DNA from: Myxosarcina sp. GI1
GTDB taxonomy: Bacteria; Cyanobacteriota; Cyanobacteriia; Cyanobacteriales; Xenococcaceae
Reading direction: 5' to 3'
Assembly (NCBI RefSeq): GCF_000756305.1
Contig: NZ_JRFE01000025.1
Coordinates: forward strand, 56,792-120,791
DNA length: 64,000 bases
Part shown: positions 1 through 64,000 of the stretch, in pieces
Position numbering within the stretch: position 1 is the first letter of the stretch
Layout of the letters: each line of letters starts with the position of its first letter
Position numbers and translations under genes: made by a program
The notes under the pieces: model-generated
Told to the model about the DNA's origin: nothing
The model's database searches: none
What the model saw: the letters and a program-made list of their open reading frames with translations, nothing else

Positions 1-272
1 GAGCCACTAGCAATATTTGCGCCGACATCTCCCCAATGGTGACAGCGTAGTTTGCCGCGATCGCTTTCTTCGGCTCTAACTCGCCAAAAATCTTCCTGTC
101 GCTCTGATTCTACTGGCATCCTCACCCGATTTTCAGCCTGCCATACCATGTAAGCAGCCCGTGAAGCAACTAGTTCGACTTCATAATCTGCTGCCAAAAG
201 AAATTTGAGGATGCGTACGGTATAAATTAAACCAGAAGCACCGCTAACACCAATGATTAAAGGTTTTGTCAT
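1..272 (-). CDS. ubiX: Flavin prenyltransferase UbiX (partial, 3' end outside window)
   Basis: The first 90 residues read in from an ATG at 272 and run off the left edge. The N-terminus MTKPLIIGVSGASGLIY carries the GxSGASG nucleotide/flavin-binding loop of UbiX/Pad1 enzymes, which make the prenylated FMN cofactor of UbiD-type decarboxylases. A conserved stretch with SRAAYMVWQAEN follows, as in cyanobacterial UbiX. The start lies 12 nt downstream of the stop of the HEAT-repeat gene on the same strand, so the two are probably co-transcribed. The rest of the protein cannot be judged here. Confidence 0.85.
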   Translation of the reverse strand, partial: MTKPLIIGVSGASGLIYTVRILKFLLAADYEVELVASRAAYMVWQAENRVRMPVESERQEDFWRVRAEESDRGKLRCHHWGDVGANIASG

Positions 273-284
273 TTAAGGGTCGAG

Positions 285-1037
285 TCAGATTAATCCTTCA
301 AATTCTAATTCTTCGATAAACTGTAAACCTCTAGGATCGCCGACTTTAAGAATGGCGGTTTTAGAGTCATCTTTTACTCCATAGTCATCGTCTTCTACCA
401 AGGCTTCGATTAAGGCATCGATTGCCGTAGCATAAACTACATTAGAAGGAAGCTCTCGACAAAGCTGGCCGATTGCCCAGGCGCAATTACTTCTAACTGC
501 CGCCATTGCATCTTTTCTTAAAGCTTCAATCAAAGGTGGCATAGCGGCAATTACATCTTCATATTCTAAAGTAGCTACTTGAGCTAGAGCACTAGCCGTC
601 CACAGACGTACTGCCGAAATATCGGTTTTGAGAGTATATATTAGTGGCTGCAAAGCGCGGCGATCGCGGCTATTGCCTAGAGCCCAGACTATACCTTTAC
701 GCACGTAGCCATTCCAATCTTCCTCTAATAGCTCGATTAGCGGTTCTACTGCTTCGGGTGAAGTGTTTCTTCCCAAAGCGTAAGCAGTACTGACTCTAAC
801 TAAAGGACAGTCATCTTTTAGTAGTTTAATTAACAACGGAATTGAGCGTCGATCTTCTAGTTCGCAAAAAGCTCTAGCCGCGATCGTTCTTTGAGAGGCT
901 TGCTCGGATTGCAGTAGCTCTAGCATTTGTTCGGGGTCGGGAGGGGGAACTTCTGATGCTGGGGCTACCGTATCCATCTCATCAAGCGGACTGGTGAGTT
1001 CTTCAGTTGATAACAGGCTCAATTCATCATGTTGCAT
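285..1037 (-). CDS. HEAT-repeat (PBS-lyase-like) protein
   Basis: This 250-aa protein is built of repeated helical pairs of the type RSIPLLIKLLKDDCPLVRVSTAYALG, spaced about 31-35 residues apart over residues ~40-235. These are HEAT/PBS-lyase repeats, of the kind found in phycobilin lyase subunits CpcE/CpcF and in many cyanobacterial scaffold proteins. The acidic N-terminal 35 residues look disordered. It has no signal peptide or membrane segment. It directly precedes ubiX. Calling it a bilin lyase would go beyond the evidence, because CpcE-family proteins cannot be separated from generic HEAT scaffolds by eye; a protein-protein interaction role is the safe reading. Confidence 0.75.
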   Translation of the reverse strand: MQHDELSLLSTEELTSPLDEMDTVAPASEVPPPDPEQMLELLQSEQASQRTIAARAFCELEDRRSIPLLIKLLKDDCPLVRVSTAYALGRNTSPEAVEPLIELLEEDWNGYVRKGIVWALGNSRDRRALQPLIYTLKTDISAVRLWTASALAQVATLEYEDVIAAMPPLIEALRKDAMAAVRSNCAWAIGQLCRELPSNVVYATAIDALIEALVEDDDYGVKDDSKTAILKVGDPRGLQFIEELEFEGLI

Positions 1038-1709
1038 AATTGCTTAAGTTATCTTATTAGTGCCAATTTCTCAAGTATTAACCAACGGTGCGAACTAAAA
1101 TTGCTATGCCCTTTAGTTTTCTCGAATCGATAGCTTTTCCAACCCAATCCCACTCTTATCTTAATATTTAATGTGTATTCAACGCTACATTGTCTGGGTG
1201 GCTACGCTGGCAGCAAACATAGAATGTCTAGTTGACAAAGATAACGTTCGGGCATCTTGATGTGGGTACTATATACGATCGTGCCAGCTTGGCATTTGTT
1301 ACAAACCCTCAGTATTAAAAGCACGGTGTATTCGCCTCAGCACCTGCGTACACGGCAACTGTAAGTTCCGTTAACTAGCAAAAACAAAGTAACAAAGTTA
1401 GGCTTTAAGCAGATGGACTTATTATAATGGCAACTGGTGCTGGTGCAGCCATATCAGAAGGTAAAAAGATTCTCGCGCTTACCGCTACCAATGCCAACAA
1501 AAAAATTGCTACTACAATTAAAGGAGTTATGTATTGACGAAAAAAATTCATTTAAATAAATAGATTTTTTAGGATATAAGGGTTAGAGGGTTTTAATAAA
1601 ATAAATTCCCAAACAAATCGTTTCAACGATAGTCTTTTTTTATCATAGTAAGAATCGCTCTCAAGAGGTTAGCCAATTTTCGCTACAGTTTAGAAATTTG
1701 TGTCAATTT
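1038..1709. other. Intergenic region between divergent HEAT and kinase genes
   Basis: This 670-bp gap between divergently transcribed genes presumably holds both promoters. The only coding-like signal is the 36-codon frame at 1427-1537, listed separately. I see no tRNA, structured RNA or transposon end. The last 150 bp before the kinase gene are very AT-rich. Confidence 0.5.
1427..1537 (+). CDS. Possible 36-aa small protein
   Basis: An ATG-TGA frame of 36 codons begins MATGAGAAISEGKK and ends ATTIKGVMY. It is rich in Ala, Thr and Lys, and an in-frame TAA lies seven codons before the ATG. No good Shine-Dalgarno sequence precedes the start. I do not recognise the product. It could be a real small basic protein, a remnant of a decayed gene, or chance; composition is the only support. 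Confidence 0.25.
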   Translation: MATGAGAAISEGKKILALTATNANKKIATTIKGVMY

Positions 1710-4403
1710 ATGTCAGACTCCGACTTTACTATTCCAATATCTCATACTCACGATTCTAGTTCAGAGGTTGGGGAAGAGCGTGGCTACAAGATTTTAAGAT
1801 CGGGCGATTTATTATGGAAGAGATACTATATTGTCAGGGAGCTTGGCAGTGGAGGATTTGCTACTACTTATCTGGCAGTCGATCGCCAGTCTAAGCCTCA
1901 AACTAAATGCGTTGTCAAACAGCTACAGCCAAGGTTTAATAGTCCAGCAGTATGGGCTAATGCTAAAGAAAGGCTGGCAACAGAAGCAAACGTGCTACAG
2001 TGGTTGGGCACTCACGATCGCATTCCTCGACTTTTAGCTCATTTTGAAGAAGATCGGCAATTTTACCTAGTTTTAGAATTTATTGAAGGTGAAGAACTAG
2101 AACTAGAGGTACAACGACAAGTTTTAACGGAACCTCAAGTAGTCGAGTTTTTAATTGAAATTTTAAAAATCTTAAATTTCGTCCATCAACAGGCTGTAAT
2201 TCATCGTGATATCAAACCAACTAACCTGATCAGACGGAAGAAAGACGGTAAGTTTACCTTAATTGATTTTGGTGCAGTTAAGGAAATTGGCACTTTAGCG
2301 TTTGACTCAAATAAACAGCCAATCGAGACTCAAATCATTGGTACACCTGGCTATATGCCACCCGAACAAAACAGCGGCAAACCTATTTTTAGCAGCGATC
2401 TTTACGCTTTGGGAAAAACCGCTATTTTCGCGCTTACGGGGCGATCGCCAATTGAATGGGAATTTTCTGAATCTCCAGACTCACCCAACTGGTACGATAA
2501 TCTTACTATAAGTAAAGCTCTAATCGAAGTTATCGAACGACTGACTGCCTCTAAAATAGCCGAGCGCTATCATAATGCCAACCGAGTTTTGCAAGATTTA
2601 AAACCAATGTTAGCAGTCGGCAAAACTGTTGCAGGACGATATTATATTGATGAGTATATAGGTAGCAGAGGCAGAATTAGCACTTATATATCTAGAAATT
2701 TAGGAGCGGATAATCCTTCTTTATATTATTTAAAAATTTTACAGCCTCAACAAACGCCAGCTTCTAGTTTGGATTTTGTAATCGAACGGTTAAACAGGGA
2801 GCTAACAGAGTTAACTAAATTAGAAACTTGCTCGCAGGTTCCTAAAATTATTGAATATTTAACCGATCGTAAAAATTTATATTTAATTCAAGAATACATA
2901 GAAGGTGAATCTTTAGCAAGAATAATCAAACGAAAAAAGATTTTTTCAGAAGCAGAAATTATCGATATAGTTATTTCCACTGCTAAGATTTTAGTCTCTA
3001 TTCACCAGCAAAATATCATTCACGGCAATATCAATCCTTTAAGTATAATTAAGCGCAAACACGACGGCAAGCTATTACTAGTAGATTTTGGCTCGATTCA
3101 AGAAGCGATATCTCTGTCTTCAAATAGTCATAGCCAAGTTTTCCCTGGCTCTCAATCTCACACTGACGAGCCACACGAAGCAAAGCATTTGTCTTATCCA
3201 GCTTCTAGTTCAAACTTAGAGCGAGCTGAATATCTCTCTCCCGAACAAATTTTTGGTAGCAAATCCGTTGCTAGTGATATCTATAGTTTGGGTATGACAG
3301 CCATTCATCTATTGACGGGAGTTGCTCCTGCTAATTTGCCCAAAAACCCTCGTACTGGCGAAATATTATGGCAAGATTTTCAAGCAGCTTCGGAATCAAA
3401 AAATGAAGTAATTTATAATGCCAAGCTTGCCAAAATTTTAAATAAAATGGTTTGTTTGGACAAACGCAAGCGATATCATTCTGCTGCCAAACTGATTAAA
3501 GACTTAAATAAAATTAAGCACAGCTCTAGCTTTCATAATTTGTCAAAATATTTATCGATTGTCCTCGTCCTAACTGGAGTAGTTTGGTTTGGATTGATTC
3601 AATGGGCGCAAAGAGTGGCTATTTTAGAGTTTTATAAAGGTGATATCAAACTAGAAGCCAAAAAATATAGAGAAGCAATTGAATATTATGACAATGGCTT
3701 GCAAAAGCTACCCAAAACTTACGGTATAGTTAAAAACTTCGAGCAAGTATGGTTGAAAAAAGCTAGAGCCTTAAGCCAATTAAATAGCTACGAACAGGTA
3801 ATAGACACCTGTAGCAATGCTTTAAGATATTATCAAAGTTATCGGTTATGGAACTGTAAGGCTTTAGCTTTAGATAGTCTCAAACAGTATGAAGAAGCTT
3901 TAAAATCTTACGATCGCGCCCTCGGCTTAAATAATGATTCTCCCTGGGTATGGAACAATCGCGGTGAGGTTTATGCCAAAATGGGTAATCCCGAAGCAGC
4001 GATCTCCGATTTTAAGCAAGCAATCGAACTAGATGCCGAACGAAGTTTTGTGCCCTGGAATAATTTGGGTAAGCTACACTATCAGCAACAAGATTACCAA
4101 AGAGCGATCGAAGCCTATCAGCAAGCGTTATCGGTCAAAGAAGATTATCTTCCTGCTTTAATAGGTTTGGGCAATGCTCAAAAAAACTTGCAACAGTATT
4201 CAGAGGCTTTACAGGCATATAACAAAGCAATTGAAATTGATGATACTTCCTATGAAGCATGGTATGGCAAGGGTTTGGTTGAAGAATCATTACAGCAATA
4301 TCGGGAAGCTAGAAAGGCTTATCAAAAGGCTTTCAGTCTAAAACCAGATTGGGAAACTGTAATTAAGGCGCTGCAGAGAGTAGAAAGGAAACTAGGTAAT
4401 TAA
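1710..4403 (+). CDS. Ser/Thr kinase-pseudokinase tandem with membrane segment and TPRs
   Basis: An 897-aa protein if the ATG at 1710 is used; a TTG four codons upstream is possible, and neither has a clear RBS. Residues ~38-300 form a complete Hanks-type kinase: Gly-rich loop GSGGFA at 46-51, Lys70, HRD at 165-167 and DFG at 186-188. A second kinase-like domain follows at ~305-600. It keeps Lys342 and DFG (459-461), but the catalytic loop reads HGN (438-440) and its Gly loop is degenerate, so it is probably a pseudokinase. A hydrophobic segment at ~614-633 is followed by about six TPR-like repeats to the C-terminus. Inference: a membrane-anchored signalling kinase whose TPRs recruit partners on the far side of the membrane. 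Confidence 0.88.
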   Translation: MSDSDFTIPISHTHDSSSEVGEERGYKILRSGDLLWKRYYIVRELGSGGFATTYLAVDRQSKPQTKCVVKQLQPRFNSPAVWANAKERLATEANVLQWLGTHDRIPRLLAHFEEDRQFYLVLEFIEGEELELEVQRQVLTEPQVVEFLIEILKILNFVHQQAVIHRDIKPTNLIRRKKDGKFTLIDFGAVKEIGTLAFDSNKQPIETQIIGTPGYMPPEQNSGKPIFSSDLYALGKTAIFALTGRSPIEWEFSESPDSPNWYDNLTISKALIEVIERLTASKIAERYHNANRVLQDLKPMLAVGKTVAGRYYIDEYIGSRGRISTYISRNLGADNPSLYYLKILQPQQTPASSLDFVIERLNRELTELTKLETCSQVPKIIEYLTDRKNLYLIQEYIEGESLARIIKRKKIFSEAEIIDIVISTAKILVSIHQQNIIHGNINPLSIIKRKHDGKLLLVDFGSIQEAISLSSNSHSQVFPGSQSHTDEPHEAKHLSYPASSSNLERAEYLSPEQIFGSKSVASDIYSLGMTAIHLLTGVAPANLPKNPRTGEILWQDFQAASESKNEVIYNAKLAKILNKMVCLDKRKRYHSAAKLIKDLNKIKHSSSFHNLSKYLSIVLVLTGVVWFGLIQWAQRVAILEFYKGDIKLEAKKYREAIEYYDNGLQKLPKTYGIVKNFEQVWLKKARALSQLNSYEQVIDTCSNALRYYQSYRLWNCKALALDSLKQYEEALKSYDRALGLNNDSPWVWNNRGEVYAKMGNPEAAISDFKQAIELDAERSFVPWNNLGKLHYQQQDYQRAIEAYQQALSVKEDYLPALIGLGNAQKNLQQYSEALQAYNKAIEIDDTSYEAWYGKGLVEESLQQYREARKAYQKAFSLKPDWETVIKALQRVERKLGN

Positions 4404-4445
4404 CTCAATCGATTTCTATCCTATAGTTAACTTACTTCTTAATTA

Positions 4446-5381
4446 ATGAAGCAAATTCTCTCAGCAATCAAACCCTATCTACGTTGGTTCATTCTGGGAG
4501 GAACGCTATTTTTTCTAGTCAAAGTTTTTAAAGATCGCTGGCAAGAAATAACCGCAGTTAAATTAGTGTTTTCTGATTGGCTATTGTTATTTGCGGCTTT
4601 ATGTGTAACCTTGCTTGCTCATATTTGGTCTGGTTGGGTTTGGACTTGGATACTCGATGTTTTTCAGCAGTCTATAACAACCTGGCAGGGAATAAGAGTT
4701 TATTTAATTACCAATATTGCCAAATATTTACCTGGGAATATCTGGCATTTTTATGGCAGAATTACCGCTATTACTCAGAATGGCGGCTCGTTAAGTACGG
4801 CTACATTCAGTGTTTTATTGGAACCTTTATTACTAGCTGCGGCAGCTTTATCGGTTTACCTAGTTGGTATGAGTTTTGGTTGGCTGTCAACTAGTTTTGA
4901 ACTCAAAATTATTGGTTTGCAAATTGCTTGCTTATTAATAATTTTAGTAGGAATTAATCCCCGTATTCTTAATTTTTTGTTACTACGTTTGAGTCGTAGT
5001 AAAAACAAATTAGAAAAGATTGATGCCAGGTTAGAACGCTATCCCATCGCGCCTTTTTTGGGAGAAATTGGGTTTTTAGCTTTTCGGGGAACGGGTTTTT
5101 TACTAACTTTTACCGCTTTTAAATTTGTAGCGATCGCACAAATACCGCAGTTAATTAGTGCCTTTAGTTTTGCTTGGTTGTTAGGCTTAGTAATTCCTGG
5201 TGCGCCTGGCGGCATTGGAATATTTGAAGCGACAATTATTGCCTCTTTAGATAAAACACAATTTCCCACAGCAATAGTGTTAGCTACAGTGGCTTTTTTT
5301 CGCGTTATTAGTATTTTAGCTGAAGCGATCGCTGCTGGAGTAGCTTGGCTTTGGGAACTGATGGACAACTACAGACAGTAA
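4446..5381 (+). CDS. Lysylphosphatidylglycerol synthase TM-region-like membrane protein (UPF0104)
   Basis: This 311-aa polytopic protein has about eight hydrophobic segments and the family motif PGGIGIFE near residue 258. It matches the COG0392/UPF0104 family, the integral-membrane half of MprF-type lipid flippases. No C-terminal aminoacyltransferase domain is present, so it is not a full lysyl-PG synthase. Stand-alone members are common next to glycan or lipid genes, and their substrates are mostly unknown. It lies 42 bp after the kinase-TPR gene on the same strand and could be co-transcribed with it. Confidence 0.8.
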   Translation: MKQILSAIKPYLRWFILGGTLFFLVKVFKDRWQEITAVKLVFSDWLLLFAALCVTLLAHIWSGWVWTWILDVFQQSITTWQGIRVYLITNIAKYLPGNIWHFYGRITAITQNGGSLSTATFSVLLEPLLLAAAALSVYLVGMSFGWLSTSFELKIIGLQIACLLIILVGINPRILNFLLLRLSRSKNKLEKIDARLERYPIAPFLGEIGFLAFRGTGFLLTFTAFKFVAIAQIPQLISAFSFAWLLGLVIPGAPGGIGIFEATIIASLDKTQFPTAIVLATVAFFRVISILAEAIAAGVAWLWELMDNYRQ

Positions 5382-5426
5382 AAGTTTTTTGTATAATGAT
5401 GTAATACGAAAAAAAATATTAGAGCG

Positions 5427-6350
5427 ATGAATCCTCATCTAATAATTCCTGTTGGTACACAGGTTGTGAGTCGAATTGAAGTTAGAGATAAACATAACCA
5501 AATATTGTGCTTGCAAGGAGGCTTGGGAGTGATAACTCAAGCACCTACGGATAATTCTCATTCATATCAAATTCGTTTACCCAATGAGAGACAAATTACT
5601 TTACGTCGCCATCAGTTTAGTATTCGTAAGCATTACCAGCGAGGTTTGGAATATGCCCAAGATATGCTGGCAGAATATAACTTATACGATTATGTTATTT
5701 ATCGCTGCGTAGTAGGTTCTAAAGCTTTTGGACTCGATAATGAAGATTCTGATACAGATTTAAGAGGTATTTATCTACCTCCTGCCGACTTACACTGGTC
5801 ATTATATGGCATTCCCGAACAGCTAGAAAATAATGAGCGTCAAGAATGCTATTGGGAATTACAAAAGTTTATTATTTTGGCACTAAAAGCTAATCCCAAT
5901 ATTTTGGAATGTTTGTATACGCCGATGGTGGAAACAGCAACAGCGATTGCCGAAAAATTGCTAGCTAATAAAGAAATATTTTTATCTCAGTTAGTTTATC
6001 AAACATACAATGGCTACGTAATGTCTCAGTTCAAAAAAATGGAGCAAGATCTGAGAAATATGCAAGAAATTCGCCCAAAACATGCCATGCACCTAATTCG
6101 CCTGCTGCTGTCGGGAATTACAATTTTAGAACGTGGTTTTGTTCCCGTAAAAGTAGACGATTATCGTAGCGAACTATTGGCTATTCGTAACGGTGAAATG
6201 TCTTGGGAAGAGGTTAATAAATGGCGATTGGATTTGCATCAAAAGTTTGACAGAGCAAAATTTAATTCTACTTTACCCGAACGTCCAGACTATGAAAAAG
6301 CTAATTCTCTATTAATTAAAGCTAGACGAAAAATGTGCGATCGTTTTTGA
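5427..6350 (+). CDS. RlaP-type nucleotidyltransferase (Pol beta superfamily), copy 1
   Basis: A 307-aa protein with the Pol beta/NTase signature: GS at 97-98, then DSDTDLRG with metal-binding Asp109 and Asp111. It resembles the PF10127 family (COG3541), named RlaP after a predicted RNA-repair nucleotidyltransferase. Residues 1-65 form an extra beta-rich N-terminal domain with regularly alternating hydrophobic residues, resembling a small barrel. The downstream neighbour is a second, shorter NTase of the same type. Nucleotidyl transfer is well supported by the motif; the acceptor (RNA, protein or small molecule) is not known from sequence. Confidence 0.78.
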   Translation: MNPHLIIPVGTQVVSRIEVRDKHNQILCLQGGLGVITQAPTDNSHSYQIRLPNERQITLRRHQFSIRKHYQRGLEYAQDMLAEYNLYDYVIYRCVVGSKAFGLDNEDSDTDLRGIYLPPADLHWSLYGIPEQLENNERQECYWELQKFIILALKANPNILECLYTPMVETATAIAEKLLANKEIFLSQLVYQTYNGYVMSQFKKMEQDLRNMQEIRPKHAMHLIRLLLSGITILERGFVPVKVDDYRSELLAIRNGEMSWEEVNKWRLDLHQKFDRAKFNSTLPERPDYEKANSLLIKARRKMCDRF

Positions 6351-6440
6351 ACACGGCAGACATTAAAAATAACAAAGAAATTTAGTTTAAAGATAATTTT
6401 TATCGCGATCGCCACTAGAAATAAGTTTACTTTCAAAAAG

Positions 6441-7205
6441 ATGTTAACCAGGATCGACAAGCTAAAAAAAATATCTAGTTCTCAACCATATACCTTATTG
6501 TTTGCTACGATTAGTGGCGCACATTTGTATGGATTTCCGTCTTCAGACTCAGATTACGATCTGCGGGGTAGTCATATTTTGCCAGTTGCAGAAGTTATTA
6601 GTTTGTATCCTGTAAGAGAGACAATAGAAATTTCTAAAACAGAAGCTAATTTAGAATTAGATTTAGTAACTCACGATGTTAAAAAGTTTTTGCTATTGTT
6701 ACTAAAAAGAAATGGTTATGTTTTAGAACAACTCTATTCACCGCTAGTAGTTCATACCACAGCAGCGCATAAAGAACTCAAAGCGATCGCAGCTAATTGT
6801 ATTACTCGTCATCATAGCTATCATTACTTAGGCTTTGCCAAAACTCAAAGACGTTTGTTTGAGAAATCTACAATCAAAAAAATCAAACCACTTTTGTATA
6901 TTTATCGAGTTTTGCTAACAGGTATTTACTTGATGAACACAGGAATCATTGAAGCTAATTTAGTAAAGTTAAATCAAGAATTTAAAATTTCTTATCTTAG
7001 CGATCTAATTGCTATTAAAACCGAAGGTAAAGAAAAATCTATTTTAGAAAGTGATAACGTCGATTTTTATTTGCAAGAATGCGATCGCTTGTTAGCAGAA
7101 TTAGAAACAGCAGCAGCAAACAGTCATTTACCAGATTCTCCCTCAGAAGCAACTAAAGCCAAACTTAATGATTTATTAGTTGAGGCAAGAATAAAATGTG
7201 CTTAA
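6441..7205 (+). CDS. RlaP-type nucleotidyltransferase, copy 2
   Basis: A 254-aa paralogue of the preceding gene. The active-site region reads SGAHLYGFPSSDSDYDLRG, with Asp38 and Asp40 in the metal positions and SG in place of the GS pair of copy 1. It lacks the N-terminal barrel-like domain. The first ATG (6441) is accepted because the NTase core begins almost at once. It starts 90 bp after copy 1 and stops one base before the convergent larB stop. The two copies are clearly diverged, so this is an old duplication or a two-component pair rather than a recent tandem copy. Confidence 0.76.
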   Translation: MLTRIDKLKKISSSQPYTLLFATISGAHLYGFPSSDSDYDLRGSHILPVAEVISLYPVRETIEISKTEANLELDLVTHDVKKFLLLLLKRNGYVLEQLYSPLVVHTTAAHKELKAIAANCITRHHSYHYLGFAKTQRRLFEKSTIKKIKPLLYIYRVLLTGIYLMNTGIIEANLVKLNQEFKISYLSDLIAIKTEGKEKSILESDNVDFYLQECDRLLAELETAAANSHLPDSPSEATKAKLNDLLVEARIKCA

Positions 7206-7206
7206 T

Positions 7207-8007
7207 TTATAGTCGCTCGAAGCGATCGCCTTTAGTTTTATTTAATTTACTTGCAGTACGTAGAATTTGCGCTGCTAAAACTGCCGCACCGAAACCATTA
7301 TCGATATTTACGACACCAATACCAACCGCACAGGAGTTGAGCATAGTAAGTAGTGCTGACACCCCAGAGAAACTAGTACCATAACCGATACTGGTAGGAA
7401 CGCCAATTACAGGGCAATCTGCCATTCCAGCCACTACGCTAGGTAACGCCCCTTCCATTCCTGCAACGACAATTAACACATCGGCTTCGTAAATAAGTTC
7501 GCGGTGACTCAATAGACGATGAATTCCCGCTACTCCCACATCCCAGAGACGGTTGACATTAAAGCCACAAAGTTCTGCAGTCATAGCAGCTTCTTCAGCA
7601 ACGGGAAGATCGGCAGTACCAGCAGTCACAATTGAAATCTTGCCAGGGTGTCTGACGGCGACTTCAGCTTGGGAGAGTACGCAAATTCGGGCTTCAGGGT
7701 AGTAAATTAAGTCGTCAATCTCAGCTTTTAACTGCTGGTAAACTTCTGGAGTGATGCGAGTCGCCATTACCACAGGGGTATCTTGTCGCATCGCCTGGAT
7801 AATTTTAATTATCTGGTAAGGAGTTTTACCCAAACCCCAAATTACTTCGGGAAATCCCGTTCTTAACTGACGATGGCGGTCGATTTTAGCAAAGTCAGCA
7901 ACTGGTTCAAATGGCAGATGTTTGAGTTTTTCTAAAGCAATTTCGGGGCTAATATCCCCTGTGGCGATCGCTTCTAATAAATTTTTTATAGCTTCAGGTT
8001 CGGTCAT
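7207..8007 (-). CDS. larB: Nickel-pincer cofactor biosynthesis protein LarB
   Basis: A 266-aa protein whose C-terminal half is an AIR-carboxylase (PurE)-like domain, with VTAGTADLPVAEEA and the Gly/Ala-rich GMEGALPSVVAGM stretch. LarB carboxylates and hydrolyses nicotinic acid adenine dinucleotide as the first step toward the nickel-pincer nucleotide of lactate racemase-type enzymes. No larC or larE lies in the window; in cyanobacteria these genes are often dispersed. It is followed 15 bp away by ispE on the same strand. The family call is firm, the physiological client unknown. Confidence 0.85.
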   Translation of the reverse strand: MTEPEAIKNLLEAIATGDISPEIALEKLKHLPFEPVADFAKIDRHRQLRTGFPEVIWGLGKTPYQIIKIIQAMRQDTPVVMATRITPEVYQQLKAEIDDLIYYPEARICVLSQAEVAVRHPGKISIVTAGTADLPVAEEAAMTAELCGFNVNRLWDVGVAGIHRLLSHRELIYEADVLIVVAGMEGALPSVVAGMADCPVIGVPTSIGYGTSFSGVSALLTMLNSCAVGIGVVNIDNGFGAAVLAAQILRTASKLNKTKGDRFERL

Positions 8008-8022
8008 TATGTTGGACTTTTC

Positions 8023-8967
8023 TTAATTTCCCAGATGAACACCGCCAGTAAAAAGCTGAGTGACCCACAAACTTAGTTCGGGATTAGAAATTTTAGAACG
8101 CATTTGGTCTTTAATCGATATCGCACTTGCTTCTGATTCGCAGAGGGCAAAAACAGTAGAACCACTACCCGACATCATCGTCCCTAATACTCCTGATTCG
8201 GCAAACATAGCGCGTAATTTATCTATCTGCGGATGTGCGGGTAAAACCACCTTCTCTAAATCGTTACGCATCAATTTACCGATTTCTGCTCCCTGCCCTT
8301 TTATTATGGCACTAACTATCGGACTGGAGTGTACCTGCGCTCTACGAGCTTTAATTTCGGCGCGATCGCGTGCATAAGTATCGCCATACTTTTGTCGATA
8401 GGTTTGATATGCCCAGGGTGTAGAGACGCTCAAGCCGTTGTACTTAGCTAACACTACCCATAGATTATCCAAATCTTTAATCGCATCTAGTTTTTCTCCC
8501 CTACCAGTGGCGATCGCCGTTCCTCCTGAAATACAGAAAGGAATATCGGAACCCAATTGAGCCGCCAATTCGTGCAGTTCGGGGGAAGTCAAACCTAGTT
8601 CCCACATCAAGTTAATTCCTACCAATACTGCTGCTGCATCTGCCGAACCGCCACCCAAACCAGCAGCAATGGGAATATTTTTTTCAATGGCAATATTCAC
8701 GCCGCCATAGTTGGCATAAACTTCGGGAAAGCTATCGCACATCAGCTTTGCCGCTCGATACGCTAAATTCGTTTCATCTGCTGGTATTGCCGAAGAATTA
8801 GTACGTAAATTAATTTTTTGATTATCGCTCGGTTCGATAGTCAGGCGATCTGCCAGGGTAATGCTTTGCATAATCATTACCAGTTCGTGAAAACCATCAG
8901 GGCGATCGCCGATAATTTCTAAATAAAGATTGATCTTAGCAGGAGCAATTAGAAGATATGAGTGCAT
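8023..8967 (-). CDS. ispE: 4-diphosphocytidyl-2-C-methyl-D-erythritol kinase
   Basis: A 314-aa GHMP-family kinase. It starts MHSYLLIAPAKINLYLEI (substrate-binding AKIN motif) and has the ATP loop AAGLGGGSADAAAVL near residue 97-111. The third GHMP motif, GTMMSGSGSTVFAL, lies near 265. IspE phosphorylates CDP-ME in the plastid-type MEP pathway for isoprenoids, which in a cyanobacterium feeds carotenoids, phytol and quinones. Length is normal. Its stop is 15 bp from the larB start, so transcription is probably shared. Confidence 0.93.
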   Translation of the reverse strand: MHSYLLIAPAKINLYLEIIGDRPDGFHELVMIMQSITLADRLTIEPSDNQKINLRTNSSAIPADETNLAYRAAKLMCDSFPEVYANYGGVNIAIEKNIPIAAGLGGGSADAAAVLVGINLMWELGLTSPELHELAAQLGSDIPFCISGGTAIATGRGEKLDAIKDLDNLWVVLAKYNGLSVSTPWAYQTYRQKYGDTYARDRAEIKARRAQVHSSPIVSAIIKGQGAEIGKLMRNDLEKVVLPAHPQIDKLRAMFAESGVLGTMMSGSGSTVFALCESEASAISIKDQMRSKISNPELSLWVTQLFTGGVHLGN

Positions 8968-9017
8968 GAGATAATGAGCTTCTAACGATAAACAGCGAGA
9001 TTGGCTATTAGTGGCTA

Positions 9018-10793
9018 TCAGTCTACTGGTAACGAACCTAAAGTTCCCGCTAAAAATCCCTTACGGCAAATGTGACGTTGGATCTTGCCGCTGGACGTTT
9101 TAGGAATACTGCCAGGTTTTAATAATAGAGTACGATGTACCTGTAGATCGTGATTTTTAGAAACCTCGCGACGAATCGATTGAATTAATTCTCGGGCATC
9201 GATATGTTTGTCGGCTTCTGGTTTGCCATTGGCTTTAGCATTAGCACGATTGCTACTCCAATAGTAACGGTCTACTTCGGCTAAGATAATTAACTTTTCT
9301 TCACCTTCAATATTTACCGAAAAGCTGGCAGCGCAACTCGGTCTGATCGACGAATTGCTCTCTTCTACAGTACGTTCGATATCTTGCGGATAGTGATTGC
9401 GACCTTTAATAATAATTAGATCTTTGTGACGACCCGTAACAAATAACTCGCCATTCTCCATGAAACCTAAATCTCCAGTGCGGAGAAATCCTCCCTGCTG
9501 GAGATCTTGAAGATAGGCATTAAAAGTACGTTCTGTTTGTACGGGCTGATTCCAATAGCCTTCAGCTACACTCTTACCAGCTACCCAAATCTCTCCTACT
9601 TCTCCTGGTTGACAAGCGATATGAGTTTCGGGATTGACAATGGCGATTTTTTGATCTGGCAGACTTTGTCCGCAACTAACTATAACGCGAGCGTTTTCCG
9701 AATCAGGATGAGCGATAATAACTTGATTTTGCTCTAAAGCTTTGCCTGTTACTGTTTTAGTAGTTACCCCCTCTGTTGTCGAACCTCCAGAAATGATTAA
9801 AGTTGCCTCTGCCATACCATAACAGGGATAAAAAGCAGAACTCTGAAATCCATAGGGTGCAAAAGTCTGACTGAATTTAGCAATCGTTTCGTAGTTTATT
9901 GGTTCGGCACCGTTAAAAGCAATCTGCCAACTGCTGAGATCGAGTCCAGTGGCTTGTTCTGGTTTAAATTTGCGCACACAGAGGTCATAGGCAAAATTAG
10001 GTCCGCCACTAGTAGTAGCTCGATACCGCGAAATAGCTTCCAACCACCGCATGGGGTTTTGCAAAAACATTAGGGGAGACATCAACGTAACTGGAAAATC
10101 TCCGTACAAAGGCTGTAAAATACCGCCAATTAACCCCATGTCGTGATATGGAGGCAGCCAAATCACACCTCGGCTCTCAGCCGAATGGCGAAAGGAACGA
10201 TAAATTGCTTCTAGGTTGTGTAGTAAATTGCCATAGGCTATTTTTACACCTTTAGGTTCGGCAGTAGAACCAGATGTGTACTGTAAAAAAGCAATTGTAT
10301 CGGCAGATAACTCTGGTTCTTGCCATTGGTAGTCTTCGTTAAAGCGATCGCTTGCCAGCCAGCGCAAACTTTTAAGACTGGGGGAACTATCTAATTTACG
10401 TTCTAAGTTGGTTAAGATCGAATGAGTAGTCAGAGCTACAGTAACTTCAGCATCTTGAATAATGCTCTGTAGCCGAGAAGCCGAACGATTGGGTCGTGGA
10501 GGGTAAGCGGGAATAGCAATAACCCCAGCATAAAGACAGCCAAAGAAAGCCTCAATATAATCTAGACCAGGAGGATATAACAGTAAAACCCTTTCTTGAG
10601 GACGACAGAAAGATTGAAGATAAGCGGCAATTGCTATAGCTTTTCGCTCTAATTCTCCGTATGTAAGGCTAATTGCTTCAGTTTCTCCATCGACTAATAG
10701 AGTGTAAATGGGTTTGTTTGGTCGATCGCTCGCCCGATAATGGAGAATATCGACTAAGTTAGCTGCTTTAATCGTATTTTTTAGACCACTCAT
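9018..10793 (-). CDS. Fatty acyl-AMP ligase (FAAL)
   Basis: A 591-aa adenylate-forming enzyme. The AMP-binding P-loop YTSGSTAEPKG lies at ~171-181 and the GYWNQP/TGDLGF core and ITGRHKDLIIIKGRNHYPQDIE-type hinge follow. FAAL features are the NHYPQDIE hinge context and the extra segment separating N- and C-domains, which favour transfer of acyl-AMP to an acyl-carrier protein instead of CoA. There is no adjacent ACP, PKS or desaturase, so the product is unknown. Chain-length specificity cannot be read from sequence. Confidence 0.82.
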   Translation of the reverse strand: MSGLKNTIKAANLVDILHYRASDRPNKPIYTLLVDGETEAISLTYGELERKAIAIAAYLQSFCRPQERVLLLYPPGLDYIEAFFGCLYAGVIAIPAYPPRPNRSASRLQSIIQDAEVTVALTTHSILTNLERKLDSSPSLKSLRWLASDRFNEDYQWQEPELSADTIAFLQYTSGSTAEPKGVKIAYGNLLHNLEAIYRSFRHSAESRGVIWLPPYHDMGLIGGILQPLYGDFPVTLMSPLMFLQNPMRWLEAISRYRATTSGGPNFAYDLCVRKFKPEQATGLDLSSWQIAFNGAEPINYETIAKFSQTFAPYGFQSSAFYPCYGMAEATLIISGGSTTEGVTTKTVTGKALEQNQVIIAHPDSENARVIVSCGQSLPDQKIAIVNPETHIACQPGEVGEIWVAGKSVAEGYWNQPVQTERTFNAYLQDLQQGGFLRTGDLGFMENGELFVTGRHKDLIIIKGRNHYPQDIERTVEESNSSIRPSCAASFSVNIEGEEKLIILAEVDRYYWSSNRANAKANGKPEADKHIDARELIQSIRREVSKNHDLQVHRTLLLKPGSIPKTSSGKIQRHICRKGFLAGTLGSLPVD

Positions 10794-10979
10794 TCACTTT
10801 TGATTTTTTAAATCAATTTACACCATATCTTATTCCTTGAAACCTCAAATGAAAAATAAAGTGTTTGCCCTCGCTAGTAAAAATCATACAGATATCTAAG
10901 TTACATTAACTGTTATTAGCCAATTGAAACTTATGTGACACCTTGTAAATAGTCAACTTCTTATCTAATAAGCTCTGTT

Positions 10980-12692
10980 TTACGAAGATAACTGAGAAGC
11001 ATCTTTTAACTGCCAATGTTCTCCTTCAGTCATTTCTAAAACTAGATGATGATATTTAATTAGGGTAGGACGATGACCGACACTTACATAAGTAGTTTTG
11101 CTTTGCTGTAAATAAGAATACAAACCTTCCTCATTTTTAACGTCTAAAGCACTTGTAGCTTCGTCGAGAATGGCATACTGGGGTTGGTTAATTAAAATTC
11201 TGGCAAATGCCAGTCGCTGCTGTTCTCCTAAAGAAAGAACTTCAGCCCAGTCTCTTTCCAAATCGAGTCCGCCAAAACGTTCGGCTAAATCGGCTAGATT
11301 GACTACCCGTAAAACTCTAGCAATTTCTTCATCGGTAATTTCTAAGCTGGGATGGGGATAGGTCAACTGGCTACGGAGAGTCCCCAAAATCATGTATGGT
11401 TTTTGAGGTAAAAACAGCATTTTTGACAATGGCGGACGATAAATCTCGCCAGTACCAGAATTCCACAAACCAGCGATCGCCCTAAGTAGAGAACTCTTAC
11501 CACAGCCACTCGCTCCCATAATCAACAAACCCTGTCCCGTATTTAAATTTACGGTCAAGTCTCTAACTAGAGTTCGCTGATAATTAGGGGTTTGCAGGGT
11601 CAAATCCCTCGTACCGAGTTGGTCTTGTTTTATAGTGTCGATAGTAGGACGGTCTGGAAGTTTAGTCGCAGTAAGCTGTTGATGGCGATTTAAATAATCT
11701 TCAAGATCGGCAAGCCGTTCGATTCCCGCAGCAAAAGCAGTAAGAGTTTGGAAGCGATTTACGATTATGTTTAAAGAGGCAAAAACGCGAGCAAAAGCTA
11801 TTTGAGCTTCAGTTACTTTTCCTACTTCAAATTCTCCAGAAAAAACGCCAGGGGCAACAACAATAGCAGGAATAATGTAGGGAAAAAATTCATAAGCATT
11901 AGTAAATAATCCTAAATACAATTCTCGCCAAATAATTAATAAATTATAATTACGAAAAACTTCAGCAAATATAAGTTTTAGCTTATTATTTTCTTGTGTC
12001 TCTCCTTGATAAAAAGCAATAGATTCTGAATTTTCTCTAATTCTTACTAAGCCAAATCTAAAATCTGCTTCTTTTCTAAGCTGAGCGAAGTTGATTTTGA
12101 CCAGCTTTCTACCAAATATACCTACGGTTATTAATGTTCCTGCTATTGCATATACAATCAAGATAAAAACCAAGTTAGAAGAAATATTCCACAAAACAAT
12201 ACTGAAGGCAAGAACTTGAAAAATAGAGTTAATTATAACTAATAGAAATAATAAAGACTCTTGAGTAAAACTTCTGACATCTTCGGCAATACGCTGATCT
12301 GGATTGTCTATATCTGTGTTGAAGTTACCTAGTTCGTAAAAAGAACGATTACTTAAATAACGATTTAGAAAGTGATGGGTCAGCCATCTGCGCCAGTAAT
12401 TACCCACTCTTTCTTGTAAATAATTAAATCCTGCAAACAACGGCACATATAAAATAAGTACGATGAGAAAGGTTTTAACAGTATTCCAAAATCGATCTAC
12501 ATCTTTTGCCGATAAAGAAGAAATTATTTCTCCCTGGGTTTGGGTCAAGATAACGCTGAGTTGCGTATAAGCAATTAGTAAAACAAAAAGTACACCTATA
12601 AGAGTTAGCGCGCCTTTTTTCTCGTTCCCTAGCCAGTAAAGTTTGGCAATACCCCAAAATCTTGAAAAAATTCGGAAATTAAATCGATTCAT
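10980..12692 (-). CDS. SbmA/BacA-like ABC transporter, fused permease and ATPase
   Basis: A 570-aa half-transporter. The N-terminal ~330 residues hold about six membrane helices of the SbmA/BacA (ABCD/YddA) type, with the family sequence NYWRRWLTHHFLNRYL. The C-terminal ATPase has Walker A GASGCGKSS, signature LSLGEQQR, Walker B YAILDEATSAL and the switch histidine in SVGHR. Relatives import peptides, vitamin B12 or long-chain acyl compounds. It starts 16 bp after a low-molecular-weight phosphatase gene, so the two are probably co-transcribed. Confidence 0.85.
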   Translation of the reverse strand: MNRFNFRIFSRFWGIAKLYWLGNEKKGALTLIGVLFVLLIAYTQLSVILTQTQGEIISSLSAKDVDRFWNTVKTFLIVLILYVPLFAGFNYLQERVGNYWRRWLTHHFLNRYLSNRSFYELGNFNTDIDNPDQRIAEDVRSFTQESLLFLLVIINSIFQVLAFSIVLWNISSNLVFILIVYAIAGTLITVGIFGRKLVKINFAQLRKEADFRFGLVRIRENSESIAFYQGETQENNKLKLIFAEVFRNYNLLIIWRELYLGLFTNAYEFFPYIIPAIVVAPGVFSGEFEVGKVTEAQIAFARVFASLNIIVNRFQTLTAFAAGIERLADLEDYLNRHQQLTATKLPDRPTIDTIKQDQLGTRDLTLQTPNYQRTLVRDLTVNLNTGQGLLIMGASGCGKSSLLRAIAGLWNSGTGEIYRPPLSKMLFLPQKPYMILGTLRSQLTYPHPSLEITDEEIARVLRVVNLADLAERFGGLDLERDWAEVLSLGEQQRLAFARILINQPQYAILDEATSALDVKNEEGLYSYLQQSKTTYVSVGHRPTLIKYHHLVLEMTEGEHWQLKDASQLSS

Positions 12693-12708
12693 TACGTATT
12701 GAAATAAG

Positions 12709-13200
12709 CTATTGTTTGTTTTTGTAGTCTTCTGAATTAACTACATAATTTAATAAACCTTCACAAGCATCAAATAATAAATCTACTACCCACTCGAAAC
12801 CTTCCGAACCACCATAATAAGGATCGGGAACTTCGCGCTCGCTATGATTTTCGGCAAAATCACACATTAGATATATCTTGTGTTCGTATTTACCTTCACG
12901 GTCTAAATATAAAATGTCCTGGTAATTTTCCCGATCCATAGCTAAAATCAGGTCAAACTGTTGAAGATCGGAGGGTTTTAATTTGCGAGAATGACCTTGA
13001 AGCTGCAATCCTTTTTGCTTGGCTGCGGCACTCATACGGCTGTCGGGAGGCGCACCGATATGATAGCCAGAAGTTCCTGCCGAATCACAGCTAATTTTAT
13101 TTTCTAAACCCGATTTTTCGATCAGGTGATTCATAATGTTTTCTGCGGAGGGAGAGCGGCATATATTACCCAAACATACGAATAGTAGTTTATAGGTCAT
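12709..13200 (-). CDS. Low-molecular-weight protein-tyrosine phosphatase
   Basis: A 163-aa protein with the CX5R phosphate loop CLGNICRS (Cys9 to Arg15) at the N-terminus and the general-acid loop DPYYGG near residue 126. Length and layout are typical of the LMW-PTP/Wzb/arsenate-reductase fold. The tyrosine phosphatase reading is preferred because no arsenic-resistance genes are nearby. It is the promoter-proximal partner of the SbmA/BacA-like ABC transporter. Confidence 0.87.
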   Translation of the reverse strand: MTYKLLFVCLGNICRSPSAENIMNHLIEKSGLENKISCDSAGTSGYHIGAPPDSRMSAAAKQKGLQLQGHSRKLKPSDLQQFDLILAMDRENYQDILYLDREGKYEHKIYLMCDFAENHSEREVPDPYYGGSEGFEWVVDLLFDACEGLLNYVVNSEDYKNKQ

Positions 13201-13391
13201 AAATACAATAAATGTTATTTTAGTTGGCTGTTTTGCGAACGATAACTAGTCAGAGTAAATGTATCACAGAGTTAATAGCAAACTGCGAAAACGAGTTAGG
13301 GAAAAGTATACCGTAATACGGTCGGAGCATGACAAGATTTATCTATCAGATTTTTAATCAACACTTGTAAACAATAAAAATAAGTCGATCT

Positions 13392-14798
13392 ATGGTCAAA
13401 CGACCTAAAAAACAACTAATTTTTGCTAAGCGTACCTCTAGGCGAGAGCCAAAATTGTCTTGGTTGTGGACAATTGCGTCGGTAATTTTATTTCTTCTGG
13501 TTTTAGAACTTTTAACTCGTGTTGTAGTCGATGTTACTGGCAATAGAGCCAAGTTTACTCAAGCTCCAGTAGAACCAGATTTGGCTAGAGCCTATCAGCT
13601 AAAGTTTGTCAGCGAAACAGGTGAACCTTACGAAACTTTGGAAAACGAAGGCTCTCTGGTAGCCAAACGCAGTTTATCTGTAGGTTATCAACTAGAAGCA
13701 TCGCAAAATAGTCAGTATTGGGAAATCAATCAACAAGGTTTTCGCGATCGCGAACCAGTTTTAACCACTAAACCTAAAGACGAAATTAGAATTTTTGTTA
13801 TTGGCGGTTCGACAGCTTTTGGTTATGGCAGTTCTAGCAACGAAACTACAGTTGGCGAGTATTTAGAAGCCAGATTACAGCAGCGCATACAACAGCAACA
13901 AGATCTGCCAAAATTTTATCAACCAGATAGCTTACCAGTAGAACCCAAGCAACGCGAAGCAGCCTTAGTCAAACCAGCCAAAATTAAATCGGGACAATAT
14001 CGAGTAATTAATGCTGCCGTTCCTGGTTATGCTTCTGGTAATGAGTTGGCACAGTTAGCCTTACAGATTCTCAACTACAATCCAGATATAGTTATTGCCT
14101 TAGATGGCTACAGCGATCTCATGCTTAATAGCAACGAAAAAGCTGTAGATATACCCCAATTAGAAGAGTATCTCGATAATGGATTTGCTTATTTTAAAGC
14201 TTATGTCAGCCGATCGCTGGAGCCTTTAGAAAAAAACAGCTATCTGGTGCAAATCGTTCAAAATAATTTGTTAGATCCCGAAAATTCTCAAAAACCAGAC
14301 TTTTATCTTAACGACGAACCAGACGCATTAGTAAACTATTTACCCGAAGATGAAGCAGAATTAGCAAGTAGGGTCGATCGCTACTATAATAATCACCTGC
14401 AAATTCTTAAACTGTGCGCTGCTGCGCAAATTCCCACGATTGTTGCTACCCAACCAGAAATCACGGGACAAGATCCCAGTCGGCTTACTGAAGCGGAAGG
14501 AGCGATTACTACTCAGTTAGGTAGAGAATATATTCAAACAGTCAAAAATATTTATCCTGAATTTATCGCTGCCAGTCAAAAATTAGCTAACACTTTTCCC
14601 TCTAATGTTAGAGCCGTTGACTCATACAATCTTAGCGATAAATATCCCTCTCCCAGCTTTATCGATCCGACCCATTTAACTGATGAAGCCAATCAACAGC
14701 TTGCCGAACAGCTATATTATGCTGTTGCGGCATTGCCAAAGCTGCAAATCGAACCCAGCAAACCTCCAGTCAAATCTCAATCCAAACGAGGGAACTAG
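13392..14798 (+). CDS. Membrane-anchored SGNH/GDSL hydrolase-like protein
   Basis: A 468-aa protein. A basic N-terminus and a single membrane helix (~residues 24-46) precede a periplasmic domain. The nucleophile motif is GGSTAFGYG with Ser140. The catalytic pair near the C-terminus is Asp425-x-x-His428 in FIDPTHLT. A block II-like Asn/Gly stretch (NAAVPGYASGNE) is also present. These are SGNH hydrolase marks, as in GDSL esterases and polysaccharide O-acetyl-modifying enzymes. The substrate is unknown. It diverges from the phosphatase gene and is followed 21 bp later by a VOC protein. Confidence 0.75.
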   Translation: MVKRPKKQLIFAKRTSRREPKLSWLWTIASVILFLLVLELLTRVVVDVTGNRAKFTQAPVEPDLARAYQLKFVSETGEPYETLENEGSLVAKRSLSVGYQLEASQNSQYWEINQQGFRDREPVLTTKPKDEIRIFVIGGSTAFGYGSSSNETTVGEYLEARLQQRIQQQQDLPKFYQPDSLPVEPKQREAALVKPAKIKSGQYRVINAAVPGYASGNELAQLALQILNYNPDIVIALDGYSDLMLNSNEKAVDIPQLEEYLDNGFAYFKAYVSRSLEPLEKNSYLVQIVQNNLLDPENSQKPDFYLNDEPDALVNYLPEDEAELASRVDRYYNNHLQILKLCAAAQIPTIVATQPEITGQDPSRLTEAEGAITTQLGREYIQTVKNIYPEFIAASQKLANTFPSNVRAVDSYNLSDKYPSPSFIDPTHLTDEANQQLAEQLYYAVAALPKLQIEPSKPPVKSQSKRGN

Positions 14799-14819
14799 AC
14801 CGAGCGCTCGCCATCAATA

Positions 14820-15296
14820 ATGGATAATAAAGAAAAACAAGTTAGCCTACCAGAAACAGCACTACATCTCAAACGTCCCTGTCTGGCGGTATCCGATCTA
14901 GACCGCGCTTTAAAGATTTATTGCGATATTTTGGGGTTTCGCCTCGATTACCGTAGTGCAGCCGATGCCGACTCTTATTTGTATACGGTATTTAAATTTC
15001 CCCCTCATGCTCAACTTGCTTTTGCGGCATTAAGTACCGAATACGAACCGCGCTCTTTGGCACTTACAGAAGTTAAAGGCATCGAACTTCCTCCTCCTAG
15101 TCCTCCCTATCGTCAGGGTACGGTACTGCGAGTCCCTGAAGTAGCTTCGATAATTGCCCAAATTCGTCAATTAGGCTTAGAAGTAGTGCGAGCCAATACT
15201 TTTACCGCACCGCCAAATTTGATTTTTACCGAACAGGCTTTTCACGATTATGACGGGCATCTGATTATTTTATATGACGTAAAGACTGAGAATTGA
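14820..15296 (+). CDS. VOC (glyoxalase/bleomycin-resistance fold) protein
   Basis: A 158-aa protein with two beta-alpha-beta-beta-beta modules typical of vicinal oxygen chelate proteins: ALHLKRPCLAVSDLDRALKIY at the start and a second module ending FHDYDGHLIILYD, with the usual metal-binding glutamate position replaced by Asp/His-rich sequence. VOC proteins include lactoylglutathione lyase and dioxygenases; which one this is cannot be told by eye. It is probably co-transcribed with the SGNH gene 21 bp upstream. Confidence 0.75.
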   Translation: MDNKEKQVSLPETALHLKRPCLAVSDLDRALKIYCDILGFRLDYRSAADADSYLYTVFKFPPHAQLAFAALSTEYEPRSLALTEVKGIELPPPSPPYRQGTVLRVPEVASIIAQIRQLGLEVVRANTFTAPPNLIFTEQAFHDYDGHLIILYDVKTEN

Positions 15297-15354
15297 GTAG
15301 CGCGATTTTTTAATATAGTTGCCCCCCAAACCCCAATTCTGGGGGAGAAAATAA

Positions 15355-16380
15355 TTAATTACTCAACAACTTTTCTATCAGTGAATGAATCTGTTTAGGA
15401 TGAAAAAAATCTGGACGGGGATGCTTTCCCTGTCTGGTATCGCAATTTAAAATGCGATCGCGCATTGTTTGGGGAATCGATTCTGCACCACAAGCCGCAC
15501 CAATTAAGCCACCGACGATACAGGCATTGGTATCTGTGTCGCCTCCTCCTAATAAAGTTTCGGCGATCGCAGTTTGATAATCCGAACCTAAAAGTAAATG
15601 CCTAAAAGCCTGGGTAAAGGCAATTTTAATAAAGCCAGCTTGAGGATAATAGGGGACATTGCGGTTATTTGCCGCATCGTCGAGCCAACTGCTGACTTCT
15701 GCTCGATGCCGTTCGGAAAAGCTATTTTCCGTTTTCGGATTTTGAGAATCTAACCAGGATTTGGCACTTTCAAAAGCCCCAACGCAATCGCCCGAATAAT
15801 CTAGTAAATGTGCGATCGCAATACAGTAACAGGCAACAGCATAACCACAGCTAGGGTTAGGATGAGACAAAGCCGAATCTTGTCGAGCAAAATCAGCTAG
15901 TTCGTCTGTAGCTAAATCTTTACCCCAAATAGCCAGTGGCGTAATTCGCATTAAGCTACCGTTGGCTTTAGAACCCATACATTGCTTCGCTGCTGCCGTC
16001 TTCATTGTCGCAGCGTAACCTTGTTGCTGAAATATTTCTCGCCATTGAGGTTGTGAATACGAACCGAGAGAGTTAGAGGTGGTTATACCGACATCAAAAG
16101 GATTGGAATCGACCCATTTTGCATAATTACGAGCGATCGCTTCTAAATTAAATTTTTCACTTTCAGCTAAAGCCTTTGCCTGACAAAGAGTTAACTCACC
16201 ATCGTCAGTAATTTGTCCTGGTGCTACTCCTATAACTCCGCCACCAGGCATCGACATCGCCCAAGTAACCTCTTCTATATTGGGAGCGCGTCCTAAAAAT
16301 TCTAAAGTCGCACCAGCAGCATCTCCTACTAATGCTCCTAGTAAGCAACCTAATGCTTTATCGTAAGTGTTTTGATTCAT
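15355..16380 (-). CDS. ADP-ribosylglycohydrolase family protein (DraG-like)
   Basis: A 341-aa protein with both metal-binding signatures of the family: GCLLGALVGDAAGATLE and QITDDGELTL in the N-terminal third, and GGDTDTNACIVGGLIGA near residue 280. The DDGE and DTDTN acidic residues bind the two Mg2+ ions that catalyse removal of ADP-ribose from proteins or small molecules. There is no nitrogenase or DraT gene nearby, so a nitrogenase-specific role is not implied. Confidence 0.88.
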   Translation of the reverse strand: MNQNTYDKALGCLLGALVGDAAGATLEFLGRAPNIEEVTWAMSMPGGGVIGVAPGQITDDGELTLCQAKALAESEKFNLEAIARNYAKWVDSNPFDVGITTSNSLGSYSQPQWREIFQQQGYAATMKTAAAKQCMGSKANGSLMRITPLAIWGKDLATDELADFARQDSALSHPNPSCGYAVACYCIAIAHLLDYSGDCVGAFESAKSWLDSQNPKTENSFSERHRAEVSSWLDDAANNRNVPYYPQAGFIKIAFTQAFRHLLLGSDYQTAIAETLLGGGDTDTNACIVGGLIGAACGAESIPQTMRDRILNCDTRQGKHPRPDFFHPKQIHSLIEKLLSN

Positions 16381-16460
16381 TTTTTATTATGAATAATAAT
16401 TTTGCTGAATTATTGAGTCGGAAATTATTATTTAAATTTTTATTTTTTTTAAAATTACTT

Positions 16461-17120
16461 TTATTCAGTGTTTTTTCTTCTTTTCCATATTTGATAAATT
16501 GTTTGAGGAAGCCAGAAAGGAGAAAATATGATAGCTCCTACTAAAACTAGAATTATAAACGGCAACCAGATAGTAAAAACTAGATAGGATTGTATTTCAC
16601 CTTTAGACACATATCCCATCATTCTTCCCATAAAACCAAATTTATCCCAAGGCGGAATTGAGGTCATACTTTGCAAACTCGATTCCATTTTTTCTAGACT
16701 ATCATCAGACATTTTAGATGCGTCAGAGACGTAAGAGTACAAAGGATCGTCCTCTGATAGATCGAGTTCTTTAGATATTTTGAACGTTTGCTGCTGTGCT
16801 AAAAATCCTTCGCGAACTTTACCGTTAAAGGGATAGACAAAGGCAAGCTCTATCAAAGTATAAACTTGATACTTTTTATTGTCTGTTTCTCGATAAATTT
16901 CTAAGGCTGTTTCAAAATCGAATAAAGCTGGTTTATATTCTTTAAGCTGTGAGTAAGCTTTTCCTCTTAAGAAAAAAGCATAACCATCGCGATCGCTATT
17001 ATTGATAATGTAATCTAAATGATCGATGGCTTCCTGGTATTTTTGTCGTTCTAACTGCTTTCTAGCTTCTTGGATTAAGCGATTATGTTCTTCAGAAAAA
17101 TCATTATTTTGCTGAGTCAT
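16461..17120 (-). CDS. TPR protein with C-terminal membrane anchor
   Basis: A 219-aa protein. Residues ~12-115 hold three TPR-like helical pairs (YQEAIDHLDYII, YKPALFDFETALEIY). A strongly hydrophobic stretch (YLVFTIWLPFIILVLVGAII) near residues 178-200 and a short basic tail follow. The layout suggests a tail-anchored cytoplasmic TPR scaffold. No catalytic domain is visible. A specific function cannot be assigned. Confidence 0.65.
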   Translation of the reverse strand: MTQQNNDFSEEHNRLIQEARKQLERQKYQEAIDHLDYIINNSDRDGYAFFLRGKAYSQLKEYKPALFDFETALEIYRETDNKKYQVYTLIELAFVYPFNGKVREGFLAQQQTFKISKELDLSEDDPLYSYVSDASKMSDDSLEKMESSLQSMTSIPPWDKFGFMGRMMGYVSKGEIQSYLVFTIWLPFIILVLVGAIIFSPFWLPQTIYQIWKRRKNTE

Positions 17121-17238
17121 AGTTATATGAGCTTTTAAATAAATCGCGTAGATTAATTTTGCAATCGCGTCTTATAACTCAATTATAAATAGCTAACAAA
17201 TTAATTTAAATCCCCCATATTTGGAGGATTCAAAGGGC

Positions 17239-17979
17239 TTATTTAATAACTTCCGAAGGTCTATCTAAAACCAATTCTGCCAATCCTAAATAATTAATTC
17301 CTTGTGGTGTAATTTCAAAGCGATAGGGTAATATTTCCACTCCCATTGCTGCTGCTTGTCTTAATAATTGGGCATATTGCGGATCGCAGCGATCGCTTGG
17401 CGCAAATTTATCGCAGTCGCTACGATTGATAAAGTAAAGCATTACTGGTTTGGCAGCAGGTAATAGTGCCATTAATTCCTGTAAGTGTCTTTGTCCGCGA
17501 GTAGTTACTGTATCGGGGAATAAAGCCAGATTGCCTTCTGAAAGGGTAACGTTTTTGACTTCTACATATAAAGGCAGTTGGTCATCATTTCCTGTAAGTA
17601 CAAAATCGATACGGCTTTTTTTATCTTTACCATAGGGAACTTCCGATCGTACTTTAGTATACCTTCCTGCTAGTTCGGGTAACAGTTGTTGTTGCAGAGC
17701 CGATTTAATTACGCGATTGGGCAAGGCGGTATTAATACCTACCCAAGTATTGTCAACCAAAATTGCTTCCCAAGTATAAGCCAGCTTGCGTTTGGGATTG
17801 TCGCTTTTAGATATCAAAACCGAACTTTCAGGAGTGCAAACTCCTGTCATTGGTCCTGTATTTGGGCAGTGAGCGGTAATGATTTCTCCTGTAGCTAGCT
17901 CGATATCTGCCAAAAAACGTTTGTAGCGTTTGATGAGCGTGCCAGAAATTAGCGGTGGATAGTTATAGATATAGGTCAT
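17239..17979 (-). CDS. sfsA: SfsA family DNA/RNA nuclease-like protein
   Basis: A 246-aa protein beginning MTYIYNYPPLISGTLIKRYKR, the conserved SfsA N-terminus. The PD-(D/E)XK-type core is visible as SRIDFVLTG and LYVEVKNVTL. A 16-codon upstream extension is open, but it is encoded by a 7-bp-type repeat (atgagtaatgagcaatgagca), so the ATG at 17979 is the better start. SfsA was first described as a sugar-fermentation stimulation protein that binds DNA; the nuclease role comes from its fold. It is a monocistronic gene. Confidence 0.88.
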   Translation of the reverse strand: MTYIYNYPPLISGTLIKRYKRFLADIELATGEIITAHCPNTGPMTGVCTPESSVLISKSDNPKRKLAYTWEAILVDNTWVGINTALPNRVIKSALQQQLLPELAGRYTKVRSEVPYGKDKKSRIDFVLTGNDDQLPLYVEVKNVTLSEGNLALFPDTVTTRGQRHLQELMALLPAAKPVMLYFINRSDCDKFAPSDRCDPQYAQLLRQAAAMGVEILPYRFEITPQGINYLGLAELVLDRPSEVIK

Positions 17980-18274
17980 TTCATTTAGCAATGAGTAATG
18001 AGCAATGAGCAACGGCTCGGTAAACACTGTTCAATGATTGCTCATATTGCGATCGCCCGAACAAAATTTGATTTTAAACCTTTACTGAACTTTTCAGTTG
18101 AATAGACTATGGAATAAATTCAATCTGTTCCCCGTTCCCTATTCCCTAATAAAAAACTAATATTGTCTACCCAATTGAAAACTGCTGTAAGCTTAAATCC
18201 AACTTATAGCCGAGAGACGTTACCAGTACAATTGCCTATTATTAAGTAATAGATATAAAACTTTAACAAAATAC
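17980..18274. other. Intergenic region with 7-bp repeats, sfsA to folate transporter
   Basis: This 295-bp gap separates divergent genes. Next to sfsA it contains atgagta/atgagca 7-bp tandem units. At ~18120-18150 there is a second pyrimidine-rich repeat tract of the type ccccgttccctattcccta. No small gene or structured RNA is evident; promoters for both neighbours presumably lie here. Confidence 0.5.
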
Positions 18275-19753
18275 ATGACCGACTCTTCCTTTGAGTTAAA
18301 AGATTTCAAACAACTAGTACGAGAAAAAGTTTTTCTGGGTTACGAGATAACTCCCGAACTGATAGGCATTCTGACGGTTTATTTCGTTCAAGGAATTTTA
18401 GGTTTGGCACGTTTGGCAGTCAGCTTTTTTCTTAAAGACGATTTGGGCTTGTCTCCTGCTGAAGTTGCTGCCCTTACTGGTATTGCTTCTCTGCCCTGGA
18501 TAATTAAACCCGTTTTTGGTTTTTTATCTGACGGCTTGCCTTTATTTGGCTATCGTCGTCGCCCCTATCTCATCTTATCGGGGTTGTTGGGTAGTGCTTC
18601 CTGGTGGGCATTAGCCAACCTCGTTCATAGTGGTTTGCAAGCAACCGCAGTAATTTTGCTGACCTCTCTTTCTGTAGCAATTGGTGATGTCATCGTCGAT
18701 TCTTTAGTTGTAGAAAGGGTTAGAAAAGAATCTTTAGGAAGAGCGGGATCTTTGCAGTCGTTGTGCTGGGGAACTTCGGCAATTGGAGGTTTAATTACTG
18801 CCTATCTTAGCGGTTGGTTGTTACAGCATTTTAGTAACAGTGCCGTGTTTGAAATAACTGCTACTTTTCCTTTGCTAGTAGCAATAGTTGCCTGGTTAAT
18901 TTCAGAAGAAAAAATAGTTTCAAATGATAATGATGAAGAAGAAACAGAGTCTGTAGTTACAGTACAGGTAAGGCAACTCTGGAAAACGATGAAGCAAAAA
19001 ACTATTTGGTTGCCCGTCGCTTTCTTGTTTATTTGGCAAGCCACTCCTACGGCAGATTCGGCGTTTTTCTTTTTTACTACTAATGAGTTGGGTTTCGAGC
19101 CAGAATTTTTGGGCAGAGTGCGTTTGGTAACTAGCGTTGCTTCTCTGATTGGTATTTTTATTTTTCAACGCTATTTAAAAACTGTTCCTTTTCGCTCTAT
19201 TTTAGGTTGGAGTACGGTTATTGCCGCTGGTTTGGGCATGACAACTTTATTATTAGTCACTCATGCCAACAGGGCTTTGGGAATAGACGACCACTGGTTT
19301 AGTTTAGGCGACAGTTTAATCCTTACGGTAATGGGACAAATTACCTGGATGCCAATGATGGTATGGTCGGCTCGCCTTTGTCCGAAGGGAATAGAGGCAA
19401 CTTTGTTTGCTTTGCTGATGTCGATTTGGAATTTATCGGGTCTGCTATCCCACGAATTTGGAGCGATATTGACTGCTTGGTTGGGAGTTACAGAAACAAA
19501 TTTTACCAATATGTGGATACTGGTAATAATTACCAATCTTTCTACCTTGCTTCCCCTGCCATTTTTAAAATGGTTGCCAGCAGATAGCACCGAAGATGTA
19601 TCTGAAACTAAAAGTAGTTCTCTCCCTCCATCCGAAGCTCCAGACCATCACGGTTTGGGTTCTTTGATTGAAACTAAGTTAATGCCCGACCTCGTACCAG
19701 AATTTGTAATCGATATGTTTTCTAAGCAAAAATCAGAAGATTCTCAAAAATAA
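18275..19753 (+). CDS. BT1-family folate/biopterin transporter
   Basis: A 492-aa polytopic protein with about twelve hydrophobic segments. The N-terminus and the motif KPVFGFLSDGLPLFGYRRRPYL match the BT1 family (PF03092). Its cyanobacterial member in Synechocystis, slr0642, is a known folate transporter of the chloroplast FBT type. The C-terminal 60 residues are hydrophilic and acidic. A strong hairpin terminator follows 37 bp after the stop. Folate transport is inferred from the family; substrate specificity was not tested here. Confidence 0.87.
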   Translation: MTDSSFELKDFKQLVREKVFLGYEITPELIGILTVYFVQGILGLARLAVSFFLKDDLGLSPAEVAALTGIASLPWIIKPVFGFLSDGLPLFGYRRRPYLILSGLLGSASWWALANLVHSGLQATAVILLTSLSVAIGDVIVDSLVVERVRKESLGRAGSLQSLCWGTSAIGGLITAYLSGWLLQHFSNSAVFEITATFPLLVAIVAWLISEEKIVSNDNDEEETESVVTVQVRQLWKTMKQKTIWLPVAFLFIWQATPTADSAFFFFTTNELGFEPEFLGRVRLVTSVASLIGIFIFQRYLKTVPFRSILGWSTVIAAGLGMTTLLLVTHANRALGIDDHWFSLGDSLILTVMGQITWMPMMVWSARLCPKGIEATLFALLMSIWNLSGLLSHEFGAILTAWLGVTETNFTNMWILVIITNLSTLLPLPFLKWLPADSTEDVSETKSSSLPPSEAPDHHGLGSLIETKLMPDLVPEFVIDMFSKQKSEDSQK

Positions 19754-19789
19754 TTTACAGCTTATAAATACATTCTTAAACTTCAAAAA

Positions 19790-19827
19790 AGACAAAAAAA
19801 AAGAGGTGTCATCTCTTTTTTTTGTCT
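19790..19827. terminator. Bidirectional intrinsic terminator
   Basis: An almost perfect hairpin has arms of the form agac-A9-gag and ctc-T8-gtct around a 7-nt loop. T-rich sequence follows on both strands. It sits between the folate transporter (plus) and the 41-aa miniprotein gene (minus), which converge here, so it can end both transcripts. Confidence 0.85.
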
Positions 19828-19859
19828 AATTTTGTTTTTTGAGTAGTAACTGGCAAAAT

Positions 19860-19985
19860 TCAAATCCATCCCAATAGACTACCAATAACTACGCCAATAC
19901 CTACTCCTGCAAAACCACTGAACAGGTTTACAAAAAGATCCCAATCGGAACGATTGCGTAGGTCAAATGCTTTTGTTTGATTCAT
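19860..19985 (-). CDS. 41-aa single-helix membrane miniprotein
   Basis: An ATG-TGA frame of 41 residues starts MNQTKAFDLRNRSDWDLF and continues into a hydrophobic helix rich in small residues (FSGFAGVGIGVVIGSLLGW). The GxxxG-like spacing suggests helix packing in the membrane. A charged, polar N-terminus followed by one helix, codon use like its neighbours, and the bidirectional terminator placed exactly after its stop all support a real gene. No clear SD precedes it. I do not recognise the family. Small one-helix proteins in cyanobacteria often assist photosystem or NDH complexes, but nothing here proves that. Confidence 0.6.
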   Translation of the reverse strand: MNQTKAFDLRNRSDWDLFVNLFSGFAGVGIGVVIGSLLGWI

Positions 19986-20298
19986 GATTAATTAAGCTCA
20001 ATTACAAAATAAACTATTAACTTTATTTTTAATTCTCTCTAGATACTTTACTTCTGTGTTTTTACGAAAATGTGAAAAAACCTTAAGAATTTTTCTCCGT
20101 ATAAATATATAGATTTTGGTATAAATACTCAAACAAAATTATTTTGTATTCGATTTTTATGTGTGGCGATCGCCAAAAAGACTCCTTTATTAATTCTTGA
20201 AGGAAGAAAAAGAAATATCTTTCTTCAGACAATAATTCAAATGGCAAGATAGCTTGTATATCTGGTATTGTGTCCGATAGTAAATAATTGCTGATTTT
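19986..20298. other. AT-rich intergenic region
   Basis: This 313-bp stretch separates the divergent miniprotein and royal-jelly-like genes. It contains one HIP1-type site and a weak hairpin around 20204-20228 (gaagaaa pairing with tttcttc). I see no open frame or RNA gene; it presumably holds the two promoters. Confidence 0.4.
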
Positions 20299-21477
20299 AT
20301 GGTTAAGTTTTGGCGTTCTCTAGTTTTGCTCTCGGTAACTGCGGTTCTATTCTGGTTCGGAAAAGATGTAGCAGCACAGTTGAGCGAATTGCCGCAGTCT
20401 CAGACTGTTGGTGAATTAGAAATAGTAGCAACTTTTGAGGGGGCAATGCCTACAGGTGTAACCGTATCTCAGCAAGGGCGTATTTTTGTCAACTTTCCCC
20501 GCTGGGGAGATGATGTTCCTTTTACGGTAGGAGAAGTTGTTGGCAATGGGGTAGTTCCATATCCTGATGCCGAAATAAATTCCGATAATCCTCAGCTACA
20601 AAACTATCTAGTATCGGTGCAAAGCGTAGTAGTAGATCCTGATAATCGCTTATGGATATTAGATACTGGTAGACCTTTATTTAAACCTGCTGCTTATGGA
20701 GGAGCGAAGTTAATTGGTGTAGATTTAGAAAGCAATAGCGTCTTTAAAACTATTTTGTTTCCAAAAGATGTAGCTTTACCCACAACCTATCTTAATGATG
20801 TACGTTTTGACCTTACTCGCGGAAAGGAAGGAATGGCGTTTATTACCGATTCTTCTCCTGAAGGCACAAATGGAATTATTGTCGTCGATCTCGCCTCTGG
20901 TAAAAGCTGGCGAAAGCTAAATAAACATCCTTCGACTTTAGCCGAACCAAATTTTGTACCGATAGTAGAAGGCAAACCGTTACTAAATCGACCTGCTGAT
21001 GGCGAACCCAGCTATATGACAATTGGTGCCGACGGTATTGCAATTGCCAATGATGGGAGTAAGCTTTACTATAGCGTTCTCTCTGGTAGACATCTTTATA
21101 GCGTTAGTCTAGACGCTTTAGCTAATAAAAATTTCGGTGATAAAAAAGTTGCTGCTACTGTGGAAGACTTGGGTGCAAAAGGTGCTTCTGATGGTTTAGA
21201 GTCAGACTCACAAGGACGCATTTATATTACCGACTACGAACATAATGCTATTCGTCGGCGATCGCCCCAGGCAATGGCTGGTAGTGATGAAACTTTAGTG
21301 TACGATCCTCACGTACTTTGGGCAGATACTCTATCTCTAGCAACTGATGGCTATCTTTATTTCACCGCCAATCAGCTACACAGACAGCCTGGTTTTCACA
21401 ATGGCAAAGATCTAAGAAGAAAACCCTATAGCCTGTTTCGTATTGCAGTTAATGCACAACCAGTACTTTTGAAATAA
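20299..21477 (+). CDS. Major royal jelly/Yellow-related secreted beta-propeller protein
   Basis: A 392-aa protein with an N-terminal signal segment (~residues 5-25, FWRSLVLLSVTAVLFWFG). A beta-propeller-like body contains GVTVSQQGRIFVNFPRWGDD, DPDNRLWILDTG and DGLESDSQGRIYITDYEHNAI. These match the MRJP/Yellow family (PF03022), which in bacteria is annotated as L-dopachrome tautomerase-related or SMP-30-like. It should act in the periplasm or outside the cell. Substrate and activity are unknown. Confidence 0.8.
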   Translation: MVKFWRSLVLLSVTAVLFWFGKDVAAQLSELPQSQTVGELEIVATFEGAMPTGVTVSQQGRIFVNFPRWGDDVPFTVGEVVGNGVVPYPDAEINSDNPQLQNYLVSVQSVVVDPDNRLWILDTGRPLFKPAAYGGAKLIGVDLESNSVFKTILFPKDVALPTTYLNDVRFDLTRGKEGMAFITDSSPEGTNGIIVVDLASGKSWRKLNKHPSTLAEPNFVPIVEGKPLLNRPADGEPSYMTIGADGIAIANDGSKLYYSVLSGRHLYSVSLDALANKNFGDKKVAATVEDLGAKGASDGLESDSQGRIYITDYEHNAIRRRSPQAMAGSDETLVYDPHVLWADTLSLATDGYLYFTANQLHRQPGFHNGKDLRRKPYSLFRIAVNAQPVLLK

Positions 21478-21577
21478 TTTATAAGTTAGGTACTAAGAAC
21501 TAGGTACCAGGCACTAGGCTTTAAAGAATTGGAGCAGGATACTTAGGACAAGGATAAAACAAGTCGGACAAAAAAAT

Positions 21578-21605
21578 CTCCCTGCTCCCTGCTCCCTGCT
21601 CCCTG
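21578..21605. repeat. 7-bp tandem repeat (ctccctg)4
   Basis: Four exact tandem copies of ctccctg are followed by degenerate units (cttccttg, cttttactgctttcactg). This is a short tandemly repeated repeat (STRR) of the 7-bp class known in cyanobacteria. It lies between the convergent royal-jelly-like and GTPase genes. Confidence 0.9.
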
Positions 21606-21645
21606 CTTCCTTGCTTTTACTGCTTTCACTGCTTAACTGAATTAA

Positions 21646-23247
21646 CTACTCCCAATCATCTGCCAATTCTGCCTGCATTTCTTCAACTTCTATCTCTTCT
21701 TCTGCCAATTCATCATCTTCTTCATCTCCCCAGGCTTCGGACATTGGCTGAACTACTTTAGAAATGGCATCTTTGACGAACGATTTAATAAATTCATCGC
21801 GGCGACTCAATTGAAACTGTCGCTGTACGACTTCACTTATACCGCCATCCCCCCAATCAAGATCGCGTTTAAAGTATTCTACAAAGCTTTTGCCAGCAAT
21901 ACGGGTTAGATAGGCTGCTGAAACTGCCTGAATAGCTTTGCCTACTACATAGGTTGCGACATGAAACTGTAGGGCTTTAGCTAATAAATCCACTGCACCT
22001 TTAACTACTCCTAAACTAACTAAAGTTTTTCCCAAAGACAGGGCTAATTCTTTACCTCGTTCGGTATCTAATTCCACACCATAAATTCTGCCAATTTCGA
22101 CCACCATTTGAGCGTTTACTGCTGCCGTTGCCAACATATCTACAACTGGTAAGGGTGTAACGGCAATTACTCCCGCTCCAATCCACTGATAGCGAACGAT
22201 TATCTTTTCGGCTTCTCTACGTCTTTGGCGATCGATAATTTTTCTGGCTTCTTCTCCCAAACGATGAGACTGCAAGAGAATGTTATCGGCGATTAAATCT
22301 TCTCCTTCTGCCCTCAAAACAGCTACCAGTCTTTTGATTAGAGGCACGATTTCAGCTTCGGGTTCGATTATTTCTCCCGTTGGTAATTGAACTGGTTGGG
22401 GGTTAGCAGCGATCGCAATCACGTCAACAGGAGCGATAAAAGATTTTACTCTTTCTTGGAGTCGCGCCAGGATAATCTCTTTATCTTCATCGGCATAGAG
22501 ATCGACTTTATTAAATACCAAGAGCGATCGCTTGCCAATTTCGGCTAGAGTTTTTAAGGGTTCGTATTCGGACGAGCGCAAATCGTTATCGACGGTAAAC
22601 ACCAGTAAGTCTGCTTCTGTTGCTAGCTGCCGGGCTAATTCTCCTCGTTCGGTTCCTGCTATTCCTGCTTCTAAAATCCCAGGAGTGTCGGTAATTAAAA
22701 TTTCTCTAGCTACGCCGTTTAACTTCAGGCTGTAAGTTTCGCCTTTGGTAGTAGTTCCCATCGTCGAATTTACATCCCCAACTATTTCGCCAATCAATGA
22801 ATTGACTAAAGATGTTTTGCCTGCCGATCCCGTCCCAAAAACAACTACTTTTACCTCACCTCGTTGTAAGTCAGCTTCTATTTGCTGCGATTTGCTTAAT
22901 AAAGCTTTTTGAGCGATGGTATCTTGTATTTGCCCGACTTGTTTTCTTAAAGCCTTGAGATTTGCGGCAGCGACTTGGGTTTTTTGTTCGGGTATTCTAA
23001 CCTGGGGGCGGCGTTTGCGTTTCTTTCTTCTAGGGCTTTTAGTAGTATATCGATTTAAATAGTAGATAAAGCCAGCAATTAACAAACCAATTAGCAAAAT
23101 TAGCAGCAGCAGCAGTAAATTTGCCAACAGCGGCGCGGTAAAAGAAATTTGGATATAAAGTCTGTACAGAGATGTTACCAGCCAGATCGATAGCCCCAGA
23201 ATTACACTAAGACCCAAAAATAGAGACAGTAGGCGAAATAAAGGCAT
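21646..23247 (-). CDS. Membrane-anchored GTPase with DUF697 domain
   Basis: A 533-aa protein. Two membrane helices lie at ~4-28 and ~38-64, and a basic linker follows. The Era-like GTPase domain has P-loop GTGSAGKTS at 138-146, switch/G3 DTPG and G4 NKVD. The C-terminal half has two further hydrophobic stretches (VTPLPVVDMLATAAVNAQMVV) typical of DUF697/YcjF-like proteins, and ends in a very acidic tail. The architecture is frequent in cyanobacteria. A role in membrane or envelope stress is often suggested for the family but is not established. Confidence 0.83.
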   Translation of the reverse strand: MPLFRLLSLFLGLSVILGLSIWLVTSLYRLYIQISFTAPLLANLLLLLLILLIGLLIAGFIYYLNRYTTKSPRRKKRKRRPQVRIPEQKTQVAAANLKALRKQVGQIQDTIAQKALLSKSQQIEADLQRGEVKVVVFGTGSAGKTSLVNSLIGEIVGDVNSTMGTTTKGETYSLKLNGVAREILITDTPGILEAGIAGTERGELARQLATEADLLVFTVDNDLRSSEYEPLKTLAEIGKRSLLVFNKVDLYADEDKEIILARLQERVKSFIAPVDVIAIAANPQPVQLPTGEIIEPEAEIVPLIKRLVAVLRAEGEDLIADNILLQSHRLGEEARKIIDRQRRREAEKIIVRYQWIGAGVIAVTPLPVVDMLATAAVNAQMVVEIGRIYGVELDTERGKELALSLGKTLVSLGVVKGAVDLLAKALQFHVATYVVGKAIQAVSAAYLTRIAGKSFVEYFKRDLDWGDGGISEVVQRQFQLSRRDEFIKSFVKDAISKVVQPMSEAWGDEEDDELAEEEIEVEEMQAELADDWE

Positions 23248-23830
23248 TATTTAGGGAGTGATTACCGTTAACTAAACCAAATGTGATCGACTACTTCTAA
23301 TTTATCGAATACTTGCTAGTTAAATCTTAAAACTATTTTCAATCGAGTAATCTTAAAATGCCAACTGCCAAAATTTTGCCTCTTGAGTTACGTAGTTGAG
23401 TTTTTAAAGAGAGTGGATATTAAAAATAAAACTACAGTTTTCCAAGCGAACGGGATTTAACTATCTTTTATACTCATTGCATAGATTTGTCTTCAGTAAT
23501 AATGCGATCGAATATTAGCAACTACTGACAAATTTATCTGGGTAATTTTCGGATATTAAATATTTTTACTTTAAGTAAAAAGTAGTAAGTAGCCTTAAAA
23601 CAGCTACATTAAGCAAAACTTCGGCAATTTAACTTTATTAAAAATCCAAAAAACAGTAAATTTACCGATCGCGATCGACAATTATTCAGACTATATTGCA
23701 GTAGTAGTCATCGAGTTTAATTAGTAGTAATTAAACTTTGGTAATAATTACCTAAAAATTTTTTTTTGTGAGAGGAGTGAATGGTTATTTGCGTCTCCTA
23801 AGAACCCAAAATTGAGATTCAAGGAGATTC
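23248..23830. other. AT-rich intergenic region upstream of DUF3747 gene
   Basis: A 583-bp gap between divergent genes. It contains a near-perfect palindrome at 23563-23581 (tttttactt / aagtaaaaa) of unknown role. A SD-like gaggag with a 6-codon ATG-TAA frame lies at ~23770-23800. The true SD (aaggag) lies 10 nt before the DUF3747 ATG. No small protein gene or RNA gene is convincing. Confidence 0.4.
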
Positions 23831-24472
23831 ATGAAGCTTTCACCAGTATTGCAACTATTTATTGTTGCGGCAGCTATTGCCAATTTTGTTCCTACAAAAG
23901 CCGTCCGTGCCGTATCTTTTGGCGAACGTGAAGTAGATTCGAGTAAGTTTGCCATTGTGGCAGCACCCTATCGACACGGTCATAACTTGATGATCGTCGA
24001 GCAAATTCCCGATCAAAAAAAGTGTTGGGAAGAAGTAGGAGCTAATCCTACGATAATCGACCCTTTATTGCTCAATTTTGATTTCACCAATGCCTGCAAA
24101 AGAAGTTCGGATAGCAACAGCTATTCGATTCGCCTCGACGGTGAGGATTATGGCATGGATTATTTATTGAGTGTAATAGAAAAAGATGGCGAGTTAAATC
24201 TAATTGGCACCCACAGAGATCCCGAACAACCAGAACTAATTATTGGTAAAACTCACGGTTTAGCTGATGGTTCTCTAAAGATCGATCTCAATCCTGGCTG
24301 GAGTTTGACCAAGCGTACCTACGGAGACAAAACAACCGAGCATATCTACTTAAGCTATACTGATTCTGCGGCAACAGAGTCGGCAAGTGAAATCACTGCG
24401 TCTCCTGTCGCGGATTCAAGCTCCGCGACCCGACGCGCTAAAGGCTGTAATGTAGTAGGTACGGCTCGATAA
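23831..24472 (+). CDS. Secreted DUF3747 protein
   Basis: A 213-aa protein with an N-terminal signal peptide (LFIVAAAIANFVPTKAVRA, cleavage likely after ~28). The body matches DUF3747 (PF12565), a family largely restricted to cyanobacteria: VDSSKFAIVAAPYRHGHNLMI, CWEE, FTNACKRSSDSNSYSIR and HIYLSYTD. Two cysteines (in KKCWEE and NACKR) could form a disulfide. It probably acts in the periplasm or outer envelope; the function is unknown. A terminator-like hairpin follows 63 bp after the stop. Confidence 0.82.
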   Translation: MKLSPVLQLFIVAAAIANFVPTKAVRAVSFGEREVDSSKFAIVAAPYRHGHNLMIVEQIPDQKKCWEEVGANPTIIDPLLLNFDFTNACKRSSDSNSYSIRLDGEDYGMDYLLSVIEKDGELNLIGTHRDPEQPELIIGKTHGLADGSLKIDLNPGWSLTKRTYGDKTTEHIYLSYTDSAATESASEITASPVADSSSATRRAKGCNVVGTAR

Positions 24473-24534
24473 ACAATAAACGATCGAATTTATTGTATTT
24501 GACTAATATTACCACAACTTATTTTATCCACAAG

Positions 24535-24572
24535 TCAGAGTAGCCTGCCGAATGCAAGTTGCTCTGATTTTT
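24535..24572 (+). terminator. Intrinsic terminator after DUF3747 gene
   Basis: A 10-bp stem (tcagagtagc pairing with gttgctctga through G-U pairs) is followed by a run of five T. It is located 63 bp after the DUF3747 stop and before the nirA promoter, and so insulates the two. Confidence 0.6.
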
Positions 24573-24682
24573 CGCTGGATAGTATCTATCTCTCGCTTTA
24601 TTATGTGAAAAATAGCGATGTTTAATATTACTAGAAGCAAACAAAAATAACTTATTTGTGACATTTAAGTAATTTAAGAATT

Positions 24683-24724
24683 GTATTATTTTCTACATAT
24701 TTATCTTGCCTGTTCTTTTAAACT
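24683..24724 (+). promoter_or_regulatory. NtcA-activated nirA promoter
   Basis: An exact NtcA box GTA-N8-TAC lies at 24683-24696. After 22 nt comes a TAN3T -10 element (taaact, 24719-24724). This is the canonical class II layout, with the box centred near -41 and the predicted start near 24731. NtcA is the global nitrogen regulator of cyanobacteria and typically activates nitrite reductase genes when ammonium is scarce. Confidence 0.85.
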
Positions 24725-24889
24725 AACCGTAGATAAAGCAGATTTAAGCAGCAAGCTTTAAACAGCAAACACAAAAGATTTACCTACTTTAAAATCAGGC
24801 GCATAGTTTGCGAAGGCAAGGAAATAATATTTTTCCTCTCAATCTGTTTGCCAAATGACTAAATTTATCTGTCATAGGAGAACAAAATT

Positions 24890-26458
24890 GTGAGTAAAAA
24901 CAAACTCAACAAAGTCGAACAAGCAAAAGCAGAAAAGCATCCTCTACTATACAAACAAGATTTAAAACATTTTGCTGAAATCGGTTGGGAAGCATTAGAA
25001 AAAGAAAACGAATTTGCCCTGCAACACGGTTTAAAATGGCTTGGCTTTTTTCATCGTCCCGTAACACCAGGCAAGTTTATGCTGCGGATGCGGACTCCTA
25101 ACGGAGTTTTAACTAGCGGACAAATACGAACTCTAGCTGACATCGTACAGCGTTACTGTTCTGGTTCGGGATTTCAAGATCGAGGCAATGCAGACATTAC
25201 TACCAGACAAAATATTCAACTGCGGGGAATGAGACTCGAACATATTCCCGAAATCATCGACCGACTGCGAAAAGCTGGTCTAACGAGTATGCAGTCGGGG
25301 ATGGATAACGTTCGCAACATTACGGGTTCTCCAGTAGCAGGAATCGATGCTGCTGAATTAATCGATACGCGGGGTTTGGTACGCAATCTTCAAGATATGA
25401 TTACCAGTAATGGTGAAGGTAATCTCGAACTAAGCAACCTACCTCGGAAATTTAATATTGCTGTCGCTGGAAGCCGCGATAATTCCGTTCATGCCGAAAT
25501 CAACGATTTGGCTTATCTTCCTGCCTATAAAAATGGCAAACTCGGATTTAATATTCTCGTTGGCGGATATTTTGCTCCAAATAGTTATGTTGAAGCAGTT
25601 CCTTTAAATGCCTGGATCGCTCCTGAAACTGCCGTACCTCTAGCCGAAGCCGCATTAATTGTCTATCGAGATAATGCCTCGCGCTCGAAAAGAATGAAGT
25701 CTCGTCTGATGCATCTGATAGAAGATTGGGGGTTAGACAAGTTTCGAGTAAAACTCGAAGCACAGTTAGGACATTCTTTAGAAACGGCAGCAGAAAAAGA
25801 TGAAATAGACTGGGATAAACGCGACCACATTGGAGTTTACCAGCAAAAACAGCCAGGATTGAACTATGTAGGACTGCACGTTCCCATCGGACGTTTGTAT
25901 GCCGAAGAAATGTTCGATCTGGCGAGAATGGCAGAAGTCTACGGCAATGGCGAAATTCGACTTACGGTCGAGCAGAACTTAATTATTCCCTACATTCCCG
26001 ATTCGCGTTTGGAAACTTTTTTAGAAGAACCGCTAATTGGCAAACGTTTTGCGATCGCACCAGAACCTTTGCAGCGATCCTTAGTTTCTTGTACGGGTAG
26101 CGAATTTTGTAATTTTGCCATTATCGAAACTAAAAATCGCGCTCTGCAATTAGTTCGAGAGTTAGAGGCAGAAATAGAAGTACCCAAGCCAGTGCGTATC
26201 CACTGGACTGGTTGCCCCAACTCCTGCGGTCAACCGCAAGTTGCCGACATTGGCTTGATTGGTACCAAAGCCCGTAAAGACGGCGAAACTGTCGAAGCAG
26301 TAGATATCTGGATGGGAGGCAAAGTCGGTAAAGATGCCCATCTGGGAAAAGAGATTATGAAAAAAGTTCCCTGTGACGAACTTAAAGAAGTGCTACAAAA
26401 TCTTCTTGTCGAAAACTTTAAGGCTCGACTTCATAAACCAGCAGAGGTAACGGCTTGA
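24890..26458 (+). CDS. nirA: Ferredoxin-nitrite reductase
   Basis: A 522-aa siroheme/[4Fe-4S] enzyme that reduces nitrite to ammonium with ferredoxin. The cluster and siroheme ligands are Cys401-x5-Cys407 and Cys442-x3-Cys446 (CPNSC). The length and GRLYAEEMFDLARMAEVYG-type sequence fit NirA rather than the longer sulfite reductase. Start is GTG at 24890, preceded by AGGAG at 24876-24880 with a 9-nt gap. An NtcA promoter lies upstream. No nitrate transporter or narB follows, unlike the nirA operon of many cyanobacteria. Confidence 0.93.
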   Translation: MSKNKLNKVEQAKAEKHPLLYKQDLKHFAEIGWEALEKENEFALQHGLKWLGFFHRPVTPGKFMLRMRTPNGVLTSGQIRTLADIVQRYCSGSGFQDRGNADITTRQNIQLRGMRLEHIPEIIDRLRKAGLTSMQSGMDNVRNITGSPVAGIDAAELIDTRGLVRNLQDMITSNGEGNLELSNLPRKFNIAVAGSRDNSVHAEINDLAYLPAYKNGKLGFNILVGGYFAPNSYVEAVPLNAWIAPETAVPLAEAALIVYRDNASRSKRMKSRLMHLIEDWGLDKFRVKLEAQLGHSLETAAEKDEIDWDKRDHIGVYQQKQPGLNYVGLHVPIGRLYAEEMFDLARMAEVYGNGEIRLTVEQNLIIPYIPDSRLETFLEEPLIGKRFAIAPEPLQRSLVSCTGSEFCNFAIIETKNRALQLVRELEAEIEVPKPVRIHWTGCPNSCGQPQVADIGLIGTKARKDGETVEAVDIWMGGKVGKDAHLGKEIMKKVPCDELKEVLQNLLVENFKARLHKPAEVTA

Positions 26459-26617
26459 GTTCAGAGATTTTCCCGCTAGATATCAGATTTTATCTTTAAA
26501 CTTTTGATAAGGGTAAATAAATGATTGATTTTAGAGGTTGCGCTTCTCCCCCTGCTCCTTCTGCACCCCTGCTTCCCTTGCTTAACTAAACCTATTAATT
26601 ATAGAGTTGACAGACTA

Positions 26618-27709
26618 CTAGCCTCCTACCCGAAACTCAATTACATCACCTTCTTCAACCACATAATCTTTACCTTCAAAACGAATCAAACCTTTTTCCC
26701 TAGCTGCAACTTTAGAACCAGAGTCTACTAAATTTTGATAGCTAATAGTTTCGGCTTTGATAAATTTTTTTTCAAAATCAGAATGAATTACCCCCGCAGC
26801 TTGGGGAGCTTTAAGCCCTGCTACAATTGTCCAGGCGCGGGTTTCTTTCTCTCCTGTAGTTAAATAGGTACGCAAACCAAGAAGTTCGTAGGTAGCTTGA
26901 ATCAGAGATTTGAGTCCTCCTTCGGCAACACCTAAAGCGGCAAGATAATCAGTTTTTTCAGCTTCTGATAGTTCGATTAATTCTGACTCTACCTGTGCCG
27001 AAACTACCACTACTTTGGAATTTTCAGTAGCAGCAAACTCTTTTACGGCTTGTACCCAGTCGTTGCCCTCAGCCAGATCGTCTTCGGAAACATTAGTAGC
27101 GTAAATCACGGGTTTATTAGTTAACAAACCTAAAGGCGCGATCGCTGCCGACTCTTCTTCGTTCAGTTGCACTTGTCTGACAGATTTACCTTCATTAAGG
27201 AAATCAGCAAGCTTTTCTAAAGCTACCAGTTCGGTTTTGGCACCTTCATCTTTTTTTGCCTGTTTGCGGACTCGTTCGATACGTCGTTCGATTTGAGCGA
27301 GATCTGCTAGAGATAATTCCAAATTAATTATTTCGATATCGCGAACGGGATCGACCGAACCTGCGACGTGAATGATATCATCGTCGTCAAAACAGCGAAC
27401 GACATGAACGATCGCATCGACTTCTCTGATATTAGCCAGAAATTGATTGCCCAATCCTTCTCCCTTACTCGCACCCGCTACCAAACCAGCAATATCGACA
27501 AATTCAATTCGCGTCGGTACGATTTTTTCCGAACTGGAAATTTTTGCTAAAACATCCAAACGCTCGTCGGGTACAGAAACCACGCCAACATTGGGTTCGA
27601 TCGTACAAAAAGGAAAATTGGCAGCATCTGCCTTAGCGTTAGCAACCAAGGCATTAAACAAAGTAGATTTGCCGACGTTAGGCAATCCCACAATTCCAGC
27701 TTTTAACAT
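26618..27709 (-). CDS. ychF: Redox-regulated ATPase YchF (Obg-like)
   Basis: A 363-aa P-loop protein of the Obg/TRAFAC class. Its GLPNVGKSTLFNAL P-loop sits at the very N-terminus, the G3 element is DIAGLV, and the ATP-selecting NVSE occupies the usual NKxD position. The C-terminal TGS domain ends KDYVVEEGDVIEFRVGG. YchF binds ribosomes and hydrolyses ATP; it acts in translation and oxidative-stress response. Length is standard. Confidence 0.95.
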   Translation of the reverse strand: MLKAGIVGLPNVGKSTLFNALVANAKADAANFPFCTIEPNVGVVSVPDERLDVLAKISSSEKIVPTRIEFVDIAGLVAGASKGEGLGNQFLANIREVDAIVHVVRCFDDDDIIHVAGSVDPVRDIEIINLELSLADLAQIERRIERVRKQAKKDEGAKTELVALEKLADFLNEGKSVRQVQLNEEESAAIAPLGLLTNKPVIYATNVSEDDLAEGNDWVQAVKEFAATENSKVVVVSAQVESELIELSEAEKTDYLAALGVAEGGLKSLIQATYELLGLRTYLTTGEKETRAWTIVAGLKAPQAAGVIHSDFEKKFIKAETISYQNLVDSGSKVAAREKGLIRFEGKDYVVEEGDVIEFRVGG

Positions 27710-27734
27710 CAGTAGTTTTATTTAATTAACGGCT

Positions 27735-28469
27735 TCAGTCTGCTAATTCTAGTGTATCTGAAGTGGGAATTTCAAACATATAACCTCTACCCCAGATAGT
27801 TTTAATGAATTTTCCTTCGAGATCGTCAATTTTTTTACGAATACGACCGATGTGAATATCTACTTTACGATCTTCTCCATCGTAATCATTTTTGTTCCAA
27901 ATAGCAGAGATTAGTTTGGCTCGATCCCAAACTTGATTGGGATTACTGGCTAAAAAATATAGCAGATCGAATTCTAGAGCGGTTAAGGCTATTTTTTGAT
28001 TATTTACTATTACTAGTCTGCGACTAAGATCTATTTTAAGATTATCGTGAATTATCGTATTAGCATTGTTTAAACTGAAACTAGAACCATTATTTCTTCT
28101 AATTACAGCATCTACTCTAGCTTTAAGAATTTCCAGGTTAAAAGGCTTGGTAATGTAATCGTCTGCTCCTTTTTCAAATGCTTTTAAAATATAGCTACTA
28201 TCTTCCATTGAAGTTAGCATGACAACGGCAGCATTATGTTGATGCATTTCTTGGCATAAATTTAACCCCGTATCGTCGGGTAAATTAATGTCTAAAATTA
28301 CCAATTCTGGCTGAGTATCTTTGAAAATTTGGCGTGCCGTTTTAGCATCGGATGCAGTTTTGACTTCATAATTGTGATAAATTAAAAAGCGGCAAATTAA
28401 ACTTCTTAGTGCTAAATCGTCATCTACTAATAAAATTTTTTTTTGATTACTGTCATTCTGGTTTGCCAT
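27735..28469 (-). CDS. OmpR/PhoB-family response regulator
   Basis: A 244-aa regulator from the ATG at 28469; a further in-frame ATG lies 10 codons upstream. The receiver domain has the acidic pocket VDDD at ~15-18, phospho-acceptor Asp60 (VILDINLPDD) and conserved Lys in ITKPFN. The C-terminal winged helix ends in KTIWGRGYMFEIP. No histidine kinase gene is adjacent, so the partner is unknown. It is close in layout to RpaA/RpaB-type regulators, but I cannot identify it as either. It lies 25 bp upstream of ychF on the same strand. Confidence 0.85.
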   Translation of the reverse strand: MANQNDSNQKKILLVDDDLALRSLICRFLIYHNYEVKTASDAKTARQIFKDTQPELVILDINLPDDTGLNLCQEMHQHNAAVVMLTSMEDSSYILKAFEKGADDYITKPFNLEILKARVDAVIRRNNGSSFSLNNANTIIHDNLKIDLSRRLVIVNNQKIALTALEFDLLYFLASNPNQVWDRAKLISAIWNKNDYDGEDRKVDIHIGRIRKKIDDLEGKFIKTIWGRGYMFEIPTSDTLELAD

Positions 28470-28746
28470 TGTTTGACAAGACTTTTTTAATAATTGCATG
28501 AGCTTTTGCGTAATTAATAATATTTTCAGAAGTATTTATCAAGAGGTGATAAAGTTAAGAATAACTACTCACTAAAAGATATCAGAAAATTCACTTATAA
28601 TACGATGTCGAAACCTGATTTTTACTCAATCTTTAAGCAAAAACTAAATTATATAAAGCTGAGGTCAAATAAATTTAAAGCTCGAAAACTTCGATTATTT
28701 GCAAATCTATAACCGTTGCAATTTAAACGATTACAAGTAATAAGTG

Positions 28747-30213
28747 ATGACTTTGTTTTCTAAAAAATTCTGGAGTGAAACCCCTGTAATCAAAGCGTTG
28801 CTACAGGCTACAAACAAACCTCATGCTGCTTTCTATGCTCCAGGTCATAAAAGAGGAATGGGAATAAATAGCGAACTTTTAAGATTATGCGATCGCTCGG
28901 TATTTGCCGCAGATTTACCAGAATTACCCGAACTCGATAATTTATTTGCACCACTAGGTGTAATTAATGAAGCGCAGCAACTAGCAGCTAAGACGTTTGG
29001 TGCAGAAAAGACTTGGTTTTTAGTTAATGGTTCTACCTGTGGTATTGCGGCAGCAATTTTAGCAACTTGCAATCCTAATGACAAAATTATTCTGCCCAGA
29101 AACATTCACACTTCAGCAATTTCGGGCTTAGTACTTTCTGGTGCGTTACCTATATTCATCAATCCCGCCTACGATAGTCAAGAAGGTTTGGCATACGGCA
29201 TTACTCCAGAAGCTGTTAAAGCAGCTTTAGAAAAGCATCCCGATAGTAAAGCCGTAATGATGCTGTATCCAACCTATCAGGGTGTGTGTGGCGACATTGA
29301 AGCGATCGCTAACATTACCCATCAATATAATTTACCCTTATTAGTCGATGAAGCTCACGGAGCGCACTTTGCTTTTCACCCAGATCTACCTCCTTCAGCC
29401 CTCAGTGCTGGAGCCGATTTAACCGTACAGTCTACTCATAAGGTTTTGAGTGCTATGTCTCAAGCTTCCATGCTTCATCTTCAAAGTAAACGGATCGCAC
29501 CCCAAAGAATTAGCCAAGCCTTGCAGTTAGTCCAATCTACCAGTCCAAATTATATTTTGCTGGCTTCTCTCGATGCAGCCAGACAGCAAATGGCAACTCA
29601 AGGAACCGAATTGATGGAGCGGACTTTAAACTTAGCAACAACAGCCCGCAGTCATCTAGAGATGATTCCTAAGATTTCGGTATTTCAACCAGCTAAACAG
29701 CCTGGTGTTACCTGGTGCGATCGCACTAGATTGACAATTAACGTTTCGCAACTTGGTATGACTGGCTTTGCTGCCGATGAAATTTTACACCAGCAGTTAG
29801 GAGTCACCTGTGAATTACCGCTTATCAATCATCTTACTTTTATTATTTCTCTTGGTAATACCACTGAAGATATCGATAAACTAATTGCTGGTTTTCAAAC
29901 CCTTTCGCGATTGCAACTACCCATTACCCATTACCCATTACCTATTACCCATTACCCATTACCCATTACCCGCACCGCAATTTCTCCTAGAGAGGCTTTC
30001 TTTGCTGAGAGTAAAGCTGTTCCTATCGAACAAGCAAGCGATCGCATCTGTACCGAACTAATTTGCCCCTATCCTCCAGGAATTCCCTTACTTATGCCAG
30101 GAGAAAAGATTACCATTAGAACTATAGATTATTTACAGCAAATCGCCAGTTTAGGAGGTATGATAACAGGTTTAAGCGATCCCACTCTAAAAACAATTAA
30201 AGTAATCGAATGA
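28747..30213 (+). CDS. Orn/Lys/Arg decarboxylase, PLP-dependent
   Basis: A 488-aa fold-type I PLP enzyme (start at 28747; a GTG one codon earlier is possible). The N-terminus has AAFYAPGHKRGMG. The PLP site is DEAHGAHFAFHPDL and the Schiff-base lysine is in VQSTHKVLSAMSQ. A C-terminal Orn/Lys/Arg decarboxylase domain ends LMPGEKITIR. It would make a polyamine precursor (agmatine, cadaverine or putrescine); the substrate is not decidable. Between the two domains it carries an in-frame heptad THYPLPI repeat encoded by a 7-bp DNA repeat (29919-29971). Confidence 0.88.
   Translation: MTLFSKKFWSETPVIKALLQATNKPHAAFYAPGHKRGMGINSELLRLCDRSVFAADLPELPELDNLFAPLGVINEAQQLAAKTFGAEKTWFLVNGSTCGIAAAILATCNPNDKIILPRNIHTSAISGLVLSGALPIFINPAYDSQEGLAYGITPEAVKAALEKHPDSKAVMMLYPTYQGVCGDIEAIANITHQYNLPLLVDEAHGAHFAFHPDLPPSALSAGADLTVQSTHKVLSAMSQASMLHLQSKRIAPQRISQALQLVQSTSPNYILLASLDAARQQMATQGTELMERTLNLATTARSHLEMIPKISVFQPAKQPGVTWCDRTRLTINVSQLGMTGFAADEILHQQLGVTCELPLINHLTFIISLGNTTEDIDKLIAGFQTLSRLQLPITHYPLPITHYPLPITRTAISPREAFFAESKAVPIEQASDRICTELICPYPPGIPLLMPGEKITIRTIDYLQQIASLGGMITGLSDPTLKTIKVIE
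29919..29971. repeat. 7-bp tandem repeat (acccatt)7 inside a coding sequence
   Basis: Seven tandem copies of acccatt (one variant, acctatt) plus a partial eighth copy lie inside the decarboxylase gene. Three 7-bp units make 21 nt, so the repeat stays open and encodes a heptapeptide THYPLPI periodically. It is an STRR that has invaded a domain linker. Confidence 0.93.
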
Positions 30214-30301
30214 TTCGTGCAAAAAGTTTAAGAGGGTTGCGTAGTTTGCCAAAAATTTGTTCGGTTGCTAAGTTTCGATAGCTGTTTATCAATCAAAGAT
30301 C

Positions 30302-30892
30302 ATGCTTTGGCCTTATAAAACGCCTGGTATTCCAGACCAACTATTTGCTCGCCTTCCTGGTATTCCTTTGAGTAAGAGAGAGGTTCGTATTTTGCTAATT
30401 TCGTCTTTAAGAATGAAGCCAAACTCGGTACTGTGGGATATCGGAGCGGGAACTGGCACTATTCCTGTAGAAATGGGCTTACTCTGCCCTGAAGGTGAAA
30501 TTATTGCTATCGAAAGAGACGAAGAAGTTGCTAGCTTAATCGAACGTAATTGCGAACTTTTTGGCGTTAAAAACGTGCGGATAGTAGAAGGCAGCGCGCC
30601 AGAATGTCTGCAAGATTTAAATCCCAAACCCGATTTGGTCTGTTTAGAAGGAGGCAAGCCAATCGAGGATATACTCAAACAAGCTTGGAAATATCTTGAA
30701 ACTGGAGGGCGAATTGTTGCCACCGTTAATAACTTAGAAAACTTATATGTTATTTCTCGAGGTTTAGCAGAATTACAGGCACGTAATATAGAAGTAGTTC
30801 AATCTGCCGTCAATCGTTTAGAAACCAGAGGTATTCAGCAAACTTTTGCTGCCGTCAACCCAATGTTTATTCTTAGTGGAGAAAAGATTTGA
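30302..30892 (+). CDS. cbiT: Cobalt-precorrin-6B C15-methyltransferase (decarboxylating), CbiT type
   Basis: A 196-aa class I SAM methyltransferase. Motif I is WDIGAGTGTIPVE and motif II has IIAIERDEE. The N-terminal GIPDQLFARLPGIPLSKREVR is the CbiT/CobL C-domain entry sequence. CbiT methylates C15 and decarboxylates in anaerobic-type cobalamin synthesis, the route used by cyanobacteria to make pseudocobalamin. The size suits stand-alone CbiT, with CbiE elsewhere. No cobalamin riboswitch was seen upstream. Confidence 0.85.
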   Translation: MLWPYKTPGIPDQLFARLPGIPLSKREVRILLISSLRMKPNSVLWDIGAGTGTIPVEMGLLCPEGEIIAIERDEEVASLIERNCELFGVKNVRIVEGSAPECLQDLNPKPDLVCLEGGKPIEDILKQAWKYLETGGRIVATVNNLENLYVISRGLAELQARNIEVVQSAVNRLETRGIQQTFAAVNPMFILSGEKI

Positions 30893-31042
30893 CTGATAAA
30901 GTATAAGTGAGTTGAAAACTGGATTTTTGATACCTTTATATATAGCTTTACTCAGTAATTTTTATTTGTTAACCTTTCATAAGGCTATCTTAACCTGAAT
31001 TTTTATTTTTCTTTTTTCTTATGAAATAAACAGCAACCCATT

Positions 31043-31927
31043 ATGTCATTGACCCGTATTATTAGTGGTTTAGTAGCGATCGCCCTAGCTTTGGGAATGA
31101 TTATTCTTGGAGGCTGGTATTTTGCTATCGGTATCGGTATTATAATTTTTTTAGGACAGCTAGAGTATTTTCGTTTAGTTCGCGCTAAAGGGATCGAACC
31201 CGCAGGAAAAACAACTTTAGTAGTATCGCAAATCTTATTAATTAGCGCAATTATTACTCCAGGCATTACCGATGCAGCCTTTTGCCTGGGGGGAACGATA
31301 ATTTGTTTTTATTTACTTTTTCAGCCCAAAATGGCGACTATTGCCGACATTGCCAGTTCGATTCTAGGTTTGTTTTATGGCGGCTATTTACCTACATATT
31401 GGGTGCGTTTGCGAGTAAGTTTGCCTAATAGTGCCAGTTTGAGTAATTTACCACTAAACGGTTACTGGCCAGAATCCTGGGCAAATCCCAGTCAGTTTCC
31501 CGCTGCTTTAACTCTGACTTTTTTAGTTATGGCCTGTATCTGGGCAGCAGATATCGGTGCGTACACGATGGGTAAAAGTTTTGGTCGCACGCAATTATCT
31601 AATATCAGTCCAAAGAAAACTGTAGAAGGAGCTTTATTTGGTATAGGCGGTAGTTTATTGGTTGCCGAGTTAGGTGCCTGGTATTTTTGTTTGCCTGCGT
31701 GGCAGTTTAGCGGTTTGCTGTTGGGTATTCTAATCGGTGTTACCAGTCTTTTAGGAGATTTAACCGAGTCGATGATGAAACGGGATGCAGGAGTAAAAGA
31801 TTCGGGACAGTTAATTCCAGGTCACGGAGGGATTTTAGACCGAACCGATAGCTACGTTTTTACTGCCCCTTTGGTCTATTATTTTGTGACTTTATTATTA
31901 CCTTTATTGGCAAAAAGTTTTAGTTAA
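31043..31927 (+). CDS. cdsA: Phosphatidate cytidylyltransferase
   Basis: A 294-aa polytopic enzyme with about seven membrane segments. The CDS signature near the C-terminus is GDLTESMMKRDAGVKDSGQLIPGHGGILDRTDSYVF. It makes CDP-diacylglycerol from phosphatidate and CTP, the precursor of phosphatidylglycerol needed in thylakoids. Normal length, ATG start. It converges with the P450 gene across a 53-bp spacer that contains 7-bp repeat units (aactact). Confidence 0.93.
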   Translation: MSLTRIISGLVAIALALGMIILGGWYFAIGIGIIIFLGQLEYFRLVRAKGIEPAGKTTLVVSQILLISAIITPGITDAAFCLGGTIICFYLLFQPKMATIADIASSILGLFYGGYLPTYWVRLRVSLPNSASLSNLPLNGYWPESWANPSQFPAALTLTFLVMACIWAADIGAYTMGKSFGRTQLSNISPKKTVEGALFGIGGSLLVAELGAWYFCLPAWQFSGLLLGILIGVTSLLGDLTESMMKRDAGVKDSGQLIPGHGGILDRTDSYVFTAPLVYYFVTLLLPLLAKSFS

Positions 31928-31980
31928 AAAAGTTTTTAGTTTTTAGTTTGATTTTTTAACTACTAACTACTAACCGAAAG

Positions 31981-33363
31981 TTAAACAGCAACATTGCTCT
32001 TGGCGATCGCTCTAGAAGTTCTTTTGCCTCGATACATCATTTTTACGCCGTTGGCAGGAGACAGAGTTACCCCGCGTCTACGAGGTCGTTCGGGTCGATT
32101 GCTGGCTAGAGATAATTGATGATTAGCAACTACCGTAGCCACAACTAATTTTAGTTCAAATTTAGCCAAAGCTTCACCAATACAGCGACGCGCTCCACCG
32201 CCAAAGGGAACGAATTCTCCAGAAGTAAACTGACGTTCCAAAAAGCGTTCTGGTTTAAATTGTTTGGCTTGCGGATAAATGTCTTCTCGTTGATGCACTG
32301 AATATATATTGCCCATCAAAACGCTTCCAGGTTCCAAATCGTAGTCTAGTAACTGCATCGATTGCTTTACTACTCTGGGAAAAGTCAGCATAGCTACGGG
32401 ACAAATTCGCAGGGTTTCTTTGCAGACGGCATCGAGGTAAGGTACTTGGGAAATCGTCATTAGGTCTGGTGACTCTCCCAAACTAGCGATTTCGTCGAGT
32501 AACTTAGCTTTTACTTTTGGTAAATGATGAACCCAATATAATGCCCAGGCGATCGCTGTAGCCGTAGTTTCGTGTCCTGCAAACATCAAGCTCATCAATT
32601 CATCGCGCAGTTCGCCGTCGCTCATCGGTTGACCTGTTTCGTCGCGAGCCGACATTAGCATTGAAAGAATATCCTCTCCGTCAAGATTATTGGTTTCTCT
32701 CCGCTCGGCAATTTCAGCATAAATTATTTTATCTACAGCCTCTCTCACACGCACGAAATTGCCCCAGGGACTCCATGCACCCCAGTCCTGTTGCAGCCAG
32801 GGAAAAAACAAAAATGCCGAGGTTAGAGGCGAACGAAACACTTCTGTCATTTCCGAAATCAAGCCTCTTAATTGTTGGTAGCGATTGCTGTCAGCTAAAC
32901 CATAAACTACTCTCAAGATAGTTTGTAGAGAAATACTTTGAGCTAAATCTCTAGCAGTAAATTCCTCGCCAGGGTTTAACTTGCCAAAAACATCATTAGT
33001 TAGTTCGACAATAGATTGACTATAAGTTTCCATCCTTTCACCATGAAAAGGAGGTAACAGCAGCTTGCGCCGTTTTCTGTGGGGATCGCCTTCTAGTAAG
33101 ATTACCGAGCGATCGCCTACAAGTGGCTTTAACAAGGCATTATCTTGAGAGGAAGCAAACAGCTTTTGACGATTGCTAGTTAGAATTTCTTGAATTGCTT
33201 CGGGATGATTGACAATTATAAACTTGCCACCAAAGCCGATTATATCAGCCGCGTATAAGTCTGGACATTGTCTAGCGGCTGTTTCTAAATATTTAACGGG
33301 GTCGATTACCCAAGTTAACTTTTGCCAAAGAGCAGATTTATTTAGTTTTGGGGGTAAATTCAT
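31981..33363 (-). CDS. Cytochrome P450, CYP110-like
   Basis: A 460-aa P450 from the ATG at 33363. Visible marks are the I-helix AGHETTATAIAW, K-helix KETLR (ExxR) and heme loop FGGGARRCIG with the Cys thiolate ligand. The sequence style (MNLPPKL, DPVKYLETAARQCPDLY) resembles the cyanobacterial CYP110 family, members of which oxidise fatty acids or terpenes. No reductase or terpene synthase is adjacent. It is transcribed alone; the substrate is unknown. Confidence 0.88.
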   Translation of the reverse strand: MNLPPKLNKSALWQKLTWVIDPVKYLETAARQCPDLYAADIIGFGGKFIIVNHPEAIQEILTSNRQKLFASSQDNALLKPLVGDRSVILLEGDPHRKRRKLLLPPFHGERMETYSQSIVELTNDVFGKLNPGEEFTARDLAQSISLQTILRVVYGLADSNRYQQLRGLISEMTEVFRSPLTSAFLFFPWLQQDWGAWSPWGNFVRVREAVDKIIYAEIAERRETNNLDGEDILSMLMSARDETGQPMSDGELRDELMSLMFAGHETTATAIAWALYWVHHLPKVKAKLLDEIASLGESPDLMTISQVPYLDAVCKETLRICPVAMLTFPRVVKQSMQLLDYDLEPGSVLMGNIYSVHQREDIYPQAKQFKPERFLERQFTSGEFVPFGGGARRCIGEALAKFELKLVVATVVANHQLSLASNRPERPRRRGVTLSPANGVKMMYRGKRTSRAIAKSNVAV

Positions 33364-33489
33364 TGCCAATCGATTAGTTAAATTATTTCTATCGCTTTAT
33401 CTATGATAAAAAGTATTTACTAAAAACTGTTGAAGCTCAAAAGGTAAGCTCTAAAATCTATTGTGGCTCTACCGCCGCAAGTAAGCCAT

Positions 33490-33511
33490 AATACTGAAGG
33501 TATTCAGTATT
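33490..33511. promoter_or_regulatory. 9-bp palindrome upstream of rimB cassette
   Basis: A perfect inverted repeat, aatactgaa and ttcagtatt, is separated by 4 nt and ends 21 nt before the GTG start of the rimB-like gene. It could be an operator or a 5'-UTR hairpin occluding translation. There is no T-run, so it is not a terminator. Confidence 0.45.
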
Positions 33512-33532
33512 TAGCAATAGTCTAAAATTTTT

Positions 33533-34009
33533 GTGAATCTCAATCCAAAACAACTACGTTCGAGTATCAAACAACCATCTATTATCGGCTGGAGAGAAAT
33601 TATTGCTTTGCCAGAATTGGGAATCGGTAAGATCAAAGCCAAAATTGATACGGGAGCGCGTTCTTCAGCTTTACACGCCTTTCATCTAGAAAACTTCGAG
33701 CGTGACGATAAGAAGATAATACGTTTTCAGGTTCACCCCCTTCAGCGTGACAGTAAAACTACGATAACCACAGAAGCCGAACTATTAGAATACAGAGAAG
33801 TTCGCAATTCGGGGGGAGTTGCCCAACTCAGACCAGTAATTTTGACAGGGATAAAGCTAGGAGAAAAGACTTGGACAATCGAGCTTACTTTAACCAACAG
33901 AGACGTTATGGGCTTTCGGATGTTACTTGGAAGACAAGCACTGCGCCGTCAATTTTTAGTAGACCCAGGTAAATCTTTTATTCAAAGCAGTCATCATCGA
34001 GAAAAATAG
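33533..34009 (+). CDS. RimB-like retropepsin (ATP-dependent zinc protease family)
   Basis: A 158-aa protein of the PF05618 family. It has an aspartic-protease-type active site AKIDTGARSSALHA and a core fold ending RMLLGRQALRRQFLVDPGK. In other bacteria the RimB retropepsin is encoded with RimK and acts on the poly-glutamate tail that RimK adds to ribosomal protein S6. Here it precedes rimK by 29 bp, the same arrangement. Start is GTG at 33533. Confidence 0.82.
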   Translation: MNLNPKQLRSSIKQPSIIGWREIIALPELGIGKIKAKIDTGARSSALHAFHLENFERDDKKIIRFQVHPLQRDSKTTITTEAELLEYREVRNSGGVAQLRPVILTGIKLGEKTWTIELTLTNRDVMGFRMLLGRQALRRQFLVDPGKSFIQSSHHREK

Positions 34010-34038
34010 AATTATATACAGCAATCGGTAACTAGATA

Positions 34039-34944
34039 ATGAAAATAGCAATTCTGTCTCAAAATTCTTCCCTCTATTCCACCAATCGTTTGAAAGAAGC
34101 AGGAGAGAAACTCGGACATGAAGTAAAAATAATTAATTACTTGCGTTGCTACATGAATATTACTTCACAGCGACCGACAGTAGTTTATAGCGGCAAACCT
34201 TTAGAAAATTTTGATGCTATTATTCCTCGCATCGGTGCTTCCAAAACTTTCTACGGTACGGCTGTGGTCAGACAGTTCGAGGTAATGGGAGTATTTAGTG
34301 CTAATGAGTCTCAGGCTATTTCTCGTTCTCGCGATAAATTGCGATGTCTGCAAATTTTAGCTAGAGAAGGGTTGGGGCTTCCCGTTACTGGCTTTGCCCA
34401 CGCTACCCAGGACATTGACGGCTTAATCGAAACTGTGGGTGGTGCGCCTTTAGTAATTAAACTGTTGGAAGGAACTCAGGGAATTGGGGTAGTGTTAGCC
34501 GAAACTCAACAAGCAGCCAAATCGGTAATTGAAGCCTTTCGCGGTTTAGATGCAAATATTCTCGTCCAAGAATTTATCAAAGAAGCCAAGGGAGCAGATT
34601 TACGCTGTTTTGTCATTGGTGGCAAAGTAATAGCAGCCATGAAACGCCAGGGTGCAGAAGGTGAATTTCGTTCTAACCTCCATCGCGGTGGTTCGGCAGA
34701 GAGAGTCAAGCTAACCCCAGAAGAGAGAAGTACTGCAATTCGAGCAGCTAAAGCTATGGGATTGAGAGTTGCAGGAGTCGATTTGCTGCGTTCCAATCAC
34801 GGTCCCGTAATTATGGAAGTTAATTCTTCACCTGGGCTTGAAGGAATCGAAAAAGCAACTAATGTAGATGTAGCGGGGAAAATTATCGAATACGTCGCTG
34901 CTAATGCTACCCCAAATAAAACTCGCGATCGCATAAAATATTAG
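34039..34944 (+). CDS. rimK: RimK-family ATP-grasp ligase (ribosomal S6 modification)
   Basis: A 301-aa ATP-grasp enzyme of normal RimK length. The N-domain starts [17 protein letters not shown]. The ATP-grasp core has [38 protein letters not shown] and the metal site [15 protein letters not shown]. RimK adds glutamates to the C-terminus of S6; cyanobacterial homologues may target other substrates. It sits in the middle of a three-gene cassette with a RimB-like retropepsin and an aspartoacylase-like deacylase. Confidence 0.9.
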
Positions 34945-34966
34945 TCTGAACTAAGGAATTGACCGA

Positions 34967-35923
34967 TTGACAGCTAACGAGATCGAAATAGCTAAAGAAA
35001 TAATACCTCCTGGGCAGTTGCGACGCTTGGATATTCCCGTAAGTCGTTTATCTACTCAGACTCTGTTGTCGCTTCCCGTGACCGTTATTAACGGTATCGA
35101 ACCAGGACCCAAACTGTGGTTGAGTGCGGCAATTCACGGCGACGAACTTAATGGGGTCAGAATAATTAGCGAGGTTTTAGCAAAGATACAGCCAGATAAA
35201 TTACGAGGTACGATTATTGCTGTTTCTATCGTCAACGTTTTTGGTTTTATCGAACAGTCGCGCTATCTTCCCGACAGAAGAGATTTAAACCGTTCGTTTC
35301 CAGGCTCGGAAACTGGCTCTTTAGCTTCTCGCCTGGCAAATTTATTTATGCGAGAAGTAGTAAATCGCAGTACTCACGGTATCGATTTACATACGGCAGC
35401 AGTACATCGCATCAATCTACCTCAAATTCGTGCCAACCTCAAAGATAAGGATACTTATCGCTGTGCTAGAGCTTTTGGCGCGCCAATAATCATGCACGCT
35501 ACGACGCGAGATGGTTCTCTGCGCCAAGCAGCAACTAAAAAGGGTATACCCGTTTTACTGTATGAAGCAGGAGAGGCTTTGCGTTTCGATCGACAGGCAA
35601 TAGAAGTAGGCGTAGCAGGAATTATGCGAGTAATGGACTGTCTGGAAATGTATCGGTTCGAGACTGTTCCTGCCGTTACATCCTCAAAGGAAACTCGTCA
35701 GAGTAAGTGGGTAAGAGCATCACGAGCGGGCATTTTTTATCTGGAAGTAGAACTAGGGGCAAAAGTACGCAAAAAACAGCAGTTAGGTTCGATAGCCGAT
35801 GCTTTTGGCGAAGAAAGGGTCATCGTTCGCGCTAGCGTTGATGGTATCGTAATTAGCTATACTCAAAATCCCTTAGTCAATCAGGGTGATGCGATCGTTC
35901 ATCTGGCAATAGTTTCCGATTGA
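34967..35923 (+). CDS. Succinylglutamate desuccinylase/aspartoacylase-family hydrolase
   Basis: A 318-aa M14-like zinc hydrolase. The zinc site is IHGDELNG (His and Glu) and the later His comes in HGIDLHTA, with the substrate Arg/Asn pair in RRDLNRSFPG. The C-terminal ~70 residues form a separate beta-rich domain resembling a lipoyl/biotinyl-like barrel. Start is TTG at 34967 with AAGGA about 9 nt upstream. The fixed position behind rimB and rimK suggests it removes amide-linked groups in the same pathway. Confidence 0.85.
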   Translation: MTANEIEIAKEIIPPGQLRRLDIPVSRLSTQTLLSLPVTVINGIEPGPKLWLSAAIHGDELNGVRIISEVLAKIQPDKLRGTIIAVSIVNVFGFIEQSRYLPDRRDLNRSFPGSETGSLASRLANLFMREVVNRSTHGIDLHTAAVHRINLPQIRANLKDKDTYRCARAFGAPIIMHATTRDGSLRQAATKKGIPVLLYEAGEALRFDRQAIEVGVAGIMRVMDCLEMYRFETVPAVTSSKETRQSKWVRASRAGIFYLEVELGAKVRKKQQLGSIADAFGEERVIVRASVDGIVISYTQNPLVNQGDAIVHLAIVSD

Positions 35924-35925
35924 AT

Positions 35926-36474
35926 TTATTTTTTTTGCTGGCGATCGCTCCGAGCTATAATTTGCTCCACGATAACTTCTGGAGAGTAAGAAATATCGAT
36001 AGTTATAGCTGCTTCGGGTTCTTCTAAAGCCTCAAATTGGCTGCGTAACATATCTTCTTTCATAAAATGATCGTGACGCTGGCGAATTCTCTGTTTGATG
36101 CGCTCATAATCACCACGCAGATAAATCCAGGTAATTTTGTTGGCGCGATTACCCGAAGGGTACGCTGAGTCTAACGACTTGCTTACGCAACCACGATCGC
36201 TCTCAAGTAGTTGACGATAATCCGATTTTAATGCCGAACATGCTAAAATTCCTTGTTGCTCGGCAGCTAAAGTCTCAGCAATAAAATCTCTAAGCTTTAG
36301 TAGCCAAGCTCGGCGATCTTTATCGTTCAAAGGGATGCCCTGACTCATTTTGTCGATATTGGCTTGAGGATGAAAATCATCCGCATCGTAAAAAGGAATG
36401 TCAGTGCGATCGCTAAGTAGCCGCCCTACAGTAGATTTACCAGAACCAGCTACGCCCATAATGATGTAAAACAT
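35926..36474 (-). CDS. Gluconokinase with repeat-derived insertion
   Basis: A 182-aa kinase from the ATG at 36474 (another ATG lies 6 codons upstream). P-loop MGVAGSGKST, YDADDFHP and ACSALKSDYRQLL are typical of the GntK family, which phosphorylates gluconate to 6-phosphogluconate. Between YRQLLESD and KITWIYLRGDY it carries about 20 extra residues (93-112, containing SAYPSG). These are encoded by a palindromic sequence (tacccgaagggta, 36150-36162). Without them the protein matches family length. The insertion sits in a surface loop and probably leaves the enzyme active. Confidence 0.85.
   Translation of the reverse strand: MFYIIMGVAGSGKSTVGRLLSDRTDIPFYDADDFHPQANIDKMSQGIPLNDKDRRAWLLKLRDFIAETLAAEQQGILACSALKSDYRQLLESDRGCVSKSLDSAYPSGNRANKITWIYLRGDYERIKQRIRQRHDHFMKEDMLRSQFEALEEPEAAITIDISYSPEVIVEQIIARSDRQQKK
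36139..36198. repeat. Palindromic repeat inserted in gluconokinase gene
   Basis: About 60 bp, in frame, centred on the inverted repeat taccc-gaa-gggta with gcgtaagcaagtc-type sequence beside it (on the minus strand). The style matches the small dispersed palindromic repeats common in cyanobacterial genomes. Limits are estimated from the interruption of the GntK family sequence. Confidence 0.6.
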
Positions 36475-36559
36475 ACGGTCAAAAAAATACACTCGCCGAT
36501 AAGACGATAAACTATATATCTGAATTTATCTCGAACAATATTTTAATAACTAACTATTT

Positions 36560-38080
36560 ATGAATGCGATCGCAGCAGCTTCTACTGTTAATAAATTAGA
36601 TGTAATAGTTATCGGTTCTGGTATTGGGGGTTTGGTGACGGCTACCCAATTAGCAGCAAAAGGAGCCAAGGTATTAGTTTTAGAAAGCTATGTAATTCCT
36701 GGTGGTAGTGCGGGTTATTTCGAGCGTGAAGGATATCGCTTCGACGTTGGCGCGTCGATGATTTTTGGCTTTGGCGATCGCGGCACGACTAATTTATTAA
36801 CCCGCGCCTTACAAGCTGTGGATATGGAAATCGAAACCATACCCGATCCCGTTCAAATTCACTACCATCTACCTGACAACCTGGAACTCAAAGTTTATCG
36901 AGATTACGAACAGTTTTTACAAGAGTTAATTGCGATTTTCCCCCACGAAGCCAAAGGAATTCGACATTTTTACGATGAATGCTGGCAAGTATTTAACTGT
37001 CTCAACGCGATGGAACTACTTTCTTTAGAAGAACCGCGCTATTTGATGCGAGTATTCTTTCAGCATCCTTTTGCCTGCTTGGGCTTAGTAAAATATTTAC
37101 CTCAAAATGTTGGCGATTTAGCCCGTCGCTATATTAGCGATCTTAAACTGCTCAAATTTATCGATATGGAGTGTTATTGCTGGTCGGTAGTTCCTGCATC
37201 CCATACGCCAACGATCAACGCAGGTATGGTTTTTAGCGATCGCCATTATGGAGGTATTAACTATCCTAAAGGTGGTGTGGGGCAAATCGCTCAAAAATTA
37301 GTTGAGGGTTTAAAAAAAGCAGGAGGACAAATTCGCTATAAAGCCAGAGTAAAAGAGATTTTGATTGAGAATAGCAAAGCAGTAGGAGTAAAACTAACCG
37401 ACGGCAAAGAATACCGCGCCAAACGCATTGTTTCTAATGCCACTCGTTGGGATACCTTTGGCAAACTTGTCTCCCCCGAACAAATACCCCAAAAAGAAAA
37501 GAGATGGCAGCAGAGATATCAAAAATCTCCTAGTTTTTTAAACTTACATTTGGGTGTAAAAGCCGAAGTTTTACCAACAGGAACGGAATGTCATCACATT
37601 CTACTCGAAGACTGGAAAGACATGGAAACAGCAGAAGGGACTATTTTTGTTTCGATTCCTACTTTATTAGATCCTAGTTTGGCTCCCGCAGGACATCATA
37701 TCATTCACACCTTTACCCCTAGCTGGATCGAGGACTGGCAAGGACTAACCCCCCAAGCATATCGAGAGAAAAAAGAAGCGGCAGCAGCTAAGTTAATCCA
37801 TCGCCTGGAAGCAATTTTTCCCGAACTAGAAGCAGCTATAGACTACCAGGAAATCGGAACGCCTCGTACCCATCGCCGTTTTTTAAATAGACAGGATGGT
37901 ACTTATGGACCCATACCCAGTCGCAAATTAGCTGGTTTGCTCGGTATGCCTTTTAACCGTACTGCTATATCAGGACTTTATTGTGTCGGCGATAGCACTT
38001 TTCCAGGACAGGGTTTAAATGCCGTTGCTTTTTCTGGTATGAGTTGCGGTCATCGGATCGCTGTCGATTTAGGATTGTAA
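36560..38080 (+). CDS. crtH: Carotene cis-trans isomerase CrtH (CRTISO)
   Basis: A 506-aa FAD enzyme. The dinucleotide site is [16 protein letters not shown], with [23 protein letters not shown], and the C-terminal FAD motif is [20 protein letters not shown]. This is the cyanobacterial/plant CRTISO family, homologue of Synechocystis sll0033, which isomerises poly-cis lycopene to the all-trans form. Length is normal. The S4-domain gene follows 24 bp after its stop. Confidence 0.92.
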
Positions 38081-38104
38081 TAATTGAAAACGAAATACTA
38101 TGTT

Positions 38105-38341
38105 ATGAGCAAGCAAAAATTGACCGATAAAAATTTACAATCCCAACCTCACATCAAACTCGACCAGTTTTTAAAATGGCAGGCAATTACCATGACTGGT
38201 GGCGAAGCAAAAATTATGATTCAGCAAGGAGAAGTTGAGGTAAACGGGGAAGTTGAAACTAGACGCGGCAAAAAATTAAGAACGGGCGATCGCGTTACGA
38301 TAGGAGGCTCTACCTATAGAGTAGAACTAAACGATAAATAA
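38105..38341 (+). CDS. S4-domain RNA-binding protein (YbcJ/YaaA-like)
   Basis: A 78-aa S4-type RNA-binding protein. The core IKLDQFLKWQ... MIQQGEVEVNGEVETRRGKKLRTGD matches small stand-alone S4 proteins. The ATG at 38105 is preferred to a TTG 7 codons upstream. Its last 18 codons are repeated, with mostly conservative changes, at 39056-39112 beyond the vapBC module. The gene itself looks intact, and it is probably co-transcribed with crtH. Confidence 0.82.
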   Translation: MSKQKLTDKNLQSQPHIKLDQFLKWQAITMTGGEAKIMIQQGEVEVNGEVETRRGKKLRTGDRVTIGGSTYRVELNDK

Positions 38342-38358
38342 ATTCACGAAAGCGAATG

Positions 38359-38760
38359 TTAACTAACCCAATTTTCTAACTTTAAATTAGGTACGCGGCT
38401 AAATTCTCTAGTGTTATTAGTTACTAGCGTTAACTCTAAACTAAGAGCATGAGCGGCAATCAAAGTGTCTAAAGAACCGATAGTCGTTCCTTGTTTTTCT
38501 AATATTGCTCGAACCATACCATACATCGCAGCAGCAGCAGGATCGAAATCTACTACTGTCAACGGTAGTAAAAATTGTGTTAATGCTTGCCTGTTTTTTT
38601 CTGGAAACTGACTTTTTTGAACGCCAAATTCTAATTCGGCAACGGTAATAGAAGATATACCAATATCTCCTAAATCGTAAGCGTTAAATTTTTGCAATAC
38701 TTCTAGTGGCTTTTGCTTAATGATGTAAATACAAATATTGGTATCTAGTAAAAATTTCAT
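38359..38760 (-). CDS. vapC: VapC-family PIN-domain toxin
   Basis: A 133-aa PIN-domain ribonuclease. Metal-binding acidic residues are Asp6 (LLDTN), Glu42 (VAELEFG) and Asp98 (GSLDTLIAAHA), with VTNNTREF at the fourth position. All catalytic positions are kept, so it should be active. Its ATG overlaps the vapB stop by 4 bp (ATGA), the normal arrangement for a type II toxin-antitoxin pair. The stop lies 17 bp from the end of the convergent S4 gene. Confidence 0.9.
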   Translation of the reverse strand: MKFLLDTNICIYIIKQKPLEVLQKFNAYDLGDIGISSITVAELEFGVQKSQFPEKNRQALTQFLLPLTVVDFDPAAAAMYGMVRAILEKQGTTIGSLDTLIAAHALSLELTLVTNNTREFSRVPNLKLENWVS

Positions 38761-38990
38761 TCAAAAGCAGTTTCTCGTTCTTGTTCTTCTGGCTGCTGCC
38801 GATCGCTCATAAAGTCATCAGAAAACTGTTCTAAGCTATCAAACAAAGTTTCCCAAGAATTTTCATAAGGTAAAAGCACCACAGCATTACCAACGCGCTT
38901 AATTAAAACCTTGTCTCCTGAAAAACGATATTTTTTCGGCAGCCGAACCGCTTGGCTTTTGCCATTTTGAAAAAGTTTAGCCGTTTCCAT
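38757..38990 (-). CDS. vapB: VapB-type AbrB/SpoVT antitoxin
   Basis: A 77-aa protein from the ATG at 38990. The swapped-hairpin DNA-binding domain METAKLFQNGKSQAVRLPKKYRF is of the VagC/VapB type. The acidic C-terminus (DDFMSDRQQPEEQERE) should wrap the toxin. An in-frame upstream codon at 39005 would put the start inside the operator palindrome, so the later ATG is preferred. A 13-bp palindrome lies 14 nt upstream of the ATG. Confidence 0.88.
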   Translation of the reverse strand: METAKLFQNGKSQAVRLPKKYRFSGDKVLIKRVGNAVVLLPYENSWETLFDSLEQFSDDFMSDRQQPEEQERETAFE

Positions 38991-39004
38991 TATTAATTTA
39001 CCCA

Positions 39005-39037
39005 AAATTAATATATATTTTTAGTATATATTAATTT
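39005..39037. promoter_or_regulatory. vapBC operator palindrome
   Basis: A perfect 13-bp inverted repeat (aaattaatatata / tatatattaattt) with a 7-nt spacer lies 14 nt upstream of the vapB ATG. Position and symmetry fit an autoregulatory site for the VapBC complex. Its AT-rich core probably overlaps the -10 region. Confidence 0.7.
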
Positions 39038-39055
39038 GATTGCGTCATTGTTTGA

Positions 39056-39112
39056 GGCGATCGCGTTACGGTAGGAGGCTCTACCTATAGAGTAGAATTA
39101 GACGAAAACTAG
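39056..39112 (+). pseudogene. Orphan second copy of the S4 gene 3' end
   Basis: About 54 bp are nearly identical to 38285-38338, the 3' end of the S4-domain gene. Read in the same frame it gives GDRVTVGGSTYRVELDEN and a TAG stop; the intact gene ends GDRVTIGGSTYRVELNDK. The differences are conservative or synonymous, as between two functional orthologues. The homology begins at a HIP1 octamer (39057-39064). No upstream S4 sequence accompanies it. Confidence 0.8.
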
Positions 39113-39146
39113 TCTAATAAAGCTAAGTGTGAGCGTAATTGCTCTA

Positions 39147-39710
39147 TCACTCCAATAGCCAACCAAATAATTCATCTAGAGTTAATTTAAAAGCTTTAGC
39201 AAAGTCGGGTACGGATAAAATATCTTTAGCATCCTCAAAGAATACTGGCTGTTGCCCTTGAAAATAAACCAATACTGACTGTTCTTTCGGATCGATTAAC
39301 CATCCCAATTGTGTACCATTAGCTAAACAATGAAGAATATTTTTAGTGACTCTGGTTTGACTCTGTTCGGGAGATAAAATTTCTATTGTCCAGTCTGGTG
39401 CAGCTTGAAACGAATCTGCTATCGCACCATTATCATCGCGAGGTATTCTGTCCCAAGTAAATACAGTTACATCGGGTACAGTAGAACGTCCACCGAAGGT
39501 ACATCTTAGTTCGGTAAATGCACGAGCCGTTTTCTGAGGTTTAAGAGCAACATTGATGGCACTCGATAATTCAGTCTGAATCGTACTGTGTTTTCCTTTC
39601 GGCATTGGTTTTTGAAAAATTTTCCCATCGATATATTCACTGGCGGGTTTAGTTTCTGGTAATGCTAGAAACTCGCCTATACTTATGGGTTTAGAAGGAG
39701 TTGTAACCAT
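39147..39710 (-). CDS. Uma2-family (DUF820) PD-(D/E)XK nuclease-like protein
   Basis: A 187-aa protein from MVTTPSKPISIGEFLAL. The core has VPDVTVF and DWTIEILSPEQS, the DUF820/Uma2 marks, which are expanded in great numbers in cyanobacteria. A 35-codon upstream extension is open but has non-family composition, so the ATG at 39710 is chosen. The cellular role of Uma2 proteins is not settled. Confidence 0.82.
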   Translation of the reverse strand: MVTTPSKPISIGEFLALPETKPASEYIDGKIFQKPMPKGKHSTIQTELSSAINVALKPQKTARAFTELRCTFGGRSTVPDVTVFTWDRIPRDDNGAIADSFQAAPDWTIEILSPEQSQTRVTKNILHCLANGTQLGWLIDPKEQSVLVYFQGQQPVFFEDAKDILSVPDFAKAFKLTLDELFGWLLE

Positions 39711-39888
39711 AGCTCGATCTTGCCGTTGGATATTAATATTATAGTTACTTAGATTGTATTTTATCGGTTCTGGCGATCGCTTCAGCCATTTTTGTACCTC
39801 ATACCTTATAAACATGTTTTTGAGTTAGCAAAGCTATAAAGATAAATAATTAGCCGTGCAAGCACATAATATAAACAAAAACTACTAA

Positions 39889-40269
39889 ATGAATAATGAC
39901 TTTGAACGAATAAACAAAATTGCTAATCAAACCAACATTAATGATTTCAGAATTGAGCAATATAACTCTGTTAATTTGATACTTACTGGCAGTTTTGATT
40001 TTGCTTATTATTACCAAGTCAAAGTAACTTTTTTTGAAGTAAGTTATATTTCCCTACCTACTGATTTTAGTTATCCAATATTTAGAGTGGCAAATGAAAG
40101 TGAGATTGCAAACATTTCCAAGCAAATAGCTTTATATCCAGAAGACATAGTTTACTGTATAGAAGCTGAAACAAGTACTAGTATTAAGCGCATACTATTC
40201 TTCATAGTTGCCGAAGGTATGGAAGTAGTAGAAGAATTAGTAAAATTCGATTGGACTTACAAAAAATAA
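39889..40269 (+). CDS. Hypothetical protein (126 aa)
   Basis: A 126-aa soluble protein with no membrane segment. It is beta-rich in the middle (SFDFAYYYQVKVTFFEVSYISLP), with FSYPIFRVAN and a C-terminal amphipathic part ending VKFDWTYKK. I do not recognise a family. It is AT-rich and isolated in a region of accessory genes (vapBC, Uma2). Its stop is directly adjacent to the stop of the convergent methyltransferase gene, which supports a real gene boundary. Confidence 0.6.
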   Translation: MNNDFERINKIANQTNINDFRIEQYNSVNLILTGSFDFAYYYQVKVTFFEVSYISLPTDFSYPIFRVANESEIANISKQIALYPEDIVYCIEAETSTSIKRILFFIVAEGMEVVEELVKFDWTYKK

Positions 40270-41067
40270 TTAGTGTTGACCGACAACACCTACAGTAGCA
40301 ACATAAATAGCCCAAAAACTAGAATCTTCTGCAAATTGACAATAGTTTTTTATATCTTCTTCGCTAGCTTTGCCAGTAGCAAGATATTTTTCTCTCAATT
40401 GCGTTGCCGACATGTTCATCATTGTTGCTACGTTAGAACCACCATTGACTATAGGAACGTCATTTTCTACTGTATGTATCTGCAAGCCGAGTTGCTGAAA
40501 CATAGAAGGTAATAGAACACCTAGAGAATAATTTAAGTCGCGATCGCTAAACATTTGACGAATAGCTTGATTCACCCTATCTACAGCCTGACAGTCTTGC
40601 TTATTACCGTAAATCGCTCTGGTAGCGGAAAAATCTGGTTCTTCAACTACTAACCAACCTCCAGGTTTTAGTAAATTTAATATTCTCGATAAAGCTACCC
40701 GAAAATCTGCGAGGTGAATTAAAACGTTGCGGACATGAATTAGATCGAATGAATTTTTAGTTAAAGATAAATTTGGATTGCGAATATCATCTCTAATAAT
40801 TTCTACATTAGGTAGTGATATATCTTCTATAAAGCGAGTGTCGATATCTACGGCAATAACTCTACCAGACGAGCCAACAATTTCTGACATCGATCTAACT
40901 ATCGATCCCGCACCCGCACCTACTTCCAAGCACTGCCAACCTGTTGTAATACCTGTAGCTAAAATTAGACGCTTACTAAGAGGATCGCAAACTTTCTCTA
41001 GCAACCTGAGCCGTTCTAGTTCGGAGTTAAGTTGAGTATCGGTAAAGACATACTTATTTTCTGACAT
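40270..41067 (-). CDS. Class I SAM-dependent methyltransferase
   Basis: A 265-aa protein from the ATG at 41067 (a GTG 3 codons earlier is possible). Motif I is CLEVGAGAGSIVRSM, motif II ends VIAVDID, and motif IV/post-IV is DLIHVRNVLIHLADF with LLKPGGWLVVEEPDF. The small-molecule substrate is unknown. It follows bioB by 51 bp on the same strand, but its sequence is not that of BioC. Confidence 0.8.
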   Translation of the reverse strand: MSENKYVFTDTQLNSELERLRLLEKVCDPLSKRLILATGITTGWQCLEVGAGAGSIVRSMSEIVGSSGRVIAVDIDTRFIEDISLPNVEIIRDDIRNPNLSLTKNSFDLIHVRNVLIHLADFRVALSRILNLLKPGGWLVVEEPDFSATRAIYGNKQDCQAVDRVNQAIRQMFSDRDLNYSLGVLLPSMFQQLGLQIHTVENDVPIVNGGSNVATMMNMSATQLREKYLATGKASEEDIKNYCQFAEDSSFWAIYVATVGVVGQH

Positions 41068-41118
41068 TGAAGCCACCCTATTACCATGTTTTTTAGCTAG
41101 CGATCGCTAAAAAAATAT

Positions 41119-42138
41119 TTAACCTGCTACCGAAACATACTCTTCTAAAACAGATCCATCTGGTGCTTCTAAGACAAATCCCGCATCGTGAATCATTTCT
41201 AGGTCTGCGCGTGCTGCTTGTCCTGCGGTGGTTAGATAGTCACCGACAAAAATAGAGTTGGCTGGATACAGTCCTAAAGGCTGGAGCGATCGCAAGTGAA
41301 CTTCTCTACCCCCAGCAATTCTAATTTCCTGAGAGGGCAGAATAAAGCGGAACAGGCATAAAATTCGCAAACAGCGACGGGGATTTAATTGGTTGACATC
41401 GGCTAGGGGAGTTCCTGCAATGGGAATTAAGAAATTGATCGGTACACTGGTGACGTTTAACTCTCTGAGGGCATACGCCAAATCTATAATATCGTCGTCA
41501 GCTTCGTTCATGCCGACAATACCGCCAGAACAGGTAGTAATACCTGCGGCTTGCACGTTTTTAATCGTGGCGACGCGATCGCGATAGGTATGAGTGCTGC
41601 AAATATTATCGTGATGATTTTCGGAGGTGTTGAGGTTATGGTTGACTCGATCTACTCCTACTGCTGCCAAACGCTGCGTTTGTGACTCGCTCAATAGTCC
41701 CAAACAGGCACAAATTTTTAAATCATGTTTGGCTTTAACGGCTTTAAATGCCTCTAATACATTAGCAAATACCGTTTCAGAAGGCGATCGCCCCGAAATC
41801 GCCATACAAAACGTTCCCGCTTTTAGTTCGGCTGCGCGATCTGCGGCTTTGACGATTTTTTCTTTAGCTAGTAAAGGATATTTATCAATCTCGGCACCAG
41901 AAATTTTTGACTGAGAACAATAGTTGCAGTCTTCCTGACACAAGCCACTTTGAGCATTAAGTAAGAAATGCAGTCTGACGCGATCGCCCCAATAATGATG
42001 CCGAACCTGATAAGCGGCAGCTAACTGTTCTAACAACACCGTATCGGGTGCCTGTAAAATAGCCTTGGCAGTGGCGCGATCGATTAATTCGCCAGCGAGA
42101 GAAGTTGCTGCTATGGCATTAAATGATAGTTGAGTCAT
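41119..42138 (-). CDS. bioB: Biotin synthase
   Basis: A 339-aa radical-SAM enzyme from [14 protein letters not shown]. The [4Fe-4S] ligands are Cys67-x3-Cys71-x2-Cys74 (CQEDCNYC). YCSQS and the later NLNTSE and GGIVGMNE segments are typical of BioB. It inserts sulfur into dethiobiotin. An upstream open extension of 17 codons has non-family sequence and was dropped. It diverges from the beta-lactamase gene across 112 bp. Confidence 0.93.
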
Positions 42139-42250
42139 GGCGATCGCGTTAATCTGTTGCAGAGGACAAATATTTATTGTTCTACACAATAGATAAGCTT
42201 GTCAAAATACCCAAATAAATTTATAGATTATTTCAATTGGAGGAGTAACT

Positions 42251-43078
42251 ATGAAAAAACTGTTGAGTCTTTTATTATTGGCAATCTTGGCTATATTAGG
42301 CAGTTGGTTGGTAACAGAACATCGAGTTTATTCTCAAGAACCCGAACTGCAACAAATGGTTAATTTTAGGCGACATTTCCAGCAATTAGGGATTGATGGT
42401 TCGATTATTATTTATGACCTTAATGGCGATTTTGTCTACGAACACAACCCCAACCGCAACAATTCTGCTTTTCTACCTGCATCTACCTACAAAATTCCCA
42501 ATTCTTTAATTGCCTTAGAAACGGGAGTAATAAAAGACGATGTGGCTGTTCTTACTTGGGATGGCATAGAAAGAGGTTTTAATGGTTCCTTTATAGAAGA
42601 ATGGAATCAAGATTTAAATATTCGTTTGGCTTTTCAATATTCTGCTGTCTGGTTTTATCAAGTGCTAGCACGTAAAATCGGACATCAAAGAATGCAGAAT
42701 TTTGTCAATCAAATAGAATACGGCAATCAAAATATTGGTAGCCCAGAAGATATCGATCGCTTTTGGCTAGAGGGAGAATTACGAATTACTCCCAAGCAGC
42801 AAATTGATTTTCTGCGTCGTCTATATCAAAATAATTTGCCTTTTTCTCAGAGGACTATAGATATAGTTAAAGATATTGCAATTGTCGAACAAACACCTAA
42901 TTACACACTTCGAGGCAAAACGGGATGGGCAAGTAACGTAGGTTGGTATGTAGGTTACTTAGAACAAGATGATAACGTTTATTTCTTTGCTACTAATCTA
43001 GATATGAAATCGGAAATCGACCCCGCAGCCAGGATAGAAGTTACTCGACTCTGTTTACAAGATCTTGGATTGCTGTAG
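42251..43078 (+). CDS. Class D (OXA-type) beta-lactamase family protein
   Basis: A 275-aa protein with an N-terminal signal/anchor segment (residues 3-21, no lipobox Cys). All class D motifs are in order: Ser78-Thr-Tyr-Lys81, Ser131-Ala-Val133, Tyr157-Gly-Asn159, Trp172 in the omega-loop region, and Lys223-Thr-Gly225-Trp. This spacing is that of active OXA enzymes rather than of BlaR-type sensors, which carry extra membrane domains. A good SD (ggaggag) precedes the ATG. It may hydrolyse beta-lactams or serve in cell-wall metabolism. Confidence 0.88.
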   Translation: MKKLLSLLLLAILAILGSWLVTEHRVYSQEPELQQMVNFRRHFQQLGIDGSIIIYDLNGDFVYEHNPNRNNSAFLPASTYKIPNSLIALETGVIKDDVAVLTWDGIERGFNGSFIEEWNQDLNIRLAFQYSAVWFYQVLARKIGHQRMQNFVNQIEYGNQNIGSPEDIDRFWLEGELRITPKQQIDFLRRLYQNNLPFSQRTIDIVKDIAIVEQTPNYTLRGKTGWASNVGWYVGYLEQDDNVYFFATNLDMKSEIDPAARIEVTRLCLQDLGLL

Positions 43079-43176
43079 TTTTTATTCCTATTTATTAATG
43101 TCAGCTTATTAATGTCAGCGAAGAAAGATAGAGTAGGTAATTTGGTATAATATGTACACAAAAAGAACTCAAACTA

Positions 43177-43281
43177 TTGACCAAGGCTGTAGTCGCTTTA
43201 AAAAATAACGTCGATCGCGATCGCGAAAATAACGAAGCGCAGCGACAAATTTTAATTAGAGATTTACAAATACAACTATAG
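43177..43281 (+). CDS. Possible 34-aa small protein or gene remnant
   Basis: A TTG-TAG frame of 34 codons (TKAVVALKNNVDRDREN, then NEAQRQILIRDLQIQL) has good protein-like composition and an amphipathic helical look. The frame is open a further 11 codons upstream without an ATG. It lies just before the DUF29 gene. I do not recognise it; it could be the tail of a decayed gene. Confidence 0.25.
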   Translation: MTKAVVALKNNVDRDRENNEAQRQILIRDLQIQL

Positions 43282-43339
43282 TAAATTGAAATTAATTTTT
43301 TAAAACATAGCCGACCGAACTTGTTTAAAGATAACAGCG

Positions 43340-43753
43340 ATGAAGATAAAAATTGAGCGCGATGAATGGCTGGAAATGCAGATTGCTGCTTTGCGATCGC
43401 GCTCCTTCAATACATTAGATGTAGAAAATTTAATTGAGGAACTAGAAGAGTTGGTAAGGGGAGATAAAGCAGCGGTAGAAAGCTTTACCTACCAAATAAT
43501 TTTACATTTACTGTTAATCGATTACTGGATCGAGGAATCTGAGTGGAACCGCCGTCACTGGCGATCTGAAATAGTTAATTTTCAATTTCAACTAAGCAAT
43601 AAACTGACTACCAATCTAACCAAAGCGTTGGGCGATCGCCTCGACTATATCTACAGCAGAGCTTTAAAGGGTGCAATTAAAAAAACGGAATTACGCGATC
43701 GTTTTCCTAAAAGCAGACCTTATTCATTAGCAACGATAATTGGCGAAGATTAA
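43340..43753 (+). CDS. DUF29 family protein
   Basis: A 137-aa, mostly helical protein with the DUF29 pattern: DVENLIEELEEL, a helix ending LLLIDYW, NRRHWRSEIVNFQFQL and a Cys-free C-terminus. DUF29 proteins are abundant and multi-copy in cyanobacteria and have no settled function. No partner gene is obvious here. Confidence 0.8.
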   Translation: MKIKIERDEWLEMQIAALRSRSFNTLDVENLIEELEELVRGDKAAVESFTYQIILHLLLIDYWIEESEWNRRHWRSEIVNFQFQLSNKLTTNLTKALGDRLDYIYSRALKGAIKKTELRDRFPKSRPYSLATIIGED

Positions 43754-43823
43754 TATAAAGAGTAGATTTGGATAAAGAACTGAGAGAAATGATACAAAGT
43801 CTTACTAATATCTTGTAATTTTA

Positions 43824-44093
43824 CTAATGTGAAACCATCCAAGGTCTACTGCTAGCCGCACTCTGCAAACGGGGTTTTGCTGGTTCTCTAGCTTCTTGTT
43901 TGACTAATCTTGGTTCTTTAGATTTTCCAATTGACGACAGACTACCAGAGTTGAGATTGACGTTAGGTACGGAAAAAATTTTAGATGCGGCTTTGCCACA
44001 GTTGGGACAGTCTATGGGTGAATTATATTCGGCTAAACTGCGTAAAGCCTCAAATTCTCCGCAGTTATTACAGCGAAATTCATATATCGGCAT
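43824..44093 (-). CDS. fmdB: FmdB-type zinc-ribbon regulatory protein
   Basis: An 89-aa protein. The zinc ribbon MPIYEFRCNNCGEFEALRS with a second CPNC pair is the FmdB family signature. A low-complexity tail rich in Lys, Pro and Ser follows. It lies 60 bp downstream of fmdA on the same strand. In Methylophilus methylotrophus fmdB is thought to regulate the formamidase/amide genes; a similar role is inferred here. Confidence 0.82.
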   Translation of the reverse strand: MPIYEFRCNNCGEFEALRSLAEYNSPIDCPNCGKAASKIFSVPNVNLNSGSLSSIGKSKEPRLVKQEAREPAKPRLQSAASSRPWMVSH

Positions 44094-44153
44094 ATTTTTT
44101 AATTAATATTGGCAGTCGGTTGGGCAAAGCAGTGCCTTGCCCGTACTAAAAAT

Positions 44154-45350
44154 TTAGGTCGGTAAAATATTCTTATCGAAGATTGCCGTAGGTAAAGCTA
44201 GGGTACAGCAGGCGTTGGGAATGTCTACTATACCGCTAACCCTTCCTTCTACTGGCGCACAACTGAGTAACAGATAAGCTTGTTCTCCAGTAAAGCCAAA
44301 CTTTTTCAGATATTCGATCGCATTTAAGCAAGCGCGACGATAGGAAACGTGTGCGTCGAGATAATACTGTTCGCCACTAAATTCATCTACGGAGATGCCT
44401 TCAAAAATCAAATATTCTGAGTATTGCGGTTCTACGGGACCTGGTTTAAAAATAGGGTTAACCATGCCGTATTTTTCCACACCGCCTTTGATAATATCTA
44501 CGTGCAGGTCGATATAACCAGACATTTCGATCGCGCCACAGAAAGAAATCTCGCCATCACCCTGAGAAAAGTGAATGTCTCCCATTGACAAGTTAGCACC
44601 GTCTACATATACGGGGAAGTAAATTTTAGAACCCTTAGACAGATTTTTAATATCGCAGTTACCGCCGTGTTCTCTAGGAGGGACTGTACGGGCAGCTTCG
44701 GCAGCGACGCGATCGAATTCCGAACTTTTAAGGGTACCTAAAACGGCTTGTTCTGGGTTTGGTAGGGCGGCTAGAGGCGGAATTTGCGGTTTCCAAGGTG
44801 GTACGCCTTCGTTACCTTTGTCTACTAAAGCTTTTTCCCGTTTGTTCCATGTCTGCAACAATTCCATTGACGGGGCGCAGCCAATTAAGCCTGGATGGGT
44901 AATTCCTGCAAACTGCACTCCTGGAATATGACGCGAACTAGTGTATATACCCTGAAGATCCCAGCAGGCTTTAGCAGCTTGGGGGAAGTGGTCGGTTAAA
45001 AACCCGCCGCCGTTCTCTCTAGAAAAAATGCCTGTAAAACCCCACTCATCCCCAGGTAACGCGCCGATATCTAGTAAATCTACAACTAAAATATCTCCTG
45101 GTTCTGCACCTTCGACGCGAATCGGACCACTGAGAACGTGGACTATGTTTAAATCTACTTTTTCGATGTCGCCAGGATCGTCATTATTGGCAATCTGCCC
45201 GTCTGTCCAGTCCTTGCACTCAATCCGAAAGACATCTCCTGGTTTGACTGAAACTACTGCGGGAATGTCGGGATGCCAGCGATTGTGTCCTGGAACATCC
45301 TGCTCTGCCATTGGTTTGGTTAAGTCTACTTTGAAGAGAGTTTCTGGCAT
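44154..45350 (-). CDS. fmdA: Formamidase (acetamidase/formamidase family)
   Basis: A 398-aa protein of the FmdA family: GHNRWHPDIPAVVSVKPGD, EGAEPGDILVVDLLDIGALP and HPGLIGCAPS are conserved. It hydrolyses formamide (and short amides) to ammonia and the acid. The length is standard. It diverges from urtABCDE across a 660-bp region with NtcA-like boxes, so it is probably part of nitrogen scavenging. Confidence 0.92.
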   Translation of the reverse strand: MPETLFKVDLTKPMAEQDVPGHNRWHPDIPAVVSVKPGDVFRIECKDWTDGQIANNDDPGDIEKVDLNIVHVLSGPIRVEGAEPGDILVVDLLDIGALPGDEWGFTGIFSRENGGGFLTDHFPQAAKACWDLQGIYTSSRHIPGVQFAGITHPGLIGCAPSMELLQTWNKREKALVDKGNEGVPPWKPQIPPLAALPNPEQAVLGTLKSSEFDRVAAEAARTVPPREHGGNCDIKNLSKGSKIYFPVYVDGANLSMGDIHFSQGDGEISFCGAIEMSGYIDLHVDIIKGGVEKYGMVNPIFKPGPVEPQYSEYLIFEGISVDEFSGEQYYLDAHVSYRRACLNAIEYLKKFGFTGEQAYLLLSCAPVEGRVSGIVDIPNACCTLALPTAIFDKNILPT

Positions 45351-45583
45351 ATTTTGACACTTGCTGTTGTAGGTTTATCGAGCTGCTAAAGCAATATTTT
45401 TGAGTACAAAATAGCACTCTATCAATAACATTTTACTAAATTACAGTTGCTTTTATCTTAAATACAATTAAATTTGCATTTAGATTAATAATTTAACTCT
45501 ATTATTGTAAAAATATTTTTTAAGCTTTGAGCAACAGTATTACTTTTAAAAACATATAGTTTCTCTTTTTGAGAAAATAAAAA

Positions 45584-45597
45584 GTAAAAATAGCTAC
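45584..45597. promoter_or_regulatory. NtcA-type box (fmdA/urtA intergenic)
   Basis: An exact GTA-N8-TAC box lies 234 bp from the fmdA ATG and 415 bp from the urtA ATG. The palindrome can serve either direction. On the fmdA side a TATATG/TATGTT-like -10 lies 24-27 nt away; on the urt side only TAGCCA is found. Binding is plausible, but the target gene is uncertain. Confidence 0.55.
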
Positions 45598-45675
45598 AAA
45601 ATTCTTCGTCAACCAAACTTTTAGCCAAAAATAATAGTTAAATAGCTTATTATCGACTGTAATCCTTAAATACAG

Positions 45676-45719
45676 GTAAACTTTGGTAACAGAATTATCA
45701 TAAAAAAAGACCTTATAAA
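45676..45719 (+). promoter_or_regulatory. Candidate NtcA-dependent urtA promoter
   Basis: A near-consensus box GTA-N8-TAA at 45676-45689 is followed after 24 nt by a good -10 element, tataaa (45714-45719). The predicted start near 45726 would give a leader of about 285 nt before urtA. One mismatch in the box is common among functional NtcA sites. Confidence 0.5.
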
Positions 45720-45839
45720 AATGAGTTTTTTGTATTAAAAGTTACAAAATGAAGAACGCTGCAAGTATATTCTGTCTGTCTAGAGATAGATAATTGTCTC
45801 TAATTTTGCGATGCAAGTGTTTTAAAAGAGGTGTAATCT

Positions 45840-45887
45840 ATGCAGTTCGATCGTATTTTAACTCTACCAAAGTCAATTAAGGCATAG
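45840..45887 (+). CDS. Possible 15-aa leader peptide in urtA 5' region
   Basis: The frame MQFDRILTLPKSIKA starts 8 nt after a good Shine-Dalgarno sequence (gagg at 45828-45831) and ends 124 nt before urtA. It is inside the predicted leader. Its translation is plausible, but its function, if any, is unknown. Confidence 0.35.
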   Translation: MQFDRILTLPKSIKA

Positions 45888-46011
45888 TTAGTGACTATTA
45901 GCTTATCTATAAAGTCGCTAGTCGCGATCGCCATAATTACTCAAACATTTGACATTTATAACTAACATCTATTCAATCGCAACATCATTAATTTTTTAAA
46001 CAGTTAAATTC

Positions 46012-47382
46012 ATGAACAAACCAAATCGCTCTCCAATATTTGGCGGTTACAGTCGTCGTAAATTTATTAAATATGGTTCTTTAGCGGTAGGTACTGGTAT
46101 TCTTGCTGCCTGTTCTGGAGGTGCTACCAGTACGGGAGACGAAGACTTAGGCGAAAATCCGATTAAAGTAGGGGTAATGTACTCGACTACTGGCACGATC
46201 GCCATTGTGGAAAAATCTTTACAGGATGCCACTTTCCTCGCACTAGAACAAATTAATACTAACACTGGTCCCTGGGAAGGTAATGGTGAAGGAATCGAAG
46301 GCAGAAAGATTCAGAAGGTAGTGGTAAATCCAGACTCCAACTGGGATTTATACAACCAAATGTCCAAACGCCTGATTGACGAAGATCAGGTAGTGTGCGT
46401 TTTAGGCTGTTATACTTCTGCCAGCCGTAAGTCAGTATTGCCAGTTTTTGAAGAAAAAGATTCAATTTTATACTATCCCGTATATTACGAGGGTAACGAA
46501 TGTAGCTCCAACGTCTTCTATACTGGTGCCGCGCCAAACCAGCAAATTACCGACTCGATTCCCTACTGCTACGAAAACTTTGGTCCTAGAGGATTCTTTA
46601 TCGGTTCGGACTATATCTATCCTAAAGAAAGTAACCGTATCGCTAAAGCAGAACTAGAAACCGCAGGTGGTACCGTAGTTGGAGACGAATATGCAGCTTT
46701 GGGAACTACCGAATTTATCACCATCATCAACAAAATCAAGCAAGCCAAACCAGATTTTGTCCTCAGTAACCTGGTAGGTGATAGTATTCCTGCTTTTTAC
46801 CGCCAGTATAAAGATGCGGGGATTACTGCCGACCAGATTCCCATCATGGCTTATCCCACTACCGAAGAAGAGATTCAGGCAATGGGACCCGAATATGCAG
46901 AAGGACACTATACTAGCTTTAACTATTTCCAAACTGTAGATACCCCAGAAAATAAAGCTTTTGTACAACAGTTTAAAGAAAAATTTGGTGATAGCCGCGT
47001 TACCAACGGGGTAATGGAAGCTGCTTATCTGCAAACCTTCTTTATGGCACAGGCAATGCAGAAAATTCTCAAAGAGGGCGGAGAAATCAACACCAAAACT
47101 TTAAGAGAGGCAACTAGAGGACAAACCTTTAACGCACCTCAAGGTCTGGTAAAAATTGACCCCGAAAACTATCACACCTATCTCTATTCTCGTATCGGAA
47201 AGTGGGGTTCCGACGGACAAGCCGAGATTGTTTTTTCTACACCAGCGGCAGTCAAACCAATTCCCTGGAGTCAAGTTCTCTACAAAGGTCGTACCTGCGT
47301 TCACGGCTCTCCCGACGGTCGTGAAAATCCCATTAAGGAAACGGGTAAAGATTTAGAAACTAAATATCTAGAGAAAACCTAG
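46012..47382 (+). CDS. urtA: Urea/amide ABC transporter substrate-binding lipoprotein
   Basis: A 456-aa periplasmic binding protein. The N-terminus carries a twin-arginine motif SRRKFIK (14-20) and a lipobox LAAC with Cys34, so it is probably a Tat-exported lipoprotein. The body matches UrtA (NPIKVGVMYSTTGTIAIVEKSL, WDLYNQMSKRLIDED). It captures urea for the UrtBC permease. The relationship to amide-binding FmdD/AmiC proteins, plus the neighbouring formamidase, leaves short amides as a possible alternative ligand. Confidence 0.92.
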   Translation: MNKPNRSPIFGGYSRRKFIKYGSLAVGTGILAACSGGATSTGDEDLGENPIKVGVMYSTTGTIAIVEKSLQDATFLALEQINTNTGPWEGNGEGIEGRKIQKVVVNPDSNWDLYNQMSKRLIDEDQVVCVLGCYTSASRKSVLPVFEEKDSILYYPVYYEGNECSSNVFYTGAAPNQQITDSIPYCYENFGPRGFFIGSDYIYPKESNRIAKAELETAGGTVVGDEYAALGTTEFITIINKIKQAKPDFVLSNLVGDSIPAFYRQYKDAGITADQIPIMAYPTTEEEIQAMGPEYAEGHYTSFNYFQTVDTPENKAFVQQFKEKFGDSRVTNGVMEAAYLQTFFMAQAMQKILKEGGEINTKTLREATRGQTFNAPQGLVKIDPENYHTYLYSRIGKWGSDGQAEIVFSTPAAVKPIPWSQVLYKGRTCVHGSPDGRENPIKETGKDLETKYLEKT

Positions 47383-47388
47383 AATATT

Positions 47389-47467
47389 TCGGTTATCGGC
47401 AATTTATTACTTAAAAATGCCATACATCTTCGACCGTGAAAAAATGTTTGCTGATAACCGATTTTTT
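47389..47467 (+). terminator. Attenuator-like hairpin between urtA and urtB
   Basis: A 13-bp stem (tcggttatcggca with tgctgataaccga, one G-U pair) spans a 47-nt loop and is followed by T6. It starts 6 nt after the urtA stop and ends 50 nt before urtB. It could partly terminate transcription, or protect the 3' end of a urtA-only mRNA, giving more binding protein than permease. Confidence 0.6.
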
Positions 47468-47516
47468 AAAACTTACAACTAATAATTGTTTACCAAGTAA
47501 TCGATAATTCAAAAAT

Positions 47517-48467
47517 ATGTACTTCTATTTATCCCCTGTTTACTACCTGGCACAAGAAGCAGCAGAGGGGTTTAGCGTTGTCGCATTAGCCAATCAGTTG
47601 GTTAACGGTATTGGTATTGTCGGTATTTTGTTGCTGACTGGTTTGGGTTTGGCAATTACCTTTGGGGTAATGCGAATTATTAACCTGGCACACGGCGAAT
47701 TTATCATGCTGGGAGCGTATACTACCTTTGTCTTGCAGTCGGCTTTTAATCTGGATTTGCTGCTGACAATTCCTTTTGCCTTTATTATTACTGCGGCGAT
47801 CGGTGCTTTAGTAGAAATAAGCATTATCAGGCGTTTGTACGGTCGTCCCTTAGAAACTTTGTTAGCAACCTGGGGTTTGAGTATCGTTTTACAAGGGGTA
47901 ATCAAATTAATTTTTACCGCTCAACTTAAATACGTTAGATCGCCTTCCTATATTTCGGGTAACTTGACCTTACTTAAAGATGCTCAAGGTACTCCTACCG
48001 TTGCCATTTCTTATTACCGCCTATTTATCGTAATCGTAGCTCTCGCTTTGCTGGCTCTAACGGGTTATTTACTATACAGAACCAACTTGGGTCGTCAGGT
48101 AAGAGCCGTGACTCAAAATCGCAGTATGGCGCAATGTCTGGGTGTAAATACCAGTTTGGTCGATATGGCTACCTTTGCTTATGGCTGTGGTTTGGCAGGT
48201 GTTGCAGGGGCGGTTATTTCTTCTTTAAAAAGCGTTGCGCCGCCAATGGGACAAGATTACCTCGTCGATGCCTGGATGACAGTGGTAACAGGAGGTGTAG
48301 ACCGTCTGGTTGGAGTATTAGCAGGTGCTTTTCTGATTGGCGAATCGAATGCAACTATTGCCTATCTGCTCAACGATCCTACTGCCAGAGTTATCGTGCT
48401 TTTTGCCGTAATTATTTTAATTCGCTACAAGCCAGAAGGCTTATTTTCCATTCAGAAGCGAGGATAA
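47517..48467 (+). CDS. urtB: Urea ABC transporter permease UrtB
   Basis: A 316-aa LivH-type permease with about eight membrane helices. Characteristic stretches are GLGLAITFGVMRIINLAHGEFIMLGAYTTF and RAVTQNRSMAQCLGVNTSLVDM. It is second in the urtABCDE order. A 30-bp palindromic repeat lies just behind its stop. Confidence 0.92.
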   Translation: MYFYLSPVYYLAQEAAEGFSVVALANQLVNGIGIVGILLLTGLGLAITFGVMRIINLAHGEFIMLGAYTTFVLQSAFNLDLLLTIPFAFIITAAIGALVEISIIRRLYGRPLETLLATWGLSIVLQGVIKLIFTAQLKYVRSPSYISGNLTLLKDAQGTPTVAISYYRLFIVIVALALLALTGYLLYRTNLGRQVRAVTQNRSMAQCLGVNTSLVDMATFAYGCGLAGVAGAVISSLKSVAPPMGQDYLVDAWMTVVTGGVDRLVGVLAGAFLIGESNATIAYLLNDPTARVIVLFAVIILIRYKPEGLFSIQKRG

Positions 48468-48477
48468 TTTTTTATTT

Positions 48478-48507
48478 GTAGGGTGCGTTTCGCGAAACGT
48501 CCCCTAC
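48478..48507. repeat. Palindromic repeat between urtB and urtC
   Basis: The sequence gtagggtgcgtttcg mirrors cgaaacgtcccctac with two mismatches, so the 30 bp fold into one long hairpin centred on gtttcgcgaaac. gtagggtgcg-type palindromes are common dispersed repeats in cyanobacterial intergenic DNA. There is no T-run beyond it, so termination is unlikely; mRNA stabilisation is possible. Confidence 0.75.
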
Positions 48508-48542
48508 GAATTGCCCATAAATAATTTTTTATTAGAGAAACT

Positions 48543-49616
48543 ATGACCCAAACTATCGGTGTTGCCCAAAAATCTAAAACCCCTACCAAGCTAGCCATAG
48601 TTACGGCAATTATTTTTATTATTATGGCGATTTTGCCGTTTTTTATCGGTAATTTTCAAACTTCTTTACTCTCTAAGCTATTACTATTCGGTACTCTAGC
48701 AGTATCTCTCGATCTGGTTTGGGGCTTTACGGGAATTCTAAGTTTTGCTCACGGGGTATTTTTTACCCTGGGTGGCTACGCTATGGCTTATTATCTCAAG
48801 CTAAATCTCTCTGCCGAGGCTAATACTTACGGCGTGGCGTTACCAGATTTTATGGTTTGGAATGGCTTGGAGAAACTACCCTGGTTTATCGCTCCCTTAC
48901 AGTATTTTATCGTTGCCGCGATCGCTATGGTGGCAGTTCCTGCTATATTTGCTTATTTAATTGGTTGGTTTATTTTTCGCTCTAAAGTAAGCGGCGTTTA
49001 CATTACAATTATTACCCTGGCGATTTCTTCAGCGTTAACTACCTTTTTTGTCAGTCAGCAAGCATACACGGGCGGTACCAACGGTATTACCGACGTTTCC
49101 GAACTGAGTATTTTTGGTGCCAATATTCCTTTAATTGGCTTGTATTGGATGATTCTCATTTTTACCACTGCGGTGTTAATCGGTAGCTGGTGGTTGACTC
49201 AATCTAACTTTGGCTTAATTTTGCGATCGATTAAAGAAAACGAAAATCGGATTTCTTTTTTAGGCTACGACGTTGCTAGCTTCAAAATTTTTATCTGGAC
49301 GCTATCGGCAGGAATTGCAGGGATTACTGGGGGTTTATTCGTGCCTCTCAACAGATTTATTTCCCCCGTTTATTTAGCCGTAGCCTTTGGTACCCAGGTA
49401 GTTATTTGGGTAGCAATTGGCGGTAGGGGGACTCTAATTGGACCTTTAGTGGCGGCAATTTTATTGGGACAAATTCAAAATTCTGCCGAACAGGTTACTC
49501 AAGATTGGCAGTTAATTGTGGGAATACTGTTGTTGATCGTAGTGTTATTTATTCCCGATGGTCTGGTTGGCTCAATCGTTAACTTGTTCGATCGCAAGTC
49601 TGCTAGAGCAAAATAA
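48543..49616 (+). CDS. urtC: Urea ABC transporter permease UrtC
   Basis: A 357-aa LivM-type permease with about ten hydrophobic segments. It has the family stretches SLDLVWGFTGILSFAHGVFFTLGGYAMAYYL and GGTNGITDV, and RSIKENENRISFLGYDVASFK. It pairs with UrtB to form the membrane channel. urtD follows after 18 bp. Confidence 0.92.
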   Translation: MTQTIGVAQKSKTPTKLAIVTAIIFIIMAILPFFIGNFQTSLLSKLLLFGTLAVSLDLVWGFTGILSFAHGVFFTLGGYAMAYYLKLNLSAEANTYGVALPDFMVWNGLEKLPWFIAPLQYFIVAAIAMVAVPAIFAYLIGWFIFRSKVSGVYITIITLAISSALTTFFVSQQAYTGGTNGITDVSELSIFGANIPLIGLYWMILIFTTAVLIGSWWLTQSNFGLILRSIKENENRISFLGYDVASFKIFIWTLSAGIAGITGGLFVPLNRFISPVYLAVAFGTQVVIWVAIGGRGTLIGPLVAAILLGQIQNSAEQVTQDWQLIVGILLLIVVLFIPDGLVGSIVNLFDRKSARAK

Positions 49617-49634
49617 GCACAATAGGTACTAACT

Positions 49635-50390
49635 ATGAACTCTATTCTCTCGGTTAAAGATTTACAGGTAGTCTTTTCGGGTTTCAAAGCTCTAAAAGGT
49701 GTCAACTTAGAAGTAAGCGATCGCGAAATTGTCACGATTATCGGTCCTAACGGTGCTGGCAAAAGTACTCTTCTCGATGCGATCGTCTCTAAATCTCCCG
49801 TCGCTGCGGGACACGTTTACTATCAGGGTAAAGACATCACTAATAAAACACCCTATGAAATTGCCCGTATGGGTATCGGTCGCAAATTTCAAAACCCCAA
49901 CGTCTATAACGAATTGACCGTCTTTGAAAATATCCTACTGGCTCTCAAAGGCAGTCATGGTATTTTATCCTCAATTACTGCCAAATTAACCAAAGCCAAA
50001 AAAGACCGCATTATCGATATTCTCGATCGCATCAGGTTACTAGAATATGCTGGAAACAAAGTCGGCTCTCTTTCTCACGGACAAAAACAGTGGATCGAAA
50101 TTGGGATGACTATCGCTCAAGATCCTGCCGTGGTCTTATTAGACGAACCCACCGCAGGTATGACTCCCGAAGAAACTAGAGCTACAGGAGAAATTATTCG
50201 CGATATTGCCCATCATCATGCGGTTATCGTCATCGAACACGATATGGAATTTGTCAAACAAATTGCCGAACGTATTATCGTGCTGCATCAGGGAGCAAAA
50301 TTAGCTGAAGGTACGGTAACGGAAATCCAAAACAACCCCGAAGTAATTAAAGTTTATTTAGGAAGAGAAAAAATCGATGTCGCTGCTTGA
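49635..50390 (+). CDS. urtD: Urea ABC transporter ATPase UrtD
   Basis: A 251-aa LivG-type ATPase: Walker A GPNGAGKST, signature LSHGQKQW, Walker B VVLLDEPTAG and switch His in IVIEHDM. Length and order are as expected for UrtD. It overlaps urtE by 14 bp, which suggests translational coupling. Confidence 0.92.
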   Translation: MNSILSVKDLQVVFSGFKALKGVNLEVSDREIVTIIGPNGAGKSTLLDAIVSKSPVAAGHVYYQGKDITNKTPYEIARMGIGRKFQNPNVYNELTVFENILLALKGSHGILSSITAKLTKAKKDRIIDILDRIRLLEYAGNKVGSLSHGQKQWIEIGMTIAQDPAVVLLDEPTAGMTPEETRATGEIIRDIAHHHAVIVIEHDMEFVKQIAERIIVLHQGAKLAEGTVTEIQNNPEVIKVYLGREKIDVAA

Positions 50391-51078
50391 ACTTAAAAAC
50401 GTTACTGCTGGCTACGGTCAAACACCTGTATTGTTCGATGTCAATATGATTGTCAATAAGGGTGATATGGTTTGTTTGTTGGGTCGTAATGGTGTTGGTA
50501 AAACTACATTGTTACGTAGCATCATCGGACTAAACAAGTTGACTCAGGGTAGCCTGTTTTTTAAAGACAAAAATATTGCTAAAGAACCTACTTATAAAAG
50601 AGCGCGTTACGGTATTGCCTATATTCCCCAGGGTAGAGAAATTATTCCCTATCTTTCGGTTTTAGACAACCTAAAGTTAGGCTTTAGTGCTAGCGGTAAG
50701 AGCAGCAAGCGAATTCCTTCAGAGATCTTTGAATTTTTCCCCATGCTCAAAGAACATCTCAAGCGACAGGGAGGTCTACTTAGCGGCGGACAACAGCAGC
50801 AACTAGCGATCGCCAGAGGACTGATGTGCAATCCCCAGGTGATGTTACTTGATGAGCCTACAGAGGGAATTCAGCCTTCAATCGTACAGGAAATTGAGGA
50901 AACTTTACTAAGAATTAACCGCGAAAAGGGCATTACCGTCATCGTCGTCGAACAGAAAATCGATTTTGCCCGTCAGTTAGCTCAAAAGTTCTTCATCATG
51001 GATAAAGGCGCAATTATGGCTAGGGGCGATACTAGCGAGCTAACCGATTCTTTAGTGCATAAGTACTTAACTGTTTAG
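50377..51078 (+). CDS. urtE: Urea ABC transporter ATPase UrtE
   Basis: A 233-aa LivF-type ATPase: Walker A GRNGVGKTT, signature LSGGQQQQ, Walker B VMLLDEPTEG. It starts within urtD. The stop codon TAG (51076-51078) lies inside one copy of a 10-bp target-site duplication, so a small mobile element has landed right at the 3' end of the gene without altering the protein. Confidence 0.92.
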   Translation: MSLLELKNVTAGYGQTPVLFDVNMIVNKGDMVCLLGRNGVGKTTLLRSIIGLNKLTQGSLFFKDKNIAKEPTYKRARYGIAYIPQGREIIPYLSVLDNLKLGFSASGKSSKRIPSEIFEFFPMLKEHLKRQGGLLSGGQQQQLAIARGLMCNPQVMLLDEPTEGIQPSIVQEIEETLLRINREKGITVIVVEQKIDFARQLAQKFFIMDKGAIMARGDTSELTDSLVHKYLTV

Positions 51079-51245
51079 CTCAATACTTCTTGGATAAGCA
51101 AATTAATCGAGATTGTTAGTAAAGAAAAGGTGTACGGTAAAACGAATAAAGAATATACTTAATACCTTTACCCCTTACCTTTTTCCTTTTCCCATTCTTC
51201 ATAAATCGAATTGAATCGTCAAATAAGAAGTATTGCTGTTTAGCT
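51071..51245. mobile_element. 155-bp MITE-like element with target-site duplication
   Basis: The segment 51081-51235 starts caatacttctt and ends aagaagtattg, perfect 11-bp terminal inverted repeats. It is flanked on both sides by exactly the same 10 bp, ctgtttagct (51071-51080 and 51236-51245). This is the signature of a transposition event. The interior is AT-rich and shows a secondary fold-back (aaaaggtgtacggtaaa against the ttacccctt/acctttttcc tract) and no open frame. A non-autonomous element mobilised by an IS elsewhere is the best reading. A 10-bp duplication is in the range of IS4-type transposases, but this is a guess. Confidence 0.8.
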
Positions 51246-51252
51246 AAAATAC

Positions 51253-52440
51253 CTACGAATATTGCGAAGGAGTGGGAAAAATATCATTGAGCAACCAGTT
51301 ACCAACATCGCGAAGTTTGTAATCTACAGGATCGTGGAGAGTAAAGGTACGTAAATCGCGCCAGTAGCGATCGAATCCATAACGCTCCGCAGTAGCTCTA
51401 GCTCCCGTAACTTCAAAGATACGATTAGTTACCTCTAAACCTGCTTTAGCGGCAAAAGCTTTAGCAGCAGAAACGGCGATCGCAATTTCCCCTCTTTCCT
51501 CAAAAGTCAATTTAATGCTTTTTTGCCATCCGCGATCGATTTTTTGTGCCGCTCGTTCGGCTAGTGCGATCGCCGCCTGAAGTTCCGTCCACAACTCTCC
51601 ATAGTGATGTAGGATAAAAGGATCGTTAGCAGCTTTATCGACTCCAGAACTCATCCAAGGACGGGTATTAGTTAAAGTATATTTTCTAGCCGCTTCTAAA
51701 GCACCTTCAGCAATACCCAGATAAACAAAAGTCTTAGAAAGCTGCGCTACCAAAAAAATTAGCGTTGGGAAGGCACTTTCTGGTGCTAGTGGCGGACCTA
51801 AGATCTCTTCTGGAGCGACACTGACATTATTAAACGTATAGCTACCACTAACGGTTCTTCGCTGTCCCATATTGTGCCAATCATAATTGTAGGTAGTACC
51901 CGTTCTGTCTTTGGGCAGCACAAATATAATCGGAGCTTCAACACCTTCTCGGATGGCAGCAATGACGTTAAGATCGCCTATCGCTACTCCCGTACCAAAA
52001 CTTTTAATCCCGTTAACTAGATAGTTATTGCCATCGGGAGTAATCTTGAGACGAGCATCTCGACCATTAAGGGCATTAGCCCAAAACAAATTTTGTTCGC
52101 TAGTAAGTCGATAGAACTTTTCTGCTTGTCCTGCTCTACCAATTACCTCTCCCAAAACAGCTAACGTAACGTGATTGGTATAAAGTTGCCCTAAAGAACC
52201 ATCCGCTTTGGACAGGGTTTGAACAACTTTGTATGTTTCCGTCCACGTTGCACCAATGCCACCATACTCTTGAGGAACTGAAAGCAACAGCAGTCCCGAT
52301 TTTTTTAATAGCTCGATTTCCTCTTGAGGAATTCCACCCAGGCGATCGCGCTCTAAAGCATTAACAGCTAGGGCTTGAGAAACTTCGGCAGCAATAGTTT
52401 GATAGTCTAAATTTTTTTTTGATTCTAATACTCGTACCAT
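51253..52440 (-). CDS. Acyl-CoA dehydrogenase-fold flavoprotein (SfnB/DszC-like)
   Basis: A 395-aa protein of the acyl-CoA dehydrogenase superfamily. It contains VPQEYGGIGATWTETYKVVQTL, SFGTGVAIGDLNVIAA and EVTGARATAERYGFDRYWRDLRTFTLHDPVDYK. The sequence is closer to the monooxygenase branch (DszC, SfnB, SoxC) than to fatty-acid dehydrogenases: the usual catalytic Glu is not apparent. Such enzymes need a reduced flavin and act on sulfur or aromatic compounds. No flavin reductase or sulfonate gene is adjacent, so the substrate is open. Confidence 0.78.
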   Translation of the reverse strand: MVRVLESKKNLDYQTIAAEVSQALAVNALERDRLGGIPQEEIELLKKSGLLLLSVPQEYGGIGATWTETYKVVQTLSKADGSLGQLYTNHVTLAVLGEVIGRAGQAEKFYRLTSEQNLFWANALNGRDARLKITPDGNNYLVNGIKSFGTGVAIGDLNVIAAIREGVEAPIIFVLPKDRTGTTYNYDWHNMGQRRTVSGSYTFNNVSVAPEEILGPPLAPESAFPTLIFLVAQLSKTFVYLGIAEGALEAARKYTLTNTRPWMSSGVDKAANDPFILHHYGELWTELQAAIALAERAAQKIDRGWQKSIKLTFEERGEIAIAVSAAKAFAAKAGLEVTNRIFEVTGARATAERYGFDRYWRDLRTFTLHDPVDYKLRDVGNWLLNDIFPTPSQYS

Positions 52441-52538
52441 AATTAATTTTGCCTATACAGATCGACTTGACTTGTAATTTATGCGGCGAGCGAGAACAAG
52501 TCGGGATGCAATCGAGAATAAATCGGGACAACGTCTAA

Positions 52539-52573
52539 AAATAAGCCCAAAAGCTTAGTTTTAGGACTTATTT
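52539..52573 (-). terminator. Intrinsic terminator downstream of glycosyltransferase gene
   Basis: A 10-bp stem (aaataagccc with ggacttattt, one mismatch) around a 15-nt loop, flanked by T-rich sequence on both strands. It lies 64 bp beyond the stop of the minus-strand glycosyltransferase gene. Confidence 0.5.
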
Positions 52574-52636
52574 TTTTTATTAAAATTAAATATTATTTAT
52601 TCAAATGCTGAAAAATCACGCTGTTATTAATACAGA

Positions 52637-53782
52637 TTAAACAGTAACTTCAGCTAAAATATCTTTTGCTAACTGTTGCAGATATTTTTCTCTTGCCAGC
52701 ATTGCCGAGGTGGGTTTGAGATCGAAAGTAGCAATCATATCTCGCCAGCGGTACATCCAGTCATGTTTGAGCAGAGAATTAGCTACATTTTGACGGCGAA
52801 TTTTATCCAGTCGTTCGGGCTGGCGATCGAGCTCGGCAAGCGCATCTACAATGTCGCGCTCAGAAAGATCGACTCTAACTATGGCATCTTCCCAGTCAAA
52901 ATAACGGGGAAAAGCCTCTCCAGCAGGTGGCATTCCTACCATTACCGTTCCTGCTGCCGCACCTTCAAAAAAACGATAGCCAATTTCTTGAGTCCCTCCA
53001 GTTTCCTGGCTAGAGTTAAATTTAGCGTAGTAAGTAATGTTATAGCGGCTTCTTTTAAACAGACTTATTAACTTAGCCCGATGTTCTTGAGAATGTTCGA
53101 TAAATAGCTGCTGTTTTTTAACCGTGTCGTAGTAGTAAAAAAAGTTGTTTTCCCGTGAATGCCGATATAAAGAAGCATGTATTTGTGGCGATCGCCTGCC
53201 GACATAACAAACATCGATCGCCCTTTGGGGAGGATTTGGATATGGTGAAAATGCCAGAGTGTCTACAGCAGGAGGCACATAGGTTACGGGACGAGCGATA
53301 AGTTTACTCAGTTGCCTGGTTAAGTGAGTAACCCCCAGAAAAATACGATCGAAGTTTTGCCAGGGTTCTTTAAGTAATCGCCAGTTGTTTAAATCTGGCT
53401 GCCACATCTCGGCAATATAACAAGCAGAATAACGACATTTTTCTCGCCAATTGGCGATCGCATCTAGTAAGTGCATTTGCCAGGGGTTATCGAGAACGGC
53501 AAACAAAAGATCGTATTCTCGGTTTAAAGTTAGCTCTTTAGGAAAAGGCGCGATCGCTCCAGCCCAACGATCCGAAACACTCAGATATTTAGTCGTACGA
53601 TAAATTTTTCTCGGTAAAGCAAATTCTCTCACGGGTGCATACAAATCTGCCCCTTCTAGTTCGACCAGCAAATCTTCAAGCTCGTAAATACAGCAGTTAG
53701 CTGCCTGAAAGCGAAAACCGCGAACTGAAACTACTAAAATGCGCGATTTGCGATTGGGATTTAAAGAGAAATTAACCGACAT
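52637..53782 (-). CDS. GT-B glycosyltransferase, group 1-like
   Basis: A 381-aa protein from the ATG at 53782. The N-half is a Rossmann-like acceptor domain (RILVVSVRGFRF, YDLLFAVLDNP). The C-half has VTYVPPAVDTLAF, VCYVGRR and the sugar-nucleotide region QEIGYRFFEGAAAGTVMVGMPP. This is the arrangement of PF13524-type glycosyltransferases. It is transcribed away from the sugar cluster that begins 625 bp away and could act on the same glycan, but this is inference. Confidence 0.78.
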   Translation of the reverse strand: MSVNFSLNPNRKSRILVVSVRGFRFQAANCCIYELEDLLVELEGADLYAPVREFALPRKIYRTTKYLSVSDRWAGAIAPFPKELTLNREYDLLFAVLDNPWQMHLLDAIANWREKCRYSACYIAEMWQPDLNNWRLLKEPWQNFDRIFLGVTHLTRQLSKLIARPVTYVPPAVDTLAFSPYPNPPQRAIDVCYVGRRSPQIHASLYRHSRENNFFYYYDTVKKQQLFIEHSQEHRAKLISLFKRSRYNITYYAKFNSSQETGGTQEIGYRFFEGAAAGTVMVGMPPAGEAFPRYFDWEDAIVRVDLSERDIVDALAELDRQPERLDKIRRQNVANSLLKHDWMYRWRDMIATFDLKPTSAMLAREKYLQQLAKDILAEVTV

Positions 53783-54407
53783 ACTAAGCAAACTCGATCG
53801 AAAAGTGACGACAGCTATTTTAATTTGGCTTTTTCAAAAAAGAAAAAATGATGTTTTTAGTTATACTAATACGCTAACACCTATTTAATTAGCATTAAAT
53901 TATATATAACTTTAGTAAGCAAGCTTTAAAGCGACAGTTTGCAATTGCTAATAAAAAAATATTTCCATCCAAGTCAGAGGACGTATACTATACACTAATC
54001 GTGTTAGCGAATGCTAAAAACATATAAAAAGCAATAAACTCACACTAGTGCCAGTATAAGAGTTGGCACTCTTGCTTCCGCCTACTTCCACTAATTATTA
54101 TAGTAATATTTGACTTTTTTTTGGCAAAGTTAAAACAATTGATAAAAATTCAAGAGGTCGCTTTACATTTTTTTTAAAGTTTGTAAAAAAAATAATTATC
54201 TTTATAGTGCAAAATAGACATTTATTTGTGCTTACATTGTCTCTTTTGACAAGCATTGTATTCGACAAACACAGGCGAATTTGCTTCATTAAATCTTTAA
54301 ATTAGAAACTATCTTTAATAACTACAATATATAAAGTACTGATGAATTTTTGACAATTTGTCAGTAAAATTACTCAAGCTATTAATGCTCCTGAGGGAAG
54401 GAAAATT
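53783..54407. other. AT-rich region between divergent sugar genes
   Basis: A 625-bp divergent region, very AT-rich. It contains an inverted pair of composite motifs: atgtttttag plus cgctaacac at 53851-53880, and their reverse complements at 54001-54023. A 7-bp hairpin agtgcca/tggcact lies at 54047-54070. No convincing gene is present; an open frame on the minus strand at 54098-54289 was rejected. A good SD (gaggga aggaaa) precedes the downstream ATG. Confidence 0.5.
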
Positions 54408-55262
54408 ATGAAAGTAGCTATTCTTGCTGGTGGTTTGGGAACTCGTATTGCTGAAGAAACAGAAAATAAACCCAAACCAATGGTAGAAATTGGCGGTCAG
54501 CCAATTCTGTGGCACATTATGATGCATTACTATCAATATGGTTTTCAAGATTTTTGTATTGCTTTGGGCTATAAAGGTGCGGTAATTAAAAAATACATGG
54601 TAGATTATTGCGCCCTCAACAGTAACCTGACAGTAGGATTGCGTAACGGCAAAGTCAAAACTCATGGCGGTTATCAACTAGATTGGACGGTAGATTTAAT
54701 AGATACGGGAGCGATGACTAATACGGGCGGAAGAATTAAGCGTCTAGCTCCTTATCTGGGCAATGAAACTTTTATGCTGACTTGGGGTGACGGAGTTTCC
54801 GATATTAATCTGCATGAATTGCTGGCTTTCCACCGCGCTCATGGTAAGTTAGCCACCCTAACTGCTGTTCGCCCTCCAGCACGCTTCGGACACCTGGAAC
54901 TTGACGGCGAACAAATCGTCGAATTTTCGGAGAAGCCTCAAACTAAAGAAGGTTGGATTAATGGTGCTTTTTTCGTGCTAGAACCTGAAGTTTTCGACTA
55001 CATCGACGACGATGAAACTCAATGGGAAAAACAACCTCTAGAAAGATTAGCTAGAGATGGTCAATTGATGGCATACAAGCATAATTCTTTCTGGCAATGT
55101 ATGGATACCTTGCGAGACAAAAAACGTTTGGAAGCTTTATGGGCGAGCGGCAAAGCACCTTGGAAAACATGGGAGGATAGCAAATATGAAGGTACTATTA
55201 ACTGGACACAAGGGTTACATCGGCACGATTCTGGTGCCAATGTTGATGGACAGAAAGTATGA
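54408..55262 (+). CDS. rfbF: Glucose-1-phosphate cytidylyltransferase
   Basis: A 284-aa nucleotidyltransferase: the N-terminus MKVAILAGGLGTRIAEET and KPKPMVEIGGQPILWHIM are the RfbF/DdhA signature. It makes CDP-glucose for CDP-3,6-dideoxy- or branched sugars. Usual family length is about 257, ending near WASGKAPWKTW. This protein continues about 25 residues further, overlapping the start of the next gene by 77 nt. Either the stop was lost or the extension is genuine. Confidence 0.9.
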   Translation: MKVAILAGGLGTRIAEETENKPKPMVEIGGQPILWHIMMHYYQYGFQDFCIALGYKGAVIKKYMVDYCALNSNLTVGLRNGKVKTHGGYQLDWTVDLIDTGAMTNTGGRIKRLAPYLGNETFMLTWGDGVSDINLHELLAFHRAHGKLATLTAVRPPARFGHLELDGEQIVEFSEKPQTKEGWINGAFFVLEPEVFDYIDDDETQWEKQPLERLARDGQLMAYKHNSFWQCMDTLRDKKRLEALWASGKAPWKTWEDSKYEGTINWTQGLHRHDSGANVDGQKV

Positions 55263-56229
55263 GGTTGTCGGTTTAGATAGCGACCTTTACGAGCGCAGCA
55301 CTTTTGGTGAGGGAATTAAAGATATTCCCGAATTGAAAAAAGACATTAGAGATATCGAACTTGACGATCTAACAGGGTTTGAAGCGATACTGCATTTAGC
55401 AGGGCTGTCTAACGATCCTTTAGGAAATCTCAATGCCCAATTAACTCACGAAATCAACCATCAAGCTTCGGTAAGATTGGCACAACTAGCAAAACAAGCG
55501 GGTGTTAGCCGCTTTATTTTTTCTTCTTCTTGCAGCAATTATGGTGCGGGTGGCGCAGACTGGCTTGACGAAAATTCTGAGTTTAATCCCGTTACTCCCT
55601 ATGGTGTTTCCAAAGTCAATGTAGAACGAGATGTCAGCCAGCTAGCTGACGATAATTTCAGTCCTACTTTTCTGCGTAATGCAACTGCCTTTGGAGTTTC
55701 GCCTCGACTGCGTTTCGATTTAGTACTCAACAATTTAGTTGCCTGGGCTTTTACTAAAGGTTTGGTATATATTAAGAGCGATGGTACCCCCTGGCGACCG
55801 ATCGTACATATAGAAGACATATCTAGAGCTTTTATTGCTGCTCTTGAAGCACCACGAGAACTGATTCACAATGAAGCTTTTAATGTGGGACGCAATGAAG
55901 ATAATTATCAGATTCGGGAGTTAGCCGAAATTGTTAGAAATACAGTTTCTAACTGCCGTGTAGAATATGCCCCTAATGCAGGACCAGATAAACGCTGTTA
56001 TCGAGTTGACTGTAGCAAAATCGCCGATACTTTAAACTTTCAACCTCAATGGGATGCTCGAAAAGGAGCAGAAGAGCTATATCAAGCGTATAAACGTGTC
56101 GGTTTGAGTTTGGAAGAGTTTGAAGGTTTTAAGTATCAAAGAATCGCACATATTAAATATTTAATTGGTAGTGGTCTACTAGATAACAATTTACGCTGGC
56201 AACACGAAACTTTAACTACGATTGCTTAA
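55186..56229 (+). CDS. Extended SDR NAD-dependent sugar epimerase/reductase
   Basis: A 347-aa extended SDR. NAD-binding motif is TGHKGYIG, active-site Ser in SSSCSNYG, and catalytic Tyr139-x3-Lys143 in PYGVSK. It resembles enzymes found next to RfbF and sugar C-methyltransferases in branched-sugar clusters. It is not the CDP-glucose 4,6-dehydratase RfbG by sequence. It starts inside rfbF (77-nt overlap) and is followed by a long fold-back sequence. Confidence 0.85.
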   Translation: MKVLLTGHKGYIGTILVPMLMDRKYEVVGLDSDLYERSTFGEGIKDIPELKKDIRDIELDDLTGFEAILHLAGLSNDPLGNLNAQLTHEINHQASVRLAQLAKQAGVSRFIFSSSCSNYGAGGADWLDENSEFNPVTPYGVSKVNVERDVSQLADDNFSPTFLRNATAFGVSPRLRFDLVLNNLVAWAFTKGLVYIKSDGTPWRPIVHIEDISRAFIAALEAPRELIHNEAFNVGRNEDNYQIRELAEIVRNTVSNCRVEYAPNAGPDKRCYRVDCSKIADTLNFQPQWDARKGAEELYQAYKRVGLSLEEFEGFKYQRIAHIKYLIGSGLLDNNLRWQHETLTTIA

Positions 56230-56233
56230 ATAC

Positions 56234-56304
56234 AGCCAAGTAGGCTGGTTAAAATATATCTATTTATATCTATTAATTTCAGCCTACTCAAACCGTACCT
56301 GGCT
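56234..56304 (+). terminator. Fold-back hairpin after SDR gene
   Basis: The inner stem gtaggctg/cagcctac (56240-56247, 56280-56287) and outer stem agcca/tggct (56234-56238, 56300-56304) form a composite hairpin in the 101-bp spacer. It is followed by attttat, so weak termination or mRNA end protection is possible inside the sugar operon. Confidence 0.4.
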
Positions 56305-56330
56305 ATTTTATAACTTGTAAACAAAATACT

Positions 56331-57563
56331 ATGAATAGCGATCGCGCTACCTGTCTTTCCTGCGGATATGCAGCATTAGAAAATATTATTTCCTTTGGGT
56401 ATACTCCTCTAGCAGACAATTTACTTACTCAAGAACAACTGAGTTTGCCAGAATATACCGCTCCCCTAGATCTAGCTTTTTGTCCTAACTGTTCGCTGGT
56501 ACAAATTACTGAAATAGTGCCGCCAGAGATTCTGTTCGGGCAAGATTATCCTTATTTCTCTTCTGTTTCCGCCTCTTTGCTAGAGCATTTTGGCAACAGT
56601 GCGCGAAATCTAATTGAAACTAGAAAGTTAGACCATAACAGCTTGGTTGTCGAAGCAGCTAGTAACGATGGCTATATGCTACAAAACTTTAGCGATCGCG
56701 GCATTCGGGTATTGGGGATCGATCCCGCTCCCGAACCAGTAAAAGTGGCTCTGGATAAAGGAATTGATACTCTATGTACTTTTTTTGGTAAAGATTTAGC
56801 ACTCAAACTCAAAACCGAGGGCAAGCAAGCAGATCTATTTTTAGCTAATAATGTTTTGGCTCACGTACCAGACCTTAACGGTTTTGTAGCAGGAATTGCT
56901 ATTTTACTCAAAGATAGTGGCGTAGCAGTAATTGAAGCTCCTTACGTGGTCGATCTAGTTCGGCATTGTGAGTTTGATACTATCTATCACCAGCACTTAT
57001 GCTACTTTTCGGTTACAGCTTTAGACAAATTATTTCGCCGTCATTCACTATATCTCAATCGGATTGAGAGAACTAAAATTCATGGTGGTTCTTTGCGGTT
57101 GTATATCGAACCCAAAGCTGCGATGGAAGATTCGGTTGAGTCTTTACTAGCAGAAGAACAAGAACTAGGAGTCAATCGCCTCGATTACTATCTTAATTTT
57201 GCTGAGATGGTTACGGCATTCAAATATTCTCTACTCGAAATTCTTTGGAACTTTAAAAAACAAGGGAAGAGAATAGTCGGCTACGGTGCTGCTGCCAAGG
57301 CAACTACTATGTTGAGTTATCTGGGAATTAATAAAGTTATTCTCGATTATGTTGTAGATTTAAACAAGTTTAAGCACGGTCGCTATATGGGAGTCAATCA
57401 TTTACCCATTTTTCCGCCGTCCAAACTTTTAGAAGATAAGCCAGATTATGTTTTGATCCTGGCTTGGAATTTTGCCGATGAAATTATCAAACAGCAAGAA
57501 GAGTTTCGTAGCAATGGCGGTAAGTTTATCGTTCCAATTCCTACTCCTAAAATTATTGAATAA
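56331..57563 (+). CDS. Sugar C-methyltransferase-like protein, copy 1
   Basis: A 410-aa three-domain enzyme. The N-terminal zinc site is CLSC (8-11) and CPNC (51-54). The SAM domain has [13 protein letters not shown], and the C-terminal Rossmann-like domain has [13 protein letters not shown]. This is the TcaB9/NovU-type sugar C-3'-methyltransferase layout (PF08421-PF13489-PF08484). The DYPYFS tyrosine and the His of AHVPDLN are kept, but the catalytic YHEH motif reads YHQH (219-222). It would methylate a dideoxy-ketosugar nucleotide. Confidence 0.85.
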
Positions 57564-57783
57564 AATTTATAGCGTTTCTCATATTTGTAAGGTACAAATC
57601 TATACTGAGATCAGATCGCTCAAACCCCAGTGTCTGTAAAGAATGAGGTATATCTCATCCAAATGAAAATTGCTGTCCCTTACCAGTTTAAGAACCTCTA
57701 TATATATTTTTGGTAGTCAGGTTTTTCCTGGCTACTCCAAATTAAGATTGTAAGCTTTTATAAATATTCAATTTAATCCCATC
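57564..57783 (+). other. Structured spacer between methyltransferase genes
   Basis: Three successive hairpins are visible in 220 bp: atttgta/tacaaat (57583-57599), atgag/ctcat (57643-57658) and gtagtcagg/cctggctac with a T5 loop (57713-57735). No open frame. It may be a 5' leader with regulatory folding or a decayed repeat element. Confidence 0.4.
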
Positions 57784-59019
57784 ATGGTTCAAAATTCCCT
57801 ACGTCAAGATAACCAAATATCAATATCGACTGCACCAAAGTCGATCGAGCATAGCTGTCCTAACTGCAGTCATTTAGAATTGTCAGTTTTTTACGAAGTT
57901 CGCAACGTTCCCGTTCATAGCTGTTTGATGATGTCCAACAAACAAGAAGCCTCGAACTTTCCCTGCGGCGATGTAGTTTTGGGCTTTTGTAACAATTGCG
58001 GTTTTATTACCAATACGGAGTTTGATTCAAAATGGTCGGCTTACGCGCCTAACTATGAAGATCAACAGAGTTTTTCCCCTACATTTAATAAATTCGCCCA
58101 TAGTTTAGCTAATAAACTCATTGATAAATACGATTTACACCATAAAAATATTGTGGAAATCGGCTGTAGTAAAGGCGATTTTCTGTTGATGCTGTGTGAA
58201 TTAGGCAATAATCGCGGTGTGGGTATAGATCCTAGCGTCGTTCCCAACAGAGTTCAAAGCGACGCGAGCGATCGCGTTACTTTCATTCGAGATTACTATT
58301 CTCAAAAGCACTCCAAATATGTTGGTGATTTTATCTGCTGTCGCCATACTCTAGAACATATCCAACCGACTGCGGAATTTATTAAAACGGTACGTAGCTC
58401 GATAGGCGATCGCCACGAAGTTAATGTAGTCTTTGAAATTCCCAACAATACCAAAGTTTTACAAGATTTAGCCTTTGAGGATATTTATTACGAACACTGT
58501 TCTTATTTTAGTCCTGGTACTTTAGCCCGTTTATTTCGCAACTGTGGATTTGAAGTCAAAGACCTTTACTGCGATTATGGCGATCAGTATTTAATTATTG
58601 AAGCACAACCTACTGATACCCCGTCCGCAACGATCCATCCTGAAGAAGAAACAGTATCTCAAGTAGCGGATGATGTACGCCATTTTACCGAAAATATTAC
58701 GGACAAACTAAACTATTGGAAAGATTATTTGACAGCGGCGCAGCAAAAGCAGGAAAAAGTTGTAGTTTGGGGTTCTGGTTCTAAGTGTGTTTCTTTTTTA
58801 ACTACCTTAAATACGGTAGACAAAATCGAATATGCGGTCGATATCAATCCCCACCGTCACGGTAAGTTTATTCCTGGAGTTGGTAAAGAAATTATGCCTC
58901 CAGAGTTTCTTAAAACCTATCGACCCGATCGCGTTATCATTATGAACTCGATCTATCGTGACGAAATTAGCAAAATGCTGCGAGAAATGGGAGTAGCAAC
59001 CGAAGTAGTATCATTATAA
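57784..59019 (+). CDS. Sugar C-methyltransferase-like protein, copy 2
   Basis: A 411-aa protein with the same plan as copy 1 but strongly diverged. Zinc pairs are CPNC and CNNC, the SAM domain has VEIGCSKGDFLLML, and the C-terminal domain has VVWGSGSKCVSFL. The catalytic YxEH motif is intact (YYEHCSYFS). The presence of two related enzymes suggests two methylation steps or two different sugars. The upstream sequence is a folded spacer. Confidence 0.82.
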   Translation: MVQNSLRQDNQISISTAPKSIEHSCPNCSHLELSVFYEVRNVPVHSCLMMSNKQEASNFPCGDVVLGFCNNCGFITNTEFDSKWSAYAPNYEDQQSFSPTFNKFAHSLANKLIDKYDLHHKNIVEIGCSKGDFLLMLCELGNNRGVGIDPSVVPNRVQSDASDRVTFIRDYYSQKHSKYVGDFICCRHTLEHIQPTAEFIKTVRSSIGDRHEVNVVFEIPNNTKVLQDLAFEDIYYEHCSYFSPGTLARLFRNCGFEVKDLYCDYGDQYLIIEAQPTDTPSATIHPEEETVSQVADDVRHFTENITDKLNYWKDYLTAAQQKQEKVVVWGSGSKCVSFLTTLNTVDKIEYAVDINPHRHGKFIPGVGKEIMPPEFLKTYRPDRVIIMNSIYRDEISKMLREMGVATEVVSL

Positions 59020-59159
59020 ACTTAGGGTGGGTAAACAAAGAGCATTTGTAATGATTGTCGATACCTGAAAGAAATTTGCTTACCTTATAGTTGATGGTCG
59101 GTAAATCAATTCATATCTTAAAGTAAAAACAAAATGAATTCGCGATCTAAATTAAATTT

Positions 59160-60677
59160 GTGAATCGTAGCTTTTGGTATTACTTATTTTTTATTGCCAG
59201 TATCGTCCTAGCGATCGCGGCAACGCTCAATCCTTTTACTTTTGTCGTTCCAGAACAAGTATCTCCTTTATTAATTTTTAAGCAGTTCCGCCATAGCAGC
59301 AGCGTTAAAGACTATTGGCGAAATATTTTATTATTTCTACCTTTTGGCATTAGTTTGGCGGCTATCTTACCAACTACAAAATTTAAATATATAACTACAT
59401 TAATAATTTCAATTATTGCTAGCTGTAGTCTATCTCTATTCGTAGAAACTTTACAGTTTTTTTTGCCTATTCGCGTTTCCAATTTTTCTGATGTAGTAAC
59501 TAATACTATCGGCGGATTTGCAGGAACTTGTTTGTATTGGTGGCGCAGTTCGATTGGTTCTTTTATAGTTGCAATAATAACTAGAAATCGCAATAAACTA
59601 ACGCTTAAATCTTTAATTACTGCTTTTGTCGGTTATTTTTTAGCTATTTGTTTAGCAAGCTATATTTTACTAATTAATGTCAATTTAAGTAACTGGAACG
59701 AAAATTTTCAGTTAATAATTGGTAATGAAGCTACAGGCGATCGCCCCTGGCAAGGCTATATAAAAAATTTTCAAATTAGCGATCGCGCTTTGTCTGCCTC
59801 AGAAATAGAGCGAGTATTTTTAGAGAATAAAATACCTACTGAAAAAGTAAATATTTCTTATACATTCGATCGACAAAAAAAAAGCTATATCTCATCTACA
59901 ATTACTGCTGAGAAATTAGTCTGGCAAAAAAATAATAGCTCCAATAAAAATACATCTACATCTTTAAAAAATAATGCAGTTTTTGTGGGTGGTGAACGAT
60001 GGTTAGTTTCTCAAAATCCAGTTTCTAATTTAACTAATAAACTACGGAGTAGCGATCGATTTACGTTAAGCGCGATTGTAGCAACTAACAATCTACAACA
60101 AATAGGTCCTGCTAGAATTATTTCTGTTTCAGAAAACATTTTTCGTCGCAACCTAACTATCGGACAAGAACGAAGTCACTTAAGTTTTCGTATGCGATCG
60201 CCTCTTACTGGAGAAAATGGTAGCCAACCCGAATTAATAATTCCCAGAGTTTTTAGCAACACAGACTTTCATCATTTATTAATTACTTTTGAGAAAAATA
60301 GACTTGATTTTTATCTCGATCGCCTTGATAACAAATACAGCTTTTTCTTTCAACCAGAAATAAATTTTTTAGCCTACTATCCGTTTACAATTTTAGGTTG
60401 GAAAATTAATGTAGAAAATTTTAATTTAATCAAGTACTATTTAGCTTTTTGTGCAATAGCTTTTATTCCTTTAGGTATAATCGGTGGATTTATTTTATCT
60501 TTAATAGGAAAAAATACAATTATTAAGCTTTTAGCAATTATGATTTTTTGCTTTATACCACCCCTATTTTTAGAACTTTTATACACCGCGATCGCTTCTC
60601 AACCAATTAGAGAATTAAACCTGCTACTAGGAGTAGAAATCTTGTCAATCATTGTCTTGGTAATATCAAAAAGATAA
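59160..60677 (+). CDS. VanZ-like membrane protein with LamG-like insert
   Basis: A 505-aa protein. Residues 1-~175 form a VanZ-like membrane domain with RNILLFLPFGISLAA and ETLQFFLPIRVSNFSDVVTNTIGG. An extracellular part of ~230 residues (~177-400) follows with concanavalin/LamG features (WQGYIKNFQISDRALSASEI, FHHLLITFEKNRLDFYLD). Three more helices close the protein. The start is GTG at 59160, without a clear SD. A glycan-binding membrane protein at the end of a sugar cluster is a reasonable inference. Confidence 0.75.
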   Translation: MNRSFWYYLFFIASIVLAIAATLNPFTFVVPEQVSPLLIFKQFRHSSSVKDYWRNILLFLPFGISLAAILPTTKFKYITTLIISIIASCSLSLFVETLQFFLPIRVSNFSDVVTNTIGGFAGTCLYWWRSSIGSFIVAIITRNRNKLTLKSLITAFVGYFLAICLASYILLINVNLSNWNENFQLIIGNEATGDRPWQGYIKNFQISDRALSASEIERVFLENKIPTEKVNISYTFDRQKKSYISSTITAEKLVWQKNNSSNKNTSTSLKNNAVFVGGERWLVSQNPVSNLTNKLRSSDRFTLSAIVATNNLQQIGPARIISVSENIFRRNLTIGQERSHLSFRMRSPLTGENGSQPELIIPRVFSNTDFHHLLITFEKNRLDFYLDRLDNKYSFFFQPEINFLAYYPFTILGWKINVENFNLIKYYLAFCAIAFIPLGIIGGFILSLIGKNTIIKLLAIMIFCFIPPLFLELLYTAIASQPIRELNLLLGVEILSIIVLVISKR

Positions 60678-60793
60678 ATTATAAGTCAGTAAAGATAGCA
60701 GAGAAAGCTTTTTAGGTAGTGAGTAGGGGAAGCAAAAATTGACAATGGATAATGAAAAATTTTAAATTGTCAATTATCCATTATCCGTTAATA

Positions 60794-60827
<34 letters not shown>

Positions 60828-61937
60828 TCAGAACCCCATTGCTTTAGCAACCGTTTCTAGATCGTGTTTTACGGTTTTAACCTGATTGACGCTATACTCG
60901 ATCGCGCTAGTGGGATCTTTTAAGCCATTTCCAGTTAGAACGCAGACTATCGTAGCGTTTTGGGGGACTCGATCTTTAACCTTGAGTAAGCCAGCTACCG
61001 AAGCCGCGCTTGCAGGTTCGCAAAAGATACCTTCTGCTGAAGCTAATAAACGATAGGCATCTAGAATTTCATCATCGGTTACGGCATTAAATTCACCTTT
61101 GCTGGCATCCCGTACGGCGATCGCTTTTTGCCAGTTAGCGGGGTTACCAATGCGAATAGCTGTAGCAATTGTATCGGGTTGACTTACAGGTTTTCCAGAA
61201 ATTAGTGGCGAAGCCCCAGCAGCTTGAAATCCCATCATTTTAGGCAAGCGATCGCTTTTTTTTGCCTGATGATATTCACAAAAACCCATCCAGTAGGCAG
61301 TGATGTTTCCTGCATTACCTACAGGAATGCAAAGCCAGTCGGGAGCATTACCCAACACATCGATTATTTCAAAAGCTGCGGTTTTTTGCCCTTCCAAACG
61401 ATAGGGATTGACCGAATTGACTAAAGTTACGGGATAATTCTTTGCGAGCGATCGCACTATATCTAAGGCATCGTCAAAATTACCTTCGATGGCAATAACT
61501 TCCGCTCCATAAAGCAAAGCCTGTGCTAGCTTGCCTAAAGCCACATAACCGTCGGGGATAACTACAAATGCAGGCATTCCCGCCCGACGCGCATAGGCTG
61601 CTGCCGCTGCCGAAGTGTTACCCGTACTGGCGCAAACTACCGCTTCTGCTCCCGCCTCTTTAGCTTTGGAAATTGCCATAGTCATGCCTCGGTCTTTGAA
61701 ACTCCCCGTAGGATTAAGACCGTCATATTTAGCGTATACCTTTACGCCGCGACCAATTTGTTCGGAGATCGCAGGAACTGGTATTAAAGGCGTATTTCCT
61801 TCCAATAAAGTTACTACTGGTGTAGTGGCACTTACTGGTAAATAAGGACGATAGGTTTCGATCAAACCCTGCCAGTTGTTAGCCTGGTTAACGGGCTGAT
61901 GATTTGAGGTATTAGCAGAGGGGATACTTAAAGTCAC
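60828..61937 (-). CDS. thrC: Threonine synthase
   Basis: A 369-aa PLP enzyme of fold type II. The Schiff-base lysine is Lys81 in GSFKDRGM, the phosphate-binding loop is [15 protein letters not shown], and [16 protein letters not shown] is conserved. It converts O-phosphohomoserine to threonine. The length is that of the short bacterial class. The downstream spacer (60678-60827) is filled with 7-bp-type repeats. Confidence 0.93.
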
Positions 61938-62037
61938 GGGTTATTATTCGCTCTTGGAGCGGTTTATCGACAGTTTGGATTGGGTTTCAAGCACTATAAA
62001 TTATAGGCGATAACGCTTAAAACCCATCATAACTGGT

Positions 62038-63498
62038 TTACTGCTCGATAATTACTTCAGATCTGAGTTTGCCACCACGAGATTTATCTTTAGGCGAAGA
62101 TTTGGAGTTACTATAGCGGTCTTTACGTGAAGAACGATTGCCTTTTTTCTTGAGTATGGGTTTTTCTATTCCTGCTTCGGGAACTTCCCAATTACCTTTC
62201 ATCCAGTTAGGACAATCTTTGTCGTAGACCATTTGTAAAGCAGCCGCAGCTATTGCTTGAGCATCATAATCATCGCTCAATTCTCTTACCAGAGGTAAGA
62301 ATGATGCCATTCTTTCTCCCGCCAAAGTTTCTTTAATTGTCGTTTGCAATTTAGCAAATCTTTTAGCTTCTACCTGAGCGCGATTGGGAATTTTAGCTGT
62401 CTCTAACTTTTGACGCAAACGGCGTTCGATCTGTTTGAGAAAACGGCGATCGGCTGGCTGTACCAAAGCAATTGCAGTGCCAGTTTTGCCCGCTCTACCA
62501 GTACGTCCGATACGGTGAATGTAGGTTTCGGCATTGTCTGGTAAATCGTAATTGATTACGTGAGACAAATCCTGAACGTCCAAACCTCTAGCAGCAATAT
62601 CCGTTGCCACTACTAATTTGACCTGACCATCACGAAAGCGTTTTACCAAACGTTCGCGCTGCACTTGGCTGAGATTGCCATGATATTCATCAACACTGTG
62701 TCCTGCTTCTAACAGCTTGCTAGTCAGTTCGCTGGCAGTACGTTTGGTACGGACAAAAATAAGTGCCGATTCTGGCTCTTCTATTTCGAGTATGGGCTGC
62801 AATGCCTTAATTTTTTGCCAACCACGAGGCACCATATAAACGTGCTGGTCGATTCTTTTTGGTGCTGCCTGGGTTTGTTTTACCGTTAGAGTAACAGGAG
62901 ACTGTAAAAAGCGATCGATTAAATCTCTAATTTCGCGAGGCATGGTGGCAGATAAACAGGCAGTCTGTCTATCTTTAGGTGCTTGCCGCAATATAGTTTT
63001 GATATCGTCGATAAAGCCCATACTCAGCATTTCATCGGCTTCGTCTAAGACTGCCAAACGCAAATTATCTAATTTTAAATCTTTGCGTTCTAAAAGATCG
63101 ATTACTCTACCTGGGGTGCCGACCACAATTTGCACGCCCCTGCGCAAACTGCGAATCTGTCTTTCAATTGATTGACCGCCATACACGGTTAGAGAATAAA
63201 TTTTACGGTTTTCGGAGAAATCTTCGATCGCCTGGGCAACCTGTTGCGCCAATTCTCTTGTAGGCGTTAAAATCAGCACCTGAACGCTTTTATCCTTGGG
63301 ATCGACCAAATCGAGTGCTGGCAGAGAAAACGCCGCAGTTTTACCAGTTCCAGTTTGGGATTGACCGACAATATCTTTTCCCTCTAAGAGAAACGGTATT
63401 GCTTCTTGCTGAATTTGAGTGGGTTTGGTAAATCCTAGAGCTTCTAGTTGTTCCAAACAGGCTTCTGATAAGCCCAGTTCTTTGAAAGTAGTAGTCAT
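62038..63498 (-). CDS. crhR: DEAD-box RNA helicase, CrhR-like
   Basis: A 486-aa DEAD-box helicase with all motifs: Q motif GFTKPTQIQQEAI, Walker A SQTGTGKT, PTRELAQQ, DEAD, SAT, and ARGLDVQ/HRIGRTGRAGK in the second domain. The C-terminal ~150 residues match the extension of the redox- and cold-regulated CrhR of Synechocystis, and end in a basic Lys/Ser/Arg tail for RNA binding. The symbol is by similarity. Regulation by cold or light cannot be read from the sequence. Confidence 0.85.
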   Translation of the reverse strand: MTTTFKELGLSEACLEQLEALGFTKPTQIQQEAIPFLLEGKDIVGQSQTGTGKTAAFSLPALDLVDPKDKSVQVLILTPTRELAQQVAQAIEDFSENRKIYSLTVYGGQSIERQIRSLRRGVQIVVGTPGRVIDLLERKDLKLDNLRLAVLDEADEMLSMGFIDDIKTILRQAPKDRQTACLSATMPREIRDLIDRFLQSPVTLTVKQTQAAPKRIDQHVYMVPRGWQKIKALQPILEIEEPESALIFVRTKRTASELTSKLLEAGHSVDEYHGNLSQVQRERLVKRFRDGQVKLVVATDIAARGLDVQDLSHVINYDLPDNAETYIHRIGRTGRAGKTGTAIALVQPADRRFLKQIERRLRQKLETAKIPNRAQVEAKRFAKLQTTIKETLAGERMASFLPLVRELSDDYDAQAIAAAALQMVYDKDCPNWMKGNWEVPEAGIEKPILKKKGNRSSRKDRYSNSKSSPKDKSRGGKLRSEVIIEQ

Positions 63499-63633
63499 AA
63501 ATTGAGTTGTCCTTACTATAAATCGTTACTGTTTTTGACTTTGCTTTGGAAAAATTTACAGTTTGTCGTCGCCATATTTAGCTAATTAATGTTTCAAGCT
63601 ATATATAAATTGCGATCGCAATTGGTAATAAAT

Positions 63634-64000
63634 TTAAACTTTATACGCCACTAGACTGGCAACTTCTCCATAAAGATCGTAAATATCGGCTGCGGTAATT
63701 CTTACGGGAACTATCGTTCCGAGGGTAGCTTCACCACGTAAATATACTAGTCCGTCAACTTCAGGAGCAAATCGAGCCGAACGCCCAATAAACTCTCCCG
63801 TTTCAGGATTTTCTTGTTCGACTAAAACCTCGACAATTTTACCGATGTTAGCCTGATTTTTAGCAGCAGCAATTGGCTGTTGAATCTGCATGAGAGTATC
63901 TCGACGCGATGAACTTATTGCTGGAGAAACTTGAGGTGTAAGCTGAGATGCAGGAGCTTCAGCTTCTGGAGAAAAGGTAAATACACCTACGTGATCGAAC
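63634..64000 (-). CDS. rimO: Ribosomal protein S12 methylthiotransferase RimO (3' part)
   Basis: The last 122 codons of a gene entering from the right edge. The frame is open to the edge, and reading upstream of the internal Met gives [20 protein letters not shown], the RimO linker. The C-terminal TRAM domain contains [19 protein letters not shown] and [11 protein letters not shown]. RimO adds a methylthio group to an Asp of S12. The radical-SAM cysteines lie outside the window. Confidence 0.88.

Follow-up and report, generated by a model that had tools for sequence, protein, structure and literature searches.

A probable non-autonomous IS4-subgroup element of 155 bp at the urtE stop codon of Myxosarcina sp. 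GI1

Positions 51081-51235 of the window, the 64,000-nucleotide stretch of DNA analyzed here, very probably hold a miniature element that derives from an IS4-family insertion sequence (subgroup IS4), carries no gene, and would have been moved by a transposase acting in trans. The element is assigned to the MITE-type, non-autonomous derivatives of subgroup IS4 because its ends and its 10-bp target-site duplication (TSD) are shared with IS4-family insertion sequences. It is a new example of an already known class, the non-autonomous IS4-subgroup MITEs. An earlier note on this DNA had described a MITE, and the relatives bear this out: related ends, related MITEs, and insertion sequences that share these ends and a 10-bp TSD occur among them. 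The features of the locus are as follows.

50377..51078, plus strand: urtE, urea ABC transporter ATP-binding subunit, intact (TIGR03410, over cut-off)
51071..51080, no strand: left target-site duplicate CTGTTTAGCT, which includes the urtE stop TAG at 51076-51078 (sequence and repeat finder)
51081..51235, no strand: 155-bp non-autonomous IS4-subgroup element, MITE type, a very probable assignment (sequence and end-pair comparison)
51081..51091, plus strand: left terminal inverted repeat CAATACTTCTT; extended end CAATACTTCTTGGATAAGC
51165..51200, minus strand: purine-rich tract of low complexity, not counted as a working part
51225..51235, minus strand: right terminal inverted repeat AAGAAGTATTG, which reads CAATACTTCTT inward on the minus strand; extended end CAATACTTCTTATTTGACGATTC
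51236..51245, no strand: right target-site duplicate CTGTTTAGCT (sequence and repeat finder)
51253..52440, minus strand: flavoprotein gene of acyl-CoA-dehydrogenase type, convergent with urtE (DszC and SfnB are its top NCBIfam models; neither reaches its cut-off)

The terminal inverted repeats (TIRs) of the element are perfect over 11 bp and the flanking TSD is exact over 10 bp. Direct reading and a repeat finder agree to the base with the earlier description of both repeats at 51071-51245. The G+C content of the element is 30%, compared to 39.9% in the window. Its longest stop-free stretch is 39 codons, and it contains no transposase gene. Fold-back is expected of any element with TIRs. The fold-back that had been claimed here is real and modest: the plus strand of 51071-51245 folds at -34.2 kcal/mol (z -2.57), and a fold as good arises in 2 of 200 shuffles.

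A scan of the 64-kb window for TIRs of at least 8 bp with an exact flanking repeat of 8-12 bp, over spans of 50-3000, returned 51071-51245 as the sole site. Under the same thresholds, 20 first-order Markov copies of the window yielded four structures in total. With thresholds of 7+7, the best sum of TIR and TSD lengths in the 20 Markov windows was 19, versus 21 for the element. The structure alone is moderately improbable, and it suggests an insertion without proving one. Judged from sequence, the deciding support for an insertion comes from the comparison with related ends, not from the element's own structure.

Searching 60 genomes with the 155 bases (E<=1) returned, besides the element's own copy, short matches only; several of these fell at the element's ends and pointed to an end family. 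Among 388 genomes of the order, the own genome included, eight matched at E<=1e-5 (with two initial candidates per genome scored among the rows listed): the own genome, and seven in the middle of the element only. These seven matches lie within positions 54-141 of the 175-base query and were judged to be a low-complexity purine/pyrimidine tract, which leaves none of the 387 other genomes with a match at this threshold outside the low-complexity middle. The best middle match, L002 (genome G015; E 4.5e-8), was rejected as a relative, as its 3075 bases hold no CAATACTTCTT within one mismatch.

The ends themselves are widespread. A 17-base end pattern, CAATACTTCTYRKHTRA, occurs 62 times in 12 of the 26 genomes searched (own included), and the reversed pattern does not occur. 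All 12 genomes belong to the family of the window itself; the pattern is missing from the nine genomes outside that family. Because the pattern was built from ends first observed partly in the same genomes, the reversed control carries the weight of this count. When genome contigs were scanned for CAATACTTCTYGGHTAAGC, at least 119 stretches matched. Among the matches listed, 74 of 80 have cyanobacterial titles, 34 of 80 come from a single Chamaesiphon MAG, and the 6 in other phyla may be chance. The end matches listed for JANYIT01 (Chamaesiphon sp. GL140_3) lie mostly ~80-140 bases from the end of a stretch, the pattern that a high-copy insertion sequence would leave by fragmenting the assembly.

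Pairs of such ends were then compared in 235 loci, most of them fetched on account of such ends. With up to two mismatches in 10 allowed in the ends and up to one in a 10-bp flanking repeat, 21 different elements were found, and each of the controls (one reversed end and five shuffled ends) gave 0. This test imposed the 10-bp repeat length, and a free-length test (exact repeats of 5-14 bp) was run afterwards. Of 70 end pairs, 13 have an exact flanking repeat, and each of these is exactly 10 bp long; the 57 pairs with no exact repeat in the allowed range presumably include many chance pairings or decayed elements. Two of the 13 exact cases, L213 and L222, have targets that are mutually reverse-complementary and may represent one insertion in two records, and the repeat of another, L179, is of low complexity. 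The clear exact cases are thus 11 of 13, counting the window element.

Two further loci were observed among these records. At L100, positions 900-1023 hold a 124-bp MITE of the same kind with ends CAATACTGTTCGG and CAATACCGTTCGG and the exact duplication CGACTAGTTC; it is nested within the broken IS4-subgroup transposase gene of a related insertion sequence. At L098 (G011), a 1279-bp stretch (555-1833) has ends like those of the 344-bp MITE of L087/L099. It contains two open reading frames that by eye resemble an IS5-type transposase, and another insertion sequence may have entered a copy of the MITE.

The earlier note had called for an insertion sequence with matching ends, and such sequences were found in relatives. 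In G013, the locus represented by L076/L097 carries a 1479-bp insertion sequence with such ends, identical to those of the element over 10 bp, and the TSD TGATGCCTCT. In G018, L299 carries a 1494-bp insertion sequence with the TSD GATTGCGTTT, and its 11-bp end CAATACTTCTT is identical to that of the element. Both have ends of the form CAATACTTCT(C/T)G(G/T)TTAAG, 10-bp duplications, and the YREK signature, which was found in L097, L299, and L263. The transposase genes of both copies are broken. That of L097 is split over three separate frames whose pieces match the Pfam models PF13006 (Nterm_IS4) and PF01609 (DDE_Tnp_1) over cut-off; the pieces also match NF033592 (IS4 family), each under the whole-protein cut-off. 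That of L299 has one stop inside the matched stretch. Plasmids of Tolypothrix sp. PCC 7601 and strain TIOX110 carry relatives whose frames are open over 465 and 462 amino acids and score over the NF033592 cut-off. The ends of these relatives, CAATACTG(T/C)TCGGTTAAGG, are more diverged from those of the element than are the L299 and L097 ends.

Ends of this plasmid form bound IS4-type elements of ~2.15-2.18 kb on cyanobacterial plasmids (L263 1153-3320, L264 1156-3305, and L265 1155-3331). No 10-bp duplication was seen by eye flanking these three elements. Each has a gene of 126 amino acids in opposite orientation beside the transposase region, possibly a passenger gene; neither the L263 nor the L264 copy has a Pfam or NCBIfam hit at E<=0.001.

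Mobile insertion cassettes of IS231 are non-autonomous and are moved by an IS4-family transposase. Nezha, reportedly described by Zhou et al. in 2008, is said to be a small non-coding cyanobacterial MITE with inverted repeats and a duplicated target. The window element resembles Nezha in being small, non-coding, and cyanobacterial, with inverted repeats and a duplicated target; this likeness is one of general features. It differs from the IS231 cassettes in its subgroup and ends, as IS231 ends start with CAT (PMC2266710, Table 1). For subgroup IS4, the same table (De Palmenaer et al. 2008, PMC2266710) gives ends of -AATR--------WTW----, duplications of 10-13 bp, lengths of 1400-1650 bp, and YREK. 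The L097 and L299 copies (1479 and 1494 bp, 10-bp duplications, YREK) fit this entry of Table 1, and the 10-bp TSD of the element lies within the tabulated 10-13 bp. The left end of the element conforms to the Table 1 consensus (AATA, ATA), and the right end reads AATA, TTG, with G at the last W of the consensus. Unlike these insertion sequences, the window element lacks a transposase. A survey of cyanobacterial insertion sequences names an IS4-family group as one of the two most widely deployed in cyanobacteria and archaea (PMC2246112). In the open-licence literature there is no mention of the end sequence, which does not show that the family is unpublished; terms for cyanobacterial MITEs returned nothing there, and 'miniature inverted-repeat' is absent among the matches listed for MITE with Pleurocapsales genera.

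By DNA search, the 155-bp sequence has one copy in its own genome. Two other elements there have similar ends and interiors that differ from that of the 155-bp element. The first (C24:356448-356654) is 207 bp long, with two mismatches in 10 at its left end and the exact TSD CGCCCCGTCT; the second (C14:258281-258438) is 158 bp long, with one mismatch in 10 at its left end and the TSD CTCTCTATCC/CTCTCCGTCC (8/10). A solo end is located at C7:67281-67297. MITEs are typically repeated within a genome; here the two further elements and the solo end are similar to the 155-bp element in their ends. Across the genome, the end pattern has five exact occurrences (two of them in the window element) and two with one mismatch (L238 and L239), for which no partner end was seen by eye in ~310 bases each. 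At up to two mismatches there are 81 matches, mostly background, because the reversed control has 72.

Neither the 151-aa piece (E<=1e-3) nor the 465-aa protein from the plasmid (E<=1e-10) detected a transposase homologue in the own genome; the latter search was positive in 13 of 40 genomes. At E<=1, the 27 DDE_Tnp_1 loci of the genome are all dissimilar to the IS4-subgroup transposase. The window element therefore appears to be an orphan with no transposase detected in its genome, a draft of 76 contigs in which an unassembled copy is possible.

Seven genomes have a urtE orthologue (75-78% DNA identity), and none has the element at the stop. Related ends occur in the own genome and in relatives; together with this absence, they are the opposite of what the earlier note named as grounds for giving up the insertion. 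Past the urtE stop, L268 has a single end (up to one mismatch in 10) at 820 bases, and L270 (G018) has single ends of the same quality at 351 and 731 bases, all with no partner end. L270 also reads ACTGTTTAGTCAAAATA, similar to the flanks of the element over a few bases only. The flavoprotein gene beside urtE is absent from the stretch examined in all seven relatives, and so none of them represents a strict empty site; a site with a single copy of the duplicated target, which the earlier note had proposed to look for, was not found among them in that strict sense. Judging by these seven genomes, the element is no component of the conserved urt operon.

The position of the urtE stop within the duplicate was reported correctly, with TAG at 51076-51078 inside the left copy. 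It is no special feature, because any insertion with such a duplication keeps the stop. The gap between urtE and the flavoprotein gene is now 174 bp; subtracting the element and one duplicate (165 inserted bases) leaves 9 bp. The net effect of the insertion would be this widening of the gap between convergent genes from 9 to 174 bp. Scans for terminators, promoters, and Rfam families around the element returned nothing exceeding chance; 50900-51400 holds no site resembling an intrinsic terminator, and Rfam gave no match at E<=1 across 50000-52500.

By analogy with the relatives, the element would have kept two ends recognizable by an IS4-type transposase and no gene between them. The transposase would have acted in trans, supplied by an autonomous copy that the lineage once had or that came in on a plasmid. 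It would have excised the element elsewhere and inserted it at CTGTTTAGCT, where the two strands were cut 10 bp apart, and gap repair after insertion would have produced the flanking duplicates. UrtE would have been left unaltered because the duplicated target includes the urtE stop. The source of transposase now seems to be absent or undetected, and this copy is therefore probably immobile.

An alternative origin involves no transposition: both kinds of repeats, inverted and direct, would have arisen by chance in an AT-rich spacer between the genes. Windows of the same composition do reach a TIR and TSD sum of 19 and gave four qualifying structures in 20, and the 155-bp sequence is single-copy in the genome. 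Against this, 20 other elements have such ends with a 10-bp flanking repeat while six controls have none, and all 13 exact flanking repeats among the 70 end pairs are 10 bp long. The count of the end pattern and both end-pair tests refute the chance origin in substance, and it is extremely improbable. The earlier note took the exact TSD and TIRs to mean a recent event, and recent movement by a transposase that the cell still has would fit them, as it would the exact TSD of the 207-bp element. That reading is unlikely: searches with the 151-aa piece (E<=1e-3) and the 465-aa relative (E<=1e-10) found no homologue, and all 27 DDE_Tnp_1 loci of the 76-contig draft are unlike the IS4-subgroup transposase (E<=1). 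Moreover, the survival of an exact 10-bp repeat follows ~exp(-20d), where d is the divergence per copy, and by this arithmetic falls to 5% only at d = 0.15. An exact duplicate that tolerates so much divergence therefore says little on age. With a single copy, no transposase found in the genome, and no strict empty site located, the claim of a recent event fares poorly.

The element could also have been retained for what it does at the locus, as a bidirectional 3'-end structure for genes that formerly ended 9 bp apart, where it would protect or terminate the urt and flavoprotein mRNAs. The present gap of 174 bp and the fold (-34.2 kcal/mol, z -2.57) agree with this proposal; the lack of a terminator-like site or Rfam match in the intervals scanned speaks against it, as does the absence of anything comparable at the locus in the seven relatives, and folding back is common to elements with TIRs. 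We regard such retention as improbable. The combined scenario is highly doubtful: in it, an orphan MITE, its transposase now lost from the host, would have been retained as a bidirectional 3'-end insulator that separates the urea-transport operon from the convergent flavoprotein gene. From the modeled fold, the element may provide both mRNAs with a fold-back 3' end, and an effect on the 3' end of the urt mRNA, as raised in the earlier note, is possible.

The purine tract was considered as a hallmark of these MITEs and rejected. In 14 non-redundant MITEs (8 of 22 elements were removed beforehand, 3 long and 5 near-identical), the best purine run averages 22.3, versus 9.3 in the flanks (Wilcoxon p 4e-4) and 14.7 in shuffles (p 0.008). 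Taken singly, just 4 of these 14 MITEs, including the one in the window, have a run that beats 95% of their own shuffles. The own genome has 95 overlapping matches to the purine-tract pattern, versus 123 for the reversed pattern, which is also purine-rich. None of 30 tract loci there (some overlapping) has an inverted repeat with a flanking repeat of at least 8 bases around the tract; the tract of L349 has a 12/14 inverted repeat and a 5-base flanking repeat. Such tracts are widespread in the genome, and the tract is therefore regarded as general low-complexity DNA of this genome. Other repeats came to light around these tracts. A 346-bp stretch of the own genome (L347 1467-1812, near C10:61962) surrounds a purine tract and has perfect 14-bp inverted ends, TCAGGACTTACGCA; it has no exact duplication of 2-11 bases and is perhaps another MITE family. 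Purine tracts of the GGGGAAAGGGAAAAAGG type form inverted pairs ~40 bases apart at C32:43186-43258, C35:5583-5655, C55:8944-9016, and C31:8545-8608, with the appearance of another family of intergenic hairpin repeats.

The IS4-subgroup assignment of the window element ties small inserts in its own family and in other cyanobacteria, among them Nostoc and Hormoscilla, to a single subgroup of insertion sequences. Ends of CAATACTTCT with exactly 10 duplicated bases are a simple test for such inserts and could aid their annotation. For the urt operon, the element matters only if altered 3' ends change expression. The genome retains such inserts despite having no detected transposase for them.
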